This document shows, piece after piece, positions 1 to 64,000 of a DNA stretch of 64,000 nucleotides. Below the pieces are notes generated by a model. It saw only the letters and a list, made by a program, of their open reading frames with translations, was not told where the DNA came from and did no database searches. Both the position numbers and the translations under genes were made by a program. This DNA is from Thalassolituus maritimus. GTDB taxonomy: Bacteria > Pseudomonadota > Gammaproteobacteria > Pseudomonadales > Oceanobacteraceae. The stretch's first letter is position 1. Every line of letters begins with the position of its first letter. Location: positions 1-64,000 of the forward strand of contig NZ_FTOH01000006.1 of the NCBI RefSeq assembly GCF_900156675.1, read 5' to 3'.

Positions 1-318
1 AAACGTCGGCCGGAAGAAGGGCTGATGCTCCATACGGATCGCGGAGTTGAATATCGCGGATCAGAGTACCAGAAGGAACTCCATAAACAGGGAATCGCGC
101 ATAGCCTTAGTAGACCGGGCAAGTGTACAGATAATGCCCATATGGAATCGTTCTTCCATTCAATGAAGGCTGAATTGATTCGCAATACAACATTCCATTC
201 AGCAGCGGATTTGAAGTATGCTTTGGCGAGATACATTAATGATTACTACAACAGAAAACGGCTGCATTCGGGAATAGGTTACTGTTCACCAATGGAATAC
301 GAGCGAATAGCAGCATGA
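1..318 (+). CDS. IS3-family transposase OrfB, C-terminal part (cut by window edge)
   Basis: Codons are open from the first base, so this is the 3' part of a longer gene. The visible 105 residues are the end of an rve/DDE integrase core: HTDRGVEY carries the second catalytic Asp, and NAHMESFFHSMKAE supplies the catalytic Glu region followed by the typical Lys. The ending NDYYNRKRLHSGIGYCSP is characteristic of IS3/IS150-type OrfB proteins. The enzyme would catalyse copy-out-paste-in transposition together with OrfA, which must lie left of the window. The stop codon is followed within 35 bp by the element's terminal repeat, as expected for an IS3 right end. The family call is firm; whether the element is complete cannot be seen. 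Confidence 0.9.
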   Translation, partial: KRRPEEGLMLHTDRGVEYRGSEYQKELHKQGIAHSLSRPGKCTDNAHMESFFHSMKAELIRNTTFHSAADLKYALARYINDYYNRKRLHSGIGYCSPMEYERIAA

Positions 319-325
319 AAACGAA

Positions 326-352
326 CGTGTCCGTTTTATCGGGGCAAGATCA
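326..352. repeat. Right terminal inverted repeat of the IS3-family element
   Basis: Read on the minus strand this begins TGATCTTGCCCCGATAAAA, which has the TGATCTT start common to IS3-group ends, and it lies just after the OrfB stop. A 19-base core (335-353) recurs at 3191-3209. The left end is outside the window. Confidence 0.7.
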
Positions 353-371
353 CCATGATCACCAAAAAACC

Positions 372-405
372 GCCACTTCGCCACTGCTGTCCCACAGTTT
401 TGGGA
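372..405. repeat. IS4 left flank: target duplication copy 1 plus left inverted repeat
   Basis: GCCACTTCGC (372-381) is duplicated at 1656-1665. It is followed directly by the 24-bp left repeat (382-405), an exact reverse complement of 1632-1655. Confidence 0.9.
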
Positions 406-1655
406 TCATATAACGAGCCTCATCTGAGGCTCGTTTTTGCATGGGTTAGGTGGCGACGGATTAAATACCTCCTGAAGTGTCTTTCGCTCAAACAGATTCA
501 TCTGCAAGACCCTTAACATCCTCAACACTGTCCAACCCGAGCGTGCTGCATATCGCGCGTAAGCAACCAATAGATAGACTGTCATCGCTATCCATATCTG
601 GGTCATCACTGCATTCCGGGATCGCCCCAAAAACGTCTTAATCGATAAGCTCTGTTTGATGGCTTTAAAGAAGAGCTCAACTTGCCAGCGATCCTTATAG
701 ATCCCCGCAATGGTTTTGGCCGATAGGTCAAAATTATTGGTTAAAAACTCATAGGTCTTGTCTGTTTCTGAACAATGGTAAACCACGCGTCTCATGGCAG
801 GCGCGCCTCGCTTCAGCGCATGTGCGCTGTTTGGCTGTATGTCCTGATCTGCTAATACACCGCTGTTTGGTTTGACCGGGTAGTCGGCGTGAATCTCATA
901 GACTGCATTGGCTCGTAGCCGGGTGACAAAGAAAATTCCTTTATTTGTCAGTGTCTTATACCACTCGTAGTCAAAGTATCCTTTATCGAAAGCAACGATA
1001 CTTCCCTTAGGGAAATCAAATTTCCGTCCTTCGATCATGTCGCTTTCATTGCCATCACTTAGTGCCACAAACTCTGGAATCAGAGTGCCATGATTCAAAC
1101 CGACGCTCAGTTTCACGTTCGCGGTGTCGTCTCGGTGTGCCGCCCACGGAAACAGATTCATAGCCAGATCAATGGCGCTGGCATCCAGTGAATAGAGAGG
1201 GTTCTTAAACCTGAATTTGTGCTTTCCATGTGTATTCTTACAACGGGCAAGCAACTTTCCGAATAGCGACTGATAAAGCTCTGCCGGCTGCTTTTCATTG
1301 AGCCGGGCTAGCGTAGACCGAGCAATAGGCTTGGCTCCAAGATGGTAGAGCTTATGGCGTTGAGCTTCCAGGTTGGAGTGAATATCTCTCAAGCTCTGTC
1401 GATCAGAAATCTGGGATATGAACATGCCAATGAACTGGTCCCATCGAGTAGCAGAACGCAGTTTCTGGCCGCAATGATGGATTTTTGCGAGGGACTCAAA
1501 CTCATGTCTCGAAACAGGTTTGAGCAACTGATGGAAAGCGGTGTTATGATGTGACAAAGCCTGATTCCTTGGTTTTTCTGGTGTGTGGTAACAACAGAAT
1601 AACACTCGGAGTCAGGCTTTTTCATTTGCTGTCCCAAAACTGTGGGACAGCAGTG
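382..1655 (-). mobile_element. Complete IS4-family insertion sequence, 1274 bp
   Basis: The element is bounded by perfect 24-bp terminal inverted repeats at 382-405 (starting CACTGCTGTCCCACAG) and 1632-1655. It is flanked by a perfect 10-bp direct repeat, GCCACTTCGC, at 372-381 and 1656-1665, the target duplication length usual for IS4 relatives. It contains one transposase gene on the minus strand. Intact ends, intact target duplication and an open reading frame indicate a recent, probably still mobile, insertion. Joining the flanks restores an attC-like sequence, so the element landed in the integron-cassette region. Confidence 0.93.
406..1557 (-). CDS. IS4-family transposase
   Basis: DDE transposase of 383 residues that cuts and pastes the surrounding element. 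The DDE core is seen as SLDASAID (first Asp), FDKGYFDY (second Asp) and YKDRWQVELFFKAIKQ. The last matches the Y-(2)-R-(3)-E-(6)-K signature of the IS4 family and holds the catalytic Glu. The N-terminal region HNTAFHQLLKPVSRHEF is typical of this group. I chose the TTG at 1557 because AAGGA lies about 10 bases upstream and relatives begin at the same place; a GTG at 1605 would add 16 residues without family support. The 3' end overlaps a short GC hairpin with a T run (about 413-437) that may stop transcription leaving the element. No frameshift or internal stop is visible. Confidence 0.93.
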   Translation of the reverse strand: MSHHNTAFHQLLKPVSRHEFESLAKIHHCGQKLRSATRWDQFIGMFISQISDRQSLRDIHSNLEAQRHKLYHLGAKPIARSTLARLNEKQPAELYQSLFGKLLARCKNTHGKHKFRFKNPLYSLDASAIDLAMNLFPWAAHRDDTANVKLSVGLNHGTLIPEFVALSDGNESDMIEGRKFDFPKGSIVAFDKGYFDYEWYKTLTNKGIFFVTRLRANAVYEIHADYPVKPNSGVLADQDIQPNSAHALKRGAPAMRRVVYHCSETDKTYEFLTNNFDLSAKTIAGIYKDRWQVELFFKAIKQSLSIKTFLGRSRNAVMTQIWIAMTVYLLVAYARYAARSGWTVLRMLRVLQMNLFERKTLQEVFNPSPPNPCKNEPQMRLVI

Positions 1656-1665
1656 GCCACTTCGC
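1632..1665. repeat. IS4 right flank: right inverted repeat plus target duplication copy 2
   Basis: The 24-bp right repeat (1632-1655) pairs exactly with 382-405 and is followed by the second copy of GCCACTTCGC (1656-1665). Confidence 0.9.
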
Positions 1666-1699
1666 TATGGTTTTTCGGCCCCTGCTGGCGGCGTTAAAA
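1656..1699 (+). other. 3' part of an attC-like site split by the IS4 insertion
   Basis: With the IS4 removed, 353-381 joins 1656-1699 and gives a foldable centre (ACCAAAAAACC pairing with GGTTTTTCGG). It ends CTGGCGGCGTTAAAAG, which looks like the 3' half of an attC with crossover point G^TTAAAA at 1693. The matching outer 5' arm is not visible because the IS3 end lies at 352. The next ORF starts 5 bases later, as cassette genes often do. This is an inference from pattern only. Confidence 0.4.
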
Positions 1700-1703
1700 G
1701 CCT

Positions 1704-2036
1704 ATGATATTTGCGTTTGCGAGTGATGATAAAGGGTTGGAAATATTCGAGGATGAGAGCTCTGCCATTTCGTCCTGCGAAGGTGTAGATGTTGAAGAGA
1801 TCCCCATTCTATTCTGGGATGCTTGCGGCCGGCCTCTAAAGGCGGTCTTCATAAAGGCTAACAAGCGAAGTAAATATTCTGTGGTCTCGGGTGAATACGG
1901 GCTGGAGCCTGGCGGAGAGTTTGCGCCGCTGTTAGATATGCTTGATCAGGTGTCATACGTAGAGGGGCCAAATCCATTTGTTAGTGTAGATGAGGTCCGC
2001 CAGCATTTAACAAGTCAAACAAGCAGGACGTCTTAA
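1704..2036 (+). CDS. Hypothetical protein, probable integron cassette gene
   Basis: A 110-residue acidic, soluble protein with no signal peptide or membrane segment. It starts MIFAFASDDKGLEIFEDESSA and I do not recognise the family. The reading frame starts 5 bases after an attC-like end, and its stop codon (2034-2036) lies inside the next attC-like site (2005-2060). This tight packing is typical of cassette genes, which usually lack their own promoter. Size and composition resemble small immunity or antitoxin-like cassette products, but no motif proves this. Start ATG 1704; no strong ribosome-binding site is seen. Confidence 0.6.
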   Translation: MIFAFASDDKGLEIFEDESSAISSCEGVDVEEIPILFWDACGRPLKAVFIKANKRSKYSVVSGEYGLEPGGEFAPLLDMLDQVSYVEGPNPFVSVDEVRQHLTSQTSRTS

Positions 2037-2060
2037 GCGCCCCTGTTTGAGGTGTTAGCT
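2005..2060 (+). other. attC-like recombination site 1
   Basis: The site starts ATTTAAC (2005-2011, R''-like) and ends GTTAGCT (2054-2060, R'-like, cut after G). TCAAACA (2015-2021) pairs with TGTTTGA (2044-2050), and CAGG pairs with CCTG, giving an imperfect hairpin with a bulge, as in attC bottom strands. The stop of the preceding ORF lies within it. The sequence pattern is directly visible; its function is inferred. Confidence 0.55.
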
Positions 2061-2077
2061 TTCTCAGGGAGAGTACA

Positions 2078-2488
2078 TTGGAAGATAACGAGTGCCGTGT
2101 TTATTTTGCTCTATATGGAGACAACTTTGATCCAGAGGAAATAACACGCATCTTAGGGATAGAACCAAGCTCTACAAAGCGGAGAGGTGAGAAAGTTCCC
2201 GATCATATTCCAAAATTTAGTTCTTGGATGCTTTCTACCGAGAATGTTACTGGTGATATTGCTGATGTTTATGATTTGGCCTCAGAAATTGTCAGAAAAC
2301 TCCAGCCAAAGAGAGATAGTATAATTGAAGTAATGAGCAGGTTCTGTGCTTTTTCGAAGCTTCAAGTAGTCTTATCCATATCTATAAAAGATGAAGTATC
2401 GACCCCAGCAATAGGCTTCGATGTTGAGACAACTAGGTTTTTGGGAGAAATCGGTGCTTTTATCGATATCGATACTTACAAACACTAA
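2078..2488 (+). CDS. DUF4279-like protein, probable integron cassette gene
   Basis: A 136-residue soluble protein. The N-terminal pattern VYFALYGDNFDPEEITRILGIEPSS, a later GEKVP and W about 50 residues in, and an LQPKRDSIIEVM helix match the DUF4279 family, whose function is not known; members are frequent in cassettes and near toxin systems. The TTG at 2078 is the likely start, with AGGGAGAG about 8 bases upstream; no ATG gives the full domain. It lies between two attC-like sites with only 17 bases after the first crossover point. The region is AT-richer than the flanking chromosome, in keeping with horizontal origin. Confidence 0.7.
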   Translation: MEDNECRVYFALYGDNFDPEEITRILGIEPSSTKRRGEKVPDHIPKFSSWMLSTENVTGDIADVYDLASEIVRKLQPKRDSIIEVMSRFCAFSKLQVVLSISIKDEVSTPAIGFDVETTRFLGEIGAFIDIDTYKH

Positions 2489-2489
2489 A

Positions 2490-2552
2490 GCTAACAAACC
2501 GCAGCAGTCGCTCTTGTTGGTCGCTGGGACCACCAATCCGCTGCGCTTATAT
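2490..2552 (+). other. attC-like recombination site 2
   Basis: The 5' arm GCTAACAAACCGCAGC pairs with the 3' arm CCGCTGCGCTTATAT. The arms enclose a T-rich loop and an inner GGTCGCTGGGACC hairpin. AGCTAAC is the exact complement of the GTTAGCT that opens this cassette at 2054, as expected of one cassette's two ends. The 3' crossover reads CTTATAT instead of GTTATAT, so the site may be degenerate. Confidence 0.55.
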
Positions 2553-2585
2553 GTCTTCCCCTGTACGGGGCGGTAGGGGATCATC

Positions 2586-2942
2586 ATGAATATCGACCGT
2601 CTTAGAGAAATCATTCCTCTGAATGAGCCTGACTATTGTGAAGAGTGCCATAAAGAAAATCTTAGAGGCTGGACTAACTCCAATAGACTTGAGACTAAGC
2701 TTCTAAAGCTTGGAAAGATAGAGTCACTGAAGAACAAAGGATACGAAGCCTATAAAAAAGGGGAAGAAAACCGTTTTTCTTCCGAGGCAACTGCGGCTCT
2801 CTCATATTATCCGTATAACGGAAGTAGCGTATATCAGTGTATATCCTGTAAGGGGGTCATCCTCATATACTTGGAAACAGGTGGTCATGCGGCCAGATAT
2901 CAAGCACGCTGGATATCATCCAGAGTCAGTCTGAAGCCCTAA
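2586..2942 (+). CDS. Hypothetical protein with two Cys-x-x-Cys pairs, probable cassette gene
   Basis: A 118-residue protein with CEECH near residue 18 and CISCK near residue 87, a layout suggesting a zinc ribbon built from two CxxC knuckles. Between them lies a Lys/Glu-rich helical stretch. There is no signal peptide. I do not recognise the family. The frame begins 33 bases after attC-like site 2, behind a GC hairpin (CCCCT...AGGGG, about 2557-2579) and a GGGGATCATC leader that could act as ribosome-binding site. No attC is evident after its stop, so this is either the last readable cassette or its site has decayed. Confidence 0.55.
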   Translation: MNIDRLREIIPLNEPDYCEECHKENLRGWTNSNRLETKLLKLGKIESLKNKGYEAYKKGEENRFSSEATAALSYYPYNGSSVYQCISCKGVILIYLETGGHAARYQARWISSRVSLKP

Positions 2943-3162
2943 GAGGAATTTCGTGAATTGCGTTCGAAATTTCTTCGATTCCTGTACTTTCTAGATTGTG
3001 ATCTTATACATGGATAAAGAAGCATAGAGAATTATCCATTTGGGGTTTGTATCGAATTTTTGCGCAGCGTAGTTTTTTGCAGGTTTTCAGAATTTCATGT
3101 TCTGCTCGCAGTGGCAGCTTAGCTGCTTACTTATTATTATTTTTTTGTTGTACCATTATCGT
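2943..3162. other. AT-rich spacer after the cassette array, no gene seen
   Basis: No plausible gene. The start contains an imperfect inverted repeat (GGAATTTCG with CGAAATTTC). The rest is T-rich, with a run of T at 3141-3146. Together with the IS3 remnant that follows it forms the 316-base gap before 3259. Confidence 0.5.
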
Positions 3163-3208
3163 AATGGAATACTAAGGTAAGAGGCGTCCATTTATCGGGG
3201 CAAGATCA
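3163..3208. mobile_element. Remnant of an IS3-family right end
   Basis: AATGGAATAC (3163-3172) repeats the last transposase codons at 291-300, and TTTATCGGGGCAAGATCAC (3191-3209) repeats 335-353 exactly. The spacing between the two blocks is shorter here, so this is a diverged or deleted copy of a related end rather than a duplicate of the first element. No transposase frame remains. Confidence 0.65.
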
Positions 3209-3258
3209 CTCACTCGCTGAGAGAGGCCTTATCATCGCTTTAAACTAAGGATTTTTTT

Positions 3259-3837
3259 ATGAAACGCATACTCGTTGTAAACGGTAACCCTAAAGAGAGC
3301 AGCCTGTGCCGTTCCTTAGCAGAAACTTATGTGGAGGCAGCTGCTAATTCAGGGTATGACGTGCATGTTTTTCATATTTCGGATTGTGATTTTAACCCGG
3401 TACTCAATGCCGGTTACGAAAGTCGCCTTCAGTTAGAGGACTCACTATGCACATTCAAACAGGAATTAGAGCAGGCAGATCACGTGGTTATGGTATATCC
3501 AGTGTGGTGGGGCTCGGTTCCTGCAGGGCTTAAAGGACTGCTGGATCGGGTGTTCTTGCCAGGATTTGCATTCAAGTACGAAAAGGATGACTTGTTTCCT
3601 AAGCGGCTCCTGAAAGGACGCAGCGCGCGTCTGATCATTACGATGGATACGCCGGTCTGGTATTACAAACTCGTTTATGGATCACCGGCTACAAAGATGA
3701 TGAAGAGAACGGTGCTTGAATTTTGCGGTTTTAGCCCAGTGAAAGTAACTGAGTTCGGCAATGTAATTAAGTCCAGTGAGCATCGACGACGTAAATGGAT
3801 TACCGAGGTAGAGAAGCTGGGGTCACTGGGTCTCTAG
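3259..3837 (+). CDS. NAD(P)H-dependent oxidoreductase, flavodoxin fold (quinone reductase-like)
   Basis: A 192-residue soluble protein of the flavodoxin_2 family (MdaB/KefF/DT-diaphorase relatives), which use FMN or FAD and NAD(P)H for two-electron reduction of quinones and similar acceptors. Seen are the N-terminal strand and phosphate loop MKRILVVNGNPKESSLCRSL and the YPVWWGSVPAGLKGLLDRVF motif (residues about 78-97), the hallmark of the family. The following FAFKYE...LLKGRSARLIITMDTP is also typical. The length is normal. It is a single gene with flanking gaps of over 100 bases on both sides. The exact substrate cannot be told. It is the first clearly chromosomal gene after the mobile region. 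Confidence 0.88.
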   Translation: MKRILVVNGNPKESSLCRSLAETYVEAAANSGYDVHVFHISDCDFNPVLNAGYESRLQLEDSLCTFKQELEQADHVVMVYPVWWGSVPAGLKGLLDRVFLPGFAFKYEKDDLFPKRLLKGRSARLIITMDTPVWYYKLVYGSPATKMMKRTVLEFCGFSPVKVTEFGNVIKSSEHRRRKWITEVEKLGSLGL

Positions 3838-3961
3838 CTGCCTCTTATTTCCCACAGCGGGACTATGAAAACCACTCTGTAACGGAGTTAACTCGCAAAC
3901 GTTGCAGAAAGACGCTATCTAAGGATCACAAGAAACACATGAACAAAAGTAAAATAGAACT

Positions 3962-4447
3962 ATGCTGATCCTACTATGCGGAAAAATGGCCTCAGGTAAA
4001 TCGACGAAGGCAGCCGAGTTAGTCGCTTCGAAGCAGGCAATTCTATTCTCGGAGGATGAATGGCTCACCCAGCTATGCCCTGATGTTATTTTCTCGGTTG
4101 CTGATTATGTTAATTACTCGGGCCTCATTAAACCCATAGTGAAGCCTTTGGTTCAGTCAATGCTCAGTAGTGGTCAGACTGTTGTGATGGATTTCCCGGC
4201 GAATACCCCTGGGCAACGTGCTTGGTTACGTAGTATCTTCGCGGAGGTAAATGCGCCGCATGAGCTTATCTACCTCGACTCATCTGATGACGTATGTTTA
4301 GCGAATCTTGCAAAAAGACGAGTAGAACAACCTGAAAGAGCGGCGACAGATACAGAGGAGATGTTTATGGCGATGGCGCGTTATTTTTCGGAACCTTCCG
4401 AAGATGAAGGGTTTAATCTGGTAAGGCTCGGTACTTTCAGCAGGTAG
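3962..4447 (+). CDS. P-loop AAA_33-type kinase
   Basis: A 161-residue P-loop protein that starts directly with the Walker A strand, LILLCGKMASGKST (residues 2-15). VVMDFPANT in the middle is the Walker B-like strand, and an Arg-rich lid (NLAKRRVEQPER) follows. This arrangement is that of the AAA_33/zeta-toxin-like small-molecule kinases, such as chloramphenicol phosphotransferase or gluconate kinase relatives. The phosphate acceptor is unknown. The ATG at 3962 is required to keep the first strand; upstream is A-rich without a strong ribosome-binding site. The next gene starts 42 bases after the stop, so the two may be co-transcribed. Confidence 0.75.
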   Translation: MLILLCGKMASGKSTKAAELVASKQAILFSEDEWLTQLCPDVIFSVADYVNYSGLIKPIVKPLVQSMLSSGQTVVMDFPANTPGQRAWLRSIFAEVNAPHELIYLDSSDDVCLANLAKRRVEQPERAATDTEEMFMAMARYFSEPSEDEGFNLVRLGTFSR

Positions 4448-4488
4448 TGCTTAGTAAGTACTTACAGCTTTTAGTTAAGGATAGAAGG

Positions 4489-4905
4489 ATGTCAAATTAT
4501 CAGGGCTCGTGCCTGTGTGGGGCAGTGACTTTTTCGATCAAAGGGCAGTTCGACAGCTTTTACCTGTGCTATTGCTCGCATTGCCAGAAAGACAGCGGTT
4601 CAGCTCATGCCGCTAACCTGTTTTCTCAGTCAGCAGTATTGCATTGGAACAGTGGTCTCGACGCAGTGACGACCTTTAATCTTCCTGGCAGTCGCCACTC
4701 CAAAAGCTTCTGCAAGCACTGTGGCTCTGCTGTACCGGGGAGCGAGATTCCGGGTGTGCTGATGGTGCCTGCAGGTAGCCTGGATTGCGAAATCGATATA
4801 ATACCGACAGCGCGTATATTCACGGCTCGCCAACATAGTTGGGTACAAAGTATTAACAACTCGCGGGAGTACGCTGAATTACCTGACGACTCAGCAGACG
4901 AATAA
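4489..4905 (+). CDS. GFA/CENP-V domain zinc protein
   Basis: A 138-residue protein of the glutathione-dependent formaldehyde-activating (GFA/Mss4-like) family. The zinc ligands are visible: GSCLCGAVTF near the N-terminus, CYCSHCQKDSGS about 30 residues later, and FCKHCGSAVPG in the last third. Despite the family name, most members have no proven formaldehyde activity. I chose the ATG at 4489 because the domain begins at once with YQGSCLCG and GAAGG lies upstream; an in-frame ATG at 4447 overlaps the previous gene's stop and would add 14 unlikely residues. It faces a convergent oxidoreductase gene with only one base between the stops. Confidence 0.85.
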   Translation: MSNYQGSCLCGAVTFSIKGQFDSFYLCYCSHCQKDSGSAHAANLFSQSAVLHWNSGLDAVTTFNLPGSRHSKSFCKHCGSAVPGSEIPGVLMVPAGSLDCEIDIIPTARIFTARQHSWVQSINNSREYAELPDDSADE

Positions 4906-4906
4906 C

Positions 4907-5890
4907 TCAGCCGAGCCCCAGCATCCTGATAACTAAGCTCCCATACTTCCCTGGCTTTTCTATCGCTCGGTGGGCTTCCCGAATGTCATCCAATTCATAA
5001 ATTTTATGCACCACTGGCTGAAACTCGCCATTGATTGCGAGGGCCGTTAAGGTGTTCAGGTCTTCGATATCTTCACGCGCATTTCCGGTGATCTCGCGAC
5101 GTTCTTCACTGTCTTTGTGCGTGAAAGAGAGCAGGGTGTCTTTCATGTCGGCAACAACCCTCAACAATCGTCCATTGGGTTTCATAGCTTGTTTGCTTTC
5201 TTTCCAGCGAGCGTTGCCGACGACATCAAGAATCATATCCCAGCGCTGGCTGTAATCGCGGAAGTCTTCGGTTTCGTAGTTAATAATGTGGTCGGCACCC
5301 AGTGATCGTACTAGGCGGGTAGACCGGAAACTGCATACGGCGGTTACGGTAGCTCCCGCTTGTTTAGCCAGTTGGACTGCGGCGGTACCAACAGTGCCTG
5401 AGGCGCCATTAATCAGCACGTGCTCGCCTGCAACCAGCTTGCCTTTGTGAAAGAGAAAGTCCAGGGCGGTTGTGCCGCCAAAACATAAGGCGGCCGCCTG
5501 TTCCCAGTTGAGGTTTGCTGGCTTTCTGACGATCAGAGAATCTTCTGTCAACACCACATATTCTGCATGGGCGCCGAGTTGGATGCCTGTCATGGCGATA
5601 ACTTCATCACCCGGTTTGAATTGAGTGAGCTTGTTACCAATTCGCTCAACCACTCCCGCAAGCTCTGATCCCAGTACTTGCTGGCGCGGGCGAAATAGCC
5701 CAAAGAACAGCCTGACGATGATGCCGAACCCTGCGGGTACATTTAGGCTGCGGATACGCCAGTCGGCTGAATTCACACTGGTGGTCAGCACACGAATCTG
5801 TACTTCGTTGTCTTTAGGCATAGGTGTCGGGCGCTCTTCGATGTTAATAACGTCGGGCTCGCCGTATTCTTTAAATACTGCTGCTTTCAT
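4907..5890 (-). CDS. MDR-family NAD(P)-dependent oxidoreductase (quinone oxidoreductase-like)
   Basis: A 327-residue protein with the GroES-like N-terminal domain (MKAAVFKEYGEPDVINIEERP; NSADWRIRSL; GSELAGVVERIG; FKPGDEVIAM) and a Rossmann domain (VLINGASGTVGTAAVQLAKQ, residues about 150-170). It lacks the Cys ligands of zinc alcohol dehydrogenases, so it belongs to the zinc-independent quinone oxidoreductase/enoyl reductase branch that uses NADPH to reduce activated double bonds or quinones. GGAGC lies 9 bases before the ATG at 5890. The 42-base gap to the upstream small gene allows an operon with the beta-barrel gene. The substrate is not predictable. Confidence 0.87.
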   Translation of the reverse strand: MKAAVFKEYGEPDVINIEERPTPMPKDNEVQIRVLTTSVNSADWRIRSLNVPAGFGIIVRLFFGLFRPRQQVLGSELAGVVERIGNKLTQFKPGDEVIAMTGIQLGAHAEYVVLTEDSLIVRKPANLNWEQAAALCFGGTTALDFLFHKGKLVAGEHVLINGASGTVGTAAVQLAKQAGATVTAVCSFRSTRLVRSLGADHIINYETEDFRDYSQRWDMILDVVGNARWKESKQAMKPNGRLLRVVADMKDTLLSFTHKDSEERREITGNAREDIEDLNTLTALAINGEFQPVVHKIYELDDIREAHRAIEKPGKYGSLVIRMLGLG

Positions 5891-5932
5891 GTTTTTGCTC
5901 CTTTGTGTTCCTGGCGTTTCTTTTTCTCTTTC

Positions 5933-6133
5933 TCAGGTCAGACGTAATAGTCGGTTCAGGATCATGCCGTTGTCACGCAATTGCCTGAGCAGGCCGAGCA
6001 ACTCAGATTGATCCCGCACCCGGATATCAATCAATGTGCCTTCGGGGGTGGTGCTGAAGTGAGCACCATCAAAGTTCTGGCAGAGAGAGGGGCGCCCGGC
6101 CTGCCCCTCGATCAGAATCTGATAACGATCCAC
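5933..6133 (-). CDS. Small conserved-looking hypothetical protein
   Basis: A 66-residue soluble protein starting with GTG at 6133, six bases after the stop of the beta-barrel gene, preceded by GGTGA. The second half, LIDIRVRDQSELLGLLRQLRDNGMILNRL, is amphipathic and resembles the short regulatory-type proteins often found beside MDR oxidoreductases, but I cannot name a family. The close spacing on both sides suggests one operon 6739-4907. A chance ORF cannot be excluded. Confidence 0.5.
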   Translation of the reverse strand: MDRYQILIEGQAGRPSLCQNFDGAHFSTTPEGTLIDIRVRDQSELLGLLRQLRDNGMILNRLLRLT

Positions 6134-6139
6134 GCCGGA

Positions 6140-6739
6140 TCACCATTGATAGCCGAGGCTTAATCCACCCATGCTGCCCGCAAGGTCAATATCGCGGTTG
6201 CCCGTTTTCGGGTAGATATTGTCCAGCTCTGCCGAGCCGCCAACATAGCGCAGGTCGGCTCCTACAGTGATTGAGTCTGTGAGTGAGTAGTAGGTGCCAA
6301 TCCCCACCCAGCCAGCGGTTATGTTGTCTTCATCTTCGCGTTTGGCATCGTCGATCTCGCTTTCCTGAAGTGCGTTGATTAATGCCAGGCCGCCGCCAAT
6401 GTAGGGGTGGAAGCCTTGCCCCAGCTCGAATACTTTGCGTACACCTAAGTGCATTTCAGCAGTGTAGGTATCAAAGCGGTCGCCATTGGTTTTCCGCTCG
6501 CTGCCGGTACCAAACAGGTCGATGGCGATGCTTACCGGCCAGCGTGTCTGACGGAAGTCGGTGATAACGCCAATGACGCCGTGCTCATCATCTTTTGCCC
6601 AGTCATCCTCTGGGATAGATTTTGATCCCATCATAAGGCTGGTGTGGCCGGTCCAGTCGTCGGCGTGCACGTGTGATCCTGCAGCCAGTGCCAGGGCTGG
6701 TAAAAGGGCCAGCATGTTTGTGGTCAATGGTGTTTTCAT
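6140..6739 (-). CDS. Outer-membrane beta-barrel protein
   Basis: A 199-residue protein with an N-terminal signal peptide (MKTPLTTNMLALLPALALAAGSHVHA, cleavage near residue 26). The mature part is built of alternating aromatic and polar beta strands and ends in SLGYQW, with the C-terminal aromatic residue used for outer-membrane barrel assembly. The layout (GFHPYIGGGLALINA, GADLRYVGGS) resembles OprF/OmpW-like eight-stranded barrels. The ligand is not known. It is divergent from the kinase gene at 6958, with a dyad-rich spacer between them, and probably leads the operon that includes the small gene and the oxidoreductase. Confidence 0.75.
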   Translation of the reverse strand: MKTPLTTNMLALLPALALAAGSHVHADDWTGHTSLMMGSKSIPEDDWAKDDEHGVIGVITDFRQTRWPVSIAIDLFGTGSERKTNGDRFDTYTAEMHLGVRKVFELGQGFHPYIGGGLALINALQESEIDDAKREDEDNITAGWVGIGTYYSLTDSITVGADLRYVGGSAELDNIYPKTGNRDIDLAGSMGGLSLGYQW

Positions 6740-6847
6740 GCGTGTTTTCCTTCAATTGCTGTTAGTCGTTGGTCAGTGCTTGTGCATCTGCCCATACTTT
6801 TGGTTTGTGAACAGCGAGAAGATTACGTGCAGGCAGGGGGAGGCCAC

Positions 6848-6886
6848 ATCACATCATGATGTGATTTTGCGATGTGATGATGTGAA
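6848..6886. promoter_or_regulatory. Operator-like palindrome plus repeated half-sites
   Basis: ATCACATCATGATGTGAT (6848-6865) is a perfect 18-bp palindrome. It is followed by GATGTGATGATGTGAAT (6871-6887), which repeats the half-site TGATGTGA. The cluster lies between the divergent genes at 6739 and 6958, so a dimeric regulator binding here could control either or both. The regulator is not identified. Confidence 0.55.
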
Positions 6887-6957
6887 TGCAGGAGATTGCT
6901 ATTCTCTCCCAGACAACTTTCGACAGGTAATGGGCGTACTAACAGGTAAGTAATGAT

Positions 6958-7455
6958 ATGAGTGACTTAACTAACAGAAAGGTCGTTATCTTCGGTAACT
7001 CGGGTTCGGGAAAATCAACACTGGCGGGTGAGATGGCGAACATCGAGGGCTTTGCCCATCTTGATCTGGACACGCTCGCCTGGCTGCCCGACATGCCTCC
7101 AGAGCGTAAGCCTCTGGCTGAATCTCAACGAGAAATGGATGTGTTCCTTGAGGCTAATGCTGGCTGGGTCATTGAAGGCTGCTACGCGGATTTATTGGAG
7201 TACGTTTTGCCGTGCGCGAGTGAGATTATCTATATGAACTTGCCGGTAGAAGCTTGTGTTGCTAATGCGAAAGCCCGCCCTTGGGAGCCACATAAGTATG
7301 AATCGAAAGAAGCGCAGGACGCTAATCTGGATATGTTGATTCGATGGATTCGCGATTACGATACACGCGACGATGTATTCTCCCGTCGCGTTCATGAGGC
7401 TTTGTATGAACGTTATCAGGGGAAGAAAACGGTCTACACCAGTAACAAGCGTTAA
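6958..7455 (+). CDS. P-loop adenylate kinase-like protein
   Basis: A 165-residue protein with the Walker A motif VIFGNSGSGKST (residues 10-21). HLDLDTLAWLP follows and supplies the conserved Asp of small kinases, then WVIEGCYADLLEYVLPCASEIIYMNLP (Walker B region) and an Arg-containing lid. Such proteins are often annotated as shikimate- or adenylate-kinase-like, or as FlaR-related; the acceptor is unknown. ATG at 6958 with AGGTAAGTA upstream. It ends 9 bases before the end of the convergent LAL regulator. Confidence 0.75.
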   Translation: MSDLTNRKVVIFGNSGSGKSTLAGEMANIEGFAHLDLDTLAWLPDMPPERKPLAESQREMDVFLEANAGWVIEGCYADLLEYVLPCASEIIYMNLPVEACVANAKARPWEPHKYESKEAQDANLDMLIRWIRDYDTRDDVFSRRVHEALYERYQGKKTVYTSNKR

Positions 7456-7464
7456 ATAAGCGCG

Positions 7465-10179
7465 TTAAATAAGACGCAGCTCTTCAGCCCGCCGAAGCGC
7501 TGCTCTTCGGGTATTGACGCCGAGCTTACTGTAAATATTTTTACTGTGAGTGCGCAGGGTATTGAGTGAGACAAACAGGCTTGCGGCAATTTCTGGCCCT
7601 GTCATATCGCTATTCAGTGCACGCAGTACGTCCAGTTCGCGATCTGACAATGATTCTGTCAGTGGCTGTTTCGCAGCGGAGTCAGGCGAATCAAGGGAGT
7701 CAGGGTTGTGGAGTTGAGTATCAGCTCCGGTAGTAATTGAATTTTTAAGCCATTCCGGCGCAGAAACTTTACTGATGCTTTCTTTGAGCCAGCCAGATGC
7801 TGCTGGTAGGTCATAAAGAAATACGGCTGCGTTCTCCTCTGCCGCGGTCGCATTAATCGCAGCATTAAGATATTCAAGAGCACTGGTTGGTTCATTCATC
7901 AGATGGCATGTGAAACCGCTGAGAAACAGAATCTCGGGCATCATCCCAGGGCGACTTTGCTCTTCAAGAACCGCGAGGTGTTTAAGCAGTGACAAGACAT
8001 CAGCTAAATTTTCAGCGCCTCGGATATGAGCCGCATCGGTCACTTCGATGTGGACCAGCGTCAGAAGCGTGAATGCAGTTATAACCTGAGGTTCACTTTT
8101 CAGACTGAGGCCGCAGTGGCTTGCCCAGGTTTTGGCTGCCGTAAGATTCCCTGTTAATACCTCGATCCGGGCCCTCCATGCCTCAAGAGGCTCAAACTCG
8201 GGGGCGGGGTTGGGTATATGAATGCTTTCTGCCTCGTCCATCAGGTCGAGGGCATTGCGGGCATTGTTTGCTCTGGCTTCGAGTATGGCTTTCACCAGAT
8301 ACCAGAGGTGTGCCGACTCCATCAACCGTGATTGATCGCCAAGTGACTGGGCGACTAGTAACTGCTTATTGGCGGTGTCGTGATCACCCCGGCGAAGTGC
8401 GAGCACCGCAAGCACCACGTGTATATCTGCGCTGCCTTGGGGCGCCAGCGGGTAGGGCTCGATCATTTTCAGCCCCCGCATGCACAGACGCTCAGCTTCG
8501 GCGGCCTGCCCTTGCATAATGCGCATACGGGCGAGTAAAAACAGAGAGCTGATCGCTCCACTGACTTCGTTATCCCGGCGCATTGCATCGAAGCCAGCCT
8601 GAGTTGCCTGAGCTGCTCCCTCTATGTCACCGCTAGCCCAGAGTACGAAACTTTTGAGAATAGAGGCGGCGCCGCGCCAGGTCAGTTCGCTTTCGGGAAG
8701 AAGATCCAGAGCTTTATCTGCGTACGTAATAATATTCGCGAAGTCACCAGAAGCACCGGCAGCATATGCCTGGCAGATAGCGAGGATGCCCGTTAATTCA
8801 GCGGGCTCTCCAGCCTTTTCAACGGCTTGTTGGGCGCTGCGTATCCAACGTTGTGCCTGCTCCGGGTCATAAGACAGCACTGCCAGTGAATAGTAGGTTG
8901 CCAGCACCGGATGATTTATGGCGACTTCTTCCGGGAGTGATTTAATCCAGTGCATAAAAATAGCTTCTGGTTCGCTTTTTCTTAGCTTTGGCCAGCAACC
9001 AGCAATAATATCTGCAGCACGTTCGGGGTCATCGCTCTGCAATGCGTGATCAATCGCTTCATGAAAAAGCCGCTGTTCTTCGAACCATTCGCTTGCTCGA
9101 GCATGTATTCGAGGTGAGTTGATTGAACTGTTATTGAGGCGAGCCTTAAGTACATCCGCGAATAAATGGTGGTAGCGATACCACTGGCGATTTTCATCCA
9201 GCGGAATAAGAAACAGGTTCTGAGTTTCCAGCTGATTCAGAAGAGCGCTGGAGTTACTGAGGCCAGTGACTGTCTCGCACAGCGATGCACTAAAACGAGG
9301 TAACACTGACGTTTTCAGCAGAAAGGTTTGTATCTCTTCTGGTTGTGCGTTGAGTACTTCCTCGGCGAGATAATCAAGCACAAAGCGGTGACTGCCTGCG
9401 AACGAGTGAATAAAGTCATCACGTGCTGTCGAATCCACTAGTGATTGCATCGAGAGTGCGGCAAGTTGTAGTCCGGCGATCCAGCCTTCGGTCTTTGCTT
9501 CGAGCGAATTGATCTGGGTTTCATTCAGCTCAATACCCATCGTCTTGCGGAAAAACTCAGTGGCTTCTTCTAAAGTAAACCTCAGGTCGTCGGCTCTGAG
9601 TTCTGTCAGGTCGCCGTTGACTCGCATACGTGCAAGGGGCAGTGACGGGTCTTCACGGGTGGTGATCACCCAGTGAACATGCGCCGGGAGATGCTCAAGC
9701 AAAAAGGACAGTGCGTCGTCTGTGGCGCCTGACCCAGTGTCATTATCCAGCCGGTGATAGTCATCCAGCACAATGATGACGTCCCGCGCCAGCCCAGAGA
9801 GGTCCCTGAGTAGCACTGGCAAAACGGCATCCACGGTAGGCTGCCCCGCGCTCAGAAGAGCCATCGACGCCTCAACAGACTCGGGCAACATAGTGTTCAG
9901 TGCGGCTGTTAAACCTGCCAGAAAGCGCAGCGGATCTGCATCGGCCTCATCGAGTGATAGCCAGGCCGATGGATAACCTGATTCAGCAATCCCTTGCGAT
10001 ATCAGCGTGGTTTTTCCAAAGCCAGCCGGAGCCGACACCAGTGTCAGGCGATGCTTCAGCCCTTGCTGAAGGCGCAGCGACAATCGCTCACGAGCAACCA
10101 CACCGGCACGGAGCGACGGCGCATACAGTTTGGTCTGGATCACAGAAAGAGGCATCGCCATTCCTATGGCTGTTTGCAA
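7465..10179 (-). CDS. Large ATP-binding LuxR-family (MalT/LAL-type) transcriptional regulator
   Basis: A 904-residue regulator. SAPAGFGKTTLISQ (about residues 49-62) is the Walker A of the STAND/NB-ARC-like ATPase module, and VIIVLDDYHRL is the Walker B. A long TPR-like helical sensor fills the middle (Ala/Leu-rich repeats, residues about 400-800). The end, LSDRELDVLRALNSDMTGPEIAASLFVSLNTLRTHSKNIYSKLGV, is a complete LuxR helix-turn-helix. As in MalT, ligand and ATP binding would drive oligomerisation and activation of target promoters. The start is uncertain among Met codons at residues 1, 6 and 8; PLSVIQTKLYAP marks the family's N-terminus. Its target is not evident, and the divergent lipoprotein gene is 173 bases away. 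Confidence 0.9.
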   Translation of the reverse strand: MQTAIGMAMPLSVIQTKLYAPSLRAGVVARERLSLRLQQGLKHRLTLVSAPAGFGKTTLISQGIAESGYPSAWLSLDEADADPLRFLAGLTAALNTMLPESVEASMALLSAGQPTVDAVLPVLLRDLSGLARDVIIVLDDYHRLDNDTGSGATDDALSFLLEHLPAHVHWVITTREDPSLPLARMRVNGDLTELRADDLRFTLEEATEFFRKTMGIELNETQINSLEAKTEGWIAGLQLAALSMQSLVDSTARDDFIHSFAGSHRFVLDYLAEEVLNAQPEEIQTFLLKTSVLPRFSASLCETVTGLSNSSALLNQLETQNLFLIPLDENRQWYRYHHLFADVLKARLNNSSINSPRIHARASEWFEEQRLFHEAIDHALQSDDPERAADIIAGCWPKLRKSEPEAIFMHWIKSLPEEVAINHPVLATYYSLAVLSYDPEQAQRWIRSAQQAVEKAGEPAELTGILAICQAYAAGASGDFANIITYADKALDLLPESELTWRGAASILKSFVLWASGDIEGAAQATQAGFDAMRRDNEVSGAISSLFLLARMRIMQGQAAEAERLCMRGLKMIEPYPLAPQGSADIHVVLAVLALRRGDHDTANKQLLVAQSLGDQSRLMESAHLWYLVKAILEARANNARNALDLMDEAESIHIPNPAPEFEPLEAWRARIEVLTGNLTAAKTWASHCGLSLKSEPQVITAFTLLTLVHIEVTDAAHIRGAENLADVLSLLKHLAVLEEQSRPGMMPEILFLSGFTCHLMNEPTSALEYLNAAINATAAEENAAVFLYDLPAASGWLKESISKVSAPEWLKNSITTGADTQLHNPDSLDSPDSAAKQPLTESLSDRELDVLRALNSDMTGPEIAASLFVSLNTLRTHSKNIYSKLGVNTRRAALRRAEELRLI

Positions 10180-10218
10180 TGTTCAGAGAATACCAGACAT
10201 TCAGGCGGTATGTGGTGA

Positions 10219-10248
10219 CAGGAGTATGTAGAAGGGGATCTACTCCTG
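10219..10248. repeat. Inverted repeat upstream of the LAL regulator
   Basis: CAGGAGTA (10219-10226) pairs with TACTCCTG (10241-10248) around a 14-base loop. It lies about 40 bases upstream of the regulator start and could be an operator or an RNA stem. Confidence 0.35.
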
Positions 10249-10261
10249 AGATGTATGGTAG

Positions 10262-10290
10262 GAGCGATTCAGCCGGAGGCTATTCGCGAA
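10262..10290 (+). repeat. REP-like element, copy 1
   Basis: This 29-base sequence, starting GAGCGATTCAGCCGGAGG, matches 11617-11645 at 26 positions. Its end merges with the perfect palindrome CTATTCGCGAATAG (10280-10293). The GGTAGGAGCGA...TCGCGAA style resembles the extragenic palindromes of pseudomonads and marine relatives. Confidence 0.55.
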
Positions 10291-10352
10291 TAGAGAGAAG
10301 TCGGGATTCGTGAGATAATCGTCAGGAAAGGATAATTGCACAAGGATGATTC

Positions 10353-11081
10353 ATGTATAAGTTACTTACGTTGGTTGCCATCATATCTCTGAGCGGCTGT
10401 GCTACTTCTCCCGGGAACAGTACCGGAGAAATCAGAACTCACGATATGAGTACAGTAAAGGCCGTTAGCCCCTCGATAAGCTCTAGTCATTCTGAGCTGA
10501 TAATGTACGAGAATAATAAGACAGGCATCGATTCCATAATTTCTAACGAGGCACTTGAATCGTTCCAAACTAAGTATAAGGAAGCAACATCCAATAAAGC
10601 CTTTGCACAATCCGTGAGTGGAGCTTGGAATTGGAGGTCAAACAGAACCTCAATTGAACATGCTAAGACCAGCGCTTTGGTCGGCTGCCAGCGTAATAAT
10701 AAAAAATCTGAAGATTTATATCCGTGCCGAGTAATCCATGTGAATGACAGCTGGGTAACACCATCCCCATCTTCTGTTCCTCCGCATAAGCGTATTGCTT
10801 CGAACGTTGAGAGCCGCCCACATGTATGGTCAAGCCATAAAGAGCTGGATATCCCTGCCCCAGCATGTGGCCAGAAAGGGGAGGATGTTCTGAACGCTCT
10901 AGGATTCAGTAATGTCGTGAAAAGCAGCCATGGTGAATACATTTATGGCAACTACATTAGTAGTCGAGCTGCAGTAAAGTGCGTCCCGCAGGATGATAAA
11001 TCGTTCGTCTACATTGTAGTTGCCGGTTCGGATGTAGTAGCTGTTGAAAGACTGCGTAATGAAATAACTTGGAATTACTAA
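10353..11081 (+). CDS. Hypothetical lipoprotein
   Basis: A 242-residue protein with a lipoprotein signal (MYKLLTLVAIISLSGCATS), where LSGC is the lipobox and the Cys at residue 16 would be acylated. The middle holds a Ser/Thr-rich stretch, then GAWNWRSNRTSIEHAKTSALVGCQRN with CRVIHVNDSW, the kind of segment seen in small Cys-containing secreted domains (two Cys could pair). The C-terminal part (about 165-242) has further Cys residues and a beta-rich end. No known enzyme motif is seen. AAGGATG precedes the ATG. It may be co-transcribed with the membrane protein 46 bases later. Confidence 0.65.
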   Translation: MYKLLTLVAIISLSGCATSPGNSTGEIRTHDMSTVKAVSPSISSSHSELIMYENNKTGIDSIISNEALESFQTKYKEATSNKAFAQSVSGAWNWRSNRTSIEHAKTSALVGCQRNNKKSEDLYPCRVIHVNDSWVTPSPSSVPPHKRIASNVESRPHVWSSHKELDIPAPACGQKGEDVLNALGFSNVVKSSHGEYIYGNYISSRAAVKCVPQDDKSFVYIVVAGSDVVAVERLRNEITWNY

Positions 11082-11127
11082 GTTAATAGTAATTTTGGTT
11101 TTAATAGAGATGTTGCGAAGCACCCGG

Positions 11128-11487
11128 ATGATGAAGTTTAAAGTTTATATTATCGTTAGCATTAGTATGTTTCTAACAACTTCTATTCTTTCTTTTGGAA
11201 GTATCATGGGAGAGGAAATTGAAAGAGTAAGAAAAGATCTTATGGTTAGATCCATGTTTGATGGTCGCGACTTAGATGATATTCCTATGGATGAAGTCGA
11301 AGGTTTCTATAGTAGCCCGGACTTTCTTGATAGATACGAAGATGCAAATCAAGCTGCGAATAAGACTCTAAAATGGTATGTTATAGCTAATTTTTCTATT
11401 CAGATACTTATCTTCATTCTGATAGTCTGGATATGCGGGCGCTCTGTTATTTACACTGTACAAAAGTATGAGGGCAATCAGGAGTAG
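11128..11487 (+). CDS. Hypothetical two-helix membrane protein
   Basis: About 119 residues with a hydrophobic segment near the N-terminus (VYIIVSISMFLTTSILSF) and a second near the C-terminus (WYVIANFSIQILIFILIVWICG), separated by an acidic loop of about 60 residues containing GRDLDDIPMDEVEGFY. No family is recognised. The true start is probably one of the two adjacent ATG codons at 11128/11131; an upstream start at 11095 would add a charged extension. The DNA is AT-richer than its neighbours. It follows the lipoprotein gene in the same direction and may form a pair with it. Confidence 0.55.
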   Translation: MMKFKVYIIVSISMFLTTSILSFGSIMGEEIERVRKDLMVRSMFDGRDLDDIPMDEVEGFYSSPDFLDRYEDANQAANKTLKWYVIANFSIQILIFILIVWICGRSVIYTVQKYEGNQE

Positions 11488-11616
11488 CTGCTCATTTGAA
11501 AGCCGATCATTGACGTCGGTATACTGCTAGCGCGCTGACAATTACTGGTAAGTTACTAACGACTAGGTTTATTACTATAGGAACTAGAGCGGCCCCTCTC
11601 AAGTAGTACAGTTTAA

Positions 11617-11645
11617 GAGCGATTTAGCCGGAAGCTATTCTCGAA
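11617..11645 (+). repeat. REP-like element, copy 2
   Basis: Second copy of the 29-base repeat at 10262-10290, with three mismatches. The terminal palindrome is degraded here. It lies just before a terminator in the 220-base gap 11488-11707, which otherwise shows no gene. Confidence 0.5.
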
Positions 11646-11659
11646 AACCTTCATTATAA

Positions 11660-11698
11660 AAAAAAGCCCGCGGGTCCTATTGGGATCGCGGGATTTTT
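11660..11698. terminator. Bidirectional Rho-independent terminator
   Basis: A GC stem (CCCGCGGGTCC with GGGATCGCGGG, one mismatch and one wobble pair) is flanked by A run on the left and T run on the right. It can serve the lipoprotein gene ending at 11708 on the minus strand and the plus-strand genes before it. Confidence 0.85.
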
Positions 11699-11707
11699 TG
11701 TTATTAC

Positions 11708-12556
11708 TTACTGAATCCGCACCTGTAGTGAGTATGTACCCGTGCCTGGGATGGCTGCCATCCACACATACACTGCGGTAGTCGCAGCCGGTACCGTGTA
11801 GGTAAGGGACGTGCTCATCTCGTTTTCACCAAAGTAATGCTCAACCGGTTCGTTATTTTCCTCAAGAATTGTGTCATCTGAGTCTACTAAGGCAACGTAA
11901 ATCAGGCTTGCGCCATCGTCGGTAGCAGAGGCATTGATTGTGACGACGTCACCTTCAGTGACTGCGTACTTGTAGTAATCGTCAGCGTCAGAGTTATCCG
12001 TATCCAGAGTCCCGTCGACGGTCGTGAACGACTCTGAAACAACCTGAGCAGTAGCCGGTGTATCGTTCGGTTCATCGTCAGTAATTTCTGTGGCAACAGG
12101 AGCGACCATGGTGAGTGTAAAGGCGGATCGGCTTGGTAGAGCAGGCGTCCAGACTTTGACCCATATCTCACTGATACTGGCGACGGTATATTCAAGTGTT
12201 TCATCGACACCATTGCCCTCGGTATCGGCACAGGCGAGCTTGTTGCCTGAACCATCAAAGAAGGCAATGTTGTAGTCTTTGTCATCCGGCACCGTCATTT
12301 CGGCAGTGAGCTCCTGACCTACAGACACCGGCATGCGCCATACCGCGAGAGCATTATCGAAGGTGAGCTCCGTGTTGACCGTAGTTCGCGCCGCAGCATT
12401 AATGCGCGTGGTGCTCAGGCTGACGTTACTGCAGTCTTCAAGAGAGGTCGCGCCCGGAGATTCCGGAGCAACTACTGTATCGGATGAGTCTGCGTCATCG
12501 CCAGCACAAGCGGCCAGCATCGTACTGGCAATAACAGGGAGGATAAGTTTGCGCAT
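11708..12556 (-). CDS. Lipoprotein with a bacterial pre-peptidase C-terminal (PPC)-like domain
   Basis: A 282-residue protein. The signal MRKLILPVIASTMLAAC ends in the lipobox LAAC (Cys 17) and is followed by an Asp/Ser linker. Residues about 40-150 form a beta-rich domain, and residues about 155-282 carry the PPC pattern: DDEPNDTPATAQVV, then DTDNSDADDYYKYAVTEGDVVTI and a beta-sandwich end. PPC domains are secreted binding modules usually joined to proteases; here no protease domain is present, so a substrate-binding or structural surface role is likely. The protein is very acidic. It stands alone between a terminator and the rhlE gene. Confidence 0.78.
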   Translation of the reverse strand: MRKLILPVIASTMLAACAGDDADSSDTVVAPESPGATSLEDCSNVSLSTTRINAAARTTVNTELTFDNALAVWRMPVSVGQELTAEMTVPDDKDYNIAFFDGSGNKLACADTEGNGVDETLEYTVASISEIWVKVWTPALPSRSAFTLTMVAPVATEITDDEPNDTPATAQVVSESFTTVDGTLDTDNSDADDYYKYAVTEGDVVTINASATDDGASLIYVALVDSDDTILEENNEPVEHYFGENEMSTSLTYTVPAATTAVYVWMAAIPGTGTYSLQVRIQ

Positions 12557-12694
12557 ATGAGTCCTTCAATACTGTCTGATTCTGAAGTTAGGGGAGGCAT
12601 CGACGAGCGTCGATCATGATGATGTAGAGCCGCTGATTCAGCTTAGTAGTTCAGTATCGATCGGGAGGTGGAGAGGGTAGTTAGACAGGTTAGA

Positions 12695-12723
12695 GATTGG
12701 CCTGATTGAAAATCAGACCAATC
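12695..12723. terminator. Stem-loop downstream of rhlE, weak terminator candidate
   Basis: GATTGG and CTGATT pair with AATCAG and CCAATC around a short loop. On the minus strand it follows the rhlE stop by about 15 bases but lacks a clear T run, so termination here is uncertain. Confidence 0.4.
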
Positions 12724-12737
12724 TGACGTGTTGTAGC

Positions 12738-14174
12738 TCAGGCTTCGGCTGCTTTCTGGCGCTGGCTACGGCGCACTTTGATCTGCGGCTTCTTAGCTTC
12801 ACCATAAGGCGATGTGCTGGCAGGCTTACCGCTGTGTGCAGACTTATTCTGCGCTGGTTTACCTGACTTACTTCCCGATCCAGGCTTACGGTGACCACCT
12901 GATCGACTGTTGGCGTTACCCGAGTTTGCCTGCGACTGCTCTTTTGGCTTTTTAGGTTTCTTGGGCTTTTTGTTTTTAAGAGGCAGAATCTTGCGCGATT
13001 CAGGCAGAGGGTTCTGCGGTTTGAAGCCTTTCACTTCTTCGCGATCGATATGCTTCTGGATCAGTCGTTCGATATCCTGCAGCTGATCGATTTCATCCGC
13101 ACTTACCAGAGATATGGCATGGCCTGTCATACCCGCACGGCCAGTACGACCAATACGGTGTACATAGTCGGCCGGTACATTCGGCAGGTCAAAGTTTACG
13201 ACCTGTGGAAGCTGGTGGATATCGATACCACGTGCGGCAATATCCGTGGCAATAAGCAGCGTGATTTTTCCATCTTTAAAGTCGGCCAGAGCTTTAGTGC
13301 GCTGATTCTGGCTTTTATTACCATGAATGGCAGCGGCTTTAATGCCGTCTTTTTCCAGCAGTCGAACCAGTTTATTAGCACCGTGCTTAGTGCGACTGAA
13401 CACTAGCGCCTGTTCCCAGTTCTCGGTACGGGTCAGGTGGCTCAGCAGGCGTGTTTTTGCCGACTTATCGACTGGGTGCAGTTTGTGTTCAATCTGAGTA
13501 TTAGTGGTGTTTTCTTTTGCCACACTGACTTCGGCTGGGTTATCCAGCAAGCCATGAGCAAGCTCACGGATTTCATCGGAGAAGGTCGCAGAAAAGAGCA
13601 GATTCTGACGCTGCTTTGGTAGGATTTTCAGAACACGTTTAATGTCGTGAATAAAGCCCATATCGAGCATGCGGTCGGCTTCATCGAGCACAAGAATATC
13701 CAGCTCGTCGAACTTAATGGCGTTCTGGCTATGCAGATCGAGTAGACGCCCGGGCGTTGCGACCAATACCTCAGTACCGCTGCGCAGTTTCTGCATTTGC
13801 GGATTAATTTTTACTCCGCCAAATACAACGGTTGAACGTATTTTCGTGTGCTTGCTGTACATCTCGGCATTTTCGAGAATCTGTGCAGCAAGTTCGCGGG
13901 TGGGGGTGAGTACCAGCGCTTTGCATCGATTACCGGACGCGCGAGGTTTATCGAGCAATTGCTGCAGTACCGGCAAAGTAAAGGCGGCGGTTTTTCCTGT
14001 ACCTGTCTGGGCCGAGGCGAGAAGGTCGCCGCCCTGCAGAACCACAGGGATGGCTTTCGCCTGAATTGGGGAAGGCTTGGTGTAGCCTTTTTCTTTCACG
14101 GCACGGGCAATCGGTTCGGCCAGCGCCAGGTCATCAAATGTGATTTCAGTGTTTGTATCAATAATGTCGGACAT
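12738..14174 (-). CDS. rhlE: DEAD-box ATP-dependent RNA helicase, RhlE type
   Basis: A 478-residue RNA helicase that unwinds structured RNA (ribosome assembly, mRNA decay, cold growth). All core motifs are visible: Q-motif region [18 protein letters not shown] (I), PTRELA (Ia), LDEADRML (II), SATFSDEI (III), and [11 protein letters not shown] (VI). The C-terminal 100 residues are Lys/Ser/Gly-rich ([16 protein letters not shown]), the basic tail typical of RhlE proteins that aids RNA binding. The long leader upstream (14175 onward) may allow cold-dependent control, but nothing specific is seen. Start ATG at 14174, followed by the family's usual short acidic lead. Confidence 0.92.
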
Positions 14175-14487
14175 AATATTCCAATAGATGCTGCCAGCCG
14201 CAATAGAGCCAGAAGCAATAAGTCGTCGCCCTTAATGGGCAGAAGCAGCAGTAGTCAGAACGAAATAGGTTCGGATCAGACTGAAGCCAGCGAGTTGGCC
14301 ATGAGTTATAAAGTGGCCGGGTGCGGCATTCAGATATTGTCAGGATCGGACGGGTGTCGATGAAGAAGCAATAAAGGATGTCGCGACAGGAGTAAACTGT
14401 CATGGCGAGCAAGTATATCAGCAGTCTCTTTAGTTTTCTTCCTGAACAGGTACACTGATGTGAAAAATATCTGTAAGGAAGCATCTG
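14175..14487. other. Divergent spacer between rhlE and lemA
   Basis: 313 bases with no credible gene. It must hold the promoters of rhlE (minus) and the lemA operon (plus). A GC-rich small inverted repeat (CGCCCTTAATGGGCAG, about 14228-14243) lies in the rhlE leader. AAGGAAGC ahead of 14488 serves as lemA ribosome-binding site. Confidence 0.5.
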
Positions 14488-15066
14488 ATGCGTTTGATGG
14501 CGACTCTTCTTCTGGTCGTAGTTCTTAGCGGCTGCGGCATTAACAATATCCCTACCTACGATGAACAGGTCGCGAGTGCCTGGTCGCAAGTGGAAAACCA
14601 GTATCAGCGTCGAGCTGACCTGATACCAAACCTGGTGGCGACGGTGAAAGGTTTTGCCGCACAAGAACAGGAAACTCTGACAGCGGTTGTAGAGGCCAGG
14701 GCGAAGGCGACTTCGATCCAGTTGGATGCATCGATGCTGGATGACCCACAAGCGGTTGCCCGTTATCAGGAAGCGCAGGGGAGCCTTGAGCGTGCACTCG
14801 GCCGCTTGTTGATGGTCACAGAAAACTATCCGGATCTTAAGTCGAATACTAACTTCCTCGCACTTCAGTCTCAGCTTGAGGGCACCGAGAATCGTATCGC
14901 GGTTGCTCGCCGTGACTTTATTCAGGCAGTGCAAAAGTACAACACGGAGATCAGAACCTTCCCTGGTCGTATCTGGCACTCTCTGCTGTATAGCGATATG
15001 GAGTTGAAAGAGAATTTCAGTGCGACCACTGAAAACGCCGAGCAGGCGCCTGCGGTAGAATTCTGA
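14488..15066 (+). CDS. lemA: LemA-family protein
   Basis: A 192-residue envelope protein. The N-terminal hydrophobic segment MRLMATLLLVVVLSGCG ends in a lipobox-like LSGC, so it may be lipid-anchored; LemA relatives usually keep an uncleaved N-terminal anchor. The core motif YDEQVASAWSQVENQYQRRADLIPNLVATVKGFAAQE is diagnostic, and ARRDFIQAVQKYNTEIRTFP is the second conserved block. The family forms a helical bundle of unknown biochemical role, often encoded with TPM-domain proteins. Its TGA overlaps the next ATG (TGATG), so it is translationally coupled to the TPM gene. Confidence 0.92.
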   Translation: MRLMATLLLVVVLSGCGINNIPTYDEQVASAWSQVENQYQRRADLIPNLVATVKGFAAQEQETLTAVVEARAKATSIQLDASMLDDPQAVARYQEAQGSLERALGRLLMVTENYPDLKSNTNFLALQSQLEGTENRIAVARRDFIQAVQKYNTEIRTFPGRIWHSLLYSDMELKENFSATTENAEQAPAVEF

Positions 15067-15800
15067 TGAGAGTGAATGTGATAAGGAGTATCACGGCAAC
15101 TGTCTTACTGATGCTTTGTGCGCAGACGTTTGCAGCGATAGAGTTTCCATCGCTTACCGGTCGTGTTGTTGATAACGCATCGATGCTTCCTGTGTCATCC
15201 GAGCGCAGTATAGAAAAGATCCTGAAAGCTCACGAAGAAGCGACCAGCAATCAGGTTGTGGTGGTTACCATCGACTCCCTCAAGGGCTACAGCATTGAGG
15301 AGTATGGCTACCAGTTGGGGCGCCACTGGGGAATCGGCCAGAAGGACAAGAATAACGGTGTGCTCCTGATCGTCGCCAAAAATGACAGAAAAGTGCGCAT
15401 TGAAGTCGGCTATGGCCTGGAAGGTAATCTGACCGATGCCATTGCTGGCCATATTATCCGTACAAAAATAACGCCTGATTTTAAACGCGGTCGTTTTACA
15501 GCGGGTATAAGCAAAGGGGTTGATTCAATCCTGCTGGCCATTGATGGTGCTTACAAAGCAGATAAGTCGAAACTAAATGGCAAACAGAGTGACTTTATAA
15601 CCATCCTTTTTGTTGTTCTGATTCTGTTCATTTTTATTGCGAATTTCTTCGACACCGGAGGGCCAGGCGGCTTTTCGAGTGGTAGATACACTACCGGCGG
15701 ATTCGGTGGAGGTTTTGGTTCAGGCGGTTTCGGCGGAGGCGGTGGCTTCAGTGGAGGCGGCGGTGGTTTTGGTGGCGGTGGCGCATCAGGAGGTTGGTAA
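15066..15800 (+). CDS. TPM-domain membrane protein (YgcG-like), Gly-rich tail
   Basis: A 244-residue protein with a cleavable signal (MRVNVIRSITATVLLMLCAQTFAA). The TPM domain spans residues about 26-160 (LTGRVVDNASMLP, NQVVVVTIDSLKGYSIEEYGYQLGRHWGIGQKDKNNGVLLIVAKNDRKVRIEVGYGLEG). One transmembrane helix follows (ITILFVVLILFIFIANFF), then a C-terminal tail of about 50 residues that is mostly Gly, Phe and Ser. TPM proteins include the thylakoid TLP18.3 phosphatase; the bacterial role is unclear. Start and stop overlap lemA and the next gene, so this is one coupled operon. Confidence 0.9.
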   Translation: MRVNVIRSITATVLLMLCAQTFAAIEFPSLTGRVVDNASMLPVSSERSIEKILKAHEEATSNQVVVVTIDSLKGYSIEEYGYQLGRHWGIGQKDKNNGVLLIVAKNDRKVRIEVGYGLEGNLTDAIAGHIIRTKITPDFKRGRFTAGISKGVDSILLAIDGAYKADKSKLNGKQSDFITILFVVLILFIFIANFFDTGGPGGFSSGRYTTGGFGGGFGSGGFGGGGGFSGGGGGFGGGGASGGW

Positions 15801-16414
15801 TGAGTCTTTTAAATAAACAACAACTGGATCAACTAGCCTCTGCCGTCAGTAAGGTGGAAGAAAAAACGGATGCTGAGCTGGTTACCGTACTTGCTCACGC
15901 ATCGGACAGCTATCACTATATTCCGACCTTATATGCAGCGCTGATTGCATTGTTAACACCTGGAGTACTGAGTTTTTCTCCACTCTGGCTCGGCTGGTTT
16001 GAGCTGATCATAGTTCAGGCGTTGGTCTTTAGTGTTTTGGCGCTTGTGTTCCGTATTCCGGCATTGCGCTATCGATTGGTGCCTGCGAAGGTAAAAAAAT
16101 CCCGTGCAGAAATGATGGCGAGACGCATGTTCCTTGAGCAGGGCTTACATCATACAAAAGGCGAGACGGGTATCCTGATATTCGTGTCTGAGGCGGAGCA
16201 TTACGTTGAGATCCTGGTTGATCGTGGTATTTCTGAGAAGATTGATAATAAGGTCTGGCAGAACATCGTCAATGACTTTACTGCTGAGGTAAAAGCAGGC
16301 GCAGTACTTAAGGGTTTTGAAACCTGTATCGCCAGCGTTGCTGAGGTGGTTTCGGATGTTGTTCCTGCCACTGAAGAAAAGAACGAGCTGCCCGACAGGC
16401 TGGTTGTTCTCTGA
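15800..16414 (+). CDS. TPM-domain membrane protein, second paralog
   Basis: A 204-residue protein. The TPM domain is split by membrane segments: an N-terminal KVEEKTDAELVTVLAHASDSY, two hydrophobic helices (residues about 40-90), then the second half, MFLEQGLHHTKGETGILIFVSEAEHYVEILVDRGISEKI. It shares the TPM fold with the preceding gene but has no signal peptide or Gly tail. ATG at 15800 overlaps the preceding TAA. The lemA-TPM-TPM order is widespread in Proteobacteria and suggests one envelope complex. Confidence 0.88.
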   Translation: MSLLNKQQLDQLASAVSKVEEKTDAELVTVLAHASDSYHYIPTLYAALIALLTPGVLSFSPLWLGWFELIIVQALVFSVLALVFRIPALRYRLVPAKVKKSRAEMMARRMFLEQGLHHTKGETGILIFVSEAEHYVEILVDRGISEKIDNKVWQNIVNDFTAEVKAGAVLKGFETCIASVAEVVSDVVPATEEKNELPDRLVVL

Positions 16415-16437
16415 CGTACGCCTGTTTCTGATGTATT

Positions 16438-16463
16438 AAAGCCCTCTCACGAGGGCTTTTTTA
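16438..16463. terminator. Bidirectional Rho-independent terminator
   Basis: GCCCTC TCAC GAGGGC followed by six T, with AAA on the other side. It lies between the convergent lemA operon and the carboxylase gene. Confidence 0.88.
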
Positions 16464-16472
16464 TTCAGATGA

Positions 16473-19400
16473 TTATTTCAGCACGACCAACACCTGCCCC
16501 GGTGCCACGCCTTTACCCGCTTCTTTCAGAAGCTCGACCACGGTGCCGTCTTTATGGGCGGTGACTTCGATTTCCATCTTCATGGATTCCAGCACCAGTA
16601 GAGGCTGACCGGCTTTTACGCCCTGTCCGGGTTCGACCAGTACCTGCCAGACGTTGCCAGAGACGTGGCTTTCTACGGCAAACTCACCATCAAGCAGTTC
16701 GCGTTCGTCGTTTTCTTCGGCAACACCTATATCCGATTCAAAGCGCAGTAAGCCTTTGGCCTTCCAGTCTTCCAGTTCGGTCTGGAAGGCTTGCTGACGA
16801 TGCGTCTGGAATTCGCTGATGCCAGCGGCGTTATCACTCAGGAAACGCTCGTACTCATCGAGGTTAAAGGTGTCTTCTTCAATCCGAATCGGGTACTGCC
16901 CGTGCGGGAAGTGCTCACGGATGTCCGTCAGTTCATCGTGGCTGACTTCGTAGAAGCGGATTTTATCGAAGAAGCGTAGCAACCAGGGCTTGGTAAATTC
17001 TTTGGTTTGTTTGTAACGGTTCCACATCTGCAGAGTGCGACCGACAAACTGATAACCACCGGGGCCTTCCATACCGTATACACACATATAAGCACCACCG
17101 ATACCGACGGAGTTTTCTGCCGTCCAGGTGCGTGCTGGGTTGTACTTGGTTGTCACTAAGCGGTGACGAGGGTCAACGGGCGTGGCTACTGGTGCGCCGA
17201 GGTACACGTCACCTAAGCCCATCACCAGATAGCTGGCATCGAAGACGATTTTTTTCACGTCGTCGACGGATTCAAGACCGTTAATACGACGGATAAACTC
17301 GATATTATCCGGGCACCAGGGCGCATCGGCGCGCACAGACTTAACGTATTTATCAACCGCCTGCTGGCAGGCAATATCATTCCAGGAAAGTGGTAGCCAG
17401 ACGGTACGTGAGGGCACTTCGGCATTTTTAAGATCACCCAGCGCGTCTTCTTCGTTGATCAGAAGCTTGAGCAGATCACTCTGCTTTAATGTCAGGCTGT
17501 CATAGTGAATCTGTAATGAACGAATGCCCGGTGTCATTTCGATAATTCCCGGTATTTCCCGACTTTGCAGAGATTCCATTAACGCATGTACACGGAAGCG
17601 CAAACGGATATCCAACTGCAGTGGGCCGTATTCAATCAGCAGATAATTATCACCGGCGGGGCGATAGACAACGCCGGTTGGATGACTTTCTGTATCAATG
17701 GTTTTTAGCACCGGTGAGTCAGGTAAATACTCACTTACTTCTGAATGTTGGTATTTAAGGGAGTCTAATTGCTTGAGCTGTTCATTACGAAGATTTACCG
17801 CTGTGTCGTGGCTTACCGGTGTAAAACGGATTTTATCCCCAGCTTTTAATTGTCCGAGTTTCCACAGGTCTGCCTGAATAACAGTCACAGGGCAGACGAA
17901 ACCACCGAGGCTTGGGCCGTCAGGGCCGAGAATGACTGGCATGTCACCGGTAAAGTCCACGGCACCAATGGCGTAGGCATTATCGTGAATATTGGATGGG
18001 TGCAGACCCGCTTCACCGCCATCGTTTCGAGCCCATTCAGGTTTAGGGCCGATTAAGCGCACACCTGTGCGACTGGAATTAAAGTGAACCTCCCAATCGG
18101 CGGCAAAGAATTCATCAATATCATTCTGAGTGAAAAAATCGGGTGCGCCATGTGGGCCGTAGATAACACGCAATTGCCATTCATTGCCGATGGCAGGTAA
18201 GACATCTGCAGGCAATATATCGTCAGCTAATTTGACGTAGCTTGCAGACGTTGCTTCTTCAGTCAGATGTAATACATCACCAGGAAGCAGGGCGCGTCCG
18301 TTATGGCCGCCAAACTGCCCGAGCGTAAAGGTGGAGCGTGATCCTAGATACACAGGGCATTGAATGCCGCCAGCAACGAGCAGGTACGCACGGGCACCCG
18401 CGCCGGTCACCGTACCGCAATCCAGTTGGTCGCCTTGTTTCACTTCAACGATCTTATTAAATGGGATGCTGTAAGTCGTATTATCGCGACTCAGTTCAGC
18501 ACTCGTTGCAGCGCCCGTAAGGATAATTTGTGTGGCTTTCTGAAAAACCAGTACCGGGCCTTTTAAGGTAATTTCAAGGCCTGCGCAGTCTTCGCTGTTG
18601 CCCAGCAGGCGGTTACCTAAGCGGAAGGAATATTCATCGAACGGGCCTGATGGTGGAATACCTACGTCCCAGTGGCCGATACGACCGGGAACGTCCTGCA
18701 CTGTGGTTTGAGTGCCACCACTGATCACATCAATGGCTGGGTCGGAGAACTGCATTTTGCTCAGTTTCTGCGTCCAGACCAATCCGGCTTTTACTTCTTC
18801 GTCTTTTAGAATCGACTTCAGATAAAGCAGGTTGGTTTCGATGCCGTACAGTTCAGATTGATCGAGGGTTTCTGCTAACCCGGTCATTGCCTGCTCGCGG
18901 GTTTCTGCTGTGACAATGACTTTTGCCAGCATAGGGTCGAATAATGCGGGCACCTGTGTGCCGCTTTCGATCCATGTATCGATTCTGGTACGCATTCCAT
19001 GTGTAGTTGTGGCTTGCCAATCTACCCGGCTAAGAAGTCCGGCGCAGGGCTGGAAGTTTTTTACCGGATCTTCGGCATAGATTCGTGCCTGAATACTGTG
19101 GCCTTTCGCAGAACGTTGTTCGTTTAAGGGTAACGTTTCACCGGCGCCAAGCCGGACCATCCACTCCACTAAATCCACACCAAAGACTTCTTCGGTCACA
19201 CCGTGCTCAACCTGTAAGCGGGTATTCACTTCGAGAAAGTAAAATGATTCGCTGATTTCGTCGTAAATAAATTCCACCGTGCCTGCACTGCGGTAATTTA
19301 CGCTTTCGCCTAAACGTTTCGCTGTCTCATGCAGGGCAGTACGGACGGTCTCTGAAATACGGGGTGCCGGTGTTTCTTCAATGACTTTCTGGTTGCGTCG

Positions 19401-20093
19401 TTGCAATGAGCAGTCCCGTTCACCGAGCGCAGCAACCGTACCTTTGCCGTCACCAAAAATCTGAACTTCAATATGGCGGGCGCGCTCAACAAATTTTTCC
19501 AGGAATACGCCATCGTTCGAGAAGTTATTGGCACTGAGGCGTTTTACCGAATCAAAGGCGTTCACCAGTTCTGCTTCGGTGTAACAGAGCTGCATACCGA
19601 TACCACCACCACCGGCGGTGCTTTTCAGCATCAGTGGGTAGCCAACACGATCAGCCTCTGCTTTGGCTTCGTTGATGTCAGTCAGAAGACCTGTGCCCGG
19701 CAGCATGGGTACATCGGCTTGTTCGGCCAATGCGCGGGCGCTGTGTTTCAAACCGAAGTCGAGCATCTGTTGGCCGGTTGGCCCGAGGAAGACTACACCT
19801 GCTTGTTCACAGGCATCGGAGAAGGTCGCGTTCTCGCTTAAGAAACCGTAGCCAGGGTGAATGGCCTGGGCACCACTTTCTTTCGCAATGCCCAGAATTT
19901 TTTCCTGATTCAGATAGGTATCGGCGACACTGCCATCACCTAGTGAGTAGGATTCTTCCGCTTGCTGAACGTGCAGCGAATGCTTGTCTGCTTCGTGATA
20001 AATTACAACAGGGGTGACGCCAAGGTCATTCAGCGTGCGCATAATACGCACAGCAATGGCACCACGGTTGGCAATCAGTACTTTAGAAAACAT
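16473..20093 (-). CDS. uca: Biotin-dependent urea carboxylase family; probable guanidine carboxylase
   Basis: A 1206-residue enzyme that carboxylates urea or, more likely here, guanidine, using ATP, bicarbonate and a swinging biotin. Order of domains: biotin carboxylase (residues 1 to about 450; KSTAGGGGIGMQL grasp loop, EVNTRLQVEHGVTEE), a central AHS2/KipA-type and AHS1/KipI-type carboxyltransferase pair (about 470-1050), and a biotinyl domain with LESMKMEIEV (biotinyl Lys near residue 1171). There is no fused allophanate hydrolase, and none lies elsewhere in this window. The guanidine-I riboswitch upstream of this operon and the two DUF1989 genes argue for guanidine as substrate, as biochemically shown for related bacterial urea carboxylases. 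It follows UAAP2 after two bases. Confidence 0.9.
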   Translation of the reverse strand: MFSKVLIANRGAIAVRIMRTLNDLGVTPVVIYHEADKHSLHVQQAEESYSLGDGSVADTYLNQEKILGIAKESGAQAIHPGYGFLSENATFSDACEQAGVVFLGPTGQQMLDFGLKHSARALAEQADVPMLPGTGLLTDINEAKAEADRVGYPLMLKSTAGGGGIGMQLCYTEAELVNAFDSVKRLSANNFSNDGVFLEKFVERARHIEVQIFGDGKGTVAALGERDCSLQRRNQKVIEETPAPRISETVRTALHETAKRLGESVNYRSAGTVEFIYDEISESFYFLEVNTRLQVEHGVTEEVFGVDLVEWMVRLGAGETLPLNEQRSAKGHSIQARIYAEDPVKNFQPCAGLLSRVDWQATTTHGMRTRIDTWIESGTQVPALFDPMLAKVIVTAETREQAMTGLAETLDQSELYGIETNLLYLKSILKDEEVKAGLVWTQKLSKMQFSDPAIDVISGGTQTTVQDVPGRIGHWDVGIPPSGPFDEYSFRLGNRLLGNSEDCAGLEITLKGPVLVFQKATQIILTGAATSAELSRDNTTYSIPFNKIVEVKQGDQLDCGTVTGAGARAYLLVAGGIQCPVYLGSRSTFTLGQFGGHNGRALLPGDVLHLTEEATSASYVKLADDILPADVLPAIGNEWQLRVIYGPHGAPDFFTQNDIDEFFAADWEVHFNSSRTGVRLIGPKPEWARNDGGEAGLHPSNIHDNAYAIGAVDFTGDMPVILGPDGPSLGGFVCPVTVIQADLWKLGQLKAGDKIRFTPVSHDTAVNLRNEQLKQLDSLKYQHSEVSEYLPDSPVLKTIDTESHPTGVVYRPAGDNYLLIEYGPLQLDIRLRFRVHALMESLQSREIPGIIEMTPGIRSLQIHYDSLTLKQSDLLKLLINEEDALGDLKNAEVPSRTVWLPLSWNDIACQQAVDKYVKSVRADAPWCPDNIEFIRRINGLESVDDVKKIVFDASYLVMGLGDVYLGAPVATPVDPRHRLVTTKYNPARTWTAENSVGIGGAYMCVYGMEGPGGYQFVGRTLQMWNRYKQTKEFTKPWLLRFFDKIRFYEVSHDELTDIREHFPHGQYPIRIEEDTFNLDEYERFLSDNAAGISEFQTHRQQAFQTELEDWKAKGLLRFESDIGVAEENDERELLDGEFAVESHVSGNVWQVLVEPGQGVKAGQPLLVLESMKMEIEVTAHKDGTVVELLKEAGKGVAPGQVLVVLK

Positions 20094-20095
20094 AG

Positions 20096-20734
20096 TTACT
20101 CCCAGATCAGCACATCGACTGGTGTCGGGTTATAGCCGTTGCACGGGTTATTCAGCTGCGGGCAGTTCGAGATCAAAACCAGAATATTCATTTCGGCTTT
20201 CATCTCGACGTATTTTCCCGCACCCGAAATACCGTCTTCAAAGGTCAGGCCGCCTTCCGGAGTAACAGGCACGTTCATAAAGAAATTGATGTTGTGGGTG
20301 ATGTCAGACTTGCTCAGGCCATATTCTTCATTTTCGTTAATGGCCAGCATCCAGCTGTCACGGCAGGCATGCATGCACTTTTTCTCAAGCGAGTAACGCA
20401 CGGTGTTCGATTCAGTCGCACAGGCGCCACCCAGTGTGTCGTGACGACCACAGGTGTCTGCAGTAATCGTTAGCATGGGTCGGTCTTCGTTGGAGCGCAG
20501 AACAGTGCCCGCAGTGAGATAAACGTTACCTTGGCCTCTAATGGTATCCATAGCGCTGTAGCGTTCTGAAACGTCATCGGCGTTATAGAACAGGGTGTCT
20601 GCGGCCTGATTACCTTCGAGATCGAGAATGCGGAAGGTCTGGCCTTTTTCAATGCGATGCAGGAAATAGTCTCCCGCGGGAACGGTTTCACGGAATACCG
20701 CATCGGCTTCGTTAAATTGGCTTTCTTTAATCAT
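20096..20734 (-). CDS. Urea carboxylase-associated protein 2 (DUF1989), probable carboxyguanidine deiminase subunit
   Basis: A 212-residue DUF1989 protein. Such proteins occur as an unequal pair beside urea/guanidine carboxylases; the pair is known as carboxyguanidine deiminase (CgdAB), which removes ammonia from carboxyguanidine to give allophanate. Visible are [34 protein letters not shown] (conserved Cys and His, probably metal-binding or catalytic) and a C-terminal [19 protein letters not shown]. Its length matches the shorter family member (UAAP2). It lies 12 bases after the longer paralog and two bases before the carboxylase. Assignment of A versus B subunit is not made here. Confidence 0.88.
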
Positions 20735-20746
20735 GATGCGTCCTCC

Positions 20747-21478
20747 TTATTGGCCCATAAACTGGTAAATCGCGTTGTTTTTAAAACCGCGCTGGTTTTC
20801 AGGGCGGGAGTTCATACACTCATCATCGTCAGTCACCGGCTTGGCCTGAGCCAGTGCGTAATGTACCGGGCGTACAGGATATTCTTCAGCATTACTCAGT
20901 GGATGAGGGCAGGTGTGCATGATGACCAAGGTGTCCATCTCGAAGCGCAGCACGATTTTATCGCCTGCTTTCGAGCCTTCGCTGTACTGCAGATTGCCTT
21001 CGTTGTCGGTACTGATTTTGCTGAATAAATTCAGGTTGGCGGCCATGTCTTTGCGGGTCAGGCCGTACTTGGCCAATTCGACCAGAAAGGCGTCGTAGCC
21101 ATTCTGTGTCCAACCGTTTAAGGCCTCCTGATAGGTTTTCAGCGACCATTTCTTTTGCAGCATGTCTTTGTTCAGGTTGCCGCACACGGTATCGTGCCAG
21201 CCGCAGTCGTCTTCAACGATGGACGCAAAAATACGCCCCATGTCTGAATACAGACAATGACCACGGGTCAGCTTAAAGGTGTGCTGACCTTTCAATGTGT
21301 CAGGCGCGTTGTATTTTTCCAGAAGGTTTTCCGGGTTGTAAAACAGCATGCCCAGATTTGCGTCGCCTTTAACATCGGTGAGCGTCAGCAGCGTGCCTTT
21401 TTTAACTCTCATGGACCAATGACAGCCACCACCGAGAGTATCTTCATAAATAGTATCGCCAGACTGAAAATCAGACAT
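20747..21478 (-). CDS. Urea carboxylase-associated protein 1 (DUF1989), probable carboxyguanidine deiminase subunit
   Basis: A 243-residue paralog of the next gene and the first gene after the guanidine riboswitch. Shared features are DVKGDANLGMLFYN, VEDDCGWHDTVCGNLNKD (matching CGRHDTLGG of the partner) and MHTCPHPLSNAEEYPVRPV near the end. The longer C-terminus matches UAAP1. Together with UAAP2 it would form the heteromeric deiminase acting after carboxylation. AGGAGG precedes the ATG at 21478 by about 5 bases, a strong ribosome-binding site that could be masked or exposed by riboswitch folding. Confidence 0.88.
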   Translation of the reverse strand: MSDFQSGDTIYEDTLGGGCHWSMRVKKGTLLTLTDVKGDANLGMLFYNPENLLEKYNAPDTLKGQHTFKLTRGHCLYSDMGRIFASIVEDDCGWHDTVCGNLNKDMLQKKWSLKTYQEALNGWTQNGYDAFLVELAKYGLTRKDMAANLNLFSKISTDNEGNLQYSEGSKAGDKIVLRFEMDTLVIMHTCPHPLSNAEEYPVRPVHYALAQAKPVTDDDECMNSRPENQRGFKNNAIYQFMGQ

Positions 21479-21615
21479 AAAGGCCTCCTGTATGCGCAGA
21501 CATCTTGGGCGCGGAAATCATTAATAAAAAGAAATGGGGTTTTGTCACGGTGCGGGCTCCTGCAAGTTCACGGATTCATAAACGCTGCTTATTACAATGT
21601 GGGCAGTGCGTTGTC

Positions 21616-21742
21616 TGATCTCCCGGGCTTTTATCCCGCCGTGTAACCTGCCAGTACGCCGCTGGAGGTCGGTCACTCTCGGTCCAGTCGCTGGTTCTAT
21701 CCCCTAACTTGATTGGGAGAGACCTGCCGGAACCCTAGTGCC
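21616..21742 (-). ncRNA. Guanidine-I (ykkC) riboswitch
   Basis: On the minus strand the region reads CTAGGGTTCCGG (21727-21738), then GGACCGAGAG, then ACACGGCGGGATAAAAGCCC and GGGAGA (to about 21616). These are the signature conserved blocks, in correct order, of the ykkC subtype that binds free guanidinium. It sits 138 bases upstream of the UAAP1 start, the classical place. In this class ligand binding turns expression on. No strong T-run terminator is obvious between aptamer and gene, so control may act at translation; the expression platform is not resolved. Confidence 0.93.
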
Positions 21743-21750
21743 CTTATTGT

Positions 21751-21779
21751 GGCAACGGCACATGTTTACGTGCGCTGCC
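21751..21779. other. Stem-loop between promoter and riboswitch
   Basis: GGCA and GCAC pair with GTGC and TGCC around an ATGTTTAC loop. It lies in the leader just 5' of the riboswitch on the minus strand. Role unknown. Confidence 0.35.
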
Positions 21780-21804
21780 TCTAAAAGCGTAAGTACATTC
21801 TGCT

Positions 21805-21822
21805 AAGCGATTGCTGTGCCAA
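21805..21822 (-). promoter_or_regulatory. Sigma54-like promoter for the carboxylase operon
   Basis: On the minus strand TTGGCACAGCAATCGCTT matches the -24/-12 pattern TGGCAC-N5-TTGCW with one mismatch in the -12 box. It is placed about 65 bases upstream of the riboswitch aptamer. Pattern match only. Confidence 0.45.
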
Positions 21823-21842
21823 ATGCGTATATATAGTGATAA

Positions 21843-21857
21843 CCCGCTGAGAGCGGG
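21843..21857. other. Short hairpin in the divergent spacer
   Basis: CCCGCTGAGAGCGGG is a clean six-base-pair stem with a small loop, located between the two promoters. It has no T run; function unknown. Confidence 0.35.
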
Positions 21858-21896
21858 ATTGCAAGTGCGGTTGCCTCGGCGAGTTATCTGGAACTT

Positions 21897-21956
21897 GCAC
21901 TCTTGGTGTGCCCGTTGCGGAACCTCGTGCTTTCTCTCGGTGCACACTCTGGTACG
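21897..21956. promoter_or_regulatory. NtrC-like enhancer dyads between divergent promoters
   Basis: GCAC-N7-GTGC at 21897-21911 matches the NtrC binding dyad. A weaker partner, GCAC-N7-TACG, lies at 21942-21956, 45 bases away. They sit between sigma54-like promoters on both strands, at distances suited to enhancer binding. Inferred from pattern; no direct evidence. Confidence 0.4.
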
Positions 21957-22112
21957 AGTTGATCACTCTTCTACCGCCTGCTTGTTCAGATTTCAGGCGT
22001 AGTATGCAAAGCGGACAAAAAATACCAGGGCCCGAATTCCGTGCGTTTCAGCAAGTTCAGAGAAAGGTTGGTTACTCCTCTCAGGTGGTAAATGACAAAA
22101 AATGTCTAACCG

Positions 22113-22128
22113 TGGCACAGCCAATGCA
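22113..22128 (+). promoter_or_regulatory. Sigma54-like promoter for the transporter operon
   Basis: TGGCAC AGCCA ATGCA matches TGGCAC-N5-TTGCA with one mismatch. A start site about 12 bases beyond would leave a leader of about 45 bases before the ATG at 22186. Confidence 0.5.
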
Positions 22129-22185
22129 AGGTTCGATATTACGAAACGCAATTTCAGTAATACTAACAACCTTTGGGGAATACCT

Positions 22186-23169
22186 ATGGCGATCAGAAAG
22201 AAGTTTATTGCAGGTGCGGTGTCTGTTGTGTGCGCAGGGTTGATGAGCGTTGCCAGTGCAGTGGCTGAGCCTCTCAAGATTGGTTACAGCGACTGGCCGG
22301 GCTGGGTAGCCTGGGAAATCGCGCTTGAGAAAGGCATGTTCGAAGAAGAGGGCGTAGACGTTCAGTTCGAGTGGTTCGATTACGTGGCCAGTATGGATGC
22401 CTTTGCTGCCGGGCAGCTCGATGCGGTATCAATGACCAACGGTGATGCCCTGGTGACTGGTTCAACCGGCGCGAAAAACGTGGCCATTCTGATCAACGAC
22501 TACAGCAATGGTAACGATATGGTCGTTGCTGCTGCGGGTATCAGCACGGTTGAGGAGCTGAAAGGCAAGAAAATTGGTGTTGAAGTCGGTTTTGTCGGAC
22601 ACCTGCTGCTGCTCAATGCTTTGGAAAAAGCCGGTATGACCGAAGCTGACGTTGAGCTGGTAAATGTGCCTACTAACGAGACTCCGCAGGTACTGGCTTC
22701 TGGTCAGGTGGATGCCATTGTTGCCTGGCAGCCTAGCTCTGGTCAGGCGCTGAATCTGGTGCCTGGCTCAAAGCGTATTTATTCAAGTGCGGATGAACCG
22801 GGTCTGATCTACGACGTTCTTGCAGTATCGCCACAGAGCCTTGCTGCTAACCGTGCAGACTGGCTAAAGGTTCTGAAAGTCTGGTACATGGCGGTTGATT
22901 ACCTGAAAGATCCAGAAACCCGTGATGAGGCCATCAGCATTATGGCTGCTCGTGTGGGTATCCCACCTTCTGAGTACAAGGGCTTTATCGATGGCACCAA
23001 GATCCTGACGTTAGAAGAAGCGCTTCCTTTTATGAAGAAATCAGCAGGCTTCAAATCTTTATACGGCTCCGGTGAAATCGCAGATGCCTTTAATCTGGCG
23101 AACGATGTCTATGGCGAAAAACAGCCAGTCGATGAATACATCGATCCTTCACTGATGGAAGCTCTGTAA
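22186..23169 (+). CDS. ABC transporter periplasmic binding protein (urea carboxylase-linked, NrtA/TauA/SsuA type)
   Basis: A 327-residue protein with a Sec signal ([27 protein letters not shown], cleavage near 27). The mature part follows the NMT1/TauA-like binding fold: [65 protein letters not shown]. Its place opposite the guanidine carboxylase operon and the family context (urea carboxylase-related ABC transporters) point to guanidine, urea or a substituted guanidine as ligand. ATG 22186 was chosen because it opens the signal peptide and has GGGG upstream; an ATG at 22102 would put 28 residues before it. A terminator-like hairpin follows the gene, a common way to keep binding protein in excess. 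Confidence 0.88.
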
Positions 23170-23187
23170 CCCTCGGGGCTCAGCATA

Positions 23188-23217
23188 ACCGGCGCTATTG
23201 GATTAGCGCCGGTTTTT
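23188..23217 (+). terminator. Terminator or attenuator between binding-protein and permease genes
   Basis: ACCGGCGCTA pairs with TAGCGCCGGT around a 6-base loop, followed by a short T run. Located 18 bases after the binding-protein stop; probably reduces read-through to the permease. Confidence 0.75.
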
Positions 23218-23300
23218 CTCTACCGATATTCAACATGTCCTGCAGGGCTGGGGGTACTTTGGCTCTTTCCTGCTAATCGGACATAACCATGGGGATTGAA

Positions 23301-24251
23301 ATGCAGCTTATTGCCGTTAACAGAAAACTCGACAGAGGCCCACGAAGAGCCGTCACTCTGGCCAGCTTCGCATTACCGATACTGATCTGGGCTTTAGTGA
23401 GCTATGTTCCGTTTTTATGGCACCCTCAGGTTGAAATCACACAATCGGGTTCTGTCAGTTACTTCAGCGAAGGCTTGCTGGTTGACCGGGAAGTGTTCGA
23501 CCGTGAGTACGATAAAGCGAGCGAAAATGGCACGGCACTCCCAGAAGGCAAGCCTGCAAACCCTGTGTATCTTCCTGCACCTCATGAAGTTGCCGCAGCG
23601 TTTGTCACTTCATTTACTACTGAGCCTAAACGTCGAAGTGAGAACTGGCTGCATGAAAGCTTGTGGAGCAGTATTCAGGTTATTTTCTGGGGTTTCGTGC
23701 TTTCTTCCATCATTGGTATACCTCTGGGAATCCTGGCGGGCACTTATGACTTCTTCTCTCGTTTATTTGAACCTTTTATTGAATTTTTCCGGTATCTGCC
23801 TGCGCCAGCGTTTGGTGCTCTGGCCGTAGCCGTATTGGGTATTTATCAGGCACCTAAGATCGCCATTATCTTTATCGGCACTTTTTTTCAGCAAGTCTTA
23901 GTCGTTGCCAATACCACGCGTAAGCTTGATCCGAGTCTGTTAGAGGCTGCTCAGACACTGGGTGCCAAGAACAAGTCCATGCTGTTCCGTGTTGTGGTAC
24001 CGGGCATTCTGCCTGATCTGTATCGCGATGTTCGCATCCTTCTGGGCTGGGCCTGGACTTACCTGATCGTTGCGGAGCTCATCGGTACCAGTTCAGGTAT
24101 TACCTGGTTTATTACGCAGCAGGCGCGTTACAAAAATTTCGACAACGTGTTTGCTGCCATCATCATGATCGGGATTCTCGGTCTTACCATTGATCTGTTA
24201 TTGGCATGGTTAGGGCGCCGCCTCTTTCCATGGCAGAAAGAAACCAAATAA
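23301..24251 (+). CDS. ABC transporter permease (SsuC/TauC-like)
   Basis: A 316-residue inner-membrane permease. TM1 (residues about 20-38) is followed by a periplasmic insertion of about 90 residues (QVEITQSGSVSYFSEGL...), longer than in SsuC/TauC. Five further helices follow, with the coupling motif EAAQTLGAKNKSMLFRVVVPGILPDLYRDVRILLGWAW (EAA loop). It forms the channel for the neighbouring ATPase. GGGGATTGAA precedes the ATG at 23301, favouring it over 23289. It is 14 bases upstream of the ATPase gene. Confidence 0.88.
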   Translation: MQLIAVNRKLDRGPRRAVTLASFALPILIWALVSYVPFLWHPQVEITQSGSVSYFSEGLLVDREVFDREYDKASENGTALPEGKPANPVYLPAPHEVAAAFVTSFTTEPKRRSENWLHESLWSSIQVIFWGFVLSSIIGIPLGILAGTYDFFSRLFEPFIEFFRYLPAPAFGALAVAVLGIYQAPKIAIIFIGTFFQQVLVVANTTRKLDPSLLEAAQTLGAKNKSMLFRVVVPGILPDLYRDVRILLGWAWTYLIVAELIGTSSGITWFITQQARYKNFDNVFAAIIMIGILGLTIDLLLAWLGRRLFPWQKETK

Positions 24252-24264
24252 GCGGAGATAACCC

Positions 24265-25164
24265 ATGACAGAGAAAGAATTACCCAGTTATCTCGATCAG
24301 GCACCGGAAGTAAAAGACCGCTTCGATCGGCTTAAGCAGCGCCCAGTAACCATGGAGGTTAAAGGCCTGAATAAGCAGTTCGGTGAAGTAATTGCCTTAA
24401 AAGACATTAACCTGAAGATCCACAAGCGCGAGTTCGTTTGTGTGATTGGCCCTTCGGGCTGCGGTAAATCGACCCTGATACGGATTCTGGCGGGGCTTGA
24501 ACAGGCGAGTTCCGGACAGGTGCTTCTTAACGGAGAAGCCGTGACAGAACCCGGCCCGGAACGCGGCATGGTATTTCAGGGATATACCCTGTTCCCCTGG
24601 TTGACGGTAAAAAAGAACATTATGTTCGGGCTTATTGAAAGCGGCTACGACAAAGGAACCGCAGAGTCAGAAGCTCGTGAGTGGATCAACCTTATCGGTT
24701 TAACCAAATTTGAAAACAGTTATCCGCATCAATTGTCCGGTGGGATGAAGCAGCGTGTTGCGATTGCGCGTGCTTTAGCGAACCGGCCGAAAGTACTGTT
24801 GATGGACGAGCCGTTTGGTGCACTGGATGCTCAGACGCGTGCGAAAATGCAGGCGTACCTGCTAGAAATCTGGAAGAACATCGACATTACCGTGTTCTTT
24901 ATTACTCACGATCTCGATGAGGCTGTGTATCTGGCCGACCGAATTCTTGTGTTAAAGGCGAATCCCGGTGAAGTGCAGGAAATTGTTGAGGTACCAGTGC
25001 CTCAACCACGTTCCCCTGATCAGTTTATGAATCCGGAATTCCTCGCCACTAAGCAGCATATTGAAGAGTTGATTCATCCGCCATCAGAGCAGGAAGAAGA
25101 CGATGATCATCTCAATCTTGTGCGCATGGTGCATGTCAACGACGACGTCGGGAGCGTCTTCTGA
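24265..25164 (+). CDS. ABC transporter ATP-binding protein (SsuB/TauB-like)
   Basis: A 299-residue ATPase with Walker [10 protein letters not shown] (residues about 62-70), Q-loop [11 protein letters not shown], signature [15 protein letters not shown], Walker [13 protein letters not shown] and H-loop ITHDLDEA. It powers import through the preceding permease. The C-terminal 50 residues are acidic ([11 protein letters not shown]) and longer than in TauB. Its TGA overlaps the ATG of the creatininase gene, indicating translational coupling and so a shared physiological role. Confidence 0.92.
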
Positions 25165-25934
25165 TGTACCAACTCAGCCATATGACCTGGGAAGAAGTCG
25201 CCTCCGCTGTGGAGGGTGGAACAAACACTGCCATTCTGCCCATCGGAGCGACCGAGCAGCATGGCCCACATATGGGCTGTGGTATGGATACCGCGATTGC
25301 GCATCGGCTTTGCAGTGACGTTGCTAAAGAATCGGATGTCATTCTGTTACCGACTTTGCCATACGGGTGCTCGGTTGGACATTCCCGGCGCTGGCCAGGC
25401 ACTCTGGCGTTAAATCCGAAGACCTTAATTGATGTTATTTCAGATCTGGGCGACTGGGTAAAAAGCTCGGGTGTCAGACGCCTGGTGCTGGTCAACGGTC
25501 ATGTGACTAACGAAGCCCCGCTGCGCTGTGCGCTGGAAATTCTGCGCGCACGTCATGACGGTTTTATGGTGGCTTTGGTGAATACTGCACAGATTTCTGC
25601 ACGGGTTAAAGACGCGCATTTTGCCGATGCCGAAGATTGGCACGCCAACGATGCAGAGACGTCATTGATGATGCACCTATACCCTGAAATCGTACGCGAG
25701 AATAAATTAGCGGAAGCCGATGATGAAGACAGAACCGGGAGCTGTCTGTTCAGTCACCCGGTTAACCGAACCAGTAAAAATGGCGTTACCGGCACGCCAT
25801 CAATCGCCAGCACAGAAAAGGGCGCTGAATTGTACCAATGGATGTGTGAAGATTTTTCTTCACTACTGCAACAGGCCGTTAAGGAAGAGGCCCCCCTTAA
25901 TCACAGATACTACGAGTCTGTACTTAAGATTTAA
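25164..25934 (+). CDS. Creatininase-family amidohydrolase
   Basis: A 256-residue metal-dependent hydrolase. Conserved metal and active-site motifs are present: [22 protein letters not shown] (Glu, His and Asp ligands), [26 protein letters not shown] and [13 protein letters not shown]. The family opens cyclic or linear amides (creatinine, formamidopyrimidine intermediates, mycofactocin peptide). In this operon, coupled to an importer facing a guanidine carboxylase, a substrate such as creatinine or another guanidino/amide compound is plausible but not proven. The start overlaps the ATPase stop (TGATG). Confidence 0.85.
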
Positions 25935-25953
25935 TCCTGCAAAGGACAAACCA

Positions 25954-27324
25954 ATGATCGACGTAAAATCTGACAGTGAAATTAACCGCATTCAGGAAGA
26001 ACTGCAGAAGAAAGGCGTGAAATACTGCATGGGAACCTATGTAGATATTCACGGTATTCCGAAAGGAAAAGTCGTTCCTATTTCCCATCTTCATCATATG
26101 GCCCACGGTTCTGAACTCTATACAGGCTATGCTCTGGATGGGTTAGGGCAGGCACCCAATGACGATGAAATTGCCTCTGTGCCTGATCTTGATCACATTA
26201 TTCAATTACCATGGCAGCCAGAGGTTGCCTGGATGCCAGCGGATAATACCCTCTATGGCGAGCCCTACATGCTCAACACCCGTGTTTTGCTGAAATCGGT
26301 GCTTGAGCAGGCAAAGGACATGGGTTTTGGTATGAACCTTGGTATTGAGGCTGAAGTTTTTCTGCTCAAGAAAAATGAAGACGGTAGCCTGGTTCCGCAA
26401 GACCCCAACGATAAACTGAAGAAGCCCTGTTATGACACCCAGTCATTCCTGAGTAATTTCAGCTGGCTCGACCGGATGGCAACTTCGATTAATGACCTCG
26501 GATGGGGGCTTTACTCTTTTGACCACGAAGACGCCAACGGTCAGTTTGAGTTCGATTTTAATTACGCAGATGCTGTTACATCGTGCGATCGTTTTACCTT
26601 CCTGAAAATGATGGCGAAAGAATATGCGAAGCAGGAAGGTCTGCTGGCGACCTTTATGCCGAAGCCATTTTCGAACAAAACCGGCAACGGCGCGCACTTT
26701 AATATGTCGCTTTACGACCTCGATACGAAAGAGAATCTGTTTCAGTGCAAACCCTCTGACGATCCTCATGGTCTTGGCTTAACCGAACTCGGTTATCAGT
26801 TTATTGCTGGTGTTCTGAAGCATGGCCCAGCATTGTGTGCTGTGTTTGCACCGACGGTGAATTCCTATAAGCGCCTCGTGCGTCAGGGAGATATGCCGTA
26901 CTTCACCTGGGCGCCGGTATTTAATTCTTACGGTTCAAATAACCGTACTAACTCGGTACGTGTGCCTATGGGCGGCGGCCGCTGTGAATCTCGTAATGCC
27001 GATGGAGCGACAAACCCATATCTTGCGTGCGCTCTGGTATTGGCTGCAGGCCTTGAAGGCATTCGCGAGAAGCTCGATCCTGGCAAGCCACAGGAAACTA
27101 ACCTCTACGAGCTGACCGAAGAAGAGCGTGAAGCGCGCGGTATCGGATTTTTACCACGCACATTAGATGAAGCGATCACAGCGTTTGAGAGTGATCCGTT
27201 CGTTGAAGAAGTGCTGGGTAAAGAATTACGTGCGGAGTTTATCCGCTACAAACGCGAAGAATGGAATGAGTATCATCGTTCAGTGAGCGAATGGGAAATC
27301 GAACGCTACAGTCATTTATTCTGA
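25954..27324 (+). CDS. Type III glutamine synthetase-like ligase (GlnT type)
   Basis: A 456-residue ATP-dependent ligase. Seen: an N-terminal beta-grasp domain ([21 protein letters not shown]), [32 protein letters not shown] (metal ligands), [14 protein letters not shown], and [29 protein letters not shown]. The last replaces the Arg/Glu pattern of GlnA and is typical of the GlnT/gamma-glutamylmethylamide group. It would join glutamate to ammonia or to an amine released by the preceding hydrolase. ATG 25954 has AAAGGA upstream; longer readings extend into the creatininase gene. It is 19 bases after that gene. Confidence 0.87.
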
Positions 27325-27344
27325 GATTAACGGAGTAACTAGCA

Positions 27345-27791
27345 TTGAATAAAAAGGAACCTCTCAGTCGCATCAGTATCTCTTTGCCCGAGTCTCTTCT
27401 CAGTGGGCTGGATGAAATGGTTGCACGACGCGGTTTTGACAGCCGCTCGCAGGCCATCTGCGACATGATTAATCGCGACATTAACGAGCATCGCTCGCAG
27501 TCCGGTGATGAGGTCATGACAGGGACGTTAAATCTGGTTTATAACCATTCGATACCGGGGTTACATAAAAAGCTTTATGACCTGCAGTACAAGTACATTG
27601 ACGAGGTGATCAGCAATCTGAGTGTGAACCTAACTGATACCCACACACTGGCGGTGCTACTGGTACAGGGCCCGGCTGACCGACTTCGTATGATAGGCGA
27701 TCAGATGATCAGCCTGCGTGGTGTCGCGCATGGTAAATTGTTACTGAATTCTTATCTGATCCCGCCAATTCATCCATTACCTGAGTCTTAG
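27345..27791 (+). CDS. NikR-like ribbon-helix-helix regulator lacking nickel ligands
   Basis: A 148-residue protein: an N-terminal RHH DNA-binding domain (SRISISLPESLLSGLDEMVARRGFDSRSQAICDMINRDI) and a C-terminal ACT-like NikR domain (GTLNLVYNHSIPGLHKKL; HTLAVLLVQGPADRLRMIGDQMISLRGVAHGKLLL). Aligned by eye with E. coli NikR, the four nickel ligands His76, His87, His89 and Cys95 correspond to Tyr, Ser, Asn and Thr, so the high-affinity nickel site is absent. It may therefore sense another ligand, perhaps one linked to this pathway. It starts with TTG (27345) behind CGGAGT, 20 bases after the ligase gene, and is the last gene of the operon. Confidence 0.85.
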   Translation: MNKKEPLSRISISLPESLLSGLDEMVARRGFDSRSQAICDMINRDINEHRSQSGDEVMTGTLNLVYNHSIPGLHKKLYDLQYKYIDEVISNLSVNLTDTHTLAVLLVQGPADRLRMIGDQMISLRGVAHGKLLLNSYLIPPIHPLPES

Positions 27792-27928
27792 GCTCAGATT
27801 GCCTCCTTTCGAATAGTTATATTGCGCCATAGCCGTTACAGCCGCTTCCTCCAGGTCATTATTTTGGTAGTCTGCGGCCGGTTAACCAACTCAGTTTCCG
27901 TAATCTGCCTGACAAGGATAGTGGCATA

Positions 27929-28402
27929 ATGAAAGTGGTACTGATTTTTGTGCTGTGGCTCGTGACTTTGTCTGGCCTTATAGCCGGGGAGAGCTTAAGC
28001 GACGTATCTTCAGGCTCTGAGCGCTTTTACTCCAGTGAGCTAGATCTTCAGGTCGAGATCGGAGCTGACGAGCACTTTATGGCGATTAACAGGCTTCAGC
28101 ACTGGAACGTCAGGTTGATGCGCCTGGACGGTTCACCTGTCGCGATAAAGGCGCTGACGTTTGACGGTGGCATGCCAGCACACAGGCATGGCTTACCAAC
28201 GACACCGCAGACGAGCGTGTCGGGCGCAACTGCACAGATCAAGGGTATTCGCTTTTCCATGCCCGGCGTGTGGCGTTTAACTTTGGAGATGTCAACGGAA
28301 GGCGTTGATATAACCTTGGGCCTGGACGCTGATCTGAAATATGGGCAGCCACCGGATTTTCAGTCAGCAGATTTTAAGTCAGAAGGACTTATCGAGCTTT
28401 GA
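27929..28402 (+). CDS. FixH/YtkA-like periplasmic protein
   Basis: A 157-residue secreted protein. The signal MKVVLIFVLWLVTLSGLIAG is followed by a beta-sandwich-like domain with the motif FDGGMPAHRHGLPTTPQ (residues about 88-104) and IKGIRFSMPGVWRLTLEM, as in the FixH/YtkA-like family. The Met/His cluster could bind copper, but this is inference. It is followed after 24 bases by a dihaem peroxidase-like gene, a frequent pairing. The function is not established. Confidence 0.7.
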   Translation: MKVVLIFVLWLVTLSGLIAGESLSDVSSGSERFYSSELDLQVEIGADEHFMAINRLQHWNVRLMRLDGSPVAIKALTFDGGMPAHRHGLPTTPQTSVSGATAQIKGIRFSMPGVWRLTLEMSTEGVDITLGLDADLKYGQPPDFQSADFKSEGLIEL

Positions 28403-28426
28403 GCTGAGCATAGAAAGGGATATTTC

Positions 28427-29695
28427 ATGCAGAGCGATCAATCAAATTCTATTCACTGGTTACTCGCCAGTATTATCTTTCTTTTGCTGGTACTTTTGGC
28501 AGGCTTGAAAGTAATTGCCCCTGCGCCAATCTCAGGAGAGTCTGAGGTAGCAACCTGGAGCCCAGAGGAAATCGCGTTACTTCGTTCGTTGTCGCTTCAG
28601 CGAGACGGAGAATTACCTTCTTATGAAGGGCGCACCAACGAGTACGAAGGCTCTGCGGCAGCCGCTTCCCTTGGGCATCAGCTATTTTTTGATACTGACC
28701 TCAGTCGAACTGGTGCAACTTCCTGTGCCAGCTGTCATCAGCCCGATAAAGCCTTCACCGATGGATTAGCTCATCCGGCGACTCACGTTCAGGCTGCGCC
28801 GCGTAATACCCCCACGTTAATAGGAGCGGCCTCATCGCCCTGGCAGTTCTGGGATGGTCGCAGTGATAGCCTATGGGCACAAGCCCTCGAAGCTCTGGAG
28901 AGTCCGTTGGATCATGGGCTGTCGAGGTCGGACATCGTATCGTTGGTTAGCACGAAATACCGACCTGAATACGAAGCGTTATTTGGAGAACTGCCGGCAT
29001 CTGATGACAGTGCTGAAGTTGATCGTGCGTTTACTAATGTCGGTAAAGCCATCGGTGCGTACGTTGCTATGCTCAAGCCAGCGCCAGCAAAGTTTGATCG
29101 TTATGTGGCCAGTCTGTCGTCCACTGAGCCATCTGGTGAGCCTGTTGAGCTACTGACTAAAACTGAAATTGCAGGGCTGAAGCTGTTTATCAGCGAGGAC
29201 AAAGGGCAGTGCATTTCCTGCCACAATGGTCCGCTTTTTACTAACAACGAGTTCAAGTCGATTAACGTACCCGATTTTTCTGGAACAGACAGTGGCAGGC
29301 TGCTGGGTGCAGAGCAGGCTTTGCGAAATCCGTTCAATTGCCTTGGCAATTATAGCGCCGCCGAAAAAGAAAGCTGTGGTGAGCTTCTCTACATCAAGAA
29401 GGACGACCCGGAGCTATACGCCGCTTTTAAAGTCCCCACGCTGCGTAATCTCAGTTCTACCGCTCCCTACATGCATTCAGGGATCTTCCCTAGCCTGTCC
29501 GATGTTCTGAAGTACTACAACCATCCACTGCAACGTGCCAATGACCATCTGGACATCGTACCGCTGGGTATGTTTCCACACGAATTGCAGCAACTTGAAG
29601 CCTTTCTGATGACTCTGGAAAGTGGTGTTGATATCGCCCCTGAATGGCTCAGACCACCGAACAAGCGTCAGGTCGCAATGATCGAATATGAATAG
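28427..29695 (+). CDS. Dihaem cytochrome c peroxidase / MauG-family protein
   Basis: A 422-residue periplasmic protein held by an N-terminal helix (WLLASIIFLLLVLLAGLKVI). Two c-type haem sites are present: CASCHQ (residues about 100-105) and CISCHN (about 262-267). Other family patterns are LGHQLFFDTDLSRTGATSCASCH, APRNTPTLIGA, FWDGRSDSLWAQA and FKVPTLRNLSSTAPYMHSG. Members either reduce peroxide or, like MauG/MbnH, oxidise a partner protein. It needs cytochrome c maturation and a redox partner. Its neighbours are the FixH-like protein before and a multi-pass membrane protein after, probably one operon. Confidence 0.9.
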   Translation: MQSDQSNSIHWLLASIIFLLLVLLAGLKVIAPAPISGESEVATWSPEEIALLRSLSLQRDGELPSYEGRTNEYEGSAAAASLGHQLFFDTDLSRTGATSCASCHQPDKAFTDGLAHPATHVQAAPRNTPTLIGAASSPWQFWDGRSDSLWAQALEALESPLDHGLSRSDIVSLVSTKYRPEYEALFGELPASDDSAEVDRAFTNVGKAIGAYVAMLKPAPAKFDRYVASLSSTEPSGEPVELLTKTEIAGLKLFISEDKGQCISCHNGPLFTNNEFKSINVPDFSGTDSGRLLGAEQALRNPFNCLGNYSAAEKESCGELLYIKKDDPELYAAFKVPTLRNLSSTAPYMHSGIFPSLSDVLKYYNHPLQRANDHLDIVPLGMFPHELQQLEAFLMTLESGVDIAPEWLRPPNKRQVAMIEYE

Positions 29696-29766
29696 ACCGG
29701 ATGCCTGACGAGTTACTAAAGCATCGCGCTCGTACTGATTTCTGAAATTACCTTGAGATATCTCTA

Positions 29767-30762
29767 ATGAAAATACGCTATTTTGCAGTTTTGCTGTGTC
29801 TAATGCCTTTGCCGGCTCTGGCCCATGTACGTTGGTTTGTACCGGTGGGAACGGACCTACCCGTGATGAGCTTACCAACAGACTGGCTTGCCGTACTTCT
29901 TGTGAGTGGTGCGTTAGTGTTTATGGCCTCGGTCTTCGTTGTCGCGAGAATCGCAGCTCAGTCGGATGCACTTAGCCGCTTTGTATTTTCGCCCTTGAAA
30001 AGTAAGCATCATATGGAGTGGTACCTGCTTTTTCTGCTGGTCAATCTGGTGTTCGTTCATAATCTTTTGGAAGGTGAGTTTCTCGGTCCTCACTTTTTCG
30101 TTATGCCGGATGCCATGATGATCGGTGTGGTACTGCAGGCAATGGTACTTATTCTATCGGTTGTATCACTGTTGGTGACGGGGGTGCTGCTATTGGTTGT
30201 AGCGCTCTGTGGGGTCATTGTTTTTTCGTTTGAGAGTGGTATCGATTACTTCTTTGAAATCGTCGCTCTGGGATTAGCGTATATCCTTGTCTCAACACGG
30301 ATCAATACGCTCGACCGGAGTGCTTTTGCGCGATTCGGAATCGAACGTGTCGCTCACCTGGCACCTTCAGTGCTAAGGATAGGCCTCGGACTCCAGCTGG
30401 TGGTTCTGGCGATTCACAACAAGTTGTACGAGCCCGCAGCAACGTATTTCTTTCTCAGCGAGCACCCTTACTATAATTTCCCGCAATACTTGGGTTGGAC
30501 AGAATTCACGCACCTGCACTTCGCTCTGGCGGCAGGTGTTTTTGAAGCAGCCTTTGGAATTATGCTGATGTTAGGCCTCGCGACACGCTATGTACTTCTT
30601 GTTGTCAGTTTCTTCTTTGTTTCAACGGGTATTATTTCGGGGCTTGAAGAAGTGATGGGTCACTTGCCGATTTTCGGGGTCATCGCCGTCTTGTTTGTTG
30701 CCGGTGATCGGCGTTCTTCAGATACACAGCAGGGGCCGCTGCTCGCACCGAGCCCCGCTTAG
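29767..30762 (+). CDS. Multi-pass membrane protein with mature N-terminal His (DoxX-like C-terminal half)
   Basis: A 331-residue protein. A signal peptide (MKIRYFAVLLCLMPLPALA) would leave His-Val-Arg-Trp-Phe at the mature N-terminus. About eight membrane helices follow. The C-terminal half (VLRIGLGLQLVVLAIHNKLYEP, HFALAAGVFEAAFGIMLMLGLATRYVLL) resembles the DoxX-type helical pattern. A free N-terminal His can ligate copper as in His-brace proteins, but no second His is placed with confidence. It follows the dihaem protein by 71 bases. The role is unknown; a link to the preceding redox proteins is suggested by order only. Confidence 0.65.
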   Translation: MKIRYFAVLLCLMPLPALAHVRWFVPVGTDLPVMSLPTDWLAVLLVSGALVFMASVFVVARIAAQSDALSRFVFSPLKSKHHMEWYLLFLLVNLVFVHNLLEGEFLGPHFFVMPDAMMIGVVLQAMVLILSVVSLLVTGVLLLVVALCGVIVFSFESGIDYFFEIVALGLAYILVSTRINTLDRSAFARFGIERVAHLAPSVLRIGLGLQLVVLAIHNKLYEPAATYFFLSEHPYYNFPQYLGWTEFTHLHFALAAGVFEAAFGIMLMLGLATRYVLLVVSFFFVSTGIISGLEEVMGHLPIFGVIAVLFVAGDRRSSDTQQGPLLAPSPA

Positions 30763-30795
30763 AACTACTGGGGGCCTCAAGATCAGCTTATCGGG

Positions 30796-31701
30796 CTAGC
30801 TTTTCCGGGCTAGCCACATGCGTACAGCGCTCCAGCGGTTTACCACGAGTGACAGAAAAATCAGCGAGCAGCCGAAGAGTTGGCTGAGAGACATGGTTTC
30901 TCCGAACCAGAGCGCAGCGAAGGTCGCTGTCCAGACCGGTTCTACGATCATGATTACCGCGGCGTGCGAGGGCGTTGTCATACCCTGTGCATAGGTCTGC
31001 AGAAAAAAGCGCGCAGCCGTACCAACAGTGACACTCAGAAGGAGCCACCACCACATGTCTGCGGTCCAGGTATCCGGCCATTCTTCCACACCCGCTGACA
31101 GGGCGATAGCAACGATCCCCACAATCGATAGCTGAATAGCACTGAGTGCCAGCGCGGGCACGTGCGCCGCAGCCCTTCCGTTAAGGATAAAGGTCATTGA
31201 TAGCAAAAGTGCAGCGGTGAAGAACAGCAGTTGGCTCAGTTCAGGTCTGAAACCATGCTGCAATGAGAGTAGCCCCATGCCTGCAAATGCCAGAGGCAGA
31301 GCAATCCAGCTGGCACGCGACATCGCATCACCGAAGAACAGCCAACTAATGAGCGGAACCAGAACAACCGCGAGGCTAGTAATAAAAGATCCTTCTCCGA
31401 GATGTGTGGCATAGAAGAGCCCCATGATCCAGGTACTCATAGCGATGCCGAACAGTATTCCTACGCCCGATGAGGCTTTCCATTGATGTTTGGTTAACTT
31501 CTTAAGCCCTGAATATCCGGGGATGGCCAAAAGCAAGCCCGCGAACAGGAAGCGAGTGCCGATAAACAACAGAGGAGGGAATCCGTCGAGTGCTTCTTTT
31601 GAAAACATCCAGCTGATCGCTGCAAGAACGGTCACGAGTAACAACATCATGTCGGCTTTGAAAACAACGGGGCTGGCGGAGGTGTGCGACACGAATATCA
31701 C
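30796..31701 (-). CDS. DMT-superfamily transporter (EamA domains)
   Basis: A 301-residue inner-membrane protein with ten hydrophobic helices in two EamA repeats. First half: [43 protein letters not shown]. Second half: [43 protein letters not shown], with the repeat-end motif [16 protein letters not shown], typical of drug/metabolite exporters. The substrate is unknown. The GTG at 31701 gives a short lead of 17 residues; an ATG pair at 31650/31647 is an alternative start. It is divergent from the chemoreceptor gene with about 140 bases between. Confidence 0.85.
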
Positions 31702-31842
31702 TTCTCAAAAACACGGATGGGGCGCGAGTATTCCACAGGCTGGCTCATTCGGACAGATGGGATTATGCCAATTCCCGAGCCTGACTTTCACAAATCAGAA
31801 ACACTGCTACTATTTTTCATACAGGCCACCCGGACAAACATT

Positions 31843-33399
31843 ATGCGTAAGAACTTACCCGTAACTGACAAGGAACGTACTTTCTCTGAAGATCAGAAGT
31901 TGATCTCCTCCACCGATCTGAAGGGCAAGATCGTTCACTGTAATGACGCCTTTGTTGAAGTTAGCGGGTATTCGCGTGAGGAGCTCATTGGCCAGCCTCA
32001 TAATATTGTTCGTCATCCGGATATGCCCGTCGAAGCCTATGAATCGATGTGGAAGGAGCTGAAAGCAGGTTCACCCTGGATGGGGCTGGTGAAGAACCGT
32101 TGCAAAAACGGTGATTATTACTGGGTCAGCGCCTATGTCACTCCAGTCATAGAAGGTGGGGTTGCGGTCGGTTATGAGTCAGTGCGTACTGCACCTTCCC
32201 GGGATCAGATTGCCAGAGCTGAAGCCGCTTACCGTGGTCTGAATGATGGGTCGTGGCTCAGAAAGCAGCGCCTGAAGAAGATCCGACAGCAGATTACATT
32301 GCCTGTTGTTCTCCTTCTTATGATTTTTGCGGGCTTTCAGATCAATGGTGTTAATGGAGCCATTGAGGGGGCGTCGTTTGGAGCGATTGGCGTGTTGCTC
32401 TTTTCTATCGCACGCCTGAAGCGCCGCTTGAGAGATCTGTCGGTTCAGTCTTCTGGTTTCTTTAACGATCCACTTGCTGCGCGGGTCTATCATAATCGCG
32501 ATGATGCTGCTGGGCAGGTGGCGATGGCACTCACCAGTCAGAATGCACGCCTGGATACGATTCTCACCCGTATCGAAGATGCTGCTCAGGCCATGTCGGT
32601 AAAAACTGCTGAGGGATTGAGTAAGTCTATGAGTGCGCACGGCCAGATAGAAAAGCAGCAGGGTGAAAGCCAGCGTATTACTGAGGCGATGCGCGAAGTC
32701 AGTAATGCGATCGAAACAACGACCAAAAACATCCATGAGACGGCGGTGAACTCGGTGCAGGTACAGACTCTGGTTAAGTCAGGGACAGACCTGGCATCAA
32801 GTACCCACAAAGCTATTGAAGCCCTGAATGAGATCACTGAGAAAGTTACGGAGACGGTCCGGACCATTGAGTCTGAGACGTCACGGATTTCCGCCGCAGC
32901 CGGCGTCATTGAAGATATTGCTGAGCAAACTAACCTGCTTGCACTGAATGCGGCAATTGAGTCGGCACGCGCCGGAGAGCAAGGTCGCGGATTTGCTGTT
33001 GTCGCTGATGAAGTCCGGACTCTCGCGCAGAAAACTCAGGATACAACGAGCGATATTCACCGCGTGATAAACGATTTGTCGGTCAGTGTTTCTGCGGCAG
33101 TTGACATGGCTGCAGGAGGTTCGGAGTCTGCAGCAGGTGGTCTGAGTAAGGTCAACGAAATGGAAATCATGCTTAAGAGTATTTCGTCGGCGGTTGATGA
33201 TATCGCTACAGTATCCGACTCAATGGCTGAGTCGGCGAAACGTCAGGCGGTGCTGACTAACGAAATGACGGAGCAGGTCGGAAATGTATCAGAGCTGGCT
33301 AAGGGCTCACTTAGCCAGTCTAACGAGGCCGCGTCGACGATGCAGGACATTGGGCGTCTCTCCACCGGTCTGCGCGATCTGGTTCAGCGCTTTCGCTGA
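31843..33399 (+). CDS. Aer-like PAS-domain methyl-accepting chemotaxis protein
   Basis: A 518-residue receptor. An N-terminal PAS domain (residues about 20-130: [37 protein letters not shown]) resembles Aer, which holds FAD to sense redox state. Two closely spaced hydrophobic helices ([35 protein letters not shown], about 145-185) anchor it without a periplasmic domain. The cytoplasmic signalling hairpin has the conserved tip [38 protein letters not shown]. It signals to CheA/CheW for aerotaxis or energy taxis. The ATG at 31843 opens the PAS lead; longer readings run into the divergent gene's promoter. Confidence 0.9.
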
Positions 33400-33422
33400 C
33401 AGGCACCGGATTATTCCGAAGA

Positions 33423-33938
33423 TTAGTCGTTCTGAAGCTCAACCATCAGGTCGTCTGAGAGTGCTTCCAGGGCGTCACTGACGTCATCATGATCCAGGGT
33501 ATCCGGTACACTGGCGCGAATTTCACTCCTGAACAGAGGAACCGCAGACATCTCTGCAGGTTCGCAACTGGTGCTCAGCTCGAGTACGTTTACGCCTATC
33601 TGCGCCAGGGCTTGAGATACCTCCCTGACAATGCCCGGGCGGTCATTCCCTACCACACTAAGGCTGACAATGTGAGTCGCCTTAGACGCGAGGGGAGTGG
33701 CCGGATTTTCAACCCGGACCAGAAGCCCGGAGCTGTCGAGGCTGGACAGAGCGGCAACTAACTTACTCTTGTGTTCACTATCGATACTGATGCGCAGGAT
33801 TCCTGCGAATTTGCCTGCCATCTGAGCCATACGGCTTTCGAGCCAGTTGCCCTGATGATCGGCAATCACAGAAGACAACTTCTCTACAATCCCTGGTTTA
33901 TCGTCAGCAATGACGGTCAGAACGAGAAAGTCAGGCAT
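33423..33938 (-). CDS. GcvR-like protein with two ACT domains
   Basis: A 171-residue cytoplasmic protein made of two ACT domains. The first is VLTVIADDKPGIVEKLSSVIADHQGNWLESRMAQMAGKFAGILRI; the second is VSLSVVGNDRPGIVREVSQALAQIGVNVLELSTSCEPA. This is the layout of the glycine cleavage repressor GcvR, which binds glycine and the activator GcvA. DKPGIV and DRPGIV are the ligand-loop motifs. It is a single gene between the chemoreceptor (convergent, 24 bases) and homoserine dehydrogenase (divergent). No gcvA is visible here, so the partner is elsewhere or absent. Confidence 0.85.
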   Translation of the reverse strand: MPDFLVLTVIADDKPGIVEKLSSVIADHQGNWLESRMAQMAGKFAGILRISIDSEHKSKLVAALSSLDSSGLLVRVENPATPLASKATHIVSLSVVGNDRPGIVREVSQALAQIGVNVLELSTSCEPAEMSAVPLFRSEIRASVPDTLDHDDVSDALEALSDDLMVELQND

Positions 33939-34124
33939 GCTTGATCCTTACGAATTATTTTTAGATCAGAAACGTTATCACAGGCTTATGAGGCTTCCTA
34001 TTCTAATGCAGTAATTTATAACCTCAGGGATTTCGTCCAGCCTCTAATATGATACATTTACGCCCCAAACCCTTATGGGCATGGTAACAAGCCATGTCTG
34101 ATCGACCTGACAGGAGATTTGATC

Positions 34125-35429
34125 TTGAAACCGGTAAAAGTAGGTATCTGCGGTTTAGGTACAGTTGGCGGTGGTACATTTAACGTACTGACTAATAATG
34201 CGAAAGATATTGCACGCCGTGCCGGTCGGGACATTATTATCGAGCAGGTTGCCATGCGTCATCCAAACCCGGCGGTGGAAATCGGCTCGGTTAAGACGAC
34301 AGAAGATGTTGCCGACGTCATCAGCAATCCTGATATCGATATCGTGGTTGAACTGATTGGTGGCTACACCGTAGCAAAAGACGTAGTGATGGGCGCCATC
34401 GAAAACGGCAAGCATGTCGTCACTGCGAACAAGGCTCTGATCGCCGTTTACGGCTCTGAAATCTTTGCTGCTGCGGAAGCGAAAGGCGTGTCTGTGATGT
34501 ACGAAGCCGCTGTCGCCGGTGGCATTCCGATCATTAAAGCCATTCGTGAAGGTCTGGCGGCAAACCATATTAACTGGCTTGCAGGTATCATTAACGGTAC
34601 CGGTAACTTCATCCTGACCGAAATGCGTGACAAAGGCCGTGATTTTGCCGACGTACTGGCAGAGGCCCAGGCGCTGGGGTATGCCGAAGCTGATCCGACG
34701 TTTGACGTTGAAGGTATTGATGCTGCACACAAGCTAACCATTCTTGCGTCGATCGCTTATGGTATCCCGCTTCAGTTTGAGCATTGCTATACCGAAGGTA
34801 TCAGCAAAGTGGCTCCAGAGGACGTTGAATACGCAGAAGAGCTGGGTTATCGCATCAAGCACCTCGGGATCAGCAGCCGCACCGAGAAGGGCATTGACCT
34901 GCGTGTGCATCCGACTCTGATCCCTGAGCACCGTCCGATTGCCAAAGTCGACGGCGTACTTAACGCTGTGACCGTGAATGGTGATGCCGTAGGCGATACC
35001 CTGTACGTAGGTGCTGGCGCAGGAGCTGGGCCGACTGCATCGGCGGTAGTTGCTGACATCATTGATCTGGCACGAACGCTGGAAGCACCTGCGTCGGCAA
35101 GTGTTAATCACCTGGCGTTCGATAGTGAAAGCATCGATAACCTGCGTGTACTGCCGATTGAACAGGTAGAAACTGCATACTATCTGCGTATTCAGGTTCA
35201 GGATCGCACCGGTGTACTGGCGAGCATCGCGACGACGCTCAGCGAGCACGACATCAATATAGAGGCTCTGATTCAGAAAGAGCCGCGCATGGAGAATGAT
35301 CTGGCTCAGATCATTATCCTGACCCACAAAGTGGAAGAAGCGCGTATGAATGCTGCGATCGAGGCTGTTGAGAGCCTAGACAGTACACACGGTAAGATCA
35401 CTCGCATCCGTGTTGAGCATCTCGACTGA
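34125..35429 (+). CDS. hom: Homoserine dehydrogenase
   Basis: A 434-residue enzyme that reduces aspartate semialdehyde to homoserine in threonine, methionine and isoleucine synthesis. Seen: NAD(P)-binding GICGLGTVGGGTF; ELIGGYTVAKDVVMGAIENGKHVVTANKALIA; catalytic region AGIINGTGNFILTEM...AQALGYAEADPTFDVEGIDAAHK; and a C-terminal ACT domain (YYLRIQVQDRTGVLASIATTLSEHDINIEAL) for threonine feedback. I prefer the TTG at 34125, because CAGGAG at 34111-34116 is then 8 bases away; a TTG at 34119 lies too near it. No thrC follows; a terminator does. It is the monofunctional form, not fused to aspartokinase. Confidence 0.95.
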   Translation: MKPVKVGICGLGTVGGGTFNVLTNNAKDIARRAGRDIIIEQVAMRHPNPAVEIGSVKTTEDVADVISNPDIDIVVELIGGYTVAKDVVMGAIENGKHVVTANKALIAVYGSEIFAAAEAKGVSVMYEAAVAGGIPIIKAIREGLAANHINWLAGIINGTGNFILTEMRDKGRDFADVLAEAQALGYAEADPTFDVEGIDAAHKLTILASIAYGIPLQFEHCYTEGISKVAPEDVEYAEELGYRIKHLGISSRTEKGIDLRVHPTLIPEHRPIAKVDGVLNAVTVNGDAVGDTLYVGAGAGAGPTASAVVADIIDLARTLEAPASASVNHLAFDSESIDNLRVLPIEQVETAYYLRIQVQDRTGVLASIATTLSEHDINIEALIQKEPRMENDLAQIIILTHKVEEARMNAAIEAVESLDSTHGKITRIRVEHLD

Positions 35430-35460
35430 CCGCTGTAACACCGCCGTATGTGACACAAAG

Positions 35461-35485
35461 CGGAGCCTCAGGGCTCCGTTTTTTT
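35461..35485 (+). terminator. Rho-independent terminator after hom
   Basis: CGGAGCC TCAG GGCTCCG with a run of seven T, 31 bases after the hom stop. Confidence 0.92.
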
Positions 35486-35576
35486 GTCCTGTCTGACGGT
35501 CTTTACAGATAAAATAGAGGCGTTCTTGTGTGTTTAGCATATTCTTAATCATTAGTTATTCATTCAGGACAATACC

Positions 35577-36335
35577 ATGTTAAGTCGGATTGTAGTTTCT
35601 CTGGTGTTATTGCTGGGAATTCCATCTTTTGCGGTCGCAGAAGATAAGGTCGTACGCCTGGCAACTCTTGAGTGGGCGCCGTATACCAGCCAGACATTGA
35701 AGCATCAGGGGGCGACGACCGAAGTAGTGCGCCGCTCGTTTAAAGCCATGGGGTATGAACTCCAGATTATGTTTTACCCATGGGAGAGAGCGGTAAAAAT
35801 GGGTAGCGATGGGAGTTACGGCCTCGATGGCTTCTTTCCCGAGTACTATCGCGAAGATGTTAATGACGGCGTCGTATTCTCAGATCCGGTTGGCTACGGT
35901 CCTCTTGGTTTTGCAGAGCGTGTTAATAGGGTGATTGACTGGAACAAGCTCGAGGATCTGACGCCATACACCATCGGCACGGTTCAGGGGTATGCTAACA
36001 CGTTAGAATTTGATGAGCGGGTTGCTGAACAGACGCTTAATGTCAGTGAAGCTATGACTGATGTTACCAATCTGATGAAACTGGTTTACGGCCGGGTTGA
36101 CCTGTCTGTGATTGATCAGCATGTGTTTGCTTATCTGTTAGCAACTAATCCCGAGCTCAACGCGGTACGGGGGCAGTTGTTGTTTGATCAGACGTTGCTG
36201 GAGATAAAATCTCTGTACGTATGCTTTAACAAAGACAATGCCCATCTGGCTGAAATTCTGAACCAGGGGCTTGCTAAAATCGATATCCGTGCGATACAGG
36301 ACGAGATATTTTCAGACTATTATCCGGATCAATAG
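35577..36335 (+). CDS. Periplasmic solute-binding protein, family 3-like
   Basis: A 252-residue secreted protein. A signal peptide (MLSRIVVSLVLLLGIPSFAVA) is followed by a type-2 periplasmic binding fold with the pattern VVRLATLEWAPYTSQTLKHQGATTEVVRRSFKAMGYELQIMFYPWERAVKMG and a second lobe (YTIGTVQGYANTLEFDERV). No ABC permease or ATPase is adjacent, so this is an orphan receptor of the SBP_bac_3 class, possibly feeding a sensor or a distant transporter. A second orphan of the same broad class is at 62825-63772. Ligand unknown. Confidence 0.82.
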   Translation: MLSRIVVSLVLLLGIPSFAVAEDKVVRLATLEWAPYTSQTLKHQGATTEVVRRSFKAMGYELQIMFYPWERAVKMGSDGSYGLDGFFPEYYREDVNDGVVFSDPVGYGPLGFAERVNRVIDWNKLEDLTPYTIGTVQGYANTLEFDERVAEQTLNVSEAMTDVTNLMKLVYGRVDLSVIDQHVFAYLLATNPELNAVRGQLLFDQTLLEIKSLYVCFNKDNAHLAEILNQGLAKIDIRAIQDEIFSDYYPDQ

Positions 36336-36404
36336 TTGTCTGTTTTTCATTTATCAGGTGAATAGTGTAGGCTTCGCGTTAATGTCCTCTTGTGCTGTTC
36401 CGCC

Positions 36405-37340
36405 ATGAACCTTGATCGTATTGACCTTAACCTGCTCGTTTATCTAGATGTACTCCTTCGTGAGGGCAGTGTCACTAAAGCTGCTCAACAGCTGGGTATT
36501 ACTCAGCCTGCCATGAGTAATGGTTTGCGCCGACTCAGAGATCTGTTTGGTGATCCGCTGCTGGTGCGAACGTCTGATGGCATGACAGCAACAGAGCGTG
36601 CTCAGGAGCTACAGCCGGTGATTCGCAAGGCTTTGGGTGAGTTACAGATGGCACTCCAGCCACAGGAAGAGTTTGACGCCAGGGTCAGCCATCGCGTTTT
36701 CCGGATTATGGTGAGTGACTACGCTGAATCCACGTTAGTGCCAGAACTGGTGAAGCGTCTGCGCAGTGATGCCCCCGATGTGATTCTCGATGTATTGACG
36801 CCTTCCGATGTGACGTTCAAAGATGTTGAAGCAGGAAAGGTCGATATGGCGATTAACCGCTTTGATGAGATGCCTCAATCCTTTCACCAGATGGCTCTCT
36901 GGCAGGATGACTTCGTTTGTCTGGTGAATCCAGACCATCCCAATGTCGACCGGTTTGATCTGGACGCGTACCTGTCCAGTAAGCATATCTGGGTAAGCAA
37001 AACCGGTATGGGCGCAGGGGTCGGTATCGATCCGGAAAAGGTCGTGCGTCTGGGCTGGGTGGACAATGCATTATCAAAGCTGGGGCATAAGCGAAAAATA
37101 TCTGTATTTACCCGTCACTATCAGATGCCAGCGCTACTTGCGCTCAATAATGATCTGGTTGCTACTTTGCCTCGAAAGGTAGCCGATATGCAGGCCGAAT
37201 CAGCCTCTCTGCAGGTGAAAGAGCCTCCATTCAAGATCCCTCCGTTCGAGCTCAAGATGGCATGGTCCCCCTTACTACAGCATCATCAGGCACATCGCTG
37301 GTTACGGCGTACAATCGTTGATGTAGCGCAGTACTGTTAA
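36405..37340 (+). CDS. LysR-family transcriptional regulator
   Basis: A 311-residue LTTR. The N-terminal winged helix-turn-helix is MNLDRIDLNLLVYLDVLLREGSVTKAAQQLGITQPAMSNGLRRLRDLFGDPLLVRTSDGM. The effector-binding domain follows (YAESTLVPELVKRLRSDAPDVILDVL; FVCLVNPDHPN). The DNA-binding region resembles the NahR/NodD/LinR branch that regulates degradation or signalling genes. The ATG at 36405 starts the domain exactly; an upstream in-frame start would add five residues. No divergent partner is present, so the target is not evident. Confidence 0.88.
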   Translation: MNLDRIDLNLLVYLDVLLREGSVTKAAQQLGITQPAMSNGLRRLRDLFGDPLLVRTSDGMTATERAQELQPVIRKALGELQMALQPQEEFDARVSHRVFRIMVSDYAESTLVPELVKRLRSDAPDVILDVLTPSDVTFKDVEAGKVDMAINRFDEMPQSFHQMALWQDDFVCLVNPDHPNVDRFDLDAYLSSKHIWVSKTGMGAGVGIDPEKVVRLGWVDNALSKLGHKRKISVFTRHYQMPALLALNNDLVATLPRKVADMQAESASLQVKEPPFKIPPFELKMAWSPLLQHHQAHRWLRRTIVDVAQYC

Positions 37341-37408
37341 TTTGCTCCTCCCATCTGTTGATTGCTTGTAGTCTGCTTGTGGCGAATTGTCCGGATTTGT
37401 CACGCTGC

Positions 37409-37422
37409 TTGATTCACATCAA
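37409..37422. promoter_or_regulatory. FNR/ANR box
   Basis: TTGATTCACATCAA is a perfect match to the FNR-type dyad TTGAT-N4-ATCAA. Its centre is about 72 bases before the bacteriohemerythrin ATG, suggesting induction when oxygen falls. Confidence 0.75.
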
Positions 37423-37487
37423 GCCAATGCCCTCCACTTAGGACACAATAGAGCCTGCTGATAAGAGTATTAATTCGGGAGGGGCTC

Positions 37488-37916
37488 ATGTCCATGATGT
37501 TCTGGGATTACCCGCAGTTGCCGGTTCAGTTTATGAATCGTGAACATGAGACCTTTGTAGGTCTCATGAATGATGCAGAGCAGGCGCTGACGATGGGGAC
37601 CTTCTCGGTTCAGCACTTTAAACGGCTTGTACAGCATTGCCAGGAGCATTTCGCACACGAAGAGCGTGAGATGCAGAGGACGCACTTTCCAGGTTTCGAA
37701 TTACACAAGAAACAGCATGATCGTGTGTTGCTGGAGATGACTGAGCTTCTCAAGGGATATGTCGCGACTCAGGACATTGAGCCATTGCTCAGATACCTGC
37801 AGGACATATTACCTGAATGGTTTACTCAGCACATTCACACACTGGATCAGGTGACGGCGCAATACCTCACTGCCGCCTATGCCAAATCAAACCGTCGGGC
37901 TAAATCGATCGGTTAA
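37488..37916 (+). CDS. Bacteriohemerythrin
   Basis: A 142-residue four-helix di-iron protein that binds oxygen reversibly. Ligand motifs are FMNREHETFVGLM (His/Glu), HCQEHFAHEEREMQ (H...HxxxE), HFPGFELHKKQHDRVL and WFTQHIHTLDQ, together giving the five His and two carboxylate set expected of the family. A strong ribosome-binding site (GGGAGGGG) precedes ATG 37488, and a perfect FNR box lies upstream, which fits an oxygen-scavenging or delivery role at low oxygen. Its last 17 bases overlap the 3' end of the convergent mutarotase gene. Confidence 0.9.
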   Translation: MSMMFWDYPQLPVQFMNREHETFVGLMNDAEQALTMGTFSVQHFKRLVQHCQEHFAHEEREMQRTHFPGFELHKKQHDRVLLEMTELLKGYVATQDIEPLLRYLQDILPEWFTQHIHTLDQVTAQYLTAAYAKSNRRAKSIG

Positions 37917-38814
37917 CCAGGGTCATACGTAGGGTATGGCTTTCGCCGGGCTGAAGCGTTACAGCAGCGTCCATAACATCCGCGGACTCAATGCAGAACA
38001 TGTTTTTCCAGGCGTCATCCTCAAACTGACTCAGGCGTGCTCCTTTATCAATCCACGGGTTCCAGACAATCGCCGTGCGGTTATTTCCGCTTAAGATCAT
38101 GGTTGAGCCGGGAGATTGCAGAGTAAGATCCCGGCTGACCGTGTAAATCCGGTCGGTTTCGTCGACGAACGCAACCGGCCCGGTCTGTGTTTTGGTTGCC
38201 CAGCCATCAAGGGCATCGATATATGACTCATCTTCAAGCCCGGCGATGCTGGTCTGGTTAATATCGGTCGTAGGGAAATAGGTATGTAAGGCCTGAGATA
38301 TCGCGACCTCTTTCTGCCCGGCGATTGTGGTGAGCGCTAGAGTTAACGCGGAAGCCGACATGGAAACTTCAAGTTTAAGTGAGGCATCGCCGTTCCAGGC
38401 TGGATGTGCGGGATTCTCAAGAGACAGGCCGAGTACAACGTCTGAGTCAGATTCAGTGACTGACGTTAAGCTCCAGTCCTGAGAGCGGGCGAAGCCGTGT
38501 GCTGGTGCATTGTCACCGGTGATATGTGTTGTCACGGACGAGGGATTTTTAGCAGCATTACCGAACCAGGGCCAGCATATGGGGATTCCACCGCGTAGAG
38601 AGGTGCCGGTTTTATATTCTGCAGTCTCGCTTAACCATAGCCATTCTTTGTTCTGGATGGCAAAGCGCAGCAATTGTGCGCCTTGTATCGCGAGGTCTGC
38701 ACTGAAGTCGGTATGTCGAACCAGGATCACCGGCAGAGCATCGCGCATTTCTACCGACAGGTATTGATTATCGCTCAGTTGGTCGCGCAGTGAGTTATAC
38801 TTCTGCAGGGTCAT
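37900..38814 (-). CDS. D-hexose-6-phosphate mutarotase (YeaD-like aldose epimerase)
   Basis: A 304-residue galactose-mutarotase-fold enzyme that interconverts the anomers of glucose-6-phosphate. Motifs: FSADLAIQGAQLLRF, LRGGIPICWPWFG (substrate Arg), APAHGFARSQDWSL (conserved His), ALHTYFPTTDI (catalytic His) and VVWNPW-like IVWNPWIDKGA. ATG 38814 (MTLQKYNSL) is chosen because the upstream in-frame reading is the antisense of the next gene. It overlaps the hemerythrin gene tail to tail by 17 bases. Confidence 0.88.
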   Translation of the reverse strand: MTLQKYNSLRDQLSDNQYLSVEMRDALPVILVRHTDFSADLAIQGAQLLRFAIQNKEWLWLSETAEYKTGTSLRGGIPICWPWFGNAAKNPSSVTTHITGDNAPAHGFARSQDWSLTSVTESDSDVVLGLSLENPAHPAWNGDASLKLEVSMSASALTLALTTIAGQKEVAISQALHTYFPTTDINQTSIAGLEDESYIDALDGWATKTQTGPVAFVDETDRIYTVSRDLTLQSPGSTMILSGNNRTAIVWNPWIDKGARLSQFEDDAWKNMFCIESADVMDAAVTLQPGESHTLRMTLVNRSI

Positions 38815-38875
38815 AAGGCGGTTCCGAATCCGGGAATTTACGTCGATGATGACACAGTGCTGGTGGGATAAATAG

Positions 38876-39355
38876 TTGAATAAACAATTACTTAAAGACG
38901 CGTTACTAAGATCACTCGACGAAGAGATCAATGCCGCATTGGCGGCGGCGGGTGAGGCCCATGCAACGGCGTCCCATGGCGAAAATAAGCCAGAGAACCA
39001 GTACGACACTCTGGCGCTGGAGGCGGCTTATCTCGCCCATGGGCAGTCTGAGAGAATTCTCCAACTGCAACAGGCCAGAATAAACCTGAGCCGCTGGGTC
39101 GCTCCGGATTTCAGTGAGGATGACTCGGTGCGGATGGGCGCCTGTGTGGTGCTTCTTTCTGAAAATGACGAGGAAAGAAGCATATTTATTGCCCCTGTCG
39201 GTGGTCGTGAGCTGGAATTTGAAGGTGAGAAAATACTGGTGGTCAATCAGGAAGCTCCTGTAACCCGACGCCTGTGTGGCTTACAGATTGGCGATGAAGT
39301 AGCGCTGACGCTCGGAGGTCGCAGCAGCCTCTGGGAGCTGCTCGCCATTCATTAA
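38876..39355 (+). CDS. GreA/GreB C-terminal-like elongation-factor family protein
   Basis: A 159-residue protein. An N-terminal helical region (MNKQLLKDALLRSLDEEINAALAAAGEAHATASHGENKPENQYDTLALEAAYLAHGQSERILQL) is followed by a beta domain like the C-terminus of Gre factors (RMGACVVLLSENDEERSIFIAPVGGRELE; LCGLQIGDEVAL). It is too short for GreA/GreB with the full coiled coil and is closer to Rnk/GreA-related proteins that bind RNA polymerase. TTG at 38876 after GGTGGGA is the likely start. It is divergent from the mutarotase gene with 61 bases between. Confidence 0.75.
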   Translation: MNKQLLKDALLRSLDEEINAALAAAGEAHATASHGENKPENQYDTLALEAAYLAHGQSERILQLQQARINLSRWVAPDFSEDDSVRMGACVVLLSENDEERSIFIAPVGGRELEFEGEKILVVNQEAPVTRRLCGLQIGDEVALTLGGRSSLWELLAIH

Positions 39356-39448
39356 TTTTCCATTTCTCTCTTCTCCATTTCTCTCTTTTCTCTTCTCTGG
39401 TGTCAGTCTTGGCGCGCCACCAAAAATAGTATGTCGCATTATTGGTGG
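39356..39448. repeat. Pyrimidine-rich tandem repeat and stem-loop after the Gre-like gene
   Basis: 39360-39389 is a 15-base unit CCATTTCTCTCTTCT repeated twice with one mismatch, inside a 40-base almost pure C/T tract. CCACCAA (39417-39423) then pairs with TTGGTGG (39442-39448). The hairpin could end transcription or mark an intergenic repeat. The rest of the gap to 39577 shows nothing further. Confidence 0.5.
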
Positions 39449-39577
39449 TCAATGCAGGTCAATTGTCGTGTCTTACCGATTGAGTGCCGGCGCCAGAGCA
39501 GAGTGTCATAGACCTGTTATTCGCCGCTGTCATATATCTGCTCTTTGATTCATAAAAGAGTAGCTAAGGACAGTCTC

Positions 39578-40393
39578 ATGCGAACGATCTCACCGTATAA
39601 CACTAAACTCGATAAACATAATGCTTACTGGATGGCGCGTATTGCTGAGGCCGTGTACGAGTGCACTTCTGACTGTGATCAACTGCCTAATGAAGCCACG
39701 ATTCTGGCTGGGCTCAAGCAAGATGATGATGGCTTTCGCTCTGTTATGGGAGTTGATAAAAACTCGGCGCAAGCGGCTCTCGTTGAACACGACGATTATC
39801 TGTGTATGGCGTTTCGCGGCACTAACGAGTTGGCTGACTGGCTTGATAATCTTAATGCGTTTTCTACACCGCAGCTTTTTGGCGAATTTCATCGCGGTTT
39901 CTGGCTGTGTTGTGAAGATGTCTGGGCGCCAATGTTTGTACGTTGTCTCGAATTACAGAGTGAGAAAAAGCGCCCTGTTTTTCTGACGGGGCATAGCCTC
40001 GGGGGAGCCATGGCGACGATTGCAGCCGCGCACTTTGTGCAGATGGACAAACCCTTCACCAGTGTTTATACCTTTGGTCAGCCGCGGGCGATGACGCGAG
40101 AGACTGCTCAGATATTTAATATGGAGTGCAAGTCGCGTTTTTTCAGGTTCCATAACAATAACGATATCGTGACACGGGTGCCTGCCCGGGTGATGGGCTA
40201 CAGCCATATTGGCAGTTATCTTTATATTTCTGAAGAAAAAGAAATTTATCGCGAATCAGGTTTCTGGTTTCGTTTTCTTGATTATGTCGATGGCGCTCTC
40301 AGCGATCTGCGTGAAGCTGGCATTGACGGAATCAAAGATCATGATATGGGCGAATATCTCAAGGCCATTGAAGCCTGGGATATTCGCGACTAA
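39578..40393 (+). CDS. Class 3 lipase-family hydrolase
   Basis: A 271-residue alpha/beta hydrolase. FLTGHSLGGAMATIAA holds the nucleophile Ser in G-H-S-L-G, FRGTNELADWLDNL supplies the oxyanion-loop region, FGQPRAMT the following strand, and NNDIVTRVPARVMGYSHIGSYLY the Asp/His region (D in NDIVTRVP, H in YSHIG). This is the fungal-type lipase_3 fold, cytoplasmic here since no signal peptide is seen. AAGGAC precedes ATG 39578; an upstream TTG at 39545 is less likely. It is convergent to the GST gene. Confidence 0.88.
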   Translation: MRTISPYNTKLDKHNAYWMARIAEAVYECTSDCDQLPNEATILAGLKQDDDGFRSVMGVDKNSAQAALVEHDDYLCMAFRGTNELADWLDNLNAFSTPQLFGEFHRGFWLCCEDVWAPMFVRCLELQSEKKRPVFLTGHSLGGAMATIAAAHFVQMDKPFTSVYTFGQPRAMTRETAQIFNMECKSRFFRFHNNNDIVTRVPARVMGYSHIGSYLYISEEKEIYRESGFWFRFLDYVDGALSDLREAGIDGIKDHDMGEYLKAIEAWDIRD

Positions 40394-40432
40394 GAGTGCA
40401 GTCAGCAGAAGCCACTAACCACACGTACCAGC

Positions 40433-41275
40433 TCACTCTGGCATATCTTTGCTGGAGTGACGCTCGGGGATCTGCTCTGATGCCTCGCCCCAGGTTCGGT
40501 TAATTTTGCGGCCACGCTCGACCGCCGGACGTTGTGCGATTAGTTTCGTCCAGCGTTGCAGGTGCTCGTAGGAGGTGACGTCGAGAAACTTTCCGGCCTC
40601 GTACAGCTTGCCCTGAGCCAGAACGCCATACCAGGGCCAGATTGCGATATCGGCAATTGAGTATTCATCACCGGCCATGTAAGTATTATTGGCGAGGTGT
40701 TTGTCCAGTACATCCAGCTGGCGTTTAACCTCCATTGTGAATCGCTCGATGGGATATTCGTATTTTTCCGGGGCGTAAGCATAGAAATGGCCAAAGCCAC
40801 CGCCAAGCATCGGCGCCGCTCCCATCTGCCAGAAAAGCCAGTTAAAGCACTCAGTCCGGGCAGCATGAGCTTCCGGAATAAAGCGTCCGAATTTTTCTGC
40901 CAGGTAGCGCAGAATTGAGCCCGATTCGAAAACCCGTACCGGGGTCTCACCTGACTCGTCTATTAATGCTGGAATTTTCGAATTAGGGTTTACTTCAACA
41001 AACCCGGAGCCGAACTGATCACCTTCGAGAATGTTCGTCAGCCAGGCATCGTATTCGGCGCCTTTTTCGCCGGCGGCAAGCAGCTCTTCCAGCAGAATAG
41101 TCACTTTCACTCCATTAGGTGTAGCCAGTGAATAAAGCTGTAGAGGGTGTTCGCCTTTGCTCAAAACCTTATCGTGAGTTGCACCAGAAACAGGGCGATT
41201 AATATTTGCGAACTGACCGCCGTTGCCTGGTTTCCAGGTCCAGACCTCGGGGGGCGTGTAGGTAGTGTCACTCAT
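40433..41275 (-). CDS. yghU: Glutathione S-transferase-like protein (YghU type)
   Basis: A 280-residue protein of the Ure2p/YghU disulfide-bond oxidoreductase branch. An N-terminal extension (YTPPEVWTWKPGNGGQFANINRPVSGATHDK) precedes the thioredoxin-like domain (LQLYSLATPNGVKVTILLEEL; NPNSKIPALID) and the C-terminal helical domain (FNWLFWQMGAAPMLGGGFGHFYAYAPEKYEYPIERF). All are distinctive of YghU, which binds two glutathiones and reduces organic hydroperoxides or disulfides. It is a single gene with a long untranslated lead toward 41393. Confidence 0.9.
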   Translation of the reverse strand: MSDTTYTPPEVWTWKPGNGGQFANINRPVSGATHDKVLSKGEHPLQLYSLATPNGVKVTILLEELLAAGEKGAEYDAWLTNILEGDQFGSGFVEVNPNSKIPALIDESGETPVRVFESGSILRYLAEKFGRFIPEAHAARTECFNWLFWQMGAAPMLGGGFGHFYAYAPEKYEYPIERFTMEVKRQLDVLDKHLANNTYMAGDEYSIADIAIWPWYGVLAQGKLYEAGKFLDVTSYEHLQRWTKLIAQRPAVERGRKINRTWGEASEQIPERHSSKDMPE

Positions 41276-41392
41276 TGACCGGCTCCTGTTAGTAAATAAT
41301 TTATTTCATACTAACGGGAAGACAGTGTGCTTAAAGGTGAGTTTCTGAGACAGTCTGTCTAATTAGGCGTTTAACCGGTTGTTTCCTGAGTA

Positions 41393-41749
41393 TCAGTAAC
41401 GGAACTGAATCCAGCTTTCAACAACGGCTTTCAGGTCTTCAAGGCCGCATCCTGACGTCAGTTCCATTGTGCTGAGCCCTGCGTCCTCATCGAGGTCGTC
41501 GTCACTGTCTGAGGTAAGGCGGGTGACATTGACTTCTCCCTCGCTGAACATAACCTCAAATTTTGGCGTGGCCAGAAGCTTTTCGTTAAAGGTGCCACTT
41601 TCGAGATCATTAATCAGATCGAGCAGGGCAAACGTCATGTCCCGTTTGGGAATGATGTCGGTGTTCAGCCACAGGGCAGTGACTTCCTGCCCCATGTCGA
41701 GACGAACAACCAGTTCGCCTGATTCGTCGTAACAGAACTCGTGATCCAT
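41393..41749 (-). CDS. yacL: YacL-family (UPF0231-like) protein
   Basis: A 118-residue acidic cytoplasmic protein. [29 protein letters not shown] at the start and SGCGLEDLKAVVESWIQF at the end follow the UPF0231 (YacL) pattern; no biochemical function is known. Its ATG overlaps the stop of rnt (ATGA type), so it is the last gene of a pyrC-rnt-yacL transcription unit on the minus strand. Somewhat diverged from the E. coli protein in the middle. Confidence 0.72.
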   Translation of the reverse strand: MDHEFCYDESGELVVRLDMGQEVTALWLNTDIIPKRDMTFALLDLINDLESGTFNEKLLATPKFEVMFSEGEVNVTRLTSDSDDDLDEDAGLSTMELTSGCGLEDLKAVVESWIQFRY

Positions 41750-42399
41750 CAGGCGTCGTCTTCCGCCAACGGCCAGCCGCCAAGATCTTTGTAGCGGTTA
41801 ACGATGAAGCAGAACAGTTCGGCGGTTTTAAAGGTGTCGTACGCAGCGCTGTGGGCTTCATTGTTATCGAATTCAATACCGGCGACCTTGCAGGATTTCG
41901 CCAATACTGTCTGCCCCAGTGCGATTGCTGCTATAGACGCAGTATCGAACGACGAGAAGGGATGAAACGGATCACGTTTGATGTCGTTGCGATCTATTGC
42001 TGCACGCAGAAAGCCGTGATCGAAGTGCGCGTTATGTCCCACCAGTACCGCTCGGTTACAGCCATAGTGCTTTATTTCACGACGTACGGTCTGCAGCATG
42101 GGCGTGAGTGCATCAATTTCAAATTCAGCATCCCGTTCTGGATCGAATGGATCAATACCGGTGAAATCGAGCGCTTCCTGTTCGAGGTTTGCGCCATCGA
42201 ATGGGTGAATATTTGCACTCAGCGTTTCGTTCGGGTGCAGATAGCCATCGTCATCCATTTTCAGGGTAACCATAGCGATTTCGAGAAGGGCGTCGCTGTC
42301 GGCATTAAAACCGCCGGTTTCCACATCGACTACCACGGGTAAAAACCCGCGGAAGCGTTGTGCCATCAACGACTTTTCCTGTTTCTCTTCAATTGTCAT
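41749..42399 (-). CDS. rnt: Ribonuclease T
   Basis: A 216-residue DEDDh 3'-5' exoribonuclease that trims the 3' ends of tRNAs and other stable RNAs. Exo motifs: [27 protein letters not shown] (Asp and Glu), [19 protein letters not shown] (Asp), [19 protein letters not shown] (His and Asp). The Phe-rich stacking residues of the family are present. ATG 42399 (MTIEEKQEK) is chosen; the longer frame would overlap pyrC. It lies 22 bases after pyrC and overlaps yacL, which matches the conserved pseudomonad order near motY and argG. Confidence 0.94.
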
Positions 42400-42421
42400 G
42401 TCGGTCCTTAGTTGTTCGGTG

Positions 42422-43459
42422 TCAGTAGTCGATTTTCCAGCGCAGGGTTTCGCCTGCACGAAGTGGAACGATGACATCGTCACCGAAAGGCAACTCATGT
42501 GGAGCCTGCCAGTCCTTTTTAATCAATGTAATTTCATCGGAGTTGCGTGGCAATCCATAAAAGTCGGGACCATAGTGGCTGGCGAAACCTTCAAGTTTAT
42601 CCAGAGCACCGAGGTCGTCGAAGATTTCTGCGTAGAGTTCGATCGCAGCATAGGCGGTGTAACAACCCGCACAGCCACAGGCACTCTCTTTTGCGCCCTT
42701 AGCGTGAGGCGCACTGTCCGTGCCCAGGAAGAATTTGCTGCTGCCACTGACGACGGCATCCTGCAATGCCTGCTGGTGGATGTTGCGCTTCAGAATAGGC
42801 AGGCAGTAGTAGTGCGGTTTGATGCCACCGACCAACATGTGATTGCGGTTATACGCCAGATGCTGAACGGTGATGGTCGCAGCAACATTGTCGCCCTGGC
42901 TTTTCACAAATTCAGCGGCATCCTTGGTCGTAATGTGCTCAACGACCATATTCAGGTCAGGATTGCGACTGACGAGAGGCGACAGAATTTCATCCAGGAA
43001 GCGTTTTTCGCGGTCGAAGATATCGACGTCACTGTGTGTCACTTCACCATGCACCAGTAACTTTATGTCGTGTTCGGTCAGAGCATCAGCCAGCTCGTCG
43101 AGCTTGCCCAGATCAGTAACACCGGAAGCTGAGTTCGTCGTCGCACCCGCTGGGTACAGCTTAACCGCCACGATATGGCCAGCTTCTGCAGCTTCTTTAA
43201 TCATCTCCGGCGTAGTGTTGTCGGTAAGGTACAGCACCATCAGAGGATCAAAATTCAGCCCCTGTGGCACCTTCGACATGATGCGCTGACGGTACTCATG
43301 TGCTTGCTCAGCATTCATTACTGGCGGTTGCAGGTTTGGCATGATGATCGCCCGTTTCATGACCCGTGCGGTCGCCGGTACGGTGTACTGCAAGACAGGG
43401 CCATCGCGAAGGTGCAGGTGCCAGTCATCAGGGCGGGTAATTGTAAGACGATCAGTCAT
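42422..43459 (-). CDS. pyrC: Dihydroorotase
   Basis: A 345-residue zinc amidohydrolase of the third step of pyrimidine synthesis, class II (E. coli type). Motifs: [12 protein letters not shown] (His ligands), [25 protein letters not shown] (carbamylated Lys), [21 protein letters not shown], and [23 protein letters not shown] (catalytic Asp). Length is normal. It is divergent from motY, with 153 bases between; the two are neighbours in many gammaproteobacteria. Confidence 0.95.
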
Positions 43460-43612
43460 GGTCTCGACCTTGTTCTAAACTTAGGTGGGAAGATAAGAAT
43501 GGCCGTTATTGTACCGGATTCCGGCCGGCATTCTTAGAGCTGACATTCAACTTTTGGAGAATCGGGCCGATAACTTAACTATGAGTATGACTGACAAGCA
43601 GGTTCAACAACG

Positions 43613-44572
43613 GTGAGACGCCTGACGAAGATGTTGCTGGCATGCGGAGCCCTGATGCTTCCGGTGTTCGCTTTGGGACAGACGATGAAGTTCTCGGGCG
43701 GACCGGAGGATACGCTCTGGATGCTAAGCGGCAATGTTTTTGAGTGTCGCTTTGAACAACCGATACCCGGCTACGGTACGGCTGTTTTCCGGCAACGAGC
43801 GGGTGAAGATGTGACCTTTATGCTGGAAACCCGCCGTAACCTGATGTCGACAACCCCCGCACGGGTGAGCATCGCGCCGCCACCCTGGCAACCTTCAACG
43901 CGCTCAGAACCTCTGGGTCTGGTGCCGATGCAGAAAGCATCGCCGGTTCTGGCACTGGATTTTGGCCGATCGAATCAGTTTATGCATGCCTTGCGCGAGG
44001 GGCGGATGCCTACAGTCAGCCATGAGACTTACTACGACAGTGGTCGCTTTATTCAGGTGCAGGTATCAGCGGTCGAGTTTGAGAAGGCCTTTCAGGACTA
44101 CATTCTGTGTTCGTCGCAGCTATTGGATGTGAATTTCGATCAGGTGGAGCGATCGAAGGTTCTGTTCAAAAGCGGACAGGAGGCTCTGGCTCAGGACGAT
44201 CTGGACAACCTCGACCGCATTATTTACTACATCAAGAATGATCCACGTATTACGGCTGTGTATCTGGATGGTCATACCGATAACGTCGGGCGTCGCTATG
44301 ATAACCGTCAAATTTCCAAGCGACGTGTCGAAGCTGTAGAGCGCTATTTTCTGGTGAAAGGTATCGCGCCTGAGATTATTACCACGCGTTTTCATGGCAG
44401 CCGCTATCCCGTCGCTAACAATGCGACTGCTAAGGGTAGGGCAGAGAACCGCCGCGTCACCGTTCGTCTCGAAATGGATAAAGATATGCCGTTGCCGGAT
44501 GACCTTGTGTTCAAGTTGCCGGAGGATGCCTCGGTATTGCCTTCAATCAATCGCCCAGTCAGTGGGCGCTAG
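43613..44572 (+). CDS. motY: Sodium-type flagellar protein MotY
   Basis: A 319-residue periplasmic T-ring protein of the flagellar motor. A signal peptide (MRRLTKMLLACGALMLPVFALG) precedes an N-terminal MotY domain (SGGPEDTLWMLSGNVFECRFEQPIPGYGTAVFRQRAGED). An OmpA-type peptidoglycan-binding domain follows (residues about 175-290: VLFKSGQEALAQDDLDNLDRIIYYIKNDPRITAVYLDGHTDNVGRRYDNRQISKRRVEAVERYFLVKGI; ENRRVTVRLE). It would hold polar-type stators in place, implying a swimming cell. The start is GTG 43613. It sits beside pyrC, as in pseudomonads. Confidence 0.92.
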   Translation: MRRLTKMLLACGALMLPVFALGQTMKFSGGPEDTLWMLSGNVFECRFEQPIPGYGTAVFRQRAGEDVTFMLETRRNLMSTTPARVSIAPPPWQPSTRSEPLGLVPMQKASPVLALDFGRSNQFMHALREGRMPTVSHETYYDSGRFIQVQVSAVEFEKAFQDYILCSSQLLDVNFDQVERSKVLFKSGQEALAQDDLDNLDRIIYYIKNDPRITAVYLDGHTDNVGRRYDNRQISKRRVEAVERYFLVKGIAPEIITTRFHGSRYPVANNATAKGRAENRRVTVRLEMDKDMPLPDDLVFKLPEDASVLPSINRPVSGR

Positions 44573-44595
44573 AGATACTCTGGCCAGTTGTGAGT

Positions 44596-45513
44596 CTAAA
44601 TCGAATCGCGATTTTCAATCAGGAAGTCCATCAATGCACGGGTCTTTGCTGGTAACTGAGCCCGTGACGGGACGTACAGGTAGAAGCCTGGAAACGGCTT
44701 ACACCAGTCAGAGAGCACGCGCCGCAGCCGCCCTTCCTGCAGATGTTTCTTAACATTAATATCCAGATACTTGATCAGGCCTACGCCCTGTAGCGCAGCG
44801 TTCAACATATTCTCATCATCGTTAAAAATAGCACTGCCGTTTGGCTCGAATACCACTGTGCGCTCACCATCTTCCGGTGAAGTGAAGCTCCACCTGTCAA
44901 TAATGCCACTCGAAGAGAACCGGTAGCCGAGACAATTGTGCTGTATCAGCTCTTCTGGTGTTTCTGGTGTGCCGAAGCGATCAAGGTAATCAGGAGAGCC
45001 CACAATGGCCATCTCTATAGGAGGAGAAACAGGAACAGCGACCATGTGCTCGTCGAGGCTTTCTCCCAGCCGGATGCCGGCATCTGCTCCCTCAGCAATG
45101 ATGTTGCTGAGACCATCGTTCATTGTCAGTTCAACTTTCAACCGCGGATAGCGCTTCAGGAATTCACCGAGATAAGGGTCAAGTAAGAGCCGGGTGGCGA
45201 TACGGGAAGAGTTTATCCGCAGTAGGCCCGAAGGCTCTGACTGTGACTCGCCAACTTCAAGCACCGCGGTTTCGATGGATTCTAACGCCGGAGACAGTAC
45301 ATCGAGCAACCTCTGTCCTTCTTCAGTGAGTGACATGTTGCGGGTTGTACGATTGATCAGACGTACATTGAGTTGTTGCTCAAGGTTTTTCAGTTGTTGT
45401 GACAAGGCTCCACGAGTTACCTCCATCTCAGTTGCTGCTTTGGTAAAGCTGCGATGGCGGGCGATATGAGCGAACCAGGTCAGGGATGACAGGAGTGAGG
45501 GATCAAGTTTCAT
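44596..45513 (-). CDS. LysR-family transcriptional regulator
   Basis: A 305-residue LTTR. The DNA-binding domain is LTWFAHIARHRSFTKAATEMEVTRGALSQQLKNLEQQLNVRLINRTTRNMSLTEEGQRLL, and the effector domain contains EPSGLLRINSSRIATRLLLDPYLGEFLKRYPRLKVEL, typical of the AaeR/CrgA-like (YafC) branch. It is divergent from the tandem hydrolase genes with 117 bases between; by LTTR habit it probably controls 45631-48259 and itself. The ligand is unknown. Confidence 0.9.
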   Translation of the reverse strand: MKLDPSLLSSLTWFAHIARHRSFTKAATEMEVTRGALSQQLKNLEQQLNVRLINRTTRNMSLTEEGQRLLDVLSPALESIETAVLEVGESQSEPSGLLRINSSRIATRLLLDPYLGEFLKRYPRLKVELTMNDGLSNIIAEGADAGIRLGESLDEHMVAVPVSPPIEMAIVGSPDYLDRFGTPETPEELIQHNCLGYRFSSSGIIDRWSFTSPEDGERTVVFEPNGSAIFNDDENMLNAALQGVGLIKYLDINVKKHLQEGRLRRVLSDWCKPFPGFYLYVPSRAQLPAKTRALMDFLIENRDSI

Positions 45514-45630
45514 TTGTATAGCTTAGCTAAACACTTATGTTATTTAAAGCGCGTATATCAAATCAATTGGGTTTCATAAGATAGTTCTCGTAGGGCAAAT
45601 ACAGTGAATAGCATCTCGAGGAGATAACCC

Positions 45631-46545
45631 ATGCCAAACGTTACTTTTAAAAACCTGAACGGCCACGGTATCACCATGGCAGCGACCATTAACTTTCCCG
45701 CAGGCTTTGATGAGAGCAAGGCATATTCAGCGGTTGTCGTCTCTCATCCGGGCGGCGGTGTGAAAGAACAGGCGGCTGGCCTGTACGCACAGAAGCTGGC
45801 TGAAGCAGGCCTGATTACGATTGCATTTGATCGTTCGTATCAGGGTGCAAGTACCGGCGAACCGCGCCAGCTGGAAAACCCTTTTGTCAGCACTGAAGAC
45901 GTTAGCGCTGTGGTTGATTACCTGACCACGCTGCCATACGTCGACTCTGATCGTATTGGCGCCATGGGCGTATGCGCCGGCGCCGGTTACAGCGGAAATG
46001 CTGCTATTAACGACCGTCGTATTAAGGCACTGGGTATGGTCAGTGCGGTCAACATTGGCCAGATGTTCCGCAACGGTTGGGAAAACAACGTCAGCGATGC
46101 GGATGCCGTGGGCTATCTCGACTTTGGTGCCAGCGCTCGCACTGGTGATGTCGCTTCTGGTGAATACTCAGTGATACCACTGGCACCCATGAAGGAAGAA
46201 GACGCACCCAACGAAGAACTGCGCGAAGCCTGGGAGTACTACCACACCGAGCGTTGTGCGCACCCGAATGCACCGGGTTTCGCTCTGGCACGTAACCTTA
46301 GCCAGATCATTACCTATGACGCGTACCACAAAGCCGAAGCGTTTCTGACTCAGCCAATAATGGCGGTGGCAGGCAGTGTTGCTGGCAGTAAGTGGATGAG
46401 TGAAGACCTGATGGCGCGTGCAGCAAGTAGCGACAAAACGTTGCATGTGATCGAAGGAGCGAACCATATGTCTCTGTATGACGTACCTGAGTACGTTGAC
46501 CAGGCGGTGGCGAAGCTGGGTGAGTTCTTCAATCGTACGCTCTGA
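45631..46545 (+). CDS. Alpha/beta hydrolase with Cys nucleophile (YcjY/DLH-like), paralog 1
   Basis: A 304-residue cytoplasmic hydrolase. VVSHPGGGVKEQAAGLYAQKLAEAG is the oxyanion/strand-3 region. IGAMGVCAGAGYSGNAA is the nucleophile elbow, with Cys where many hydrolases have Ser, as in dienelactone hydrolase. The catalytic His is in HVIEGANHMSLYD. The next gene is a paralog with the same motifs, so the two arose by duplication. Substrate unknown; they may cleave ester or lactone compounds sensed by the divergent LysR protein. GGAGATAACCC precedes the ATG. Confidence 0.85.
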   Translation: MPNVTFKNLNGHGITMAATINFPAGFDESKAYSAVVVSHPGGGVKEQAAGLYAQKLAEAGLITIAFDRSYQGASTGEPRQLENPFVSTEDVSAVVDYLTTLPYVDSDRIGAMGVCAGAGYSGNAAINDRRIKALGMVSAVNIGQMFRNGWENNVSDADAVGYLDFGASARTGDVASGEYSVIPLAPMKEEDAPNEELREAWEYYHTERCAHPNAPGFALARNLSQIITYDAYHKAEAFLTQPIMAVAGSVAGSKWMSEDLMARAASSDKTLHVIEGANHMSLYDVPEYVDQAVAKLGEFFNRTL

Positions 46546-46640
46546 TACAGGTGACATCGAATAATCGACCGTATCTATCGTAATTAAACCGCACTTTACC
46601 GAACCGGGCGGCATATCCGCCCGGAATAAGAGGAATGACC

Positions 46641-47576
46641 ATGAGCTCTATTCAATCCGTACGTTACCGTAACTTCGGCTGGGACATCGCCGCAGATCTG
46701 CATTTGCCTGAAAATTTTGATGTCTCAGCGATTTACCCTGCGATCGTCAGTACCCATCCGATTGGCAGCTGCAAAGAACAGACTGCTGGTAATATTTACG
46801 CTAAAGCGCTGGCTGACGCCGGTTTTGTGGTGTTGGTTCACGACGCTAGTTTCCAGGGCGAGAGCGGTGGCGAACCGCGTAATATTGAAGACCCGGGCAT
46901 TCGCGTGTCTGATATCCGTTTTGCTGTGGATTACCTACAGACTCTGCCGTATGTCGATGCACAACGTATTGGTGCCATCGGTGTCTGTGGCGGTGGGGCA
47001 TACACGATTCACGCAGCGATCACCGATCATAGACTCAAAGCCATTACTTCCATCACGGGGGTGAACTATGGCCGTTTGATACGTGAAGGCTTCGCAGAAT
47101 TTCAGCCGCGCCAGATGGCAGCCAATATTGCCGACATGCGTACTGGCTATGCGCAATCTCCGTCCGGATCTACCGACGCAGCGGATCTTCTGCCGCCATC
47201 CGTTGAGGCTGCAAAAGCGGCGGGTATTACTGACATTGATGTGCTGGAGGCCACCGAATACTACAAAACTGAGCGTGGTCAGAAGCCAAACGGTAAGACG
47301 AGCCAGTTAATGTCGTTTACCGGTGCCGCCATGGGATGGGATGCGTTTACTAACGCGGAGGTATTACTGACTCAACCACTCATGGTTGTCATCGGCAGTA
47401 AGCCGGGCGGCTTTGGTGCGTATCAGGATGGCTGGGAGATATACAGTCGCGCAGGATCAGAGCACAAAGAGATCGTTGTTGTTGACGGTTACTCACATTA
47501 CGACCTGTACGATAGAGCCGAGCCAGTGGCTGAAGCCATGACGAGGGTTATTCCGTTCTTTAAAGAACATCTTTGA
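46641..47576 (+). CDS. Alpha/beta hydrolase with Cys nucleophile (YcjY/DLH-like), paralog 2
   Basis: A 311-residue paralog of the preceding protein. STHPIGSCKEQTAGNIYAKALADAGF matches its first motif, RIGAIGVCGGGAYTIHAAI is the Cys nucleophile elbow, and VVVDGYSHYDLYDRAE carries the His. A longer central insert (about 165-215) distinguishes it. I chose ATG 46641, with AGAGG eight bases upstream; the ATG at 46635 is too close. The membrane flavodoxin gene follows, with its start 29 bases after this stop. Confidence 0.85.
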   Translation: MSSIQSVRYRNFGWDIAADLHLPENFDVSAIYPAIVSTHPIGSCKEQTAGNIYAKALADAGFVVLVHDASFQGESGGEPRNIEDPGIRVSDIRFAVDYLQTLPYVDAQRIGAIGVCGGGAYTIHAAITDHRLKAITSITGVNYGRLIREGFAEFQPRQMAANIADMRTGYAQSPSGSTDAADLLPPSVEAAKAAGITDIDVLEATEYYKTERGQKPNGKTSQLMSFTGAAMGWDAFTNAEVLLTQPLMVVIGSKPGGFGAYQDGWEIYSRAGSEHKEIVVVDGYSHYDLYDRAEPVAEAMTRVIPFFKEHL

Positions 47577-47605
47577 GTTATATCTACATCAACAGTGAGG
47601 TTTCT

Positions 47606-48259
47606 ATGTCTTTATTTCAATGGACCGGAATTATCTTAATTGCCCTCGCTGTTGTAGTGATTGGCATTCTGGGTGCGGTGGCAGGGATTGAGATTTATCA
47701 GTCCCGGCAAATCGCCCAGCTTGAGCTTGCTGCGAAGCGGGTCTCAGGCTCTGATGTTGGCTTCAGCCGTACTGCGGTGGTGTATTTTTCCCGTTCCGGT
47801 AATACCGGGCTGGCGGCCCGTCATATCGCGTCGCGACTGAATGCTGAAACCATTCAGCTCCGGGCTCCTGCGTATGAACTGGGGCCAGTGGGGCTGGCGA
47901 ATGCGCTGAGTGATGCCAATAGCCTGAAAACTGATCCAATGGCTTTTCCTGAGGTTATTCCGGCTGTCGCGGACCTCTCTGGAGTCGATACTATCTGGAT
48001 CGGCTCGCCGGTATGGCTTTACAGCCCGGCTCCACCGATTTGGGCGTTTGTTGAGCATAACCGCTTCGACGGTGCCCATGTGGTGTTGTTCAATACCTTC
48101 AACAGTAACTTCGGTGATGATCATATCGAGCGCTTGCGTGCGAAAGTGCTGGTTCGCGGGGCAGCATCGTTTGAGCATCGCACCGTCAAACGTGGCCGGA
48201 TGACCCAGCAGCTGACATCCGAAGAGATGCTCCGGATAATAGATGAGGAGTGGTTCTGA
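47606..48259 (+). CDS. Membrane-anchored flavodoxin-like protein
   Basis: A 217-residue protein: an N-terminal anchor (WTGIILIALAVVVIGILGAVAGIEIY) joined to a flavodoxin-fold domain. RTAVVYFSRSGNTGLAARHIASRLNAE (residues about 50-76) is the FMN phosphate loop, IWIGSPVWLYSPAPPIWAFV is the second FMN-contacting motif, and VVLFNTFNSNFGDDHIE is the third. It could pass electrons at the membrane. It has the same orientation as the two hydrolases and is likely part of the LysR-linked unit. ATG 47606 has GAGG upstream. It ends four bases before the convergent pbpC. Confidence 0.82.
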   Translation: MSLFQWTGIILIALAVVVIGILGAVAGIEIYQSRQIAQLELAAKRVSGSDVGFSRTAVVYFSRSGNTGLAARHIASRLNAETIQLRAPAYELGPVGLANALSDANSLKTDPMAFPEVIPAVADLSGVDTIWIGSPVWLYSPAPPIWAFVEHNRFDGAHVVLFNTFNSNFGDDHIERLRAKVLVRGAASFEHRTVKRGRMTQQLTSEEMLRIIDEEWF

Positions 48260-48262
48260 TAC

Positions 48263-50659
48263 TCAGGGACGCAGGCGGAACTCAAAATTTACCCTCGCCA
48301 GCGCTCCTTGTTCATCGACGATAACAATTTCCTGCGCTCCGGTTCTGGCGATTTCTACGCGGAATAAACCCGAGTTATCGGCTTCAGAATGATAAGCGCC
48401 ATTCACATATAAAGCCTTTTTCCCGAACCCTCCCAGGGTATTCAGCAGCAGTTCCTGAGTCTTTTTAAAACTGGCGGGCATCAGTGTCTGCCCCTCTTCA
48501 ATTCCAATGATCCGCAGAGGCTCTGTGACAAGTGTTGGGGGCTCGCAGCCGGGTCTGCTTTCTGGCAACTGTTCTGATCGCCTCATGTGCGGCGCTATCC
48601 AGGGTTCCAGGTTACCGGGCCAGACAGCGAGTGTTCTGGTTTCATATCCGGTTTCGCCATTGAGGTCAGTGCAATCCATACCTAGCATCTGCCCATTACT
48701 GTCCAGCCTGATTGTGAGAATACCCGGAGCGGTGCCGTCAGCGTCCATATCGCGTAATGTCGGAGGTATCTGATCACGGATCAGAGTCGCTGTATGCGCC
48801 CGATGACAGTGGCCCGCCGGCGTTTCGCTGGCCAATTTTCCCGTTGGCCAGCATATGGTTTTGGTTGTCACATCCGCTGGTTGTGAAGGCCAGTCAGGGG
48901 AAGGGGCCAGGCGTTGCTGCAGGCGGAATAATAGTGGAAGAGCTGTCACGGCGCCGTATTGACCGGGGCTGGGCGTGCCGTCCGGGCGGCCAAACCAGAC
49001 GACCATAGTGTATTGGGGCGTGACGCCCACCGCCCATGCATCACGGTAGCCATAGCTGGTTCCAGTTTTCCAGGCCATCTGAGGTTGGCTACTCATCACT
49101 GCAGCACTACGAATCCGGTTGGGACGTGGTTGGCGCAGCATATTCAGAGTTACCCAGGAAGCTTCAGGGCTCATCAGCCAGCGCTTGTCATGGCGCTTTG
49201 CTTCGCGATTGACTTCGCCATCCTTTGTCTCTGGTTCAACAAGCACGAGAGGCTGTACTTCTCCGCCATTGGCCAGACCTGAATACAGGGTCGCTAATTT
49301 CCAGGCGCTGAAACCACCACCTCCCAAAGCCAGTGCAAGACTGGGTTTGCCATCACCGGGAACAACATAGGGCGTTCCGGCATTTTCCAGTGATGCTGAA
49401 AAAGATGCCGGGCCCAACGCTTCAAGAACCTGTACTGCAGGTAAGTTGAGTGACTGCCGCAGTGCGGTAGTAGCGTCGACGGGCCCGCTGAACGAATGAG
49501 CGAAATTCTCTGGTTGATAGCTACGTAGATGTCGCGGAACGTCCCGCAACAGGCTGGCACTGTGGATCAAGCCCTGATCCATGGCTAATCCATAAATAAA
49601 GGGTTTGAGCGTTGAACCGGGGGATCGTGTTGCCTGAATCATATCGACGTGGGCGAAGCGGCTGTTGTCGGTAAAGTCGGCGGAGCCGAGGTAGGCTTTC
49701 ACGCTGCGTTCATGATTATCGACCAACAGAATTGCCGCGGATTGATGCTCAGGAAAACGCTGAATTTCTTCCGCCAGCAGCGCCTGTAATTCGTGTTGCA
49801 GTTCACCGTCCAGCGTTGTCTTGATGACTGCGTCATTGGGGTAATTGTCCACCAGTTGGCGACTTAACAGAGGCGCGAGCTGAGGTGTTGATAAAGGCAG
49901 AGCAATGATATTTTCAAGTTGAGCATAATGAAGTTGCTCCTGCGTGATCTGTCCTTGCAAAAAAAGACGCTGGAGAACTTTATCGCGGGCTGCTCTGGCT
50001 CGCTGCGGATGACGATCGGGCCTCAGACGGGAAGGCGCCTGGGGCAGCACCGCCAGCAAGGCGCTCTCAGCCAGACTCAGCTGGTCGGCGGATTTGCCAA
50101 GGTACATCTGGCTTGCCGCCGCGACCCCTTCAATCACGCCGCCCATGGGGGCGTAATTCAGATAAAGTGTGAGAATTTCTTCTTTGCTGTAATGCCACTC
50201 CAGCTGTAAAGCTCTGAGCATTTGCTTAAATTTTCCACCGATGCTGCGATCGTGTGGAGACAGTCTTCGTGCGACCTGCATTGTAATCGTTGAACCACCG
50301 GAGACGATGCAGTCACACTGAGCATTCTGGATGGCTGCTCTTACCAGAGAGATCGGGTTAATACCCGGGTGATAATAAAACCAGCGATCTTCGTAACTGA
50401 GTAAGGTATTCAGATAATCGGGTGATACCTTATCCGGGGAGGTCGGGTAGCGCCACACTCCATTTTTATCGGGAAAGGCTCGTAAGATCTGATTATTTCT
50501 GTCGGTCACGACCTGAGTAAAGCCCTCGCCTGACGTTGCCGGGTCGGGTATTGGGAACAGCAGATCAAGAAGTAACGGAACGCCAATAAAAACAGCAAGA
50601 AAGAGGGATACCCTCTTTCTTGCAGATAAATACAAGGCGTTTTTCGCTCTTTTTAACAT
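48263..50659 (-). CDS. pbpC: Penicillin-binding protein 1C (bifunctional)
   Basis: A 798-residue inner-membrane enzyme. An N-terminal helix (RVSLFLAVFIGVPLLLDLLF) is followed by the GT51 transglycosylase (DRWFYYHPGINPISLVRAAIQNAQ; GGSTITMQVARRLSP; LTLYLNYAPMGG). The transpeptidase domain has SPGSTLKPFIYG (nucleophile Ser, S-x-x-K) and WKTGTSYG (K-T-G). A C-terminal BiPBP domain is rich in Pro/Trp. It builds or repairs peptidoglycan. ATG 50659 starts one base after the stop of the alpha-2-macroglobulin gene (TAG-G-ATG), the standard pairing in Proteobacteria. Confidence 0.93.
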   Translation of the reverse strand: MLKRAKNALYLSARKRVSLFLAVFIGVPLLLDLLFPIPDPATSGEGFTQVVTDRNNQILRAFPDKNGVWRYPTSPDKVSPDYLNTLLSYEDRWFYYHPGINPISLVRAAIQNAQCDCIVSGGSTITMQVARRLSPHDRSIGGKFKQMLRALQLEWHYSKEEILTLYLNYAPMGGVIEGVAAASQMYLGKSADQLSLAESALLAVLPQAPSRLRPDRHPQRARAARDKVLQRLFLQGQITQEQLHYAQLENIIALPLSTPQLAPLLSRQLVDNYPNDAVIKTTLDGELQHELQALLAEEIQRFPEHQSAAILLVDNHERSVKAYLGSADFTDNSRFAHVDMIQATRSPGSTLKPFIYGLAMDQGLIHSASLLRDVPRHLRSYQPENFAHSFSGPVDATTALRQSLNLPAVQVLEALGPASFSASLENAGTPYVVPGDGKPSLALALGGGGFSAWKLATLYSGLANGGEVQPLVLVEPETKDGEVNREAKRHDKRWLMSPEASWVTLNMLRQPRPNRIRSAAVMSSQPQMAWKTGTSYGYRDAWAVGVTPQYTMVVWFGRPDGTPSPGQYGAVTALPLLFRLQQRLAPSPDWPSQPADVTTKTICWPTGKLASETPAGHCHRAHTATLIRDQIPPTLRDMDADGTAPGILTIRLDSNGQMLGMDCTDLNGETGYETRTLAVWPGNLEPWIAPHMRRSEQLPESRPGCEPPTLVTEPLRIIGIEEGQTLMPASFKKTQELLLNTLGGFGKKALYVNGAYHSEADNSGLFRVEIARTGAQEIVIVDEQGALARVNFEFRLRP

Positions 50660-50660
50660 C

Positions 50661-53600
50661 CTAGCGCGGCTGAACGACCAGCTCCTCAATGGTGCCGCCA
50701 ACTGCGCGAACCTCCGGGTCGTACATGTCTTCAAGGAGCGGATTCGGGACTTTGTAAGTGCCCGGCGTCACTGCCCGTGCGATGTAATACATGCGCGCAG
50801 GACGCGTACCATAGTAGCGGCTGCCTCCGGTGCGAAGTGCCGCGACATAGCGGTCATCACGGAACTCGTCGTGAACCACGCCTGCACTCTGTAGGTGCTG
50901 ACCAATCTTCTCACCATCGATAATAATGTCGGACAGTTTTGTACTGTCGGGCAGGTTCTGGTTTTCGATCTCCAGACCCGCGGGAAGAAGGTCGACCATC
51001 AGCAGGTCAGGGCGATACTTTTTCGAGTAAACCAGCAGCTCAACAATAACCATGTCTCCGGTATTCATGGTTAAAGTATTATCCGTACCGATTTTCTCTC
51101 CCTCCATGTTCCAGTAATTGCGGGTTACGCTGACATCGCCGGACGATTGTTTTTCCGGAGGCGTGGCCCCGTATCCTTGATAGGTCAGCGCCGCATAGAG
51201 ATTTTTATCTCCGATATTGGTGAGGCTGAGGTCGGTAGCATCCTTTCCCCGTAATACTAGCCGTGTAGGCTCAGTGCCGGTCAGTGTCTGCTCTTTTCCA
51301 GCGCTGAGTAACATCAGGTTCCATTTGTCACCGGTATGTTTTTGCTGCTCGTCCGCCAGTTGAACAATGGCGATCTGTTCCTGTGTGCTCAGGTAGCGGC
51401 GACTGCGGATATCTTCAGCTACTTCGGACGTTAACTGAACAGGGCGGGCCTCATCGATATCGTATTTCCAGATCAGTCGGGCCTGTTGAGCTTTGTCGCG
51501 CAGTTCTGAGCCGTAATCACCGATGTATGGACGTATCGGCTGTTGTCTTTGAGATTGCTGGTAAAGCTCAGTTGCAAGGCGATTGTCTCCCTGTAGTTTT
51601 GCAGCGATTGCCAGATGCAACAGTGCCAGACCACCTGCATTCTCAGGCACGTAGGCCGCGGTTGTCCGGATATCCGCCAGTGACGCTATGTTGTGCTGAG
51701 CGAGAATAAAGTGTGCGAAGGCCTGATAGGTAAAGCGGTAAAGGTCGACGTCTTCGGCCCAGAGTTCGCGCAGCTGTGCCTTGTTACGCGAATATTCCCG
51801 AAGTCGAATCAATACTTTGCCCAAAACATCGTTATCAACCTGATAGCCCGCAGACTGCACATCCGTCATAAACTGAGCAACGTAAGCCGCCAGCCAGTGC
51901 TGTTCGTCTGCATCTTCACGACGCCACAGACCAAACCCTCCATTTGGTTTCTGCCGTGTAGCGATACGGGCAAGGCCACTGGCTATGGCATTGGCTCGGG
52001 TTAATTCACCGTCTATCGAGTCTTTCAGACGCATGATCTGTTCGTCGCTTGCATAGAGCCATGGATAGGTTGAGCTGGTGGTTTGCTCGACGCAACCGTA
52101 TGGGTAACGCAGCAGGCGAGCCATACGCTCTTCAGCATTCAGATTTTCGGAGCTGCTTGCAGACACCGCGGCAACAATCGAATCACTCAGCCAGCCCGAG
52201 GATACGTCAGAGTTCATTGTCAGTAATGCGCCCGTTTCGAGTACATCGTATTCGCGGAAGGTCTGGGCCGGATACGGATATCGACTCTGAAGTCCCCACT
52301 CACGATCAATCACTATTTTGCCCTGATGCCAGACTTCTGTGCGGAAGACAATGCGCCCGGCACCTGTTGCGGTGAAGGGGAAGAGCAGTGTAGAGCGCTG
52401 TTGTTCCTGCAACGAAAGTGCTTGCGCCAGTGCGTCGGCCTGCACCGGCCCCGAGGCTGACAGAGTGACCTCGAAATCGCTGCCTTCACCTGTCATATTC
52501 GTGATATCCAGTGCAACGCTGGATGTATCCCCAGCGCCGATAAATCTGGGTAGAGATAACTGTGTTACAACTGGCGCGGCCACTGTCACTTCTTTATCCG
52601 AGCTGCCGACTCTGCTTTCATCAAAGGCCAATGCCATCAGGCGAACCTGGCCATTGAAGTCGGGCATGGAAACAGGGATAACGGCCCGGCCGTTTTTGAC
52701 GTCGACCATGCCGCTGAACACGGAGATGATCTGAACCTCTGAACGTGCGAGATCACCACCGCGAGCCAGGTCTGCATCACCACCGTAGCGGATTTCTCCA
52801 TTGCGGTTATTGTTCAGGTCGATGAGCTTTCCGTACATGTCCTTTGCATCAACCGAGAAGCGACGTGGGCCGAAGAAAAACTCGAAAGGCTCGGGTGTTT
52901 TAAAGCGGCTGATTGACAGAATGCCGCTATCGACGGCTGCCAGAGTCACCCAGGCGCGGCTCACTGGTTTCTCCGATGATATGTCGAGTGTGACCTGCTC
53001 TGTTTTCGCGGGCAGCCATTTCTCAGGTGTCTGAATTTCAATGTTCAGTCGTTCAGACTCTCTGTTGAGCGGCAGGTGAATCAATCCAACCGAGCGTGTA
53101 GGGGTGATTCTTTGTTGAGTGTCAGAGGGTTGTAAGTGGATGACTGACACATAGATGTCATGGCGCTGCCAGTCTTTGCTGACTGGAATATCCACCCAGC
53201 CGCCTTCTGCGGGAATATCGGCTTCCGTACGGAAGAGTAACTGGTCAGCTTCAATCAGGACCAGTGAGCGGCCTGCCGCAGGCGGCGTGATTTTCAGGCG
53301 CGCGTTGTCACCGGCATTGTAACTTTCTTTATCGAAAGCGAGGTTGACCTGGTCCGGGCGTGCTGCCTGCTCCTGTGACCGCCAGTACCAGCGATGGCCA
53401 GCGTTAAAGTAAACGCGTGTACTCAGATTTGTATTGGTGTCGCGAATTTCGAGAAGGTATTCGCCCCACTGTACAGGTACCTGAACCGTCACCGGACCTT
53501 CACTATTGGTGGTTACTGGTAGACTCAGTTCGCGCACATTACGACGCTGCTCTTCGTAATGCCAGCCGCGGTTGTCGTCTCGCTTCCAGCGGGTTTCCAA

Positions 53601-55658
53601 AGTGATATTTGTCAGCGTCATCTCCAGTGATGTGCTGTCAACCAGTTCACCTTTACTGTTGGTGCTGATCAGTTCAAAGCTGGCGGGGGCGTTGGTGTTC
53701 GCTCTGTCTTTAAAAAGCGGGCGAATGCCGACAAGTTGCCCCTCTGGCACGATGCTTACGGTATGAGAGCGGACAACCGGGCGGCCTCCGCTTTCAAAAA
53801 GGCTGCCTGTGATTTTGAGGGCCAGTGGCACACGGGCCTCTTTCCAGGTGCTTGCAGGGTGCAGTGTCAGCTCGCCCTTATCGCTTAATCTGGTTTCCCG
53901 CGCTGGCAGAGACTGAATCCAGTCGTCCTGCTTCGGATCACCAAAGTGAAATTCGGGCCATTGCTGAAATGGATGCGCCGTCGGACGTAAACTGAAATCG
54001 GCTTCAAAGTTGTTGCCGGCTGCCGGAGCGCCATACAGGTAGCTGCCGAGCACATCAATTTTTAGCGGATCTTGTGTACTGAATACCGCGGATTTCTGAT
54101 CGGGATTCCACTCCAGTTTCATGCGTTCTGGCATAAAATCTTCGACCTGGAAGTTATATCGGTGGGTACCACCGTTTGGTTCAGCGACGTTAAAGCTCCA
54201 CTGGCCCGTTGGGGCGTCGTCGGCCAGTGTCGTAGAAAATTCATAGACACCGGGAACCGTGCTGCGCCAGGTCACTTTATCGCTGCGGGTTCCATCAGGT
54301 CGGCGTAGGTAATAGGTCAGAAGACTGTCTGGTTGGGCTTTGCCATCGGAATCACGATAAAGCCCGTTGATGTATACGGTATCACCGCCGCGGTACAGGT
54401 CTCGTGGGCCGTACATGAATAGCTCGGTGTCGCGGTAGGGGCGGGTGCCGGAATCGAAGTCCGACATGTCCAGTGAAGCACTGTTGAGGTGCATCAGAGT
54501 CACCGCATCTTCGTCACGTGCGATCAGAATGGTGTTGTAAAAATCCTTCCGCGGATACTGAACGTATCCTTTGCTACCGCTCGAAAGTGTTGTCACCTTG
54601 GGCTCCTGGCTGCGATAGCCAGCCATCACGGTGAGTTCAACGTTGGATTTGCTGGCCCCTGAGTTGAGGTCCCTTGTGTAAATTCCGATATTCTTTCTGT
54701 ACTCGCGGATATGCAGACCGATGTCGCTGACGGTAAACCAGGTGGTCGACAGCTTGGACTTGAATTGACCCGGTATCGTCATGACCGCAAGGTAGACTGC
54801 TTGTTGTTTCAGGGCATCTATCGAAGTCAGTGGCAGATTCACTTTCCGCAGCCGATTCTTATCGCTTGTCAGCGCGATGCGGCCCTCATAAACAAAGTCT
54901 GCAAATTCACCCATGTCTTCGAGTCGATAAATATGTTCAAGGGAAGCGGACGACTTCCACAGCAGCATCTGTCGCAGAGCTTCGTTATCATTGCGAACCC
55001 GGAAAAAGCTGACGTTTACTTCGCTGGTATTCATAACGCTTACGGGCAGGCCAACACTCAGGTCTGTGGTCAGGTAGTGGCCGTCACTGGCAAACGTAGC
55101 TGAAGGTGGCGCAGGGGGCAGAGTCACAGTTGCACTGTCACCGTCCTGCAGGACCTTGCCGTTTCTGGCTTTAAGGCCCTTACTGACCATTACGTTATAG
55201 GTGCGCTCGGGTTCGGGGTCGGCCAGATACAGGGTCAGGGCATCATCAGAGAGTATCCAGGCGGGTGTTTCACCGCTGATGTGTACGTAATTCTGGAAAG
55301 GCTGATTGCTGCTCAGTGGCGCTGAAAAGCGGATGCCTACCGTCATTCCACCGTCGTAGCTGGTTTCGTTTACTGAGGCGATTGTCAGCGGGATATCAGC
55401 GTACATCGCATCATTGATCGGGGGAGGGGGACTGACGTTCGGTGTCTCTTCAGCAATGGATGTTTCTGGCGGCGTGCTTTCGGTTCTCGTACTTTCTGAA
55501 CCCGTGCTTTCGGAGGTGGTGTTTTCCGATGGCTGACAACCGGCCTGAAAGGTGCTTAACACAGCAAGAGAGACCAGAAGTGCGATTGAGCGTGAGAGTG
55601 ACGCCTTGCTGCGTAGGTGACGGTGTTTGGTGAAAGGCTTGGTAACTATTCGAAGCAT
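50661..55658 (-). CDS. Alpha-2-macroglobulin-like periplasmic lipoprotein
   Basis: A 1665-residue protein. The signal (LSRSIALLVSLAVLSTFQAGC) ends in a lipobox, so it is lipid-anchored, followed by a Ser/Thr-rich linker. Macroglobulin beta domains repeat over residues about 90-1100. The alpha-alpha barrel contains the thioester motif YPYGCVEQTTS (Cys and Gln near residue 1186), so the protease-trapping thioester is intact. The C-terminal receptor-like domain ends YDPEVRAVGGTIEELV. It is thought to protect the periplasm from host or rival proteases and acts with PBP1C. ATG 55658 follows AAGGAATC. Length is normal for the YfhM type. Confidence 0.93.
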   Translation of the reverse strand: MLRIVTKPFTKHRHLRSKASLSRSIALLVSLAVLSTFQAGCQPSENTTSESTGSESTRTESTPPETSIAEETPNVSPPPPINDAMYADIPLTIASVNETSYDGGMTVGIRFSAPLSSNQPFQNYVHISGETPAWILSDDALTLYLADPEPERTYNVMVSKGLKARNGKVLQDGDSATVTLPPAPPSATFASDGHYLTTDLSVGLPVSVMNTSEVNVSFFRVRNDNEALRQMLLWKSSASLEHIYRLEDMGEFADFVYEGRIALTSDKNRLRKVNLPLTSIDALKQQAVYLAVMTIPGQFKSKLSTTWFTVSDIGLHIREYRKNIGIYTRDLNSGASKSNVELTVMAGYRSQEPKVTTLSSGSKGYVQYPRKDFYNTILIARDEDAVTLMHLNSASLDMSDFDSGTRPYRDTELFMYGPRDLYRGGDTVYINGLYRDSDGKAQPDSLLTYYLRRPDGTRSDKVTWRSTVPGVYEFSTTLADDAPTGQWSFNVAEPNGGTHRYNFQVEDFMPERMKLEWNPDQKSAVFSTQDPLKIDVLGSYLYGAPAAGNNFEADFSLRPTAHPFQQWPEFHFGDPKQDDWIQSLPARETRLSDKGELTLHPASTWKEARVPLALKITGSLFESGGRPVVRSHTVSIVPEGQLVGIRPLFKDRANTNAPASFELISTNSKGELVDSTSLEMTLTNITLETRWKRDDNRGWHYEEQRRNVRELSLPVTTNSEGPVTVQVPVQWGEYLLEIRDTNTNLSTRVYFNAGHRWYWRSQEQAARPDQVNLAFDKESYNAGDNARLKITPPAAGRSLVLIEADQLLFRTEADIPAEGGWVDIPVSKDWQRHDIYVSVIHLQPSDTQQRITPTRSVGLIHLPLNRESERLNIEIQTPEKWLPAKTEQVTLDISSEKPVSRAWVTLAAVDSGILSISRFKTPEPFEFFFGPRRFSVDAKDMYGKLIDLNNNRNGEIRYGGDADLARGGDLARSEVQIISVFSGMVDVKNGRAVIPVSMPDFNGQVRLMALAFDESRVGSSDKEVTVAAPVVTQLSLPRFIGAGDTSSVALDITNMTGEGSDFEVTLSASGPVQADALAQALSLQEQQRSTLLFPFTATGAGRIVFRTEVWHQGKIVIDREWGLQSRYPYPAQTFREYDVLETGALLTMNSDVSSGWLSDSIVAAVSASSSENLNAEERMARLLRYPYGCVEQTTSSTYPWLYASDEQIMRLKDSIDGELTRANAIASGLARIATRQKPNGGFGLWRREDADEQHWLAAYVAQFMTDVQSAGYQVDNDVLGKVLIRLREYSRNKAQLRELWAEDVDLYRFTYQAFAHFILAQHNIASLADIRTTAAYVPENAGGLALLHLAIAAKLQGDNRLATELYQQSQRQQPIRPYIGDYGSELRDKAQQARLIWKYDIDEARPVQLTSEVAEDIRSRRYLSTQEQIAIVQLADEQQKHTGDKWNLMLLSAGKEQTLTGTEPTRLVLRGKDATDLSLTNIGDKNLYAALTYQGYGATPPEKQSSGDVSVTRNYWNMEGEKIGTDNTLTMNTGDMVIVELLVYSKKYRPDLLMVDLLPAGLEIENQNLPDSTKLSDIIIDGEKIGQHLQSAGVVHDEFRDDRYVAALRTGGSRYYGTRPARMYYIARAVTPGTYKVPNPLLEDMYDPEVRAVGGTIEELVVQPR

Positions 55659-55900
55659 CCCTGATTCCTTGTAATTGATCGAGTAGCCGGAGACACGGCT
55701 ATGACATCGCAATCTCCAGATTGTACCCATAATTTTTTTCAATCGTGAGATTTCTGCCCGCGTAAGCTCTGCGGCCGACTGGTGTTATTGCTCACAATCA
55801 GTACAATATGCACCCTTTGAATTTTCGCCCCGGCGCCCGTGTTGCGATCAATGAATCGATCTGCAGACAGAAGTGGTGCCGTTCATCTCTGGAGAAGCGC

Positions 55901-57118
55901 ATGTCAGACATCAAGAAAGTCGTACTGGCGTATTCCGGTGGTCTCGATACCTCCGTAATCGCAAAGTGGCTGCAAACTGAATACAACTGTGAAGTCGTTA
56001 CTTTTACCGCTGACCTGGGTCAGGGTGAAGAAGTGGAACCAGCTCGTGCGAAAGCCGAAGCTCTGGGTATCAAAGAAATCTACATCGACGATCTACGTGA
56101 AGAGTTTGCCCGCGACTTCGTTTTCCCGATGTTCCGCGCTAACACCATCTACGAAGGTGAGTACCTGCTGGGTACGTCGATCGCTCGTCCTCTGATCTCT
56201 AAGCGTCTGATTGAAATTGCGAACGAAACAGGCGCTGACGCCATTGCCCACGGTGCAACCGGTAAAGGTAATGACCAGGTACGTTTCGAGCTGGGTGCCT
56301 ACGCACTTAAGCCGGGCGTTAAAGTGATCGCGCCATGGCGTGAATGGGATCTGAACTCCCGTGAAAAGCTGATGGCTTACTGTGATGAGCACAACATCCA
56401 CGTAGAGAAGAAGAAAGGCAAGAAGTCTCCTTACTCTATGGATGCCAACCTGCTGCACATCTCTTACGAAGGCGACCTGATCGAAGATCCATGGGCAGAG
56501 CCAGAAGAAGACATGTGGCTGTGGTCTGTATCGCCCGAGAATGCGCCAGACGAAGCGACTTACCTGAACATCACCTTCAAGAACGGTGACCCGGTGGCTA
56601 TCGATGGTGTCGACAAGTCTCCTGCGACCATCATGGAAGAGCTGAACAAGCTGGCCGGCGCTAACGGTATTGGCCGTGTCGACATCGTTGAGAACCGTTA
56701 CGTAGGTATGAAGGCTCGTGGCTGTTACGAAACTCCAGCAGGTACCGTGCTGCTGAAAGCGCACCGCGCCATCGAATCTATCACTCTGGACCGCGAAGCG
56801 GCTCACCTGAAAGATTCTCTGATGCCTAAATACGCAGAGCTGATCTACAACGGTTACTGGTGGTCGCCAGAGCGTAAGATGCTGCAGGCAGCCATTGATG
56901 AGACTCAGTCTGTTGTAAACGGTGAAGTTCGCCTGAAACTGTATAAAGGCAACGTGATTGTGGTTGGCCGTAAGTCTGACGACTCACTGTTTGACGAAGC
57001 GATCGCTACCTTCGAAGACGATGCAGGTGCATACGATCAGAAAGACGCGGAAGGCTTTATTAAGCTGAACGCTCTTCGTCTGCGTACTGCAGCTAAGAAA
57101 GGTCGTGACCTGCTGTAA
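55901..57118 (+). CDS. argG: Argininosuccinate synthase
   Basis: A 405-residue ATP-dependent enzyme of arginine synthesis joining citrulline and aspartate. Motifs: [18 protein letters not shown] (ATP pyrophosphatase loop), [67 protein letters not shown], and [11 protein letters not shown]. Codon use is biased, suggesting high expression. ATG 55901 has GGAGAAGC upstream; longer in-frame readings lack family support. Single gene with a terminator after it. In pseudomonads it neighbours motY; here about 11 kb separates them. Confidence 0.96.
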
Positions 57119-57150
57119 GCTTTTTGCAGTAAGAAACGTCCGGAAAAGAG

Positions 57151-57174
57151 AGGCGCTCATTGAGCGCCTTTTTT
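57151..57174 (+). terminator. Rho-independent terminator after argG
   Basis: AGGCGCTC ATT GAGCGCCT followed by T run, 32 bases after the argG stop. May also serve the convergent LysR gene. Confidence 0.92.
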
Positions 57175-57185
57175 GTGCCTGCCAA

Positions 57186-58103
57186 TCAGTGATCCGCGAC
57201 CATATCCATAAACCATGAAATCACCAGTTCAACCCGGTACGGACGTTGATCTGACTTTAACGATGAAATATAGATATCGTTGAGCAGAGGTTCGCTGTTT
57301 GCCTGTTCAAAAACGACCAGTTTCCCATCGTCTATATGCTGCTGGATACAGTGACGCGGGAAAATACTCACGCCCAGGCCACCTAACGTCATCAGGATGG
57401 CGCCTTCGATACTGTTGATATTTCCGGCGCAATGTAGCGATAGCGCCTGGGTGTGCTGGCTGTCCGGGAAATGATGTGTACGCCAGTAGTCGAAGTAGAC
57501 GTCAAAGCCCGGATAATCGATATATCGGTAATTCAACAGGTTGTCGCTGTTCAGATTTTTGAGGTCTATGTCAGGTGAGGCGACGGCGACGTATTCTTCT
57601 TTGCAGAAGGGGATGTATTCCAGGCGTGGATGATCGATTTTTTTCGTTACAAAACCAAAGTCGATACGACCATTCAGAATTCGCTCAAATACTTTATCGG
57701 TCGGTGTCAGCTCCAGGTTGATTTCAAGATCCGGATGAGAGTGACGACGCTCCAGTAGCATCGGAAAATGTGGCGAAAGTAAGCAGGACGCCGGCATTGC
57801 ATAACTGACTGTGCCCTTAACCTCTTTAGCGGTATTCCCCACATCCACGAGAAAATCTGCATGAAGGTTTTCGAAGTGCTGTATGTAATCCCGTAGCTTT
57901 AAGCCGGCCTCTGTAATGACGGGTCCTTTGGTGGTACGCAGGAAGAGGTCGTTACCGATGGATTCTTCAAGAGCCTTGATATGTTTACTGACATTGGCTT
58001 GTGTCATTGCAGCAATATCTGCGGCTTCACTGAAACTGCCTGAGCGGTCGACGGCTTTAAAGGCGCGAAAGTATTTGGGGTCGATGGGTTGCACTGCTGT
58101 CAT
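57186..58103 (-). CDS. LysR-family transcriptional regulator
   Basis: A 305-residue LTTR. The DNA-binding part is KYFRAFKAVDRSGSFSEAADIAAMTQANVSKHIKALEESIGNDLFLRTTKGPVITEAGLKLRDYI. The effector domain includes VKGTVSYAMPASCLLSPHFPMLLERRHSHPDLEINLELTPTDKVFERILNGRIDFGFV. No divergent gene starts nearby; the next gene upstream (58158-58490) runs in the same direction 55 bases away. The target is unknown. Confidence 0.88.
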   Translation of the reverse strand: MTAVQPIDPKYFRAFKAVDRSGSFSEAADIAAMTQANVSKHIKALEESIGNDLFLRTTKGPVITEAGLKLRDYIQHFENLHADFLVDVGNTAKEVKGTVSYAMPASCLLSPHFPMLLERRHSHPDLEINLELTPTDKVFERILNGRIDFGFVTKKIDHPRLEYIPFCKEEYVAVASPDIDLKNLNSDNLLNYRYIDYPGFDVYFDYWRTHHFPDSQHTQALSLHCAGNINSIEGAILMTLGGLGVSIFPRHCIQQHIDDGKLVVFEQANSEPLLNDIYISSLKSDQRPYRVELVISWFMDMVADH

Positions 58104-58157
58104 CCATGTCGATCAGTAAATGTACAATCAACATAACATGATTCTCATTCTTAAGCA

Positions 58158-58490
58158 TTAGGCATCGCTCTCAAAGGCCGGGGGCGACACATGAGTAATT
58201 GCAACATAGCTCCCTTCGTTCAGAACGCCCGCCAGCTCTGCGTCTGGGGAAAGAACTTCCTGATTGGATTCGTAGCGAATGCTGGATACCTCATAACTGA
58301 TATTGATCGCTTTGATGTAGCTGCATTCCAGGGTGCCGTATTCCAGCTTGCAGTCCTGGCCCGGATTGATACTGAATTTATGAGTGACTTCGGCGGCGGT
58401 GAGGCCTGTACGGATTGAGTTCTGACTGGTGACCACAATGGCAATAGTTAAGGGTACCTGGGTCTGGTTGTAAAAGTGTTTCAGATTCAT
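58158..58490 (-). CDS. Hypothetical protein
   Basis: A 110-residue soluble protein with no signal peptide: MNLKHFYNQTQVPLTIAIVVTSQNSIRTGLTAAEVTHKF, two Cys in GQDCKLEYGTLECSYIK, then YEVSSIRYESNQEVLSPDAELAGVL. It is beta-rich by its alternation of residues. No family is recognised. AGGAGACTCC gives a good ribosome-binding site for ATG 58490. It is divergent from the hypothetical gene at 58677. Confidence 0.6.
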   Translation of the reverse strand: MNLKHFYNQTQVPLTIAIVVTSQNSIRTGLTAAEVTHKFSINPGQDCKLEYGTLECSYIKAINISYEVSSIRYESNQEVLSPDAELAGVLNEGSYVAITHVSPPAFESDA

Positions 58491-58621
58491 GGAGTCTCCT
58501 GATTATGAGCCGTATCTTATCCGACCAGGCCCGATGAGAAGTGTGTGTTGAAACTGTCGTAGCGCCAATTCCGATAGGGCATAGGGGGGATTCTGAATCT
58601 GATTTGTACCAGTGAAGATGA

Positions 58622-58654
58622 GGGCCTACCGTTAAGGTATACATTCAAAGGCCC
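58622..58654. other. Inverted repeat in the divergent spacer before 58677
   Basis: GGGCCT (58622-58627) and AGGCCC (58649-58654) form a six-base dyad with a 21-base spacer, 23 bases before the ATG. Possible operator or RNA stem. Confidence 0.3.
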
Positions 58655-58676
58655 ACCTCAAGTACAGGACGTTCTT

Positions 58677-59447
58677 ATGCGCGACAGCAATCTGATTCAT
58701 CCTTCTTCTATCCGCGTATGGCGTGGTTTCCGCAATGCTGGATACCTGAGTGACCGGAGCGGTTTCGTTGATAAACTGGCCGATGTTTTTATTCCGCTTA
58801 CCTGTCAGGCCATGATGCCCATTGGCCTCCGTTCTTATATCCCGACGCTGGTGAAGAGTGATGTTCAGGGCATGCCTGATGAGGTAGCTCTGGTTGGTTA
58901 CAGCGATCAGCAGACTTACTATTCGGCCAGCCACGATACGGTGATTGGCAGGGCGTACGGGTTGCTGCATAACGAAGTATTTAATTTCACTCGCGACGGG
59001 AATATTCCACCGAGCCGGTCTGGGTTTCCGAAGGTGTATACGACAGGTCCGCTTAAGCCCTCTCAAGCGTATTACTTTTCTGGAAAACCGATCGATTGGT
59101 CGTCGACGCCTGTGGCTGTATTTGTTGTCCCGGGAAATAATACAGAAGAGCAGAGCCAGCTGATCGCAGTGTTGCAGGATGCAATTCGCAAAAACCTGAT
59201 CACTGAAGCGATTCTGGTTCAGGACAGTGCGTCGTTTGTTTTGTGGCTGGCTCTTAAAGTCGTAGGTAATGTCCCTGAAAATATTCAGGCACTTACTTCT
59301 GATAAGCCGGGCGCGATCCGCTCGTTTTCTGTTCCGGATAAAGTCATGCAAATGTGGACAGAGCGCGAGGGTGGAATTCCTATTAAGGATAATGAAACTC
59401 TGAACCTGACGCTCGAAAACAGTGGTTTGATGAAAGCGGCTTCATAG
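58677..59447 (+). CDS. Hypothetical protein, two-domain, possibly dimeric alpha-beta barrel-like
   Basis: A 256-residue cytoplasmic protein of no family I can name. Two segments of similar layout are visible: residues about 13-85 (RVWRGFRNAGYLSDRSGFVDKLADVFIPLTCQAMMPIGLRSYIPTLV, then DEVALVGYSDQQTYYSA) and about 120-200 (AVFVVPGNNTEEQSQLIAVLQDAIRKNLITEAILVQDSASFVLWLAL). Helix-strand alternation suggests a ferredoxin-like or monooxygenase-type (ABM) alpha-beta fold; this is inference. AGGAC precedes the ATG. It converges with the nucleoside-phosphorylase-like gene through a shared terminator. Confidence 0.6.
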   Translation: MRDSNLIHPSSIRVWRGFRNAGYLSDRSGFVDKLADVFIPLTCQAMMPIGLRSYIPTLVKSDVQGMPDEVALVGYSDQQTYYSASHDTVIGRAYGLLHNEVFNFTRDGNIPPSRSGFPKVYTTGPLKPSQAYYFSGKPIDWSSTPVAVFVVPGNNTEEQSQLIAVLQDAIRKNLITEAILVQDSASFVLWLALKVVGNVPENIQALTSDKPGAIRSFSVPDKVMQMWTEREGGIPIKDNETLNLTLENSGLMKAAS

Positions 59448-59475
59448 CTCAGTTAATGCCAGTCTCTTGAGATAT

Positions 59476-59504
59476 AAAAAAGCCCCGGATGTCCGGGGCT
59501 TTTT
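59476..59504. terminator. Bidirectional Rho-independent terminator
   Basis: AAAAAAGCCCCGGA TG TCCGGGGCTTTTT: strong stem with A run before and T run after. Serves the genes ending at 59447 (+) and 59509 (-). Confidence 0.93.
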
Positions 59505-59508
59505 CGAT

Positions 59509-60585
59509 TCAGACATTACTCCGAAGAGCAGCCCAGCAGGTTAAGGCACTGTTGAACGTTGTGTAGAACCCGCACAGGCTGTAAATAATACCAGACCAAT
59601 CTTCGCGCACTTCTTCGGGGATTGCCTGGCCTTTCAGGTCGGTGGCAGCAATAACCGGGTCGGAGACGTTGCGGATAAATCCAAAGCGGATATTTCGTTG
59701 CTGGCATTGATGCGCAATCACGGCATCATCCATTTCAAGGAAGCAGTACTTCTCTGCGGCATTTCCCTGCGCAATGAAGTAATAGTCGGTGGTTAGCAGC
59801 GGTTGCGTTCCGGCAAATTCAATCGTGTTGCTAGCCAGACTCGAAGGCACCAGAGGAGCATTGATCAGATCGTCAGCGGTATAGCTGGTCTTCGATTTTT
59901 CATTCAGTTCGGCAACGGATGTCTTGATGCTTTCGTCATTCCAGACCGTATTCAGAGGCATCATCAGTTGATTGCGTACGTCATCGAATACCGGGTTCGA
60001 TTTAAAAAAGTCCTTTCCGGTAAATGTCTGATTGTTGTATTGGCATTTTTCCGTATTTTCTGACTTTTCGAGGCGAATGGAAGCAGCGGTCGTCAGCACA
60101 ACATCGCCCAGTGGCTGAGCCGTGGTGCTGCCTCCGGCGGTTCCGGTTGAGATAACAGTAGAGACCCCGGACTCCGTGATGATCAGGTCGACTAATTGCT
60201 CGACGCCGCTGATATAAGGCGGATGGGCGAGGTGAACTTCCGATTTGATCAGCAATACCTGTAAAGGCGTACCGTCTGATTTCTGCATTTTAACTTTCTG
60301 GTAGTAGAGCAGAGGTTCGGTTGTCCCTGCGACCGTTAGCGGGCGCCACTGATATCGCCATTCATAAGACTCAGAAGAGCGCTCGGTATCGCTATGCAGA
60401 AAAACATGATCAAGAGCAGACCATTCCGCACTGGTCCAGGTAATGACGGCGACATCAGCCGACGGTAGTTGTTGCTCGTGTAATGCCTGTGCCTCAGGTT
60501 TTTCAGCATTGACTGAAGACCAGTCGATGACTGGAAGAGAGACGCCGGCAGATACTTTATAATTTTTTTGAAGTAGGCGTGACAT
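59509..60585 (-). CDS. Nucleoside phosphorylase-like protein
   Basis: A 358-residue protein with the purine/uridine phosphorylase fold: PSADVAVITWTSAEWSALDHVFL (first strand, residues about 42-64), LIITESGVSTVISTGTAGGSTTAQPLGDVVLTTAA (phosphate/ribose loop, G-T-A-G-G) and YCFLEMDDAVIAHQCQQRNIRFGFIRNVSDP. The last corresponds to the E-M-E...R-x-x-S-D nucleoside-binding end. It is longer than housekeeping phosphorylases (about 240) owing to inserts at 65-110 and 190-260. Such forms appear as effector or sensor domains in other systems. It is the second gene of a pair after the propeller-like protein, 27 bases apart. Substrate not known. Confidence 0.75.
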   Translation of the reverse strand: MSRLLQKNYKVSAGVSLPVIDWSSVNAEKPEAQALHEQQLPSADVAVITWTSAEWSALDHVFLHSDTERSSESYEWRYQWRPLTVAGTTEPLLYYQKVKMQKSDGTPLQVLLIKSEVHLAHPPYISGVEQLVDLIITESGVSTVISTGTAGGSTTAQPLGDVVLTTAASIRLEKSENTEKCQYNNQTFTGKDFFKSNPVFDDVRNQLMMPLNTVWNDESIKTSVAELNEKSKTSYTADDLINAPLVPSSLASNTIEFAGTQPLLTTDYYFIAQGNAAEKYCFLEMDDAVIAHQCQQRNIRFGFIRNVSDPVIAATDLKGQAIPEEVREDWSGIIYSLCGFYTTFNSALTCWAALRSNV

Positions 60586-60612
60586 ATAAATTCCTTCTTA
60601 TTCCGATGCTTC

Positions 60613-61548
60613 TCACTTAAGAAGTAGCAACCAGTTTGAATTCTTGCTTGAGATCGGGTGCAGGCAGCCTGCATCCGCAAGGGTCTGGGTCTGGGTGAGT
60701 GGCCACCAACCGAGACAATTTGGATAGATGCTATTGAGCGAGAGATTTCCATTATTTTCATAAACGAAAAAATAAGACTGCCCTTGTTGTCCCTGAAAAC
60801 CTGCCAGTGATGTAGCGTTTAGCATGGACTGACTGGCGTTTTCGCTCAGCACGGGGTGAGAGCCTTCATCCGGGTCATCCATAAAGTGATCGATATTCAC
60901 TTTCTCGTGTTGCTGATTGATCTTGAGAAAGAAATTCTCGCCACCAAAGACGAAGAAGGTGAAGTGCCCCCATGTCTTCGCCCAGATGTCTGACCAGACT
61001 TCCTGAAGGCTGAGACCATCGTATGGAGGCACACTGATCTGATATTTAACACAGGCACCGGTTGAGCCGTTGTACAGCACGACACAGGTTGTATCGCGGT
61101 ATGGCAGAACATGCATCATGGTGAAGCCTTCGCCGACGTACTGGTTACGCACCGAAGACAGGCTGTAGTCTGCTGAGATTCGGTAAAGGTTCAGGTAGCT
61201 CGATGCTGTATCGTAGGTTGCCAGGTAGGCCTGACCGCCGAGATAGAAGACATCCATCGTGGTCAGTGCCTGATCGACTGCGCTATTACTGAGCAGTTTG
61301 CTCAGGGGGTGGGAGTCAGACTCTTCTATGAAGCTGATTGAGCCTTGTGAAGGGCTGTAAAAAAGGCTACAGGAGACACCATTGATCGTCAGTCGTGCGG
61401 TGGCACTGGTATCTGTAGGGATTGCCTGAGCAATCCCGGAAGGAAGCGTCGCCGTGGTTATACCCCATTGGCTGTCTTCGGATCCGGTGGTGGGGGGCTG
61501 TATGGCAAGGCATACAGGAAACTCGCTGGGAGTGGTTGATGCCGTCAT
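60613..61548 (-). CDS. Repeat protein, propeller/lectin-like
   Basis: A 311-residue soluble protein without signal peptide. At least four spaced repeats share the pattern aromatic-strand, small turn, aromatic-strand: VFYLGGQAYLATYDTASSYLNLYRIS, CVVLYNGSTGACVKYQIS, FFVFGGENFFLKINQQHEKVNIDHF and SYFFVYENNGNLSLNSIY. This resembles blades of a beta-propeller of lectin-like type. The C-terminus ends SSKNSNWLLLLK. I do not recognise an exact family. It leads a two-gene unit with the nucleoside phosphorylase-like gene and is the part most likely to bind a sugar or a surface. Confidence 0.6.
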   Translation of the reverse strand: MTASTTPSEFPVCLAIQPPTTGSEDSQWGITTATLPSGIAQAIPTDTSATARLTINGVSCSLFYSPSQGSISFIEESDSHPLSKLLSNSAVDQALTTMDVFYLGGQAYLATYDTASSYLNLYRISADYSLSSVRNQYVGEGFTMMHVLPYRDTTCVVLYNGSTGACVKYQISVPPYDGLSLQEVWSDIWAKTWGHFTFFVFGGENFFLKINQQHEKVNIDHFMDDPDEGSHPVLSENASQSMLNATSLAGFQGQQGQSYFFVYENNGNLSLNSIYPNCLGWWPLTQTQTLADAGCLHPISSKNSNWLLLLK

Positions 61549-61808
61549 GGGCAGATTCCTTTCTATTGTTTGTACTATGAGTTGTGCACCAAATATACGC
61601 CTGAGACAGGGAGCGCTCTATTCGCATTTGTTATAGCCTGAATTCGTATCGGGCACTGTGAGCTATTTATGGTGGTTTAACTTACTTCGTTTTCTGCTGG
61701 TGGAATGACGAAGAGATCACACTTTCTATTTGTTGACGGAAACTTACTGGTAGAAACCCGATCTCAGGCATATATTGATATCAGTCTTTTGAGTATTTAG
61801 GAGGGTGT

Positions 61809-62132
61809 ATGCGCTTTTCGCTAGTGCCAGCGTTGCTGCTACTTCTGAATCTCTCTCTTCCTGCGTCTACGGTATCTTATTCAGCCCATCAGGCCACTAC
61901 TAAGAATATCAACACGGCAGAGGCCAACTCCTCCGCGATCGCTGTGGAGATTCTTGCTGATGCATTGCTGAGTACATGTGACAACGGTGCGGATGACGAC
62001 GAAAAGTCGGCACTTTCAGGCCGCACGCTGTCAGGGGGTATCCTGTCTTCACAGGATGTTCCTCGCGCTGTCCCCGCGGCAGTTCCCTCTTTAGGTCGGT
62101 CTTCCTCTATACGGGCTCCCCCTTTTTTCTGA
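61809..62132 (+). CDS. Small secreted hypothetical protein
   Basis: A 107-residue protein with a signal peptide (MRFSLVPALLLLLNLSLPASTVSYS). The mature part is Ser/Ala-rich and probably disordered (AEANSSAIAVEILADALLSTCDNGADDDEKSALSGRTLSGG...), with one Cys, ending RAPPFF. No family is recognised. AGGAGG lies before ATG 61809, an unusually good ribosome-binding site, which supports a real gene. The 260-base gap before it (61549-61808) shows no other gene. Confidence 0.55.
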   Translation: MRFSLVPALLLLLNLSLPASTVSYSAHQATTKNINTAEANSSAIAVEILADALLSTCDNGADDDEKSALSGRTLSGGILSSQDVPRAVPAAVPSLGRSSSIRAPPFF

Positions 62133-62205
62133 TTCTTCAGACTGTTTAATCAAATATTAAAGAATCAGTACTGCACGACAAATTGCAGTGCCAGGAGATC
62201 GTATT

Positions 62206-62766
62206 ATGAAAAAGTTGACCCTATACCCTGTCCAGAAAATTGATGAGCTGGTTCAGCCAGCAGATTTTAAGGAAAAAAACCTATTCAGCCCGGCGATGGA
62301 TTTCTTTACTGATTTCCGCGACGTTGAGCCTCTGGTTATTGAAGGGCCCGTTCCTGCACCCGAAGCGCGCAGCCTTATGATCCGGACACACGTCCGGTTA
62401 AAGATTGTGGTTGATGCCGCCGGACATTTCGCAGGGGTGGTTTCAGCCGCCGACCTGTCGGAGCAGAATATTATTGCTGAAGCTGCGGCCTCCGGTGTCC
62501 CCCGTGATGAAGTGCGTGTCAGTGATCTGATGACAAGAAAACATGACCTTCTGGCGCTGAATATTCATGAGGTAAGCTCATCAACAATTGGCGATGTAAT
62601 AGATTTTCTGCAGGGGAACTATCAGCAGCATTGCCTGGTAATTGATGAGGACACTCACCAGATTAGGGGTGTTTTTTCGGCCAGCGATATTTCTCGTCAG
62701 TTGAGGCTGCCGGTAAATATTCAGGAGCAATCTAGCTTCAGTAAAGTCTTTTCTGCAGTATCGTGA
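62206..62766 (+). CDS. CBS-domain protein
   Basis: A 186-residue cytoplasmic protein holding a CBS pair: LMIRTHVRLKIVVDAAGHFAGVVSAADLSEQNII (first) and VSDLMTRKHDLLALNIHEVSSSTIGDVIDFLQGNYQQHCLVIDEDTHQIRGVFSASDISRQL (second). Such stand-alone pairs bind adenine nucleotides and act as energy sensors on partner proteins. The first motif is diverged. ATG 62206 follows CAGGAG; a GTG at 62188 would add six residues. It ends before a strong hairpin and converges with the binding-protein gene. Confidence 0.85.
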   Translation: MKKLTLYPVQKIDELVQPADFKEKNLFSPAMDFFTDFRDVEPLVIEGPVPAPEARSLMIRTHVRLKIVVDAAGHFAGVVSAADLSEQNIIAEAAASGVPRDEVRVSDLMTRKHDLLALNIHEVSSSTIGDVIDFLQGNYQQHCLVIDEDTHQIRGVFSASDISRQLRLPVNIQEQSSFSKVFSAVS

Positions 62767-62776
62767 TCTGGTGATT

Positions 62777-62812
62777 GAAGACTGCCCGTGCTATTCGGCA
62801 CGGGCTGTCTTC
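62777..62812. terminator. Strong stem-loop between convergent genes
   Basis: GAAGAC and GCCCGTGC pair with GCACGGGC and GTCTTC around a TATTCG-like loop. It lacks a long T run, so it may be an imperfect terminator for 62206-62766 and 62825-63772. Confidence 0.55.
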
Positions 62813-62824
62813 TAACCCATTAAA

Positions 62825-63772
62825 TTATTCTGATTCCGCCAACGGGAGTCTGGCGGTTGTATGTGGTTGTACAGGTAACCCGAGATACTTAGTCAGAACG
62901 TCATCGAATTTATTCCAGTAATAGGCTTCATCGCCAACCGGAACCAACCAGGCAGCAACGGCTCTGCGATATGACCGGCTTTTGACGATATCGGGCAGGG
63001 CTTTATTTATGGCCTGAATAGCTTTCTTACCCTCAGATGAGTTCGTACAGCCGACTGCACCAAGAATGAAGCTGTCGCGGGTTTCAGAAATCGGTAGGAA
63101 ACGCAGTTGGTCAGCATCTTGGTCAGAGTACACATGGTGGTTAAGAACAAATTCATAGTCGATGATGAAATCAAAGCGGCCCTTATTCAGCATAGTGAGA
63201 ATACCTTGTGTCTCAGTCGAGCCCGCTCGGGTATTGACTTCGATATTATGTCGGTACGTATGCAGTATGCTATCCAGTTCATCACCGTAAGTGCGGCCAC
63301 TGATGTGCCCCATGCTAATGTCTCTGGCACTGATAACTGACTCTAACGACACGCTGCCATCTTCCTGAACGGATAAGCTCTCAGCGAATGCATTGGTGGT
63401 GATGATACCGTGAGGCAGGTACATTGCATTGGGCACTGAGAGCAGGTAGTCATCGCTCAGTGGTGCCTCATGAATCATGGTCGCGAAGCATAGTGGGTCG
63501 TAAGACTTCCAGCTTGACGATAACCGACTCAGCGGAACATGAAGAGTGGCATGTCGGTAATTATCCAAAGCACCTTCAATCAGGGCTTGTAGTTGATCTC
63601 CAAAGCCCGGCCGGCCATCGGGTCGGATGATGTAGAAAGGGGGCGCGTCGTTTTTTACCCAGTGTAGTTTCTGAAAGGTTGTTGGCTGCTCTGCGTGAGC
63701 CGCCATCGATGACAGCCAGGCCAAGGCTGTCACACCGTATCTGAAAAGGTGTTGCGACAACGTCTGTCTCAT
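62825..63772 (-). CDS. Periplasmic solute-binding protein, family 3-like
   Basis: A 315-residue secreted protein. The signal is MRQTLSQHLFRYGVTALAWLSSMAAHA. The mature part starts EQPTTFQKLHWVKNDAPPFYIIRPDGRPGFGDQLQALIEGAL and continues with the second lobe (RDISMGHISGRTYGDELDSIL; RFDFIIDYEFVLNHHVY), a family 3-like binding fold. No transporter is adjacent. ATG 63772 lies after a GTGGAG; a GTG at 63781 would add three residues. It may serve a chemotaxis or signalling receptor, like the protein at 35577. Confidence 0.8.
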   Translation of the reverse strand: MRQTLSQHLFRYGVTALAWLSSMAAHAEQPTTFQKLHWVKNDAPPFYIIRPDGRPGFGDQLQALIEGALDNYRHATLHVPLSRLSSSWKSYDPLCFATMIHEAPLSDDYLLSVPNAMYLPHGIITTNAFAESLSVQEDGSVSLESVISARDISMGHISGRTYGDELDSILHTYRHNIEVNTRAGSTETQGILTMLNKGRFDFIIDYEFVLNHHVYSDQDADQLRFLPISETRDSFILGAVGCTNSSEGKKAIQAINKALPDIVKSRSYRRAVAAWLVPVGDEAYYWNKFDDVLTKYLGLPVQPHTTARLPLAESE

Positions 63773-63781
63773 GGACTCCAC

Positions 63782-63962
63782 TCACCCGATTTCGACTTTT
63801 GTCCCCGGAGAGTATGCCTGCACGCAGATAGGGTCAATCCTCACTGATGCACGGCACATTTGCACATTGGCAGTCATTATTGTGTCCGGTACCCTGAGAC
63901 ACATTCCAGATTCAGAATCAGGCGTCACTAAAAATTAAAAGCCGCCGACAATAATAGAGGGG
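63782..63962. other. Spacer between divergent genes at the window end
   Basis: About 180 bases with no gene. It must hold promoters for the binding-protein gene (minus) and the gene starting near 63969 (plus). AGAGGGG at 63956-63962 is the likely ribosome-binding site of the latter. Confidence 0.5.
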
Positions 63963-63968
63963 ATGACT

Positions 63969-64000
63969 GTGTCTAAAGAGTGGGCTTTCTGCGGCATCGC
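63969..64000 (+). CDS. Start of a gene running out of the window
   Basis: An open frame begins with GTG 63969, six bases after AGAGGGG, and reads SKEWAFCGI to the edge. An ATG at 63963 in the same frame lies too close to the ribosome-binding site. Only about ten residues are visible, so no product can be named. Confidence 0.35.
   Translation, partial: MSKEWAFCGI

Follow-up and report, generated by a model that had tools for sequence, protein, structure and literature searches.

Gene content of the divergent locus

The window analysed here is a stretch of 64,000 nt from Thalassolituus maritimus (GCF_900156675.1, contig NZ_FTOH01000006.1, positions 1-64,000), and the locus under study (16473-27791) consists of two divergent operons: a riboswitch, UAAP1, UAAP2 and a carboxylase on the minus strand, and an importer, a hydrolase, a ligase and a regulator on the plus strand. 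All the genes that an earlier note had reported for this DNA were found again at their positions. The minus operon is led by the guanidine-I riboswitch aptamer recognised in that note (21618..21749, minus strand; RF00442, 77.3 bits against a gathering score of 63), which is the sole Rfam family to reach its threshold anywhere in the window and the one guanidine-I match in the whole genome. Upstream of it lies a sigma-54-like -24/-12 box, TGGCACAGCAATCGCT (21806..21821, minus strand), agreeing at 10 of 12 positions with the sigma-54 consensus. The two DUF1989 genes noticed earlier are, by their profile cut-offs, UAAP1 (20747..21478, minus strand; TIGR03425, 310 bits, cut-off 206) and UAAP2 (20096..20734, minus strand; TIGR03424, 337 bits, cut-off 285), presumably the subunits of carboxyguanidine deiminase. 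The carboxylase, of the urea-carboxylase family (16473..20093, minus strand; TIGR02712, 1833 bits; Pfam CT_A_B, CT_C_D and Biotin_lipoyl), contains biotin carboxylase, carboxyltransferase and biotinyl domains; its substrate, as read from the UAAP partners and the riboswitch, would be guanidine. It had been called stand-alone, which is true of the locus, and an allophanate hydrolase sits elsewhere in the genome (G000:C13:53939-55606, 775 bits). The genome holds the genes expected of the guanidine carboxylase pathway (carboxylase, UAAP1, UAAP2 and allophanate hydrolase), with a guanidine riboswitch on the operon, and the minus operon corresponds to this known pathway.

The plus operon begins with the genes of an ABC importer, namely an NMT1/SsuA-like substrate-binding protein (22186..23169; SsuA_fam, 161 bits, cut-off 163.5), a permease (23289..24251; PF00528, 90 bits) and an ATPase (24265..25164; PF00005, 124 bits). 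The next gene, for a creatininase-family amidohydrolase (25164..25934; PF02633, 237 bits), has its first base in common with the end of the ATPase stop codon, an overlap seen earlier, and is followed by a type III glutamine synthetase (GS) or gamma-glutamylamide-synthetase-like ligase (25954..27324; TIGR03105, 651 bits, cut-off 470) and by a NikR-like ribbon-helix-helix (RHH) regulator without nickel site, with a TTG start (27345..27791; PF08753, 72.5 bits, and PF01402). All six genes are on the plus strand. A search of positions 21450-22250 with E values up to 1 gave no second guanidine riboswitch before this operon.

Linkage of the plus operon to guanidine metabolism

To follow the operon in other genomes, 85 related loci were collected by their creatininase-family gene; duplicates (L011, L012 and L015, of L019, L020 and L021, and L017, near-identical to L018) were removed before counting, and L019 (G008), a near-twin of the window whose creatininase-family protein is 96% identical, was retained. 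A class sample of 274 genomes was chosen independently of the loci, and in a plasmid search the creatininase-family matches were all below 60% identity. Conserved linkage had been set beforehand as the test of the earlier idea of a guanidino-compound module, and it holds in 61 of the 85 loci, where UAAP1 or the carboxylase is encoded within about 10 kb. Among the remaining 24, the 19 genomes searched (those other than L025, L042, L060, L081 and L094) carry UAAP2 elsewhere in 17 cases. Moreover, all eight genomes of the class sample with the creatininase-family gene also possess UAAP2, against a base rate of 23/274. A guanidine-I riboswitch stands at the head of the plus-type operon itself in several lineages, and these riboswitch-led orthologues place the plus operon in guanidine metabolism. 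Conserved linkage and riboswitch-led orthologues thus sustain the guanidine link of that module; the chemistry attached to it is weighed below.

In some loci the gene set is extended by a 2OG-Fe(II) oxygenase or by a desaturase together with a TIM-barrel protein. A methylamine pathway, an idea suggested by the frequent methylotrophs, is weakened by the presence of the operon in sulfur oxidisers and Oceanospirillaceae. Nor is the creatininase-family enzyme needed as a stand-in for allophanate hydrolase: a cluster of amidase/allophanate-hydrolase-like ORFs is found in 44/85 loci (the one member checked has Amidase and AH_C domains), and because these loci and the window genome encode such genes, this role was dropped.

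The main texts of two reports (PMC12186494, PMC11410670) describe guanidine carboxylase operons behind guanidine riboswitches in Pseudomonas syringae, Raoultella and Klebsiella, which share with our locus the riboswitch, carboxylase, carboxyguanidine deiminase, allophanate hydrolase and ABC importer. The binding protein differs, as the one studied here scores 143 bits against the urea-carboxylase-associated profile TIGR03427, under its cut-off of 334, and creatininase, glutamine synthetase, NikR and repressor are all absent from these main texts by a term search. In the wider literature, mostly open-access works, we found no description of such a creatininase/ligase/NikR-like guanidine module, and nothing pairing creatininase with type III glutamine synthetase/glnT or with guanidine riboswitches; for NikR with a guanidine riboswitch, the match appears to concern another RHH protein.

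A NikR-like regulator and its candidate operator

The regulator combines an RHH DNA-binding domain with a NikR C-terminal domain, as do the NikR proteins of E. coli, H. pylori and Pyrococcus horikoshii, and matches PDB 2bj1 with E=4e-31. It passes one NikR profile (NF003381, 112 bits, cut-off 105) and falls short of another (TIGR02793, 78 bits, cut-off 175). The earlier note had rightly flagged an altered NikR, with no interpretation: the nickel-site residues are lost. Specifically, the window protein has Y82, S93, N95 and T101 where nickel is bound by His76, His87, His89 and Cys95 (E. coli numbering). The cysteine is kept in none of 57 NikR-like proteins, and the histidine ligands are variably lost, with His at position 93 in 39/57 and at position 95 in 38/57. 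Some of these regulators could therefore bind a metal, which, like the score above the cut-off of the NikR equivalog NF003381, counts against our main reading. The company of the genes is also different from that of NikR, as neighbours and sites are linked to guanidine and not to nickel uptake or nickel enzymes. Accordingly, in the class sample, UAAP2 is present in 8/8 genomes with NikR-like hits of at least 151 bits (plus one contig-edge fragment beside UAAP genes) and in 0/24 with hits below 130 bits, presumably canonical, these two score classes having been set after the gap was seen.

A 28-bp palindrome, ATATTAC-N14-GTAATAC, lies at 22136..22163 and is the single match to its pattern in the 3.86-Mb window genome. 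Just before it the importer operon has its own sigma-54-like -24/-12 box, TGGCACAGCCAATGCA (22113..22128, plus strand; score 10/12). Neither the palindrome nor the two sigma-54-like boxes of the locus (22113-22128, plus; 21806-21821, minus) appeared in the earlier note. Across the loci the consensus before importer genes is GTATTA-N16-TAATAC, again 28 bp, the window half-site being ATATTA. According to PMC7055735, E. coli NikR recognises GTATGA-N16-TCATAC; the consensus palindrome has the length, GTAT...ATAC ends and N16 spacing of that operator, with one base changed per half-site (GTATTA instead of GTATGA).

With gene starts estimated from alignments, the 350 nt that precede the binding protein contain the palindrome, at no more than 2 mismatches, in 49 of 51 regions with a regulator gene in the locus and, by the same scoring, in 4 of 21 without it and in none of 14 led by an aptamer. 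Those four (L028, L029, L030, L032), and two loci where the palindrome precedes the creatininase-family gene instead (L039, L046), encode the regulator at another place in the genome, beside UAAP1 and with 41-47% identity. In L073 and L080 the palindrome is located between a divergent regulator and the importer. Sites with at most one mismatch (48 in the 85 loci; beyond the loci, the scan covered the window genome) occur at the starts of importer, creatininase-family or UAAP1 genes. Upstream regions with a NikR-like gene reach a sigma-54-like score of at least 10 in 45/51 cases, against 1% of shuffles, and where both elements are present (46 of 72 regions) the palindrome begins 4-15 nt downstream of the -12 GC. 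Two observations count against the association: in L061 and G218, which have the regulator, the best site ahead of the binding protein has 4 mismatches, and in the window alone the number of palindrome matches at a tolerance of 3 mismatches does not exceed chance. From this distribution, it is very likely that the NikR-like protein binds the palindrome as its operator; the palindrome could instead belong to another regulator of identical distribution.

Apparent exchange of regulator and riboswitch

The relationship between regulator and aptamer was tabulated for 70 loci, the other 15 of the 85 having insufficient flank or no binding-protein gene or ligase. When an aptamer is counted if it lies in the 450 bases that precede the binding-protein ORF, 12 loci have the guanidine-I aptamer only, 49 the regulator only, 8 neither, and a single one, L066, which is counted against the exchange, has both (Fisher p = 1.3e-7, relatedness being ignored). 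On the creatininase-family tree there are 5 changes of state between regulator and riboswitch. An independent-pair test yields 2 pairs on supported branches and 5 on all branches; the supported differing pairs go in the predicted direction, and with so few pairs the test cannot reach significance. The 13 aptamer-led genomes without an in-locus regulator give no hit to it in 9 cases and hits of only 23-27% identity in 4; the G253 region, which shares the aptamer scores of L063, was not treated as independent. Further assemblies, not part of the discovery set, agree: the palindrome precedes the binding protein in 5 of 6 with the regulator, and in the 2 without it, whose importers are more distant, the aptamer takes that place. 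Counted against the exchange are L040, L071 and L097, where the regulator is absent genome-wide and neither aptamer nor palindrome directly precedes the binding protein (L071 has an aptamer about 1 kb upstream), and whole-genome scans (for many genomes with 72 candidates scored), which gave a guanidine-I aptamer in at least 46/80 genomes. The guanidine-I riboswitch is an ON-riboswitch, and from the exchange with it we infer both the ligand and the direction of control of the regulator.

What the regulator may sense

In the mechanism that we propose, the regulator would bind the palindrome over the presumed transcription start and repress the plus operon and itself, and guanidine or a close metabolite would relieve this repression; that is, induction in place of the co-repression operated by NikR. 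The plus operon would then be served by the regulator-operator pair as the minus operon is by its riboswitch. Release by guanidine or a close metabolite is slightly favoured on the present evidence. A different signal for the same palindrome-binding protein (glutamine, allophanate, a gamma-glutamyl compound or a metal on the remaining His), with guanidine induction passing through the riboswitches only, appears rather unlikely. In its favour, promoters of sigma-54-dependent appearance lead one to expect nitrogen control, many orthologues retain at least one His of the nickel site, and the riboswitch of the window controls the carboxylase operon only. Against it, the orthologue is absent from 13 of 14 genomes with a riboswitch-led importer operon, as expected if protein and RNA share one signal; the cysteine is also lost in 57/57 proteins, and the window protein has other residues at the ligand positions.

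Taken as a whole, the explanation by two divergent guanidine-nitrogen operons with sigma-54-type boxes, a probable guanidine importer, accessory enzymes and a NikR-family repressor relieved by guanidine or a close metabolite is reasonably probable. Its basis in the sequences consists of the linkage, the riboswitch-led orthologues, the palindrome and its association with the regulator, the loss of the cysteine and the sigma-54-like boxes.

Importer cargo and the two accessory enzymes

Two single genomes bear on the cargo. In G296, importer, NikR-like and carboxylase genes follow one another at a locus that lacks both hydrolase and ligase, and G346 has importer, ligase and NikR-like gene and lacks the hydrolase. 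These gene sets make guanidine import the simpler reading: the importer likely carries guanidine itself, and the creatininase-family enzyme and the GS-like ligase are probably accessory to it.

Creatininase hydrolyses the cyclic acylguanidine creatinine, opening an acylguanidine. The window enzyme scores 135 bits against the creatininase equivalog TIGR04448, which needs 235. The family members at these loci share with creatininase (PDB 1q3k, 1j2t) the fold and most metal and catalytic positions (E31, H33, D42, H113, H160 and E165 in 85/85), whereas at the position of its Glu122 they have Thr (77/85), Ser (7) or Gly (1). The best PDB match of the ligase is 9qur, a glutamate--methylamine ligase; 7cql, a methylamide synthetase, carries the TIGR03105 name too, and the family name therefore leaves the substrate unfixed. 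The ligases share with these best solved relatives W318 (81/81), a Trp common to methylamine ligases that presumably aligns with GS Glu327. They differ in keeping D61 (81/81), an acidic residue that falls at the presumed ammonium site; in alignments read by eye, this position is Trp in 9qur and a gap next to a Trp in 7cql.

The ligase might capture guanidine-derived ammonia as glutamine, the creatininase-family enzyme being a side activity. Ammonium assimilation would suit a nitrogen operon and the type III GS family name, but the Trp at the GS Glu327 position and the creatininase-family neighbour in 85/85 loci (though collected by that gene) make this unlikely. Distinctly unlikely is the remaining part of the earlier idea, in which importer, hydrolase and ligase would handle a substituted guanidine or amide, with an amine freed by the hydrolase and then attached to glutamate by the ligase. 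It can draw on the acylguanidine opened by creatininase, the name of the closest solved ligase relative, the oxygenase or desaturase and TIM-barrel genes of some loci, and a methylguanidine demethylation by dioxygenase and lyase in a guanidine operon, as described in PMC12508155; the gene sets of G296 and G346 and the retention of D61 argue against it. Finally, reversible trapping of a toxic, leaky cation as gamma-glutamylguanidine, made by the ligase and reversed by the hydrolase, is highly improbable, as it costs ATP and G346 has the ligase without the hydrolase, even though the two guanidine-linked genes adjoin on one strand in 85/85 loci (a set collected by the hydrolase gene), creatininase acts on an acylguanidine and the presumed ammonium site is acidic, with Trp (W318) at the other catalytic position.

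Returning to guanidine sensing and import, we tentatively suggest, at somewhat less than even chances, a more specific reading: that the NikR-like protein senses guanidine or a derived metabolite with its metal site dismantled and its operator geometry kept, that it has been repeatedly exchanged with the guanidine-I riboswitch, both sensors facing each other here across one divergent promoter region, and that ligase and hydrolase carry out an undescribed guanidine-specific reaction.

Implications

The locus offers a concrete candidate regulator with its proposed operator. Through it, guanidine nitrogen assimilation in Proteobacteria gains two enzymes, one of the creatininase family and one a GS-like ligase, whose substrates become testable, and at such loci the labels 'NikR', 'creatininase' and 'type III glutamine synthetase' may mislead. 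If the proposal is true, a protein that, in several lineages, takes the place of an operon's own riboswitch would provide a matched pair for the question of RNA versus protein sensing, and would show a metal sensor turned to another signal with its DNA geometry kept.

Operon anatomy and linkage to guanidine genes

The locus consists of two divergent operons. The minus-strand operon (16473-21749) comprises a guanidine-I riboswitch (77.3 bits), UAAP1, UAAP2 and a urea-carboxylase-family enzyme, while the plus-strand operon (22186-27791) encodes the binding protein, permease and ATPase of an ABC importer, a creatininase-family enzyme, a type III GS-like ligase and a NikR-like regulator; gene and riboswitch annotation of the window agrees with the anatomy that the earlier note had given for both strands. 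UAAP1 and UAAP2, both DUF1989 proteins, are presumably the carboxyguanidine deiminase. The allophanate hydrolase, absent from the locus, is encoded on another contig of the same genome. In published accounts of the guanidine carboxylase pathway (PMC12186494, PMC11410670), the minus-strand genes are recognizable as its parts.

Co-occurrence across genomes, which the earlier note had proposed to examine, proved to be conserved. The set of 85 loci was made up of 80 collected by the creatininase-family protein (the best 80 of at least 559), 4 loci of larger relatives and the window. UAAP1 or carboxylase genes are visible in 61/85; for the other 24 loci, 19 genomes were searched and UAAP2 was found elsewhere in 17, the 2 exceptions in this genome-wide search being Methylobacillus arboreus (L052) and a verrucomicrobial MAG (L097). 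Among relatives (n=55), UAAP2 is present in 9/9 creatininase-family-positive genomes, versus 23/55 above cut-off overall. In a class-wide sample of 274 genomes, chosen independently of the loci, it is present in 8/8 such genomes against a base rate of 23/274, an outcome with a chance probability of about 7e-10 by simple arithmetic that ignores kinship.

A different arrangement is observed in Hyphomicrobium-type loci (L076, L078, L091 and L098), where a creatininase-family gene (57-60%) and a more distant ligase (48-52%) occur in reversed order and where L078 and L091 encode a distant ABC importer in the same direction as well; no NikR-like gene was found in these four genomes at E 1e-6. In L065, labelled as a Klebsiella pneumoniae MAG, the creatininase-family protein clusters with proteins from other sorts of gammaproteobacterial MAG loci, and the record is perhaps mislabelled or a mixed bin.

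Guanidine riboswitches and the importer

Two models, that of Rfam and one trained on ten of the aptamers found, were used to search for guanidine-I aptamers. Of the 70 loci whose flanks were long enough, 13 have such an aptamer no more than 450 bases 5' of the binding-protein ORF, and L060 has one there as well; whole-genome scans detected guanidine-I in 46/80 genomes, and guanidine-II aptamers stand immediately 5' of the carboxylase gene in many loci. Given these linked genes, and guanidine-I aptamers at the head of orthologous operons, the plus-type operon is, as judged from sequence, under guanidine regulation in relatives.

Assemblies outside the discovery set bear on the function of the operon. 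One of them (G296) carries importer, regulator and carboxylase genes in series, without hydrolase or ligase, and another (G346) carries importer, ligase and regulator without hydrolase; no creatininase-family gene was found elsewhere in either genome at 1e-40. On account of these two cases, the best evidence available and one genome each, the importer probably carries guanidine, the hydrolase and ligase being accessory. The closest solved relatives of the ligase are methylamine ligases. A Trp (W318) is common to the ligase and to both glutamate--methylamine ligase 9qur and the related 7cql, but Asp D61 is retained at a position occupied by Trp in 9qur and by a gap next to a Trp in 7cql; hence, guanidine, ammonia and an amine are all candidates for the third substrate.

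Several guanidine loci (L029:5108-6121, L041:12147-14067, L030, L032 and L043) also hold a fatty-acid-desaturase-family protein, often accompanied by a xylose-isomerase-like TIM barrel and in some cases by a metallo-beta-lactamase-fold protein and an EamA transporter as well. A guanidine-II aptamer lies directly 5' of the desaturase ORF in L030, L032 and L043 and overlaps its assumed start in L036 and L041; this gene group could be an alkylguanidine-degrading cassette. In six further cases (L022, L024, L071, L072, L092 and L098) a 2OG-Fe(II) oxygenase gene adjoins a gene of another family, for which the one member examined (L054:3738-4601) has no Pfam match. In gene pairing, the two resemble the published methylguanidine dioxygenase/lyase pair.

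A palindrome that accompanies the NikR-like gene

A dyad scan of the upstream regions, with no preset motif, returned one dominant palindrome, GTATTAC-N14-GTAATAC. With up to 2 mismatches and no farther than 350 nt upstream of the binding protein, it is present in 49/51 regions having the NikR-like gene in the locus, in 4/21 without it, and in 0/14 regions led by an aptamer. The 2 gene-positive regions lacking it are L061 (best site, 4 mismatches) and the aptamer-led L066. Aptamer and gene occur together in 1 of the 70 loci (L066), the aptamer only in 12, the gene only in 49 and neither in 8, an association computed with kinship ignored. The loci, some of them close relatives, add up to 1.61 Mb and contain 48 sites with at most 1 mismatch, against roughly 0.3 expected from a simple calculation; 45 precede the binding-protein gene, 1 the creatininase-family gene (L039) and 2 UAAP1 (L036 and L045). 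In the window genome, RTATTAC-N14-GTAATAY matches exactly once (22136-22163) and its reversed control not at all. Within the window alone, 3 matches with 3 mismatches allowed are not above chance (mean of 1.2 in shuffles), and therefore the evidence rests on conservation. In L124, two more palindromes (338-365 and 510-537, with 0 and 2 mismatches) lie before another binding-protein gene, which is distant in sequence (29% identity) and transcribed divergently from the carboxylase gene.

Six loci bear the palindrome though the gene is not nearby, before the binding protein (L028, L029, L030 and L032) or before the creatininase-family gene (L039 and L046). The prediction that such loci come from regulator-encoding genomes held, the regulator being found elsewhere in 6/6 (41-47% identity), adjoining UAAP1. 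For the 13 aptamer-led genomes whose locus lacks the gene, a genome-wide search gave no regulator match in 9, and matches of only 23-27% in the remaining 4 (Methylorubrum/Methylobacterium). L040, L071 and L097 yield no regulator match genome-wide, and neither aptamer nor palindrome stands immediately 5' of their binding-protein genes. In further regulator-positive assemblies with a visible importer, the palindrome precedes the binding protein in 5/6 (G261, G279, G325, G296 and G346); in the sixth, G218, the best site there has 4 mismatches, and a 1-mismatch site precedes UAAP1. Both further regulator-negative assemblies (G160 and G374), whose importers are more distant (binding proteins 28-36%), carry an aptamer ahead of the binding protein and lack the palindrome.

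On the creatininase-family protein tree, with the six in-trans regulator genes scored as present, the palindrome/riboswitch state changes at least 5 times; differing independent pairs on supported branches follow the predicted direction and are too few for significance, which would take at least 6 of them. In L066 the intact binding-protein gene is riboswitch-led, and an apparent binding-protein gene fragment is preceded, at L066:1480-1690, by a sigma-54-like box and a palindrome (2 mismatches), a possible relic that would be consistent with recent exchange.

The regulator compared with NikR

The E. coli NikR operator is given as GTATGA-N16-TCATAC, and the nickel ligands as His87, His89 and Cys95 with His76 of the neighbour (PMC7055735). 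The geometry of the palindrome is identical, but one base per half-site differs. In the window protein, aligned to P. horikoshii NikR, the ligand positions are Y82, S93, N95 and T101; the Cys ligand is kept in 0/57 NikR-like proteins, with His in 13 at position 82, 39 at 93 and 38 at 95. Of the NCBIfam NikR cut-offs, the protein passes NF003381 and fails TIGR02793. A profile search of the class sample gave 7 matches of at least 151 bits and a 102-bit contig-edge fragment (G182), grouped with the high scorers for its place beside UAAP genes. UAAP2 is present in 8/8 genomes of this group versus 0/24 other matched genomes, all below 130 bits, a division drawn after the scores were seen; G218 has both types. 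No other NikR-like protein was detected in the window genome at E 1e-6, and thus a canonical NikR is apparently absent.

Promoters and proposed regulatory layers

The earlier note had proposed an undescribed module. The carboxylase pathway itself has been described. Judging from the literature searched, neither the accessory pair nor, most notably, the regulator and its putative operator seem to have been reported before, and a passage of a 2025 review presents guanidine-binding regulatory proteins as something that future research may reveal.

A -24/-12 box (score of at least 10 of 12) occurs in 45/51 gene-positive upstream regions versus 1% of shuffles. In the 46/72 regions with both elements the palindrome starts 4-15 nt after the -12 GC, and would thereby overlap the presumed transcription start. 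A box scoring at least 9 lies upstream of the aptamer in 9/14 aptamer-led regions; it was not found there in L065, and for the four loci from Methylorubrum/Methylobacterium the 350 nt examined did not extend beyond the aptamer. The window minus operon likewise has a sigma-54-like box, at 21806-21821. The presence of -24/-12 boxes suggests nitrogen control with a guanidine-responsive layer beneath, which may be either a riboswitch or a repressor.
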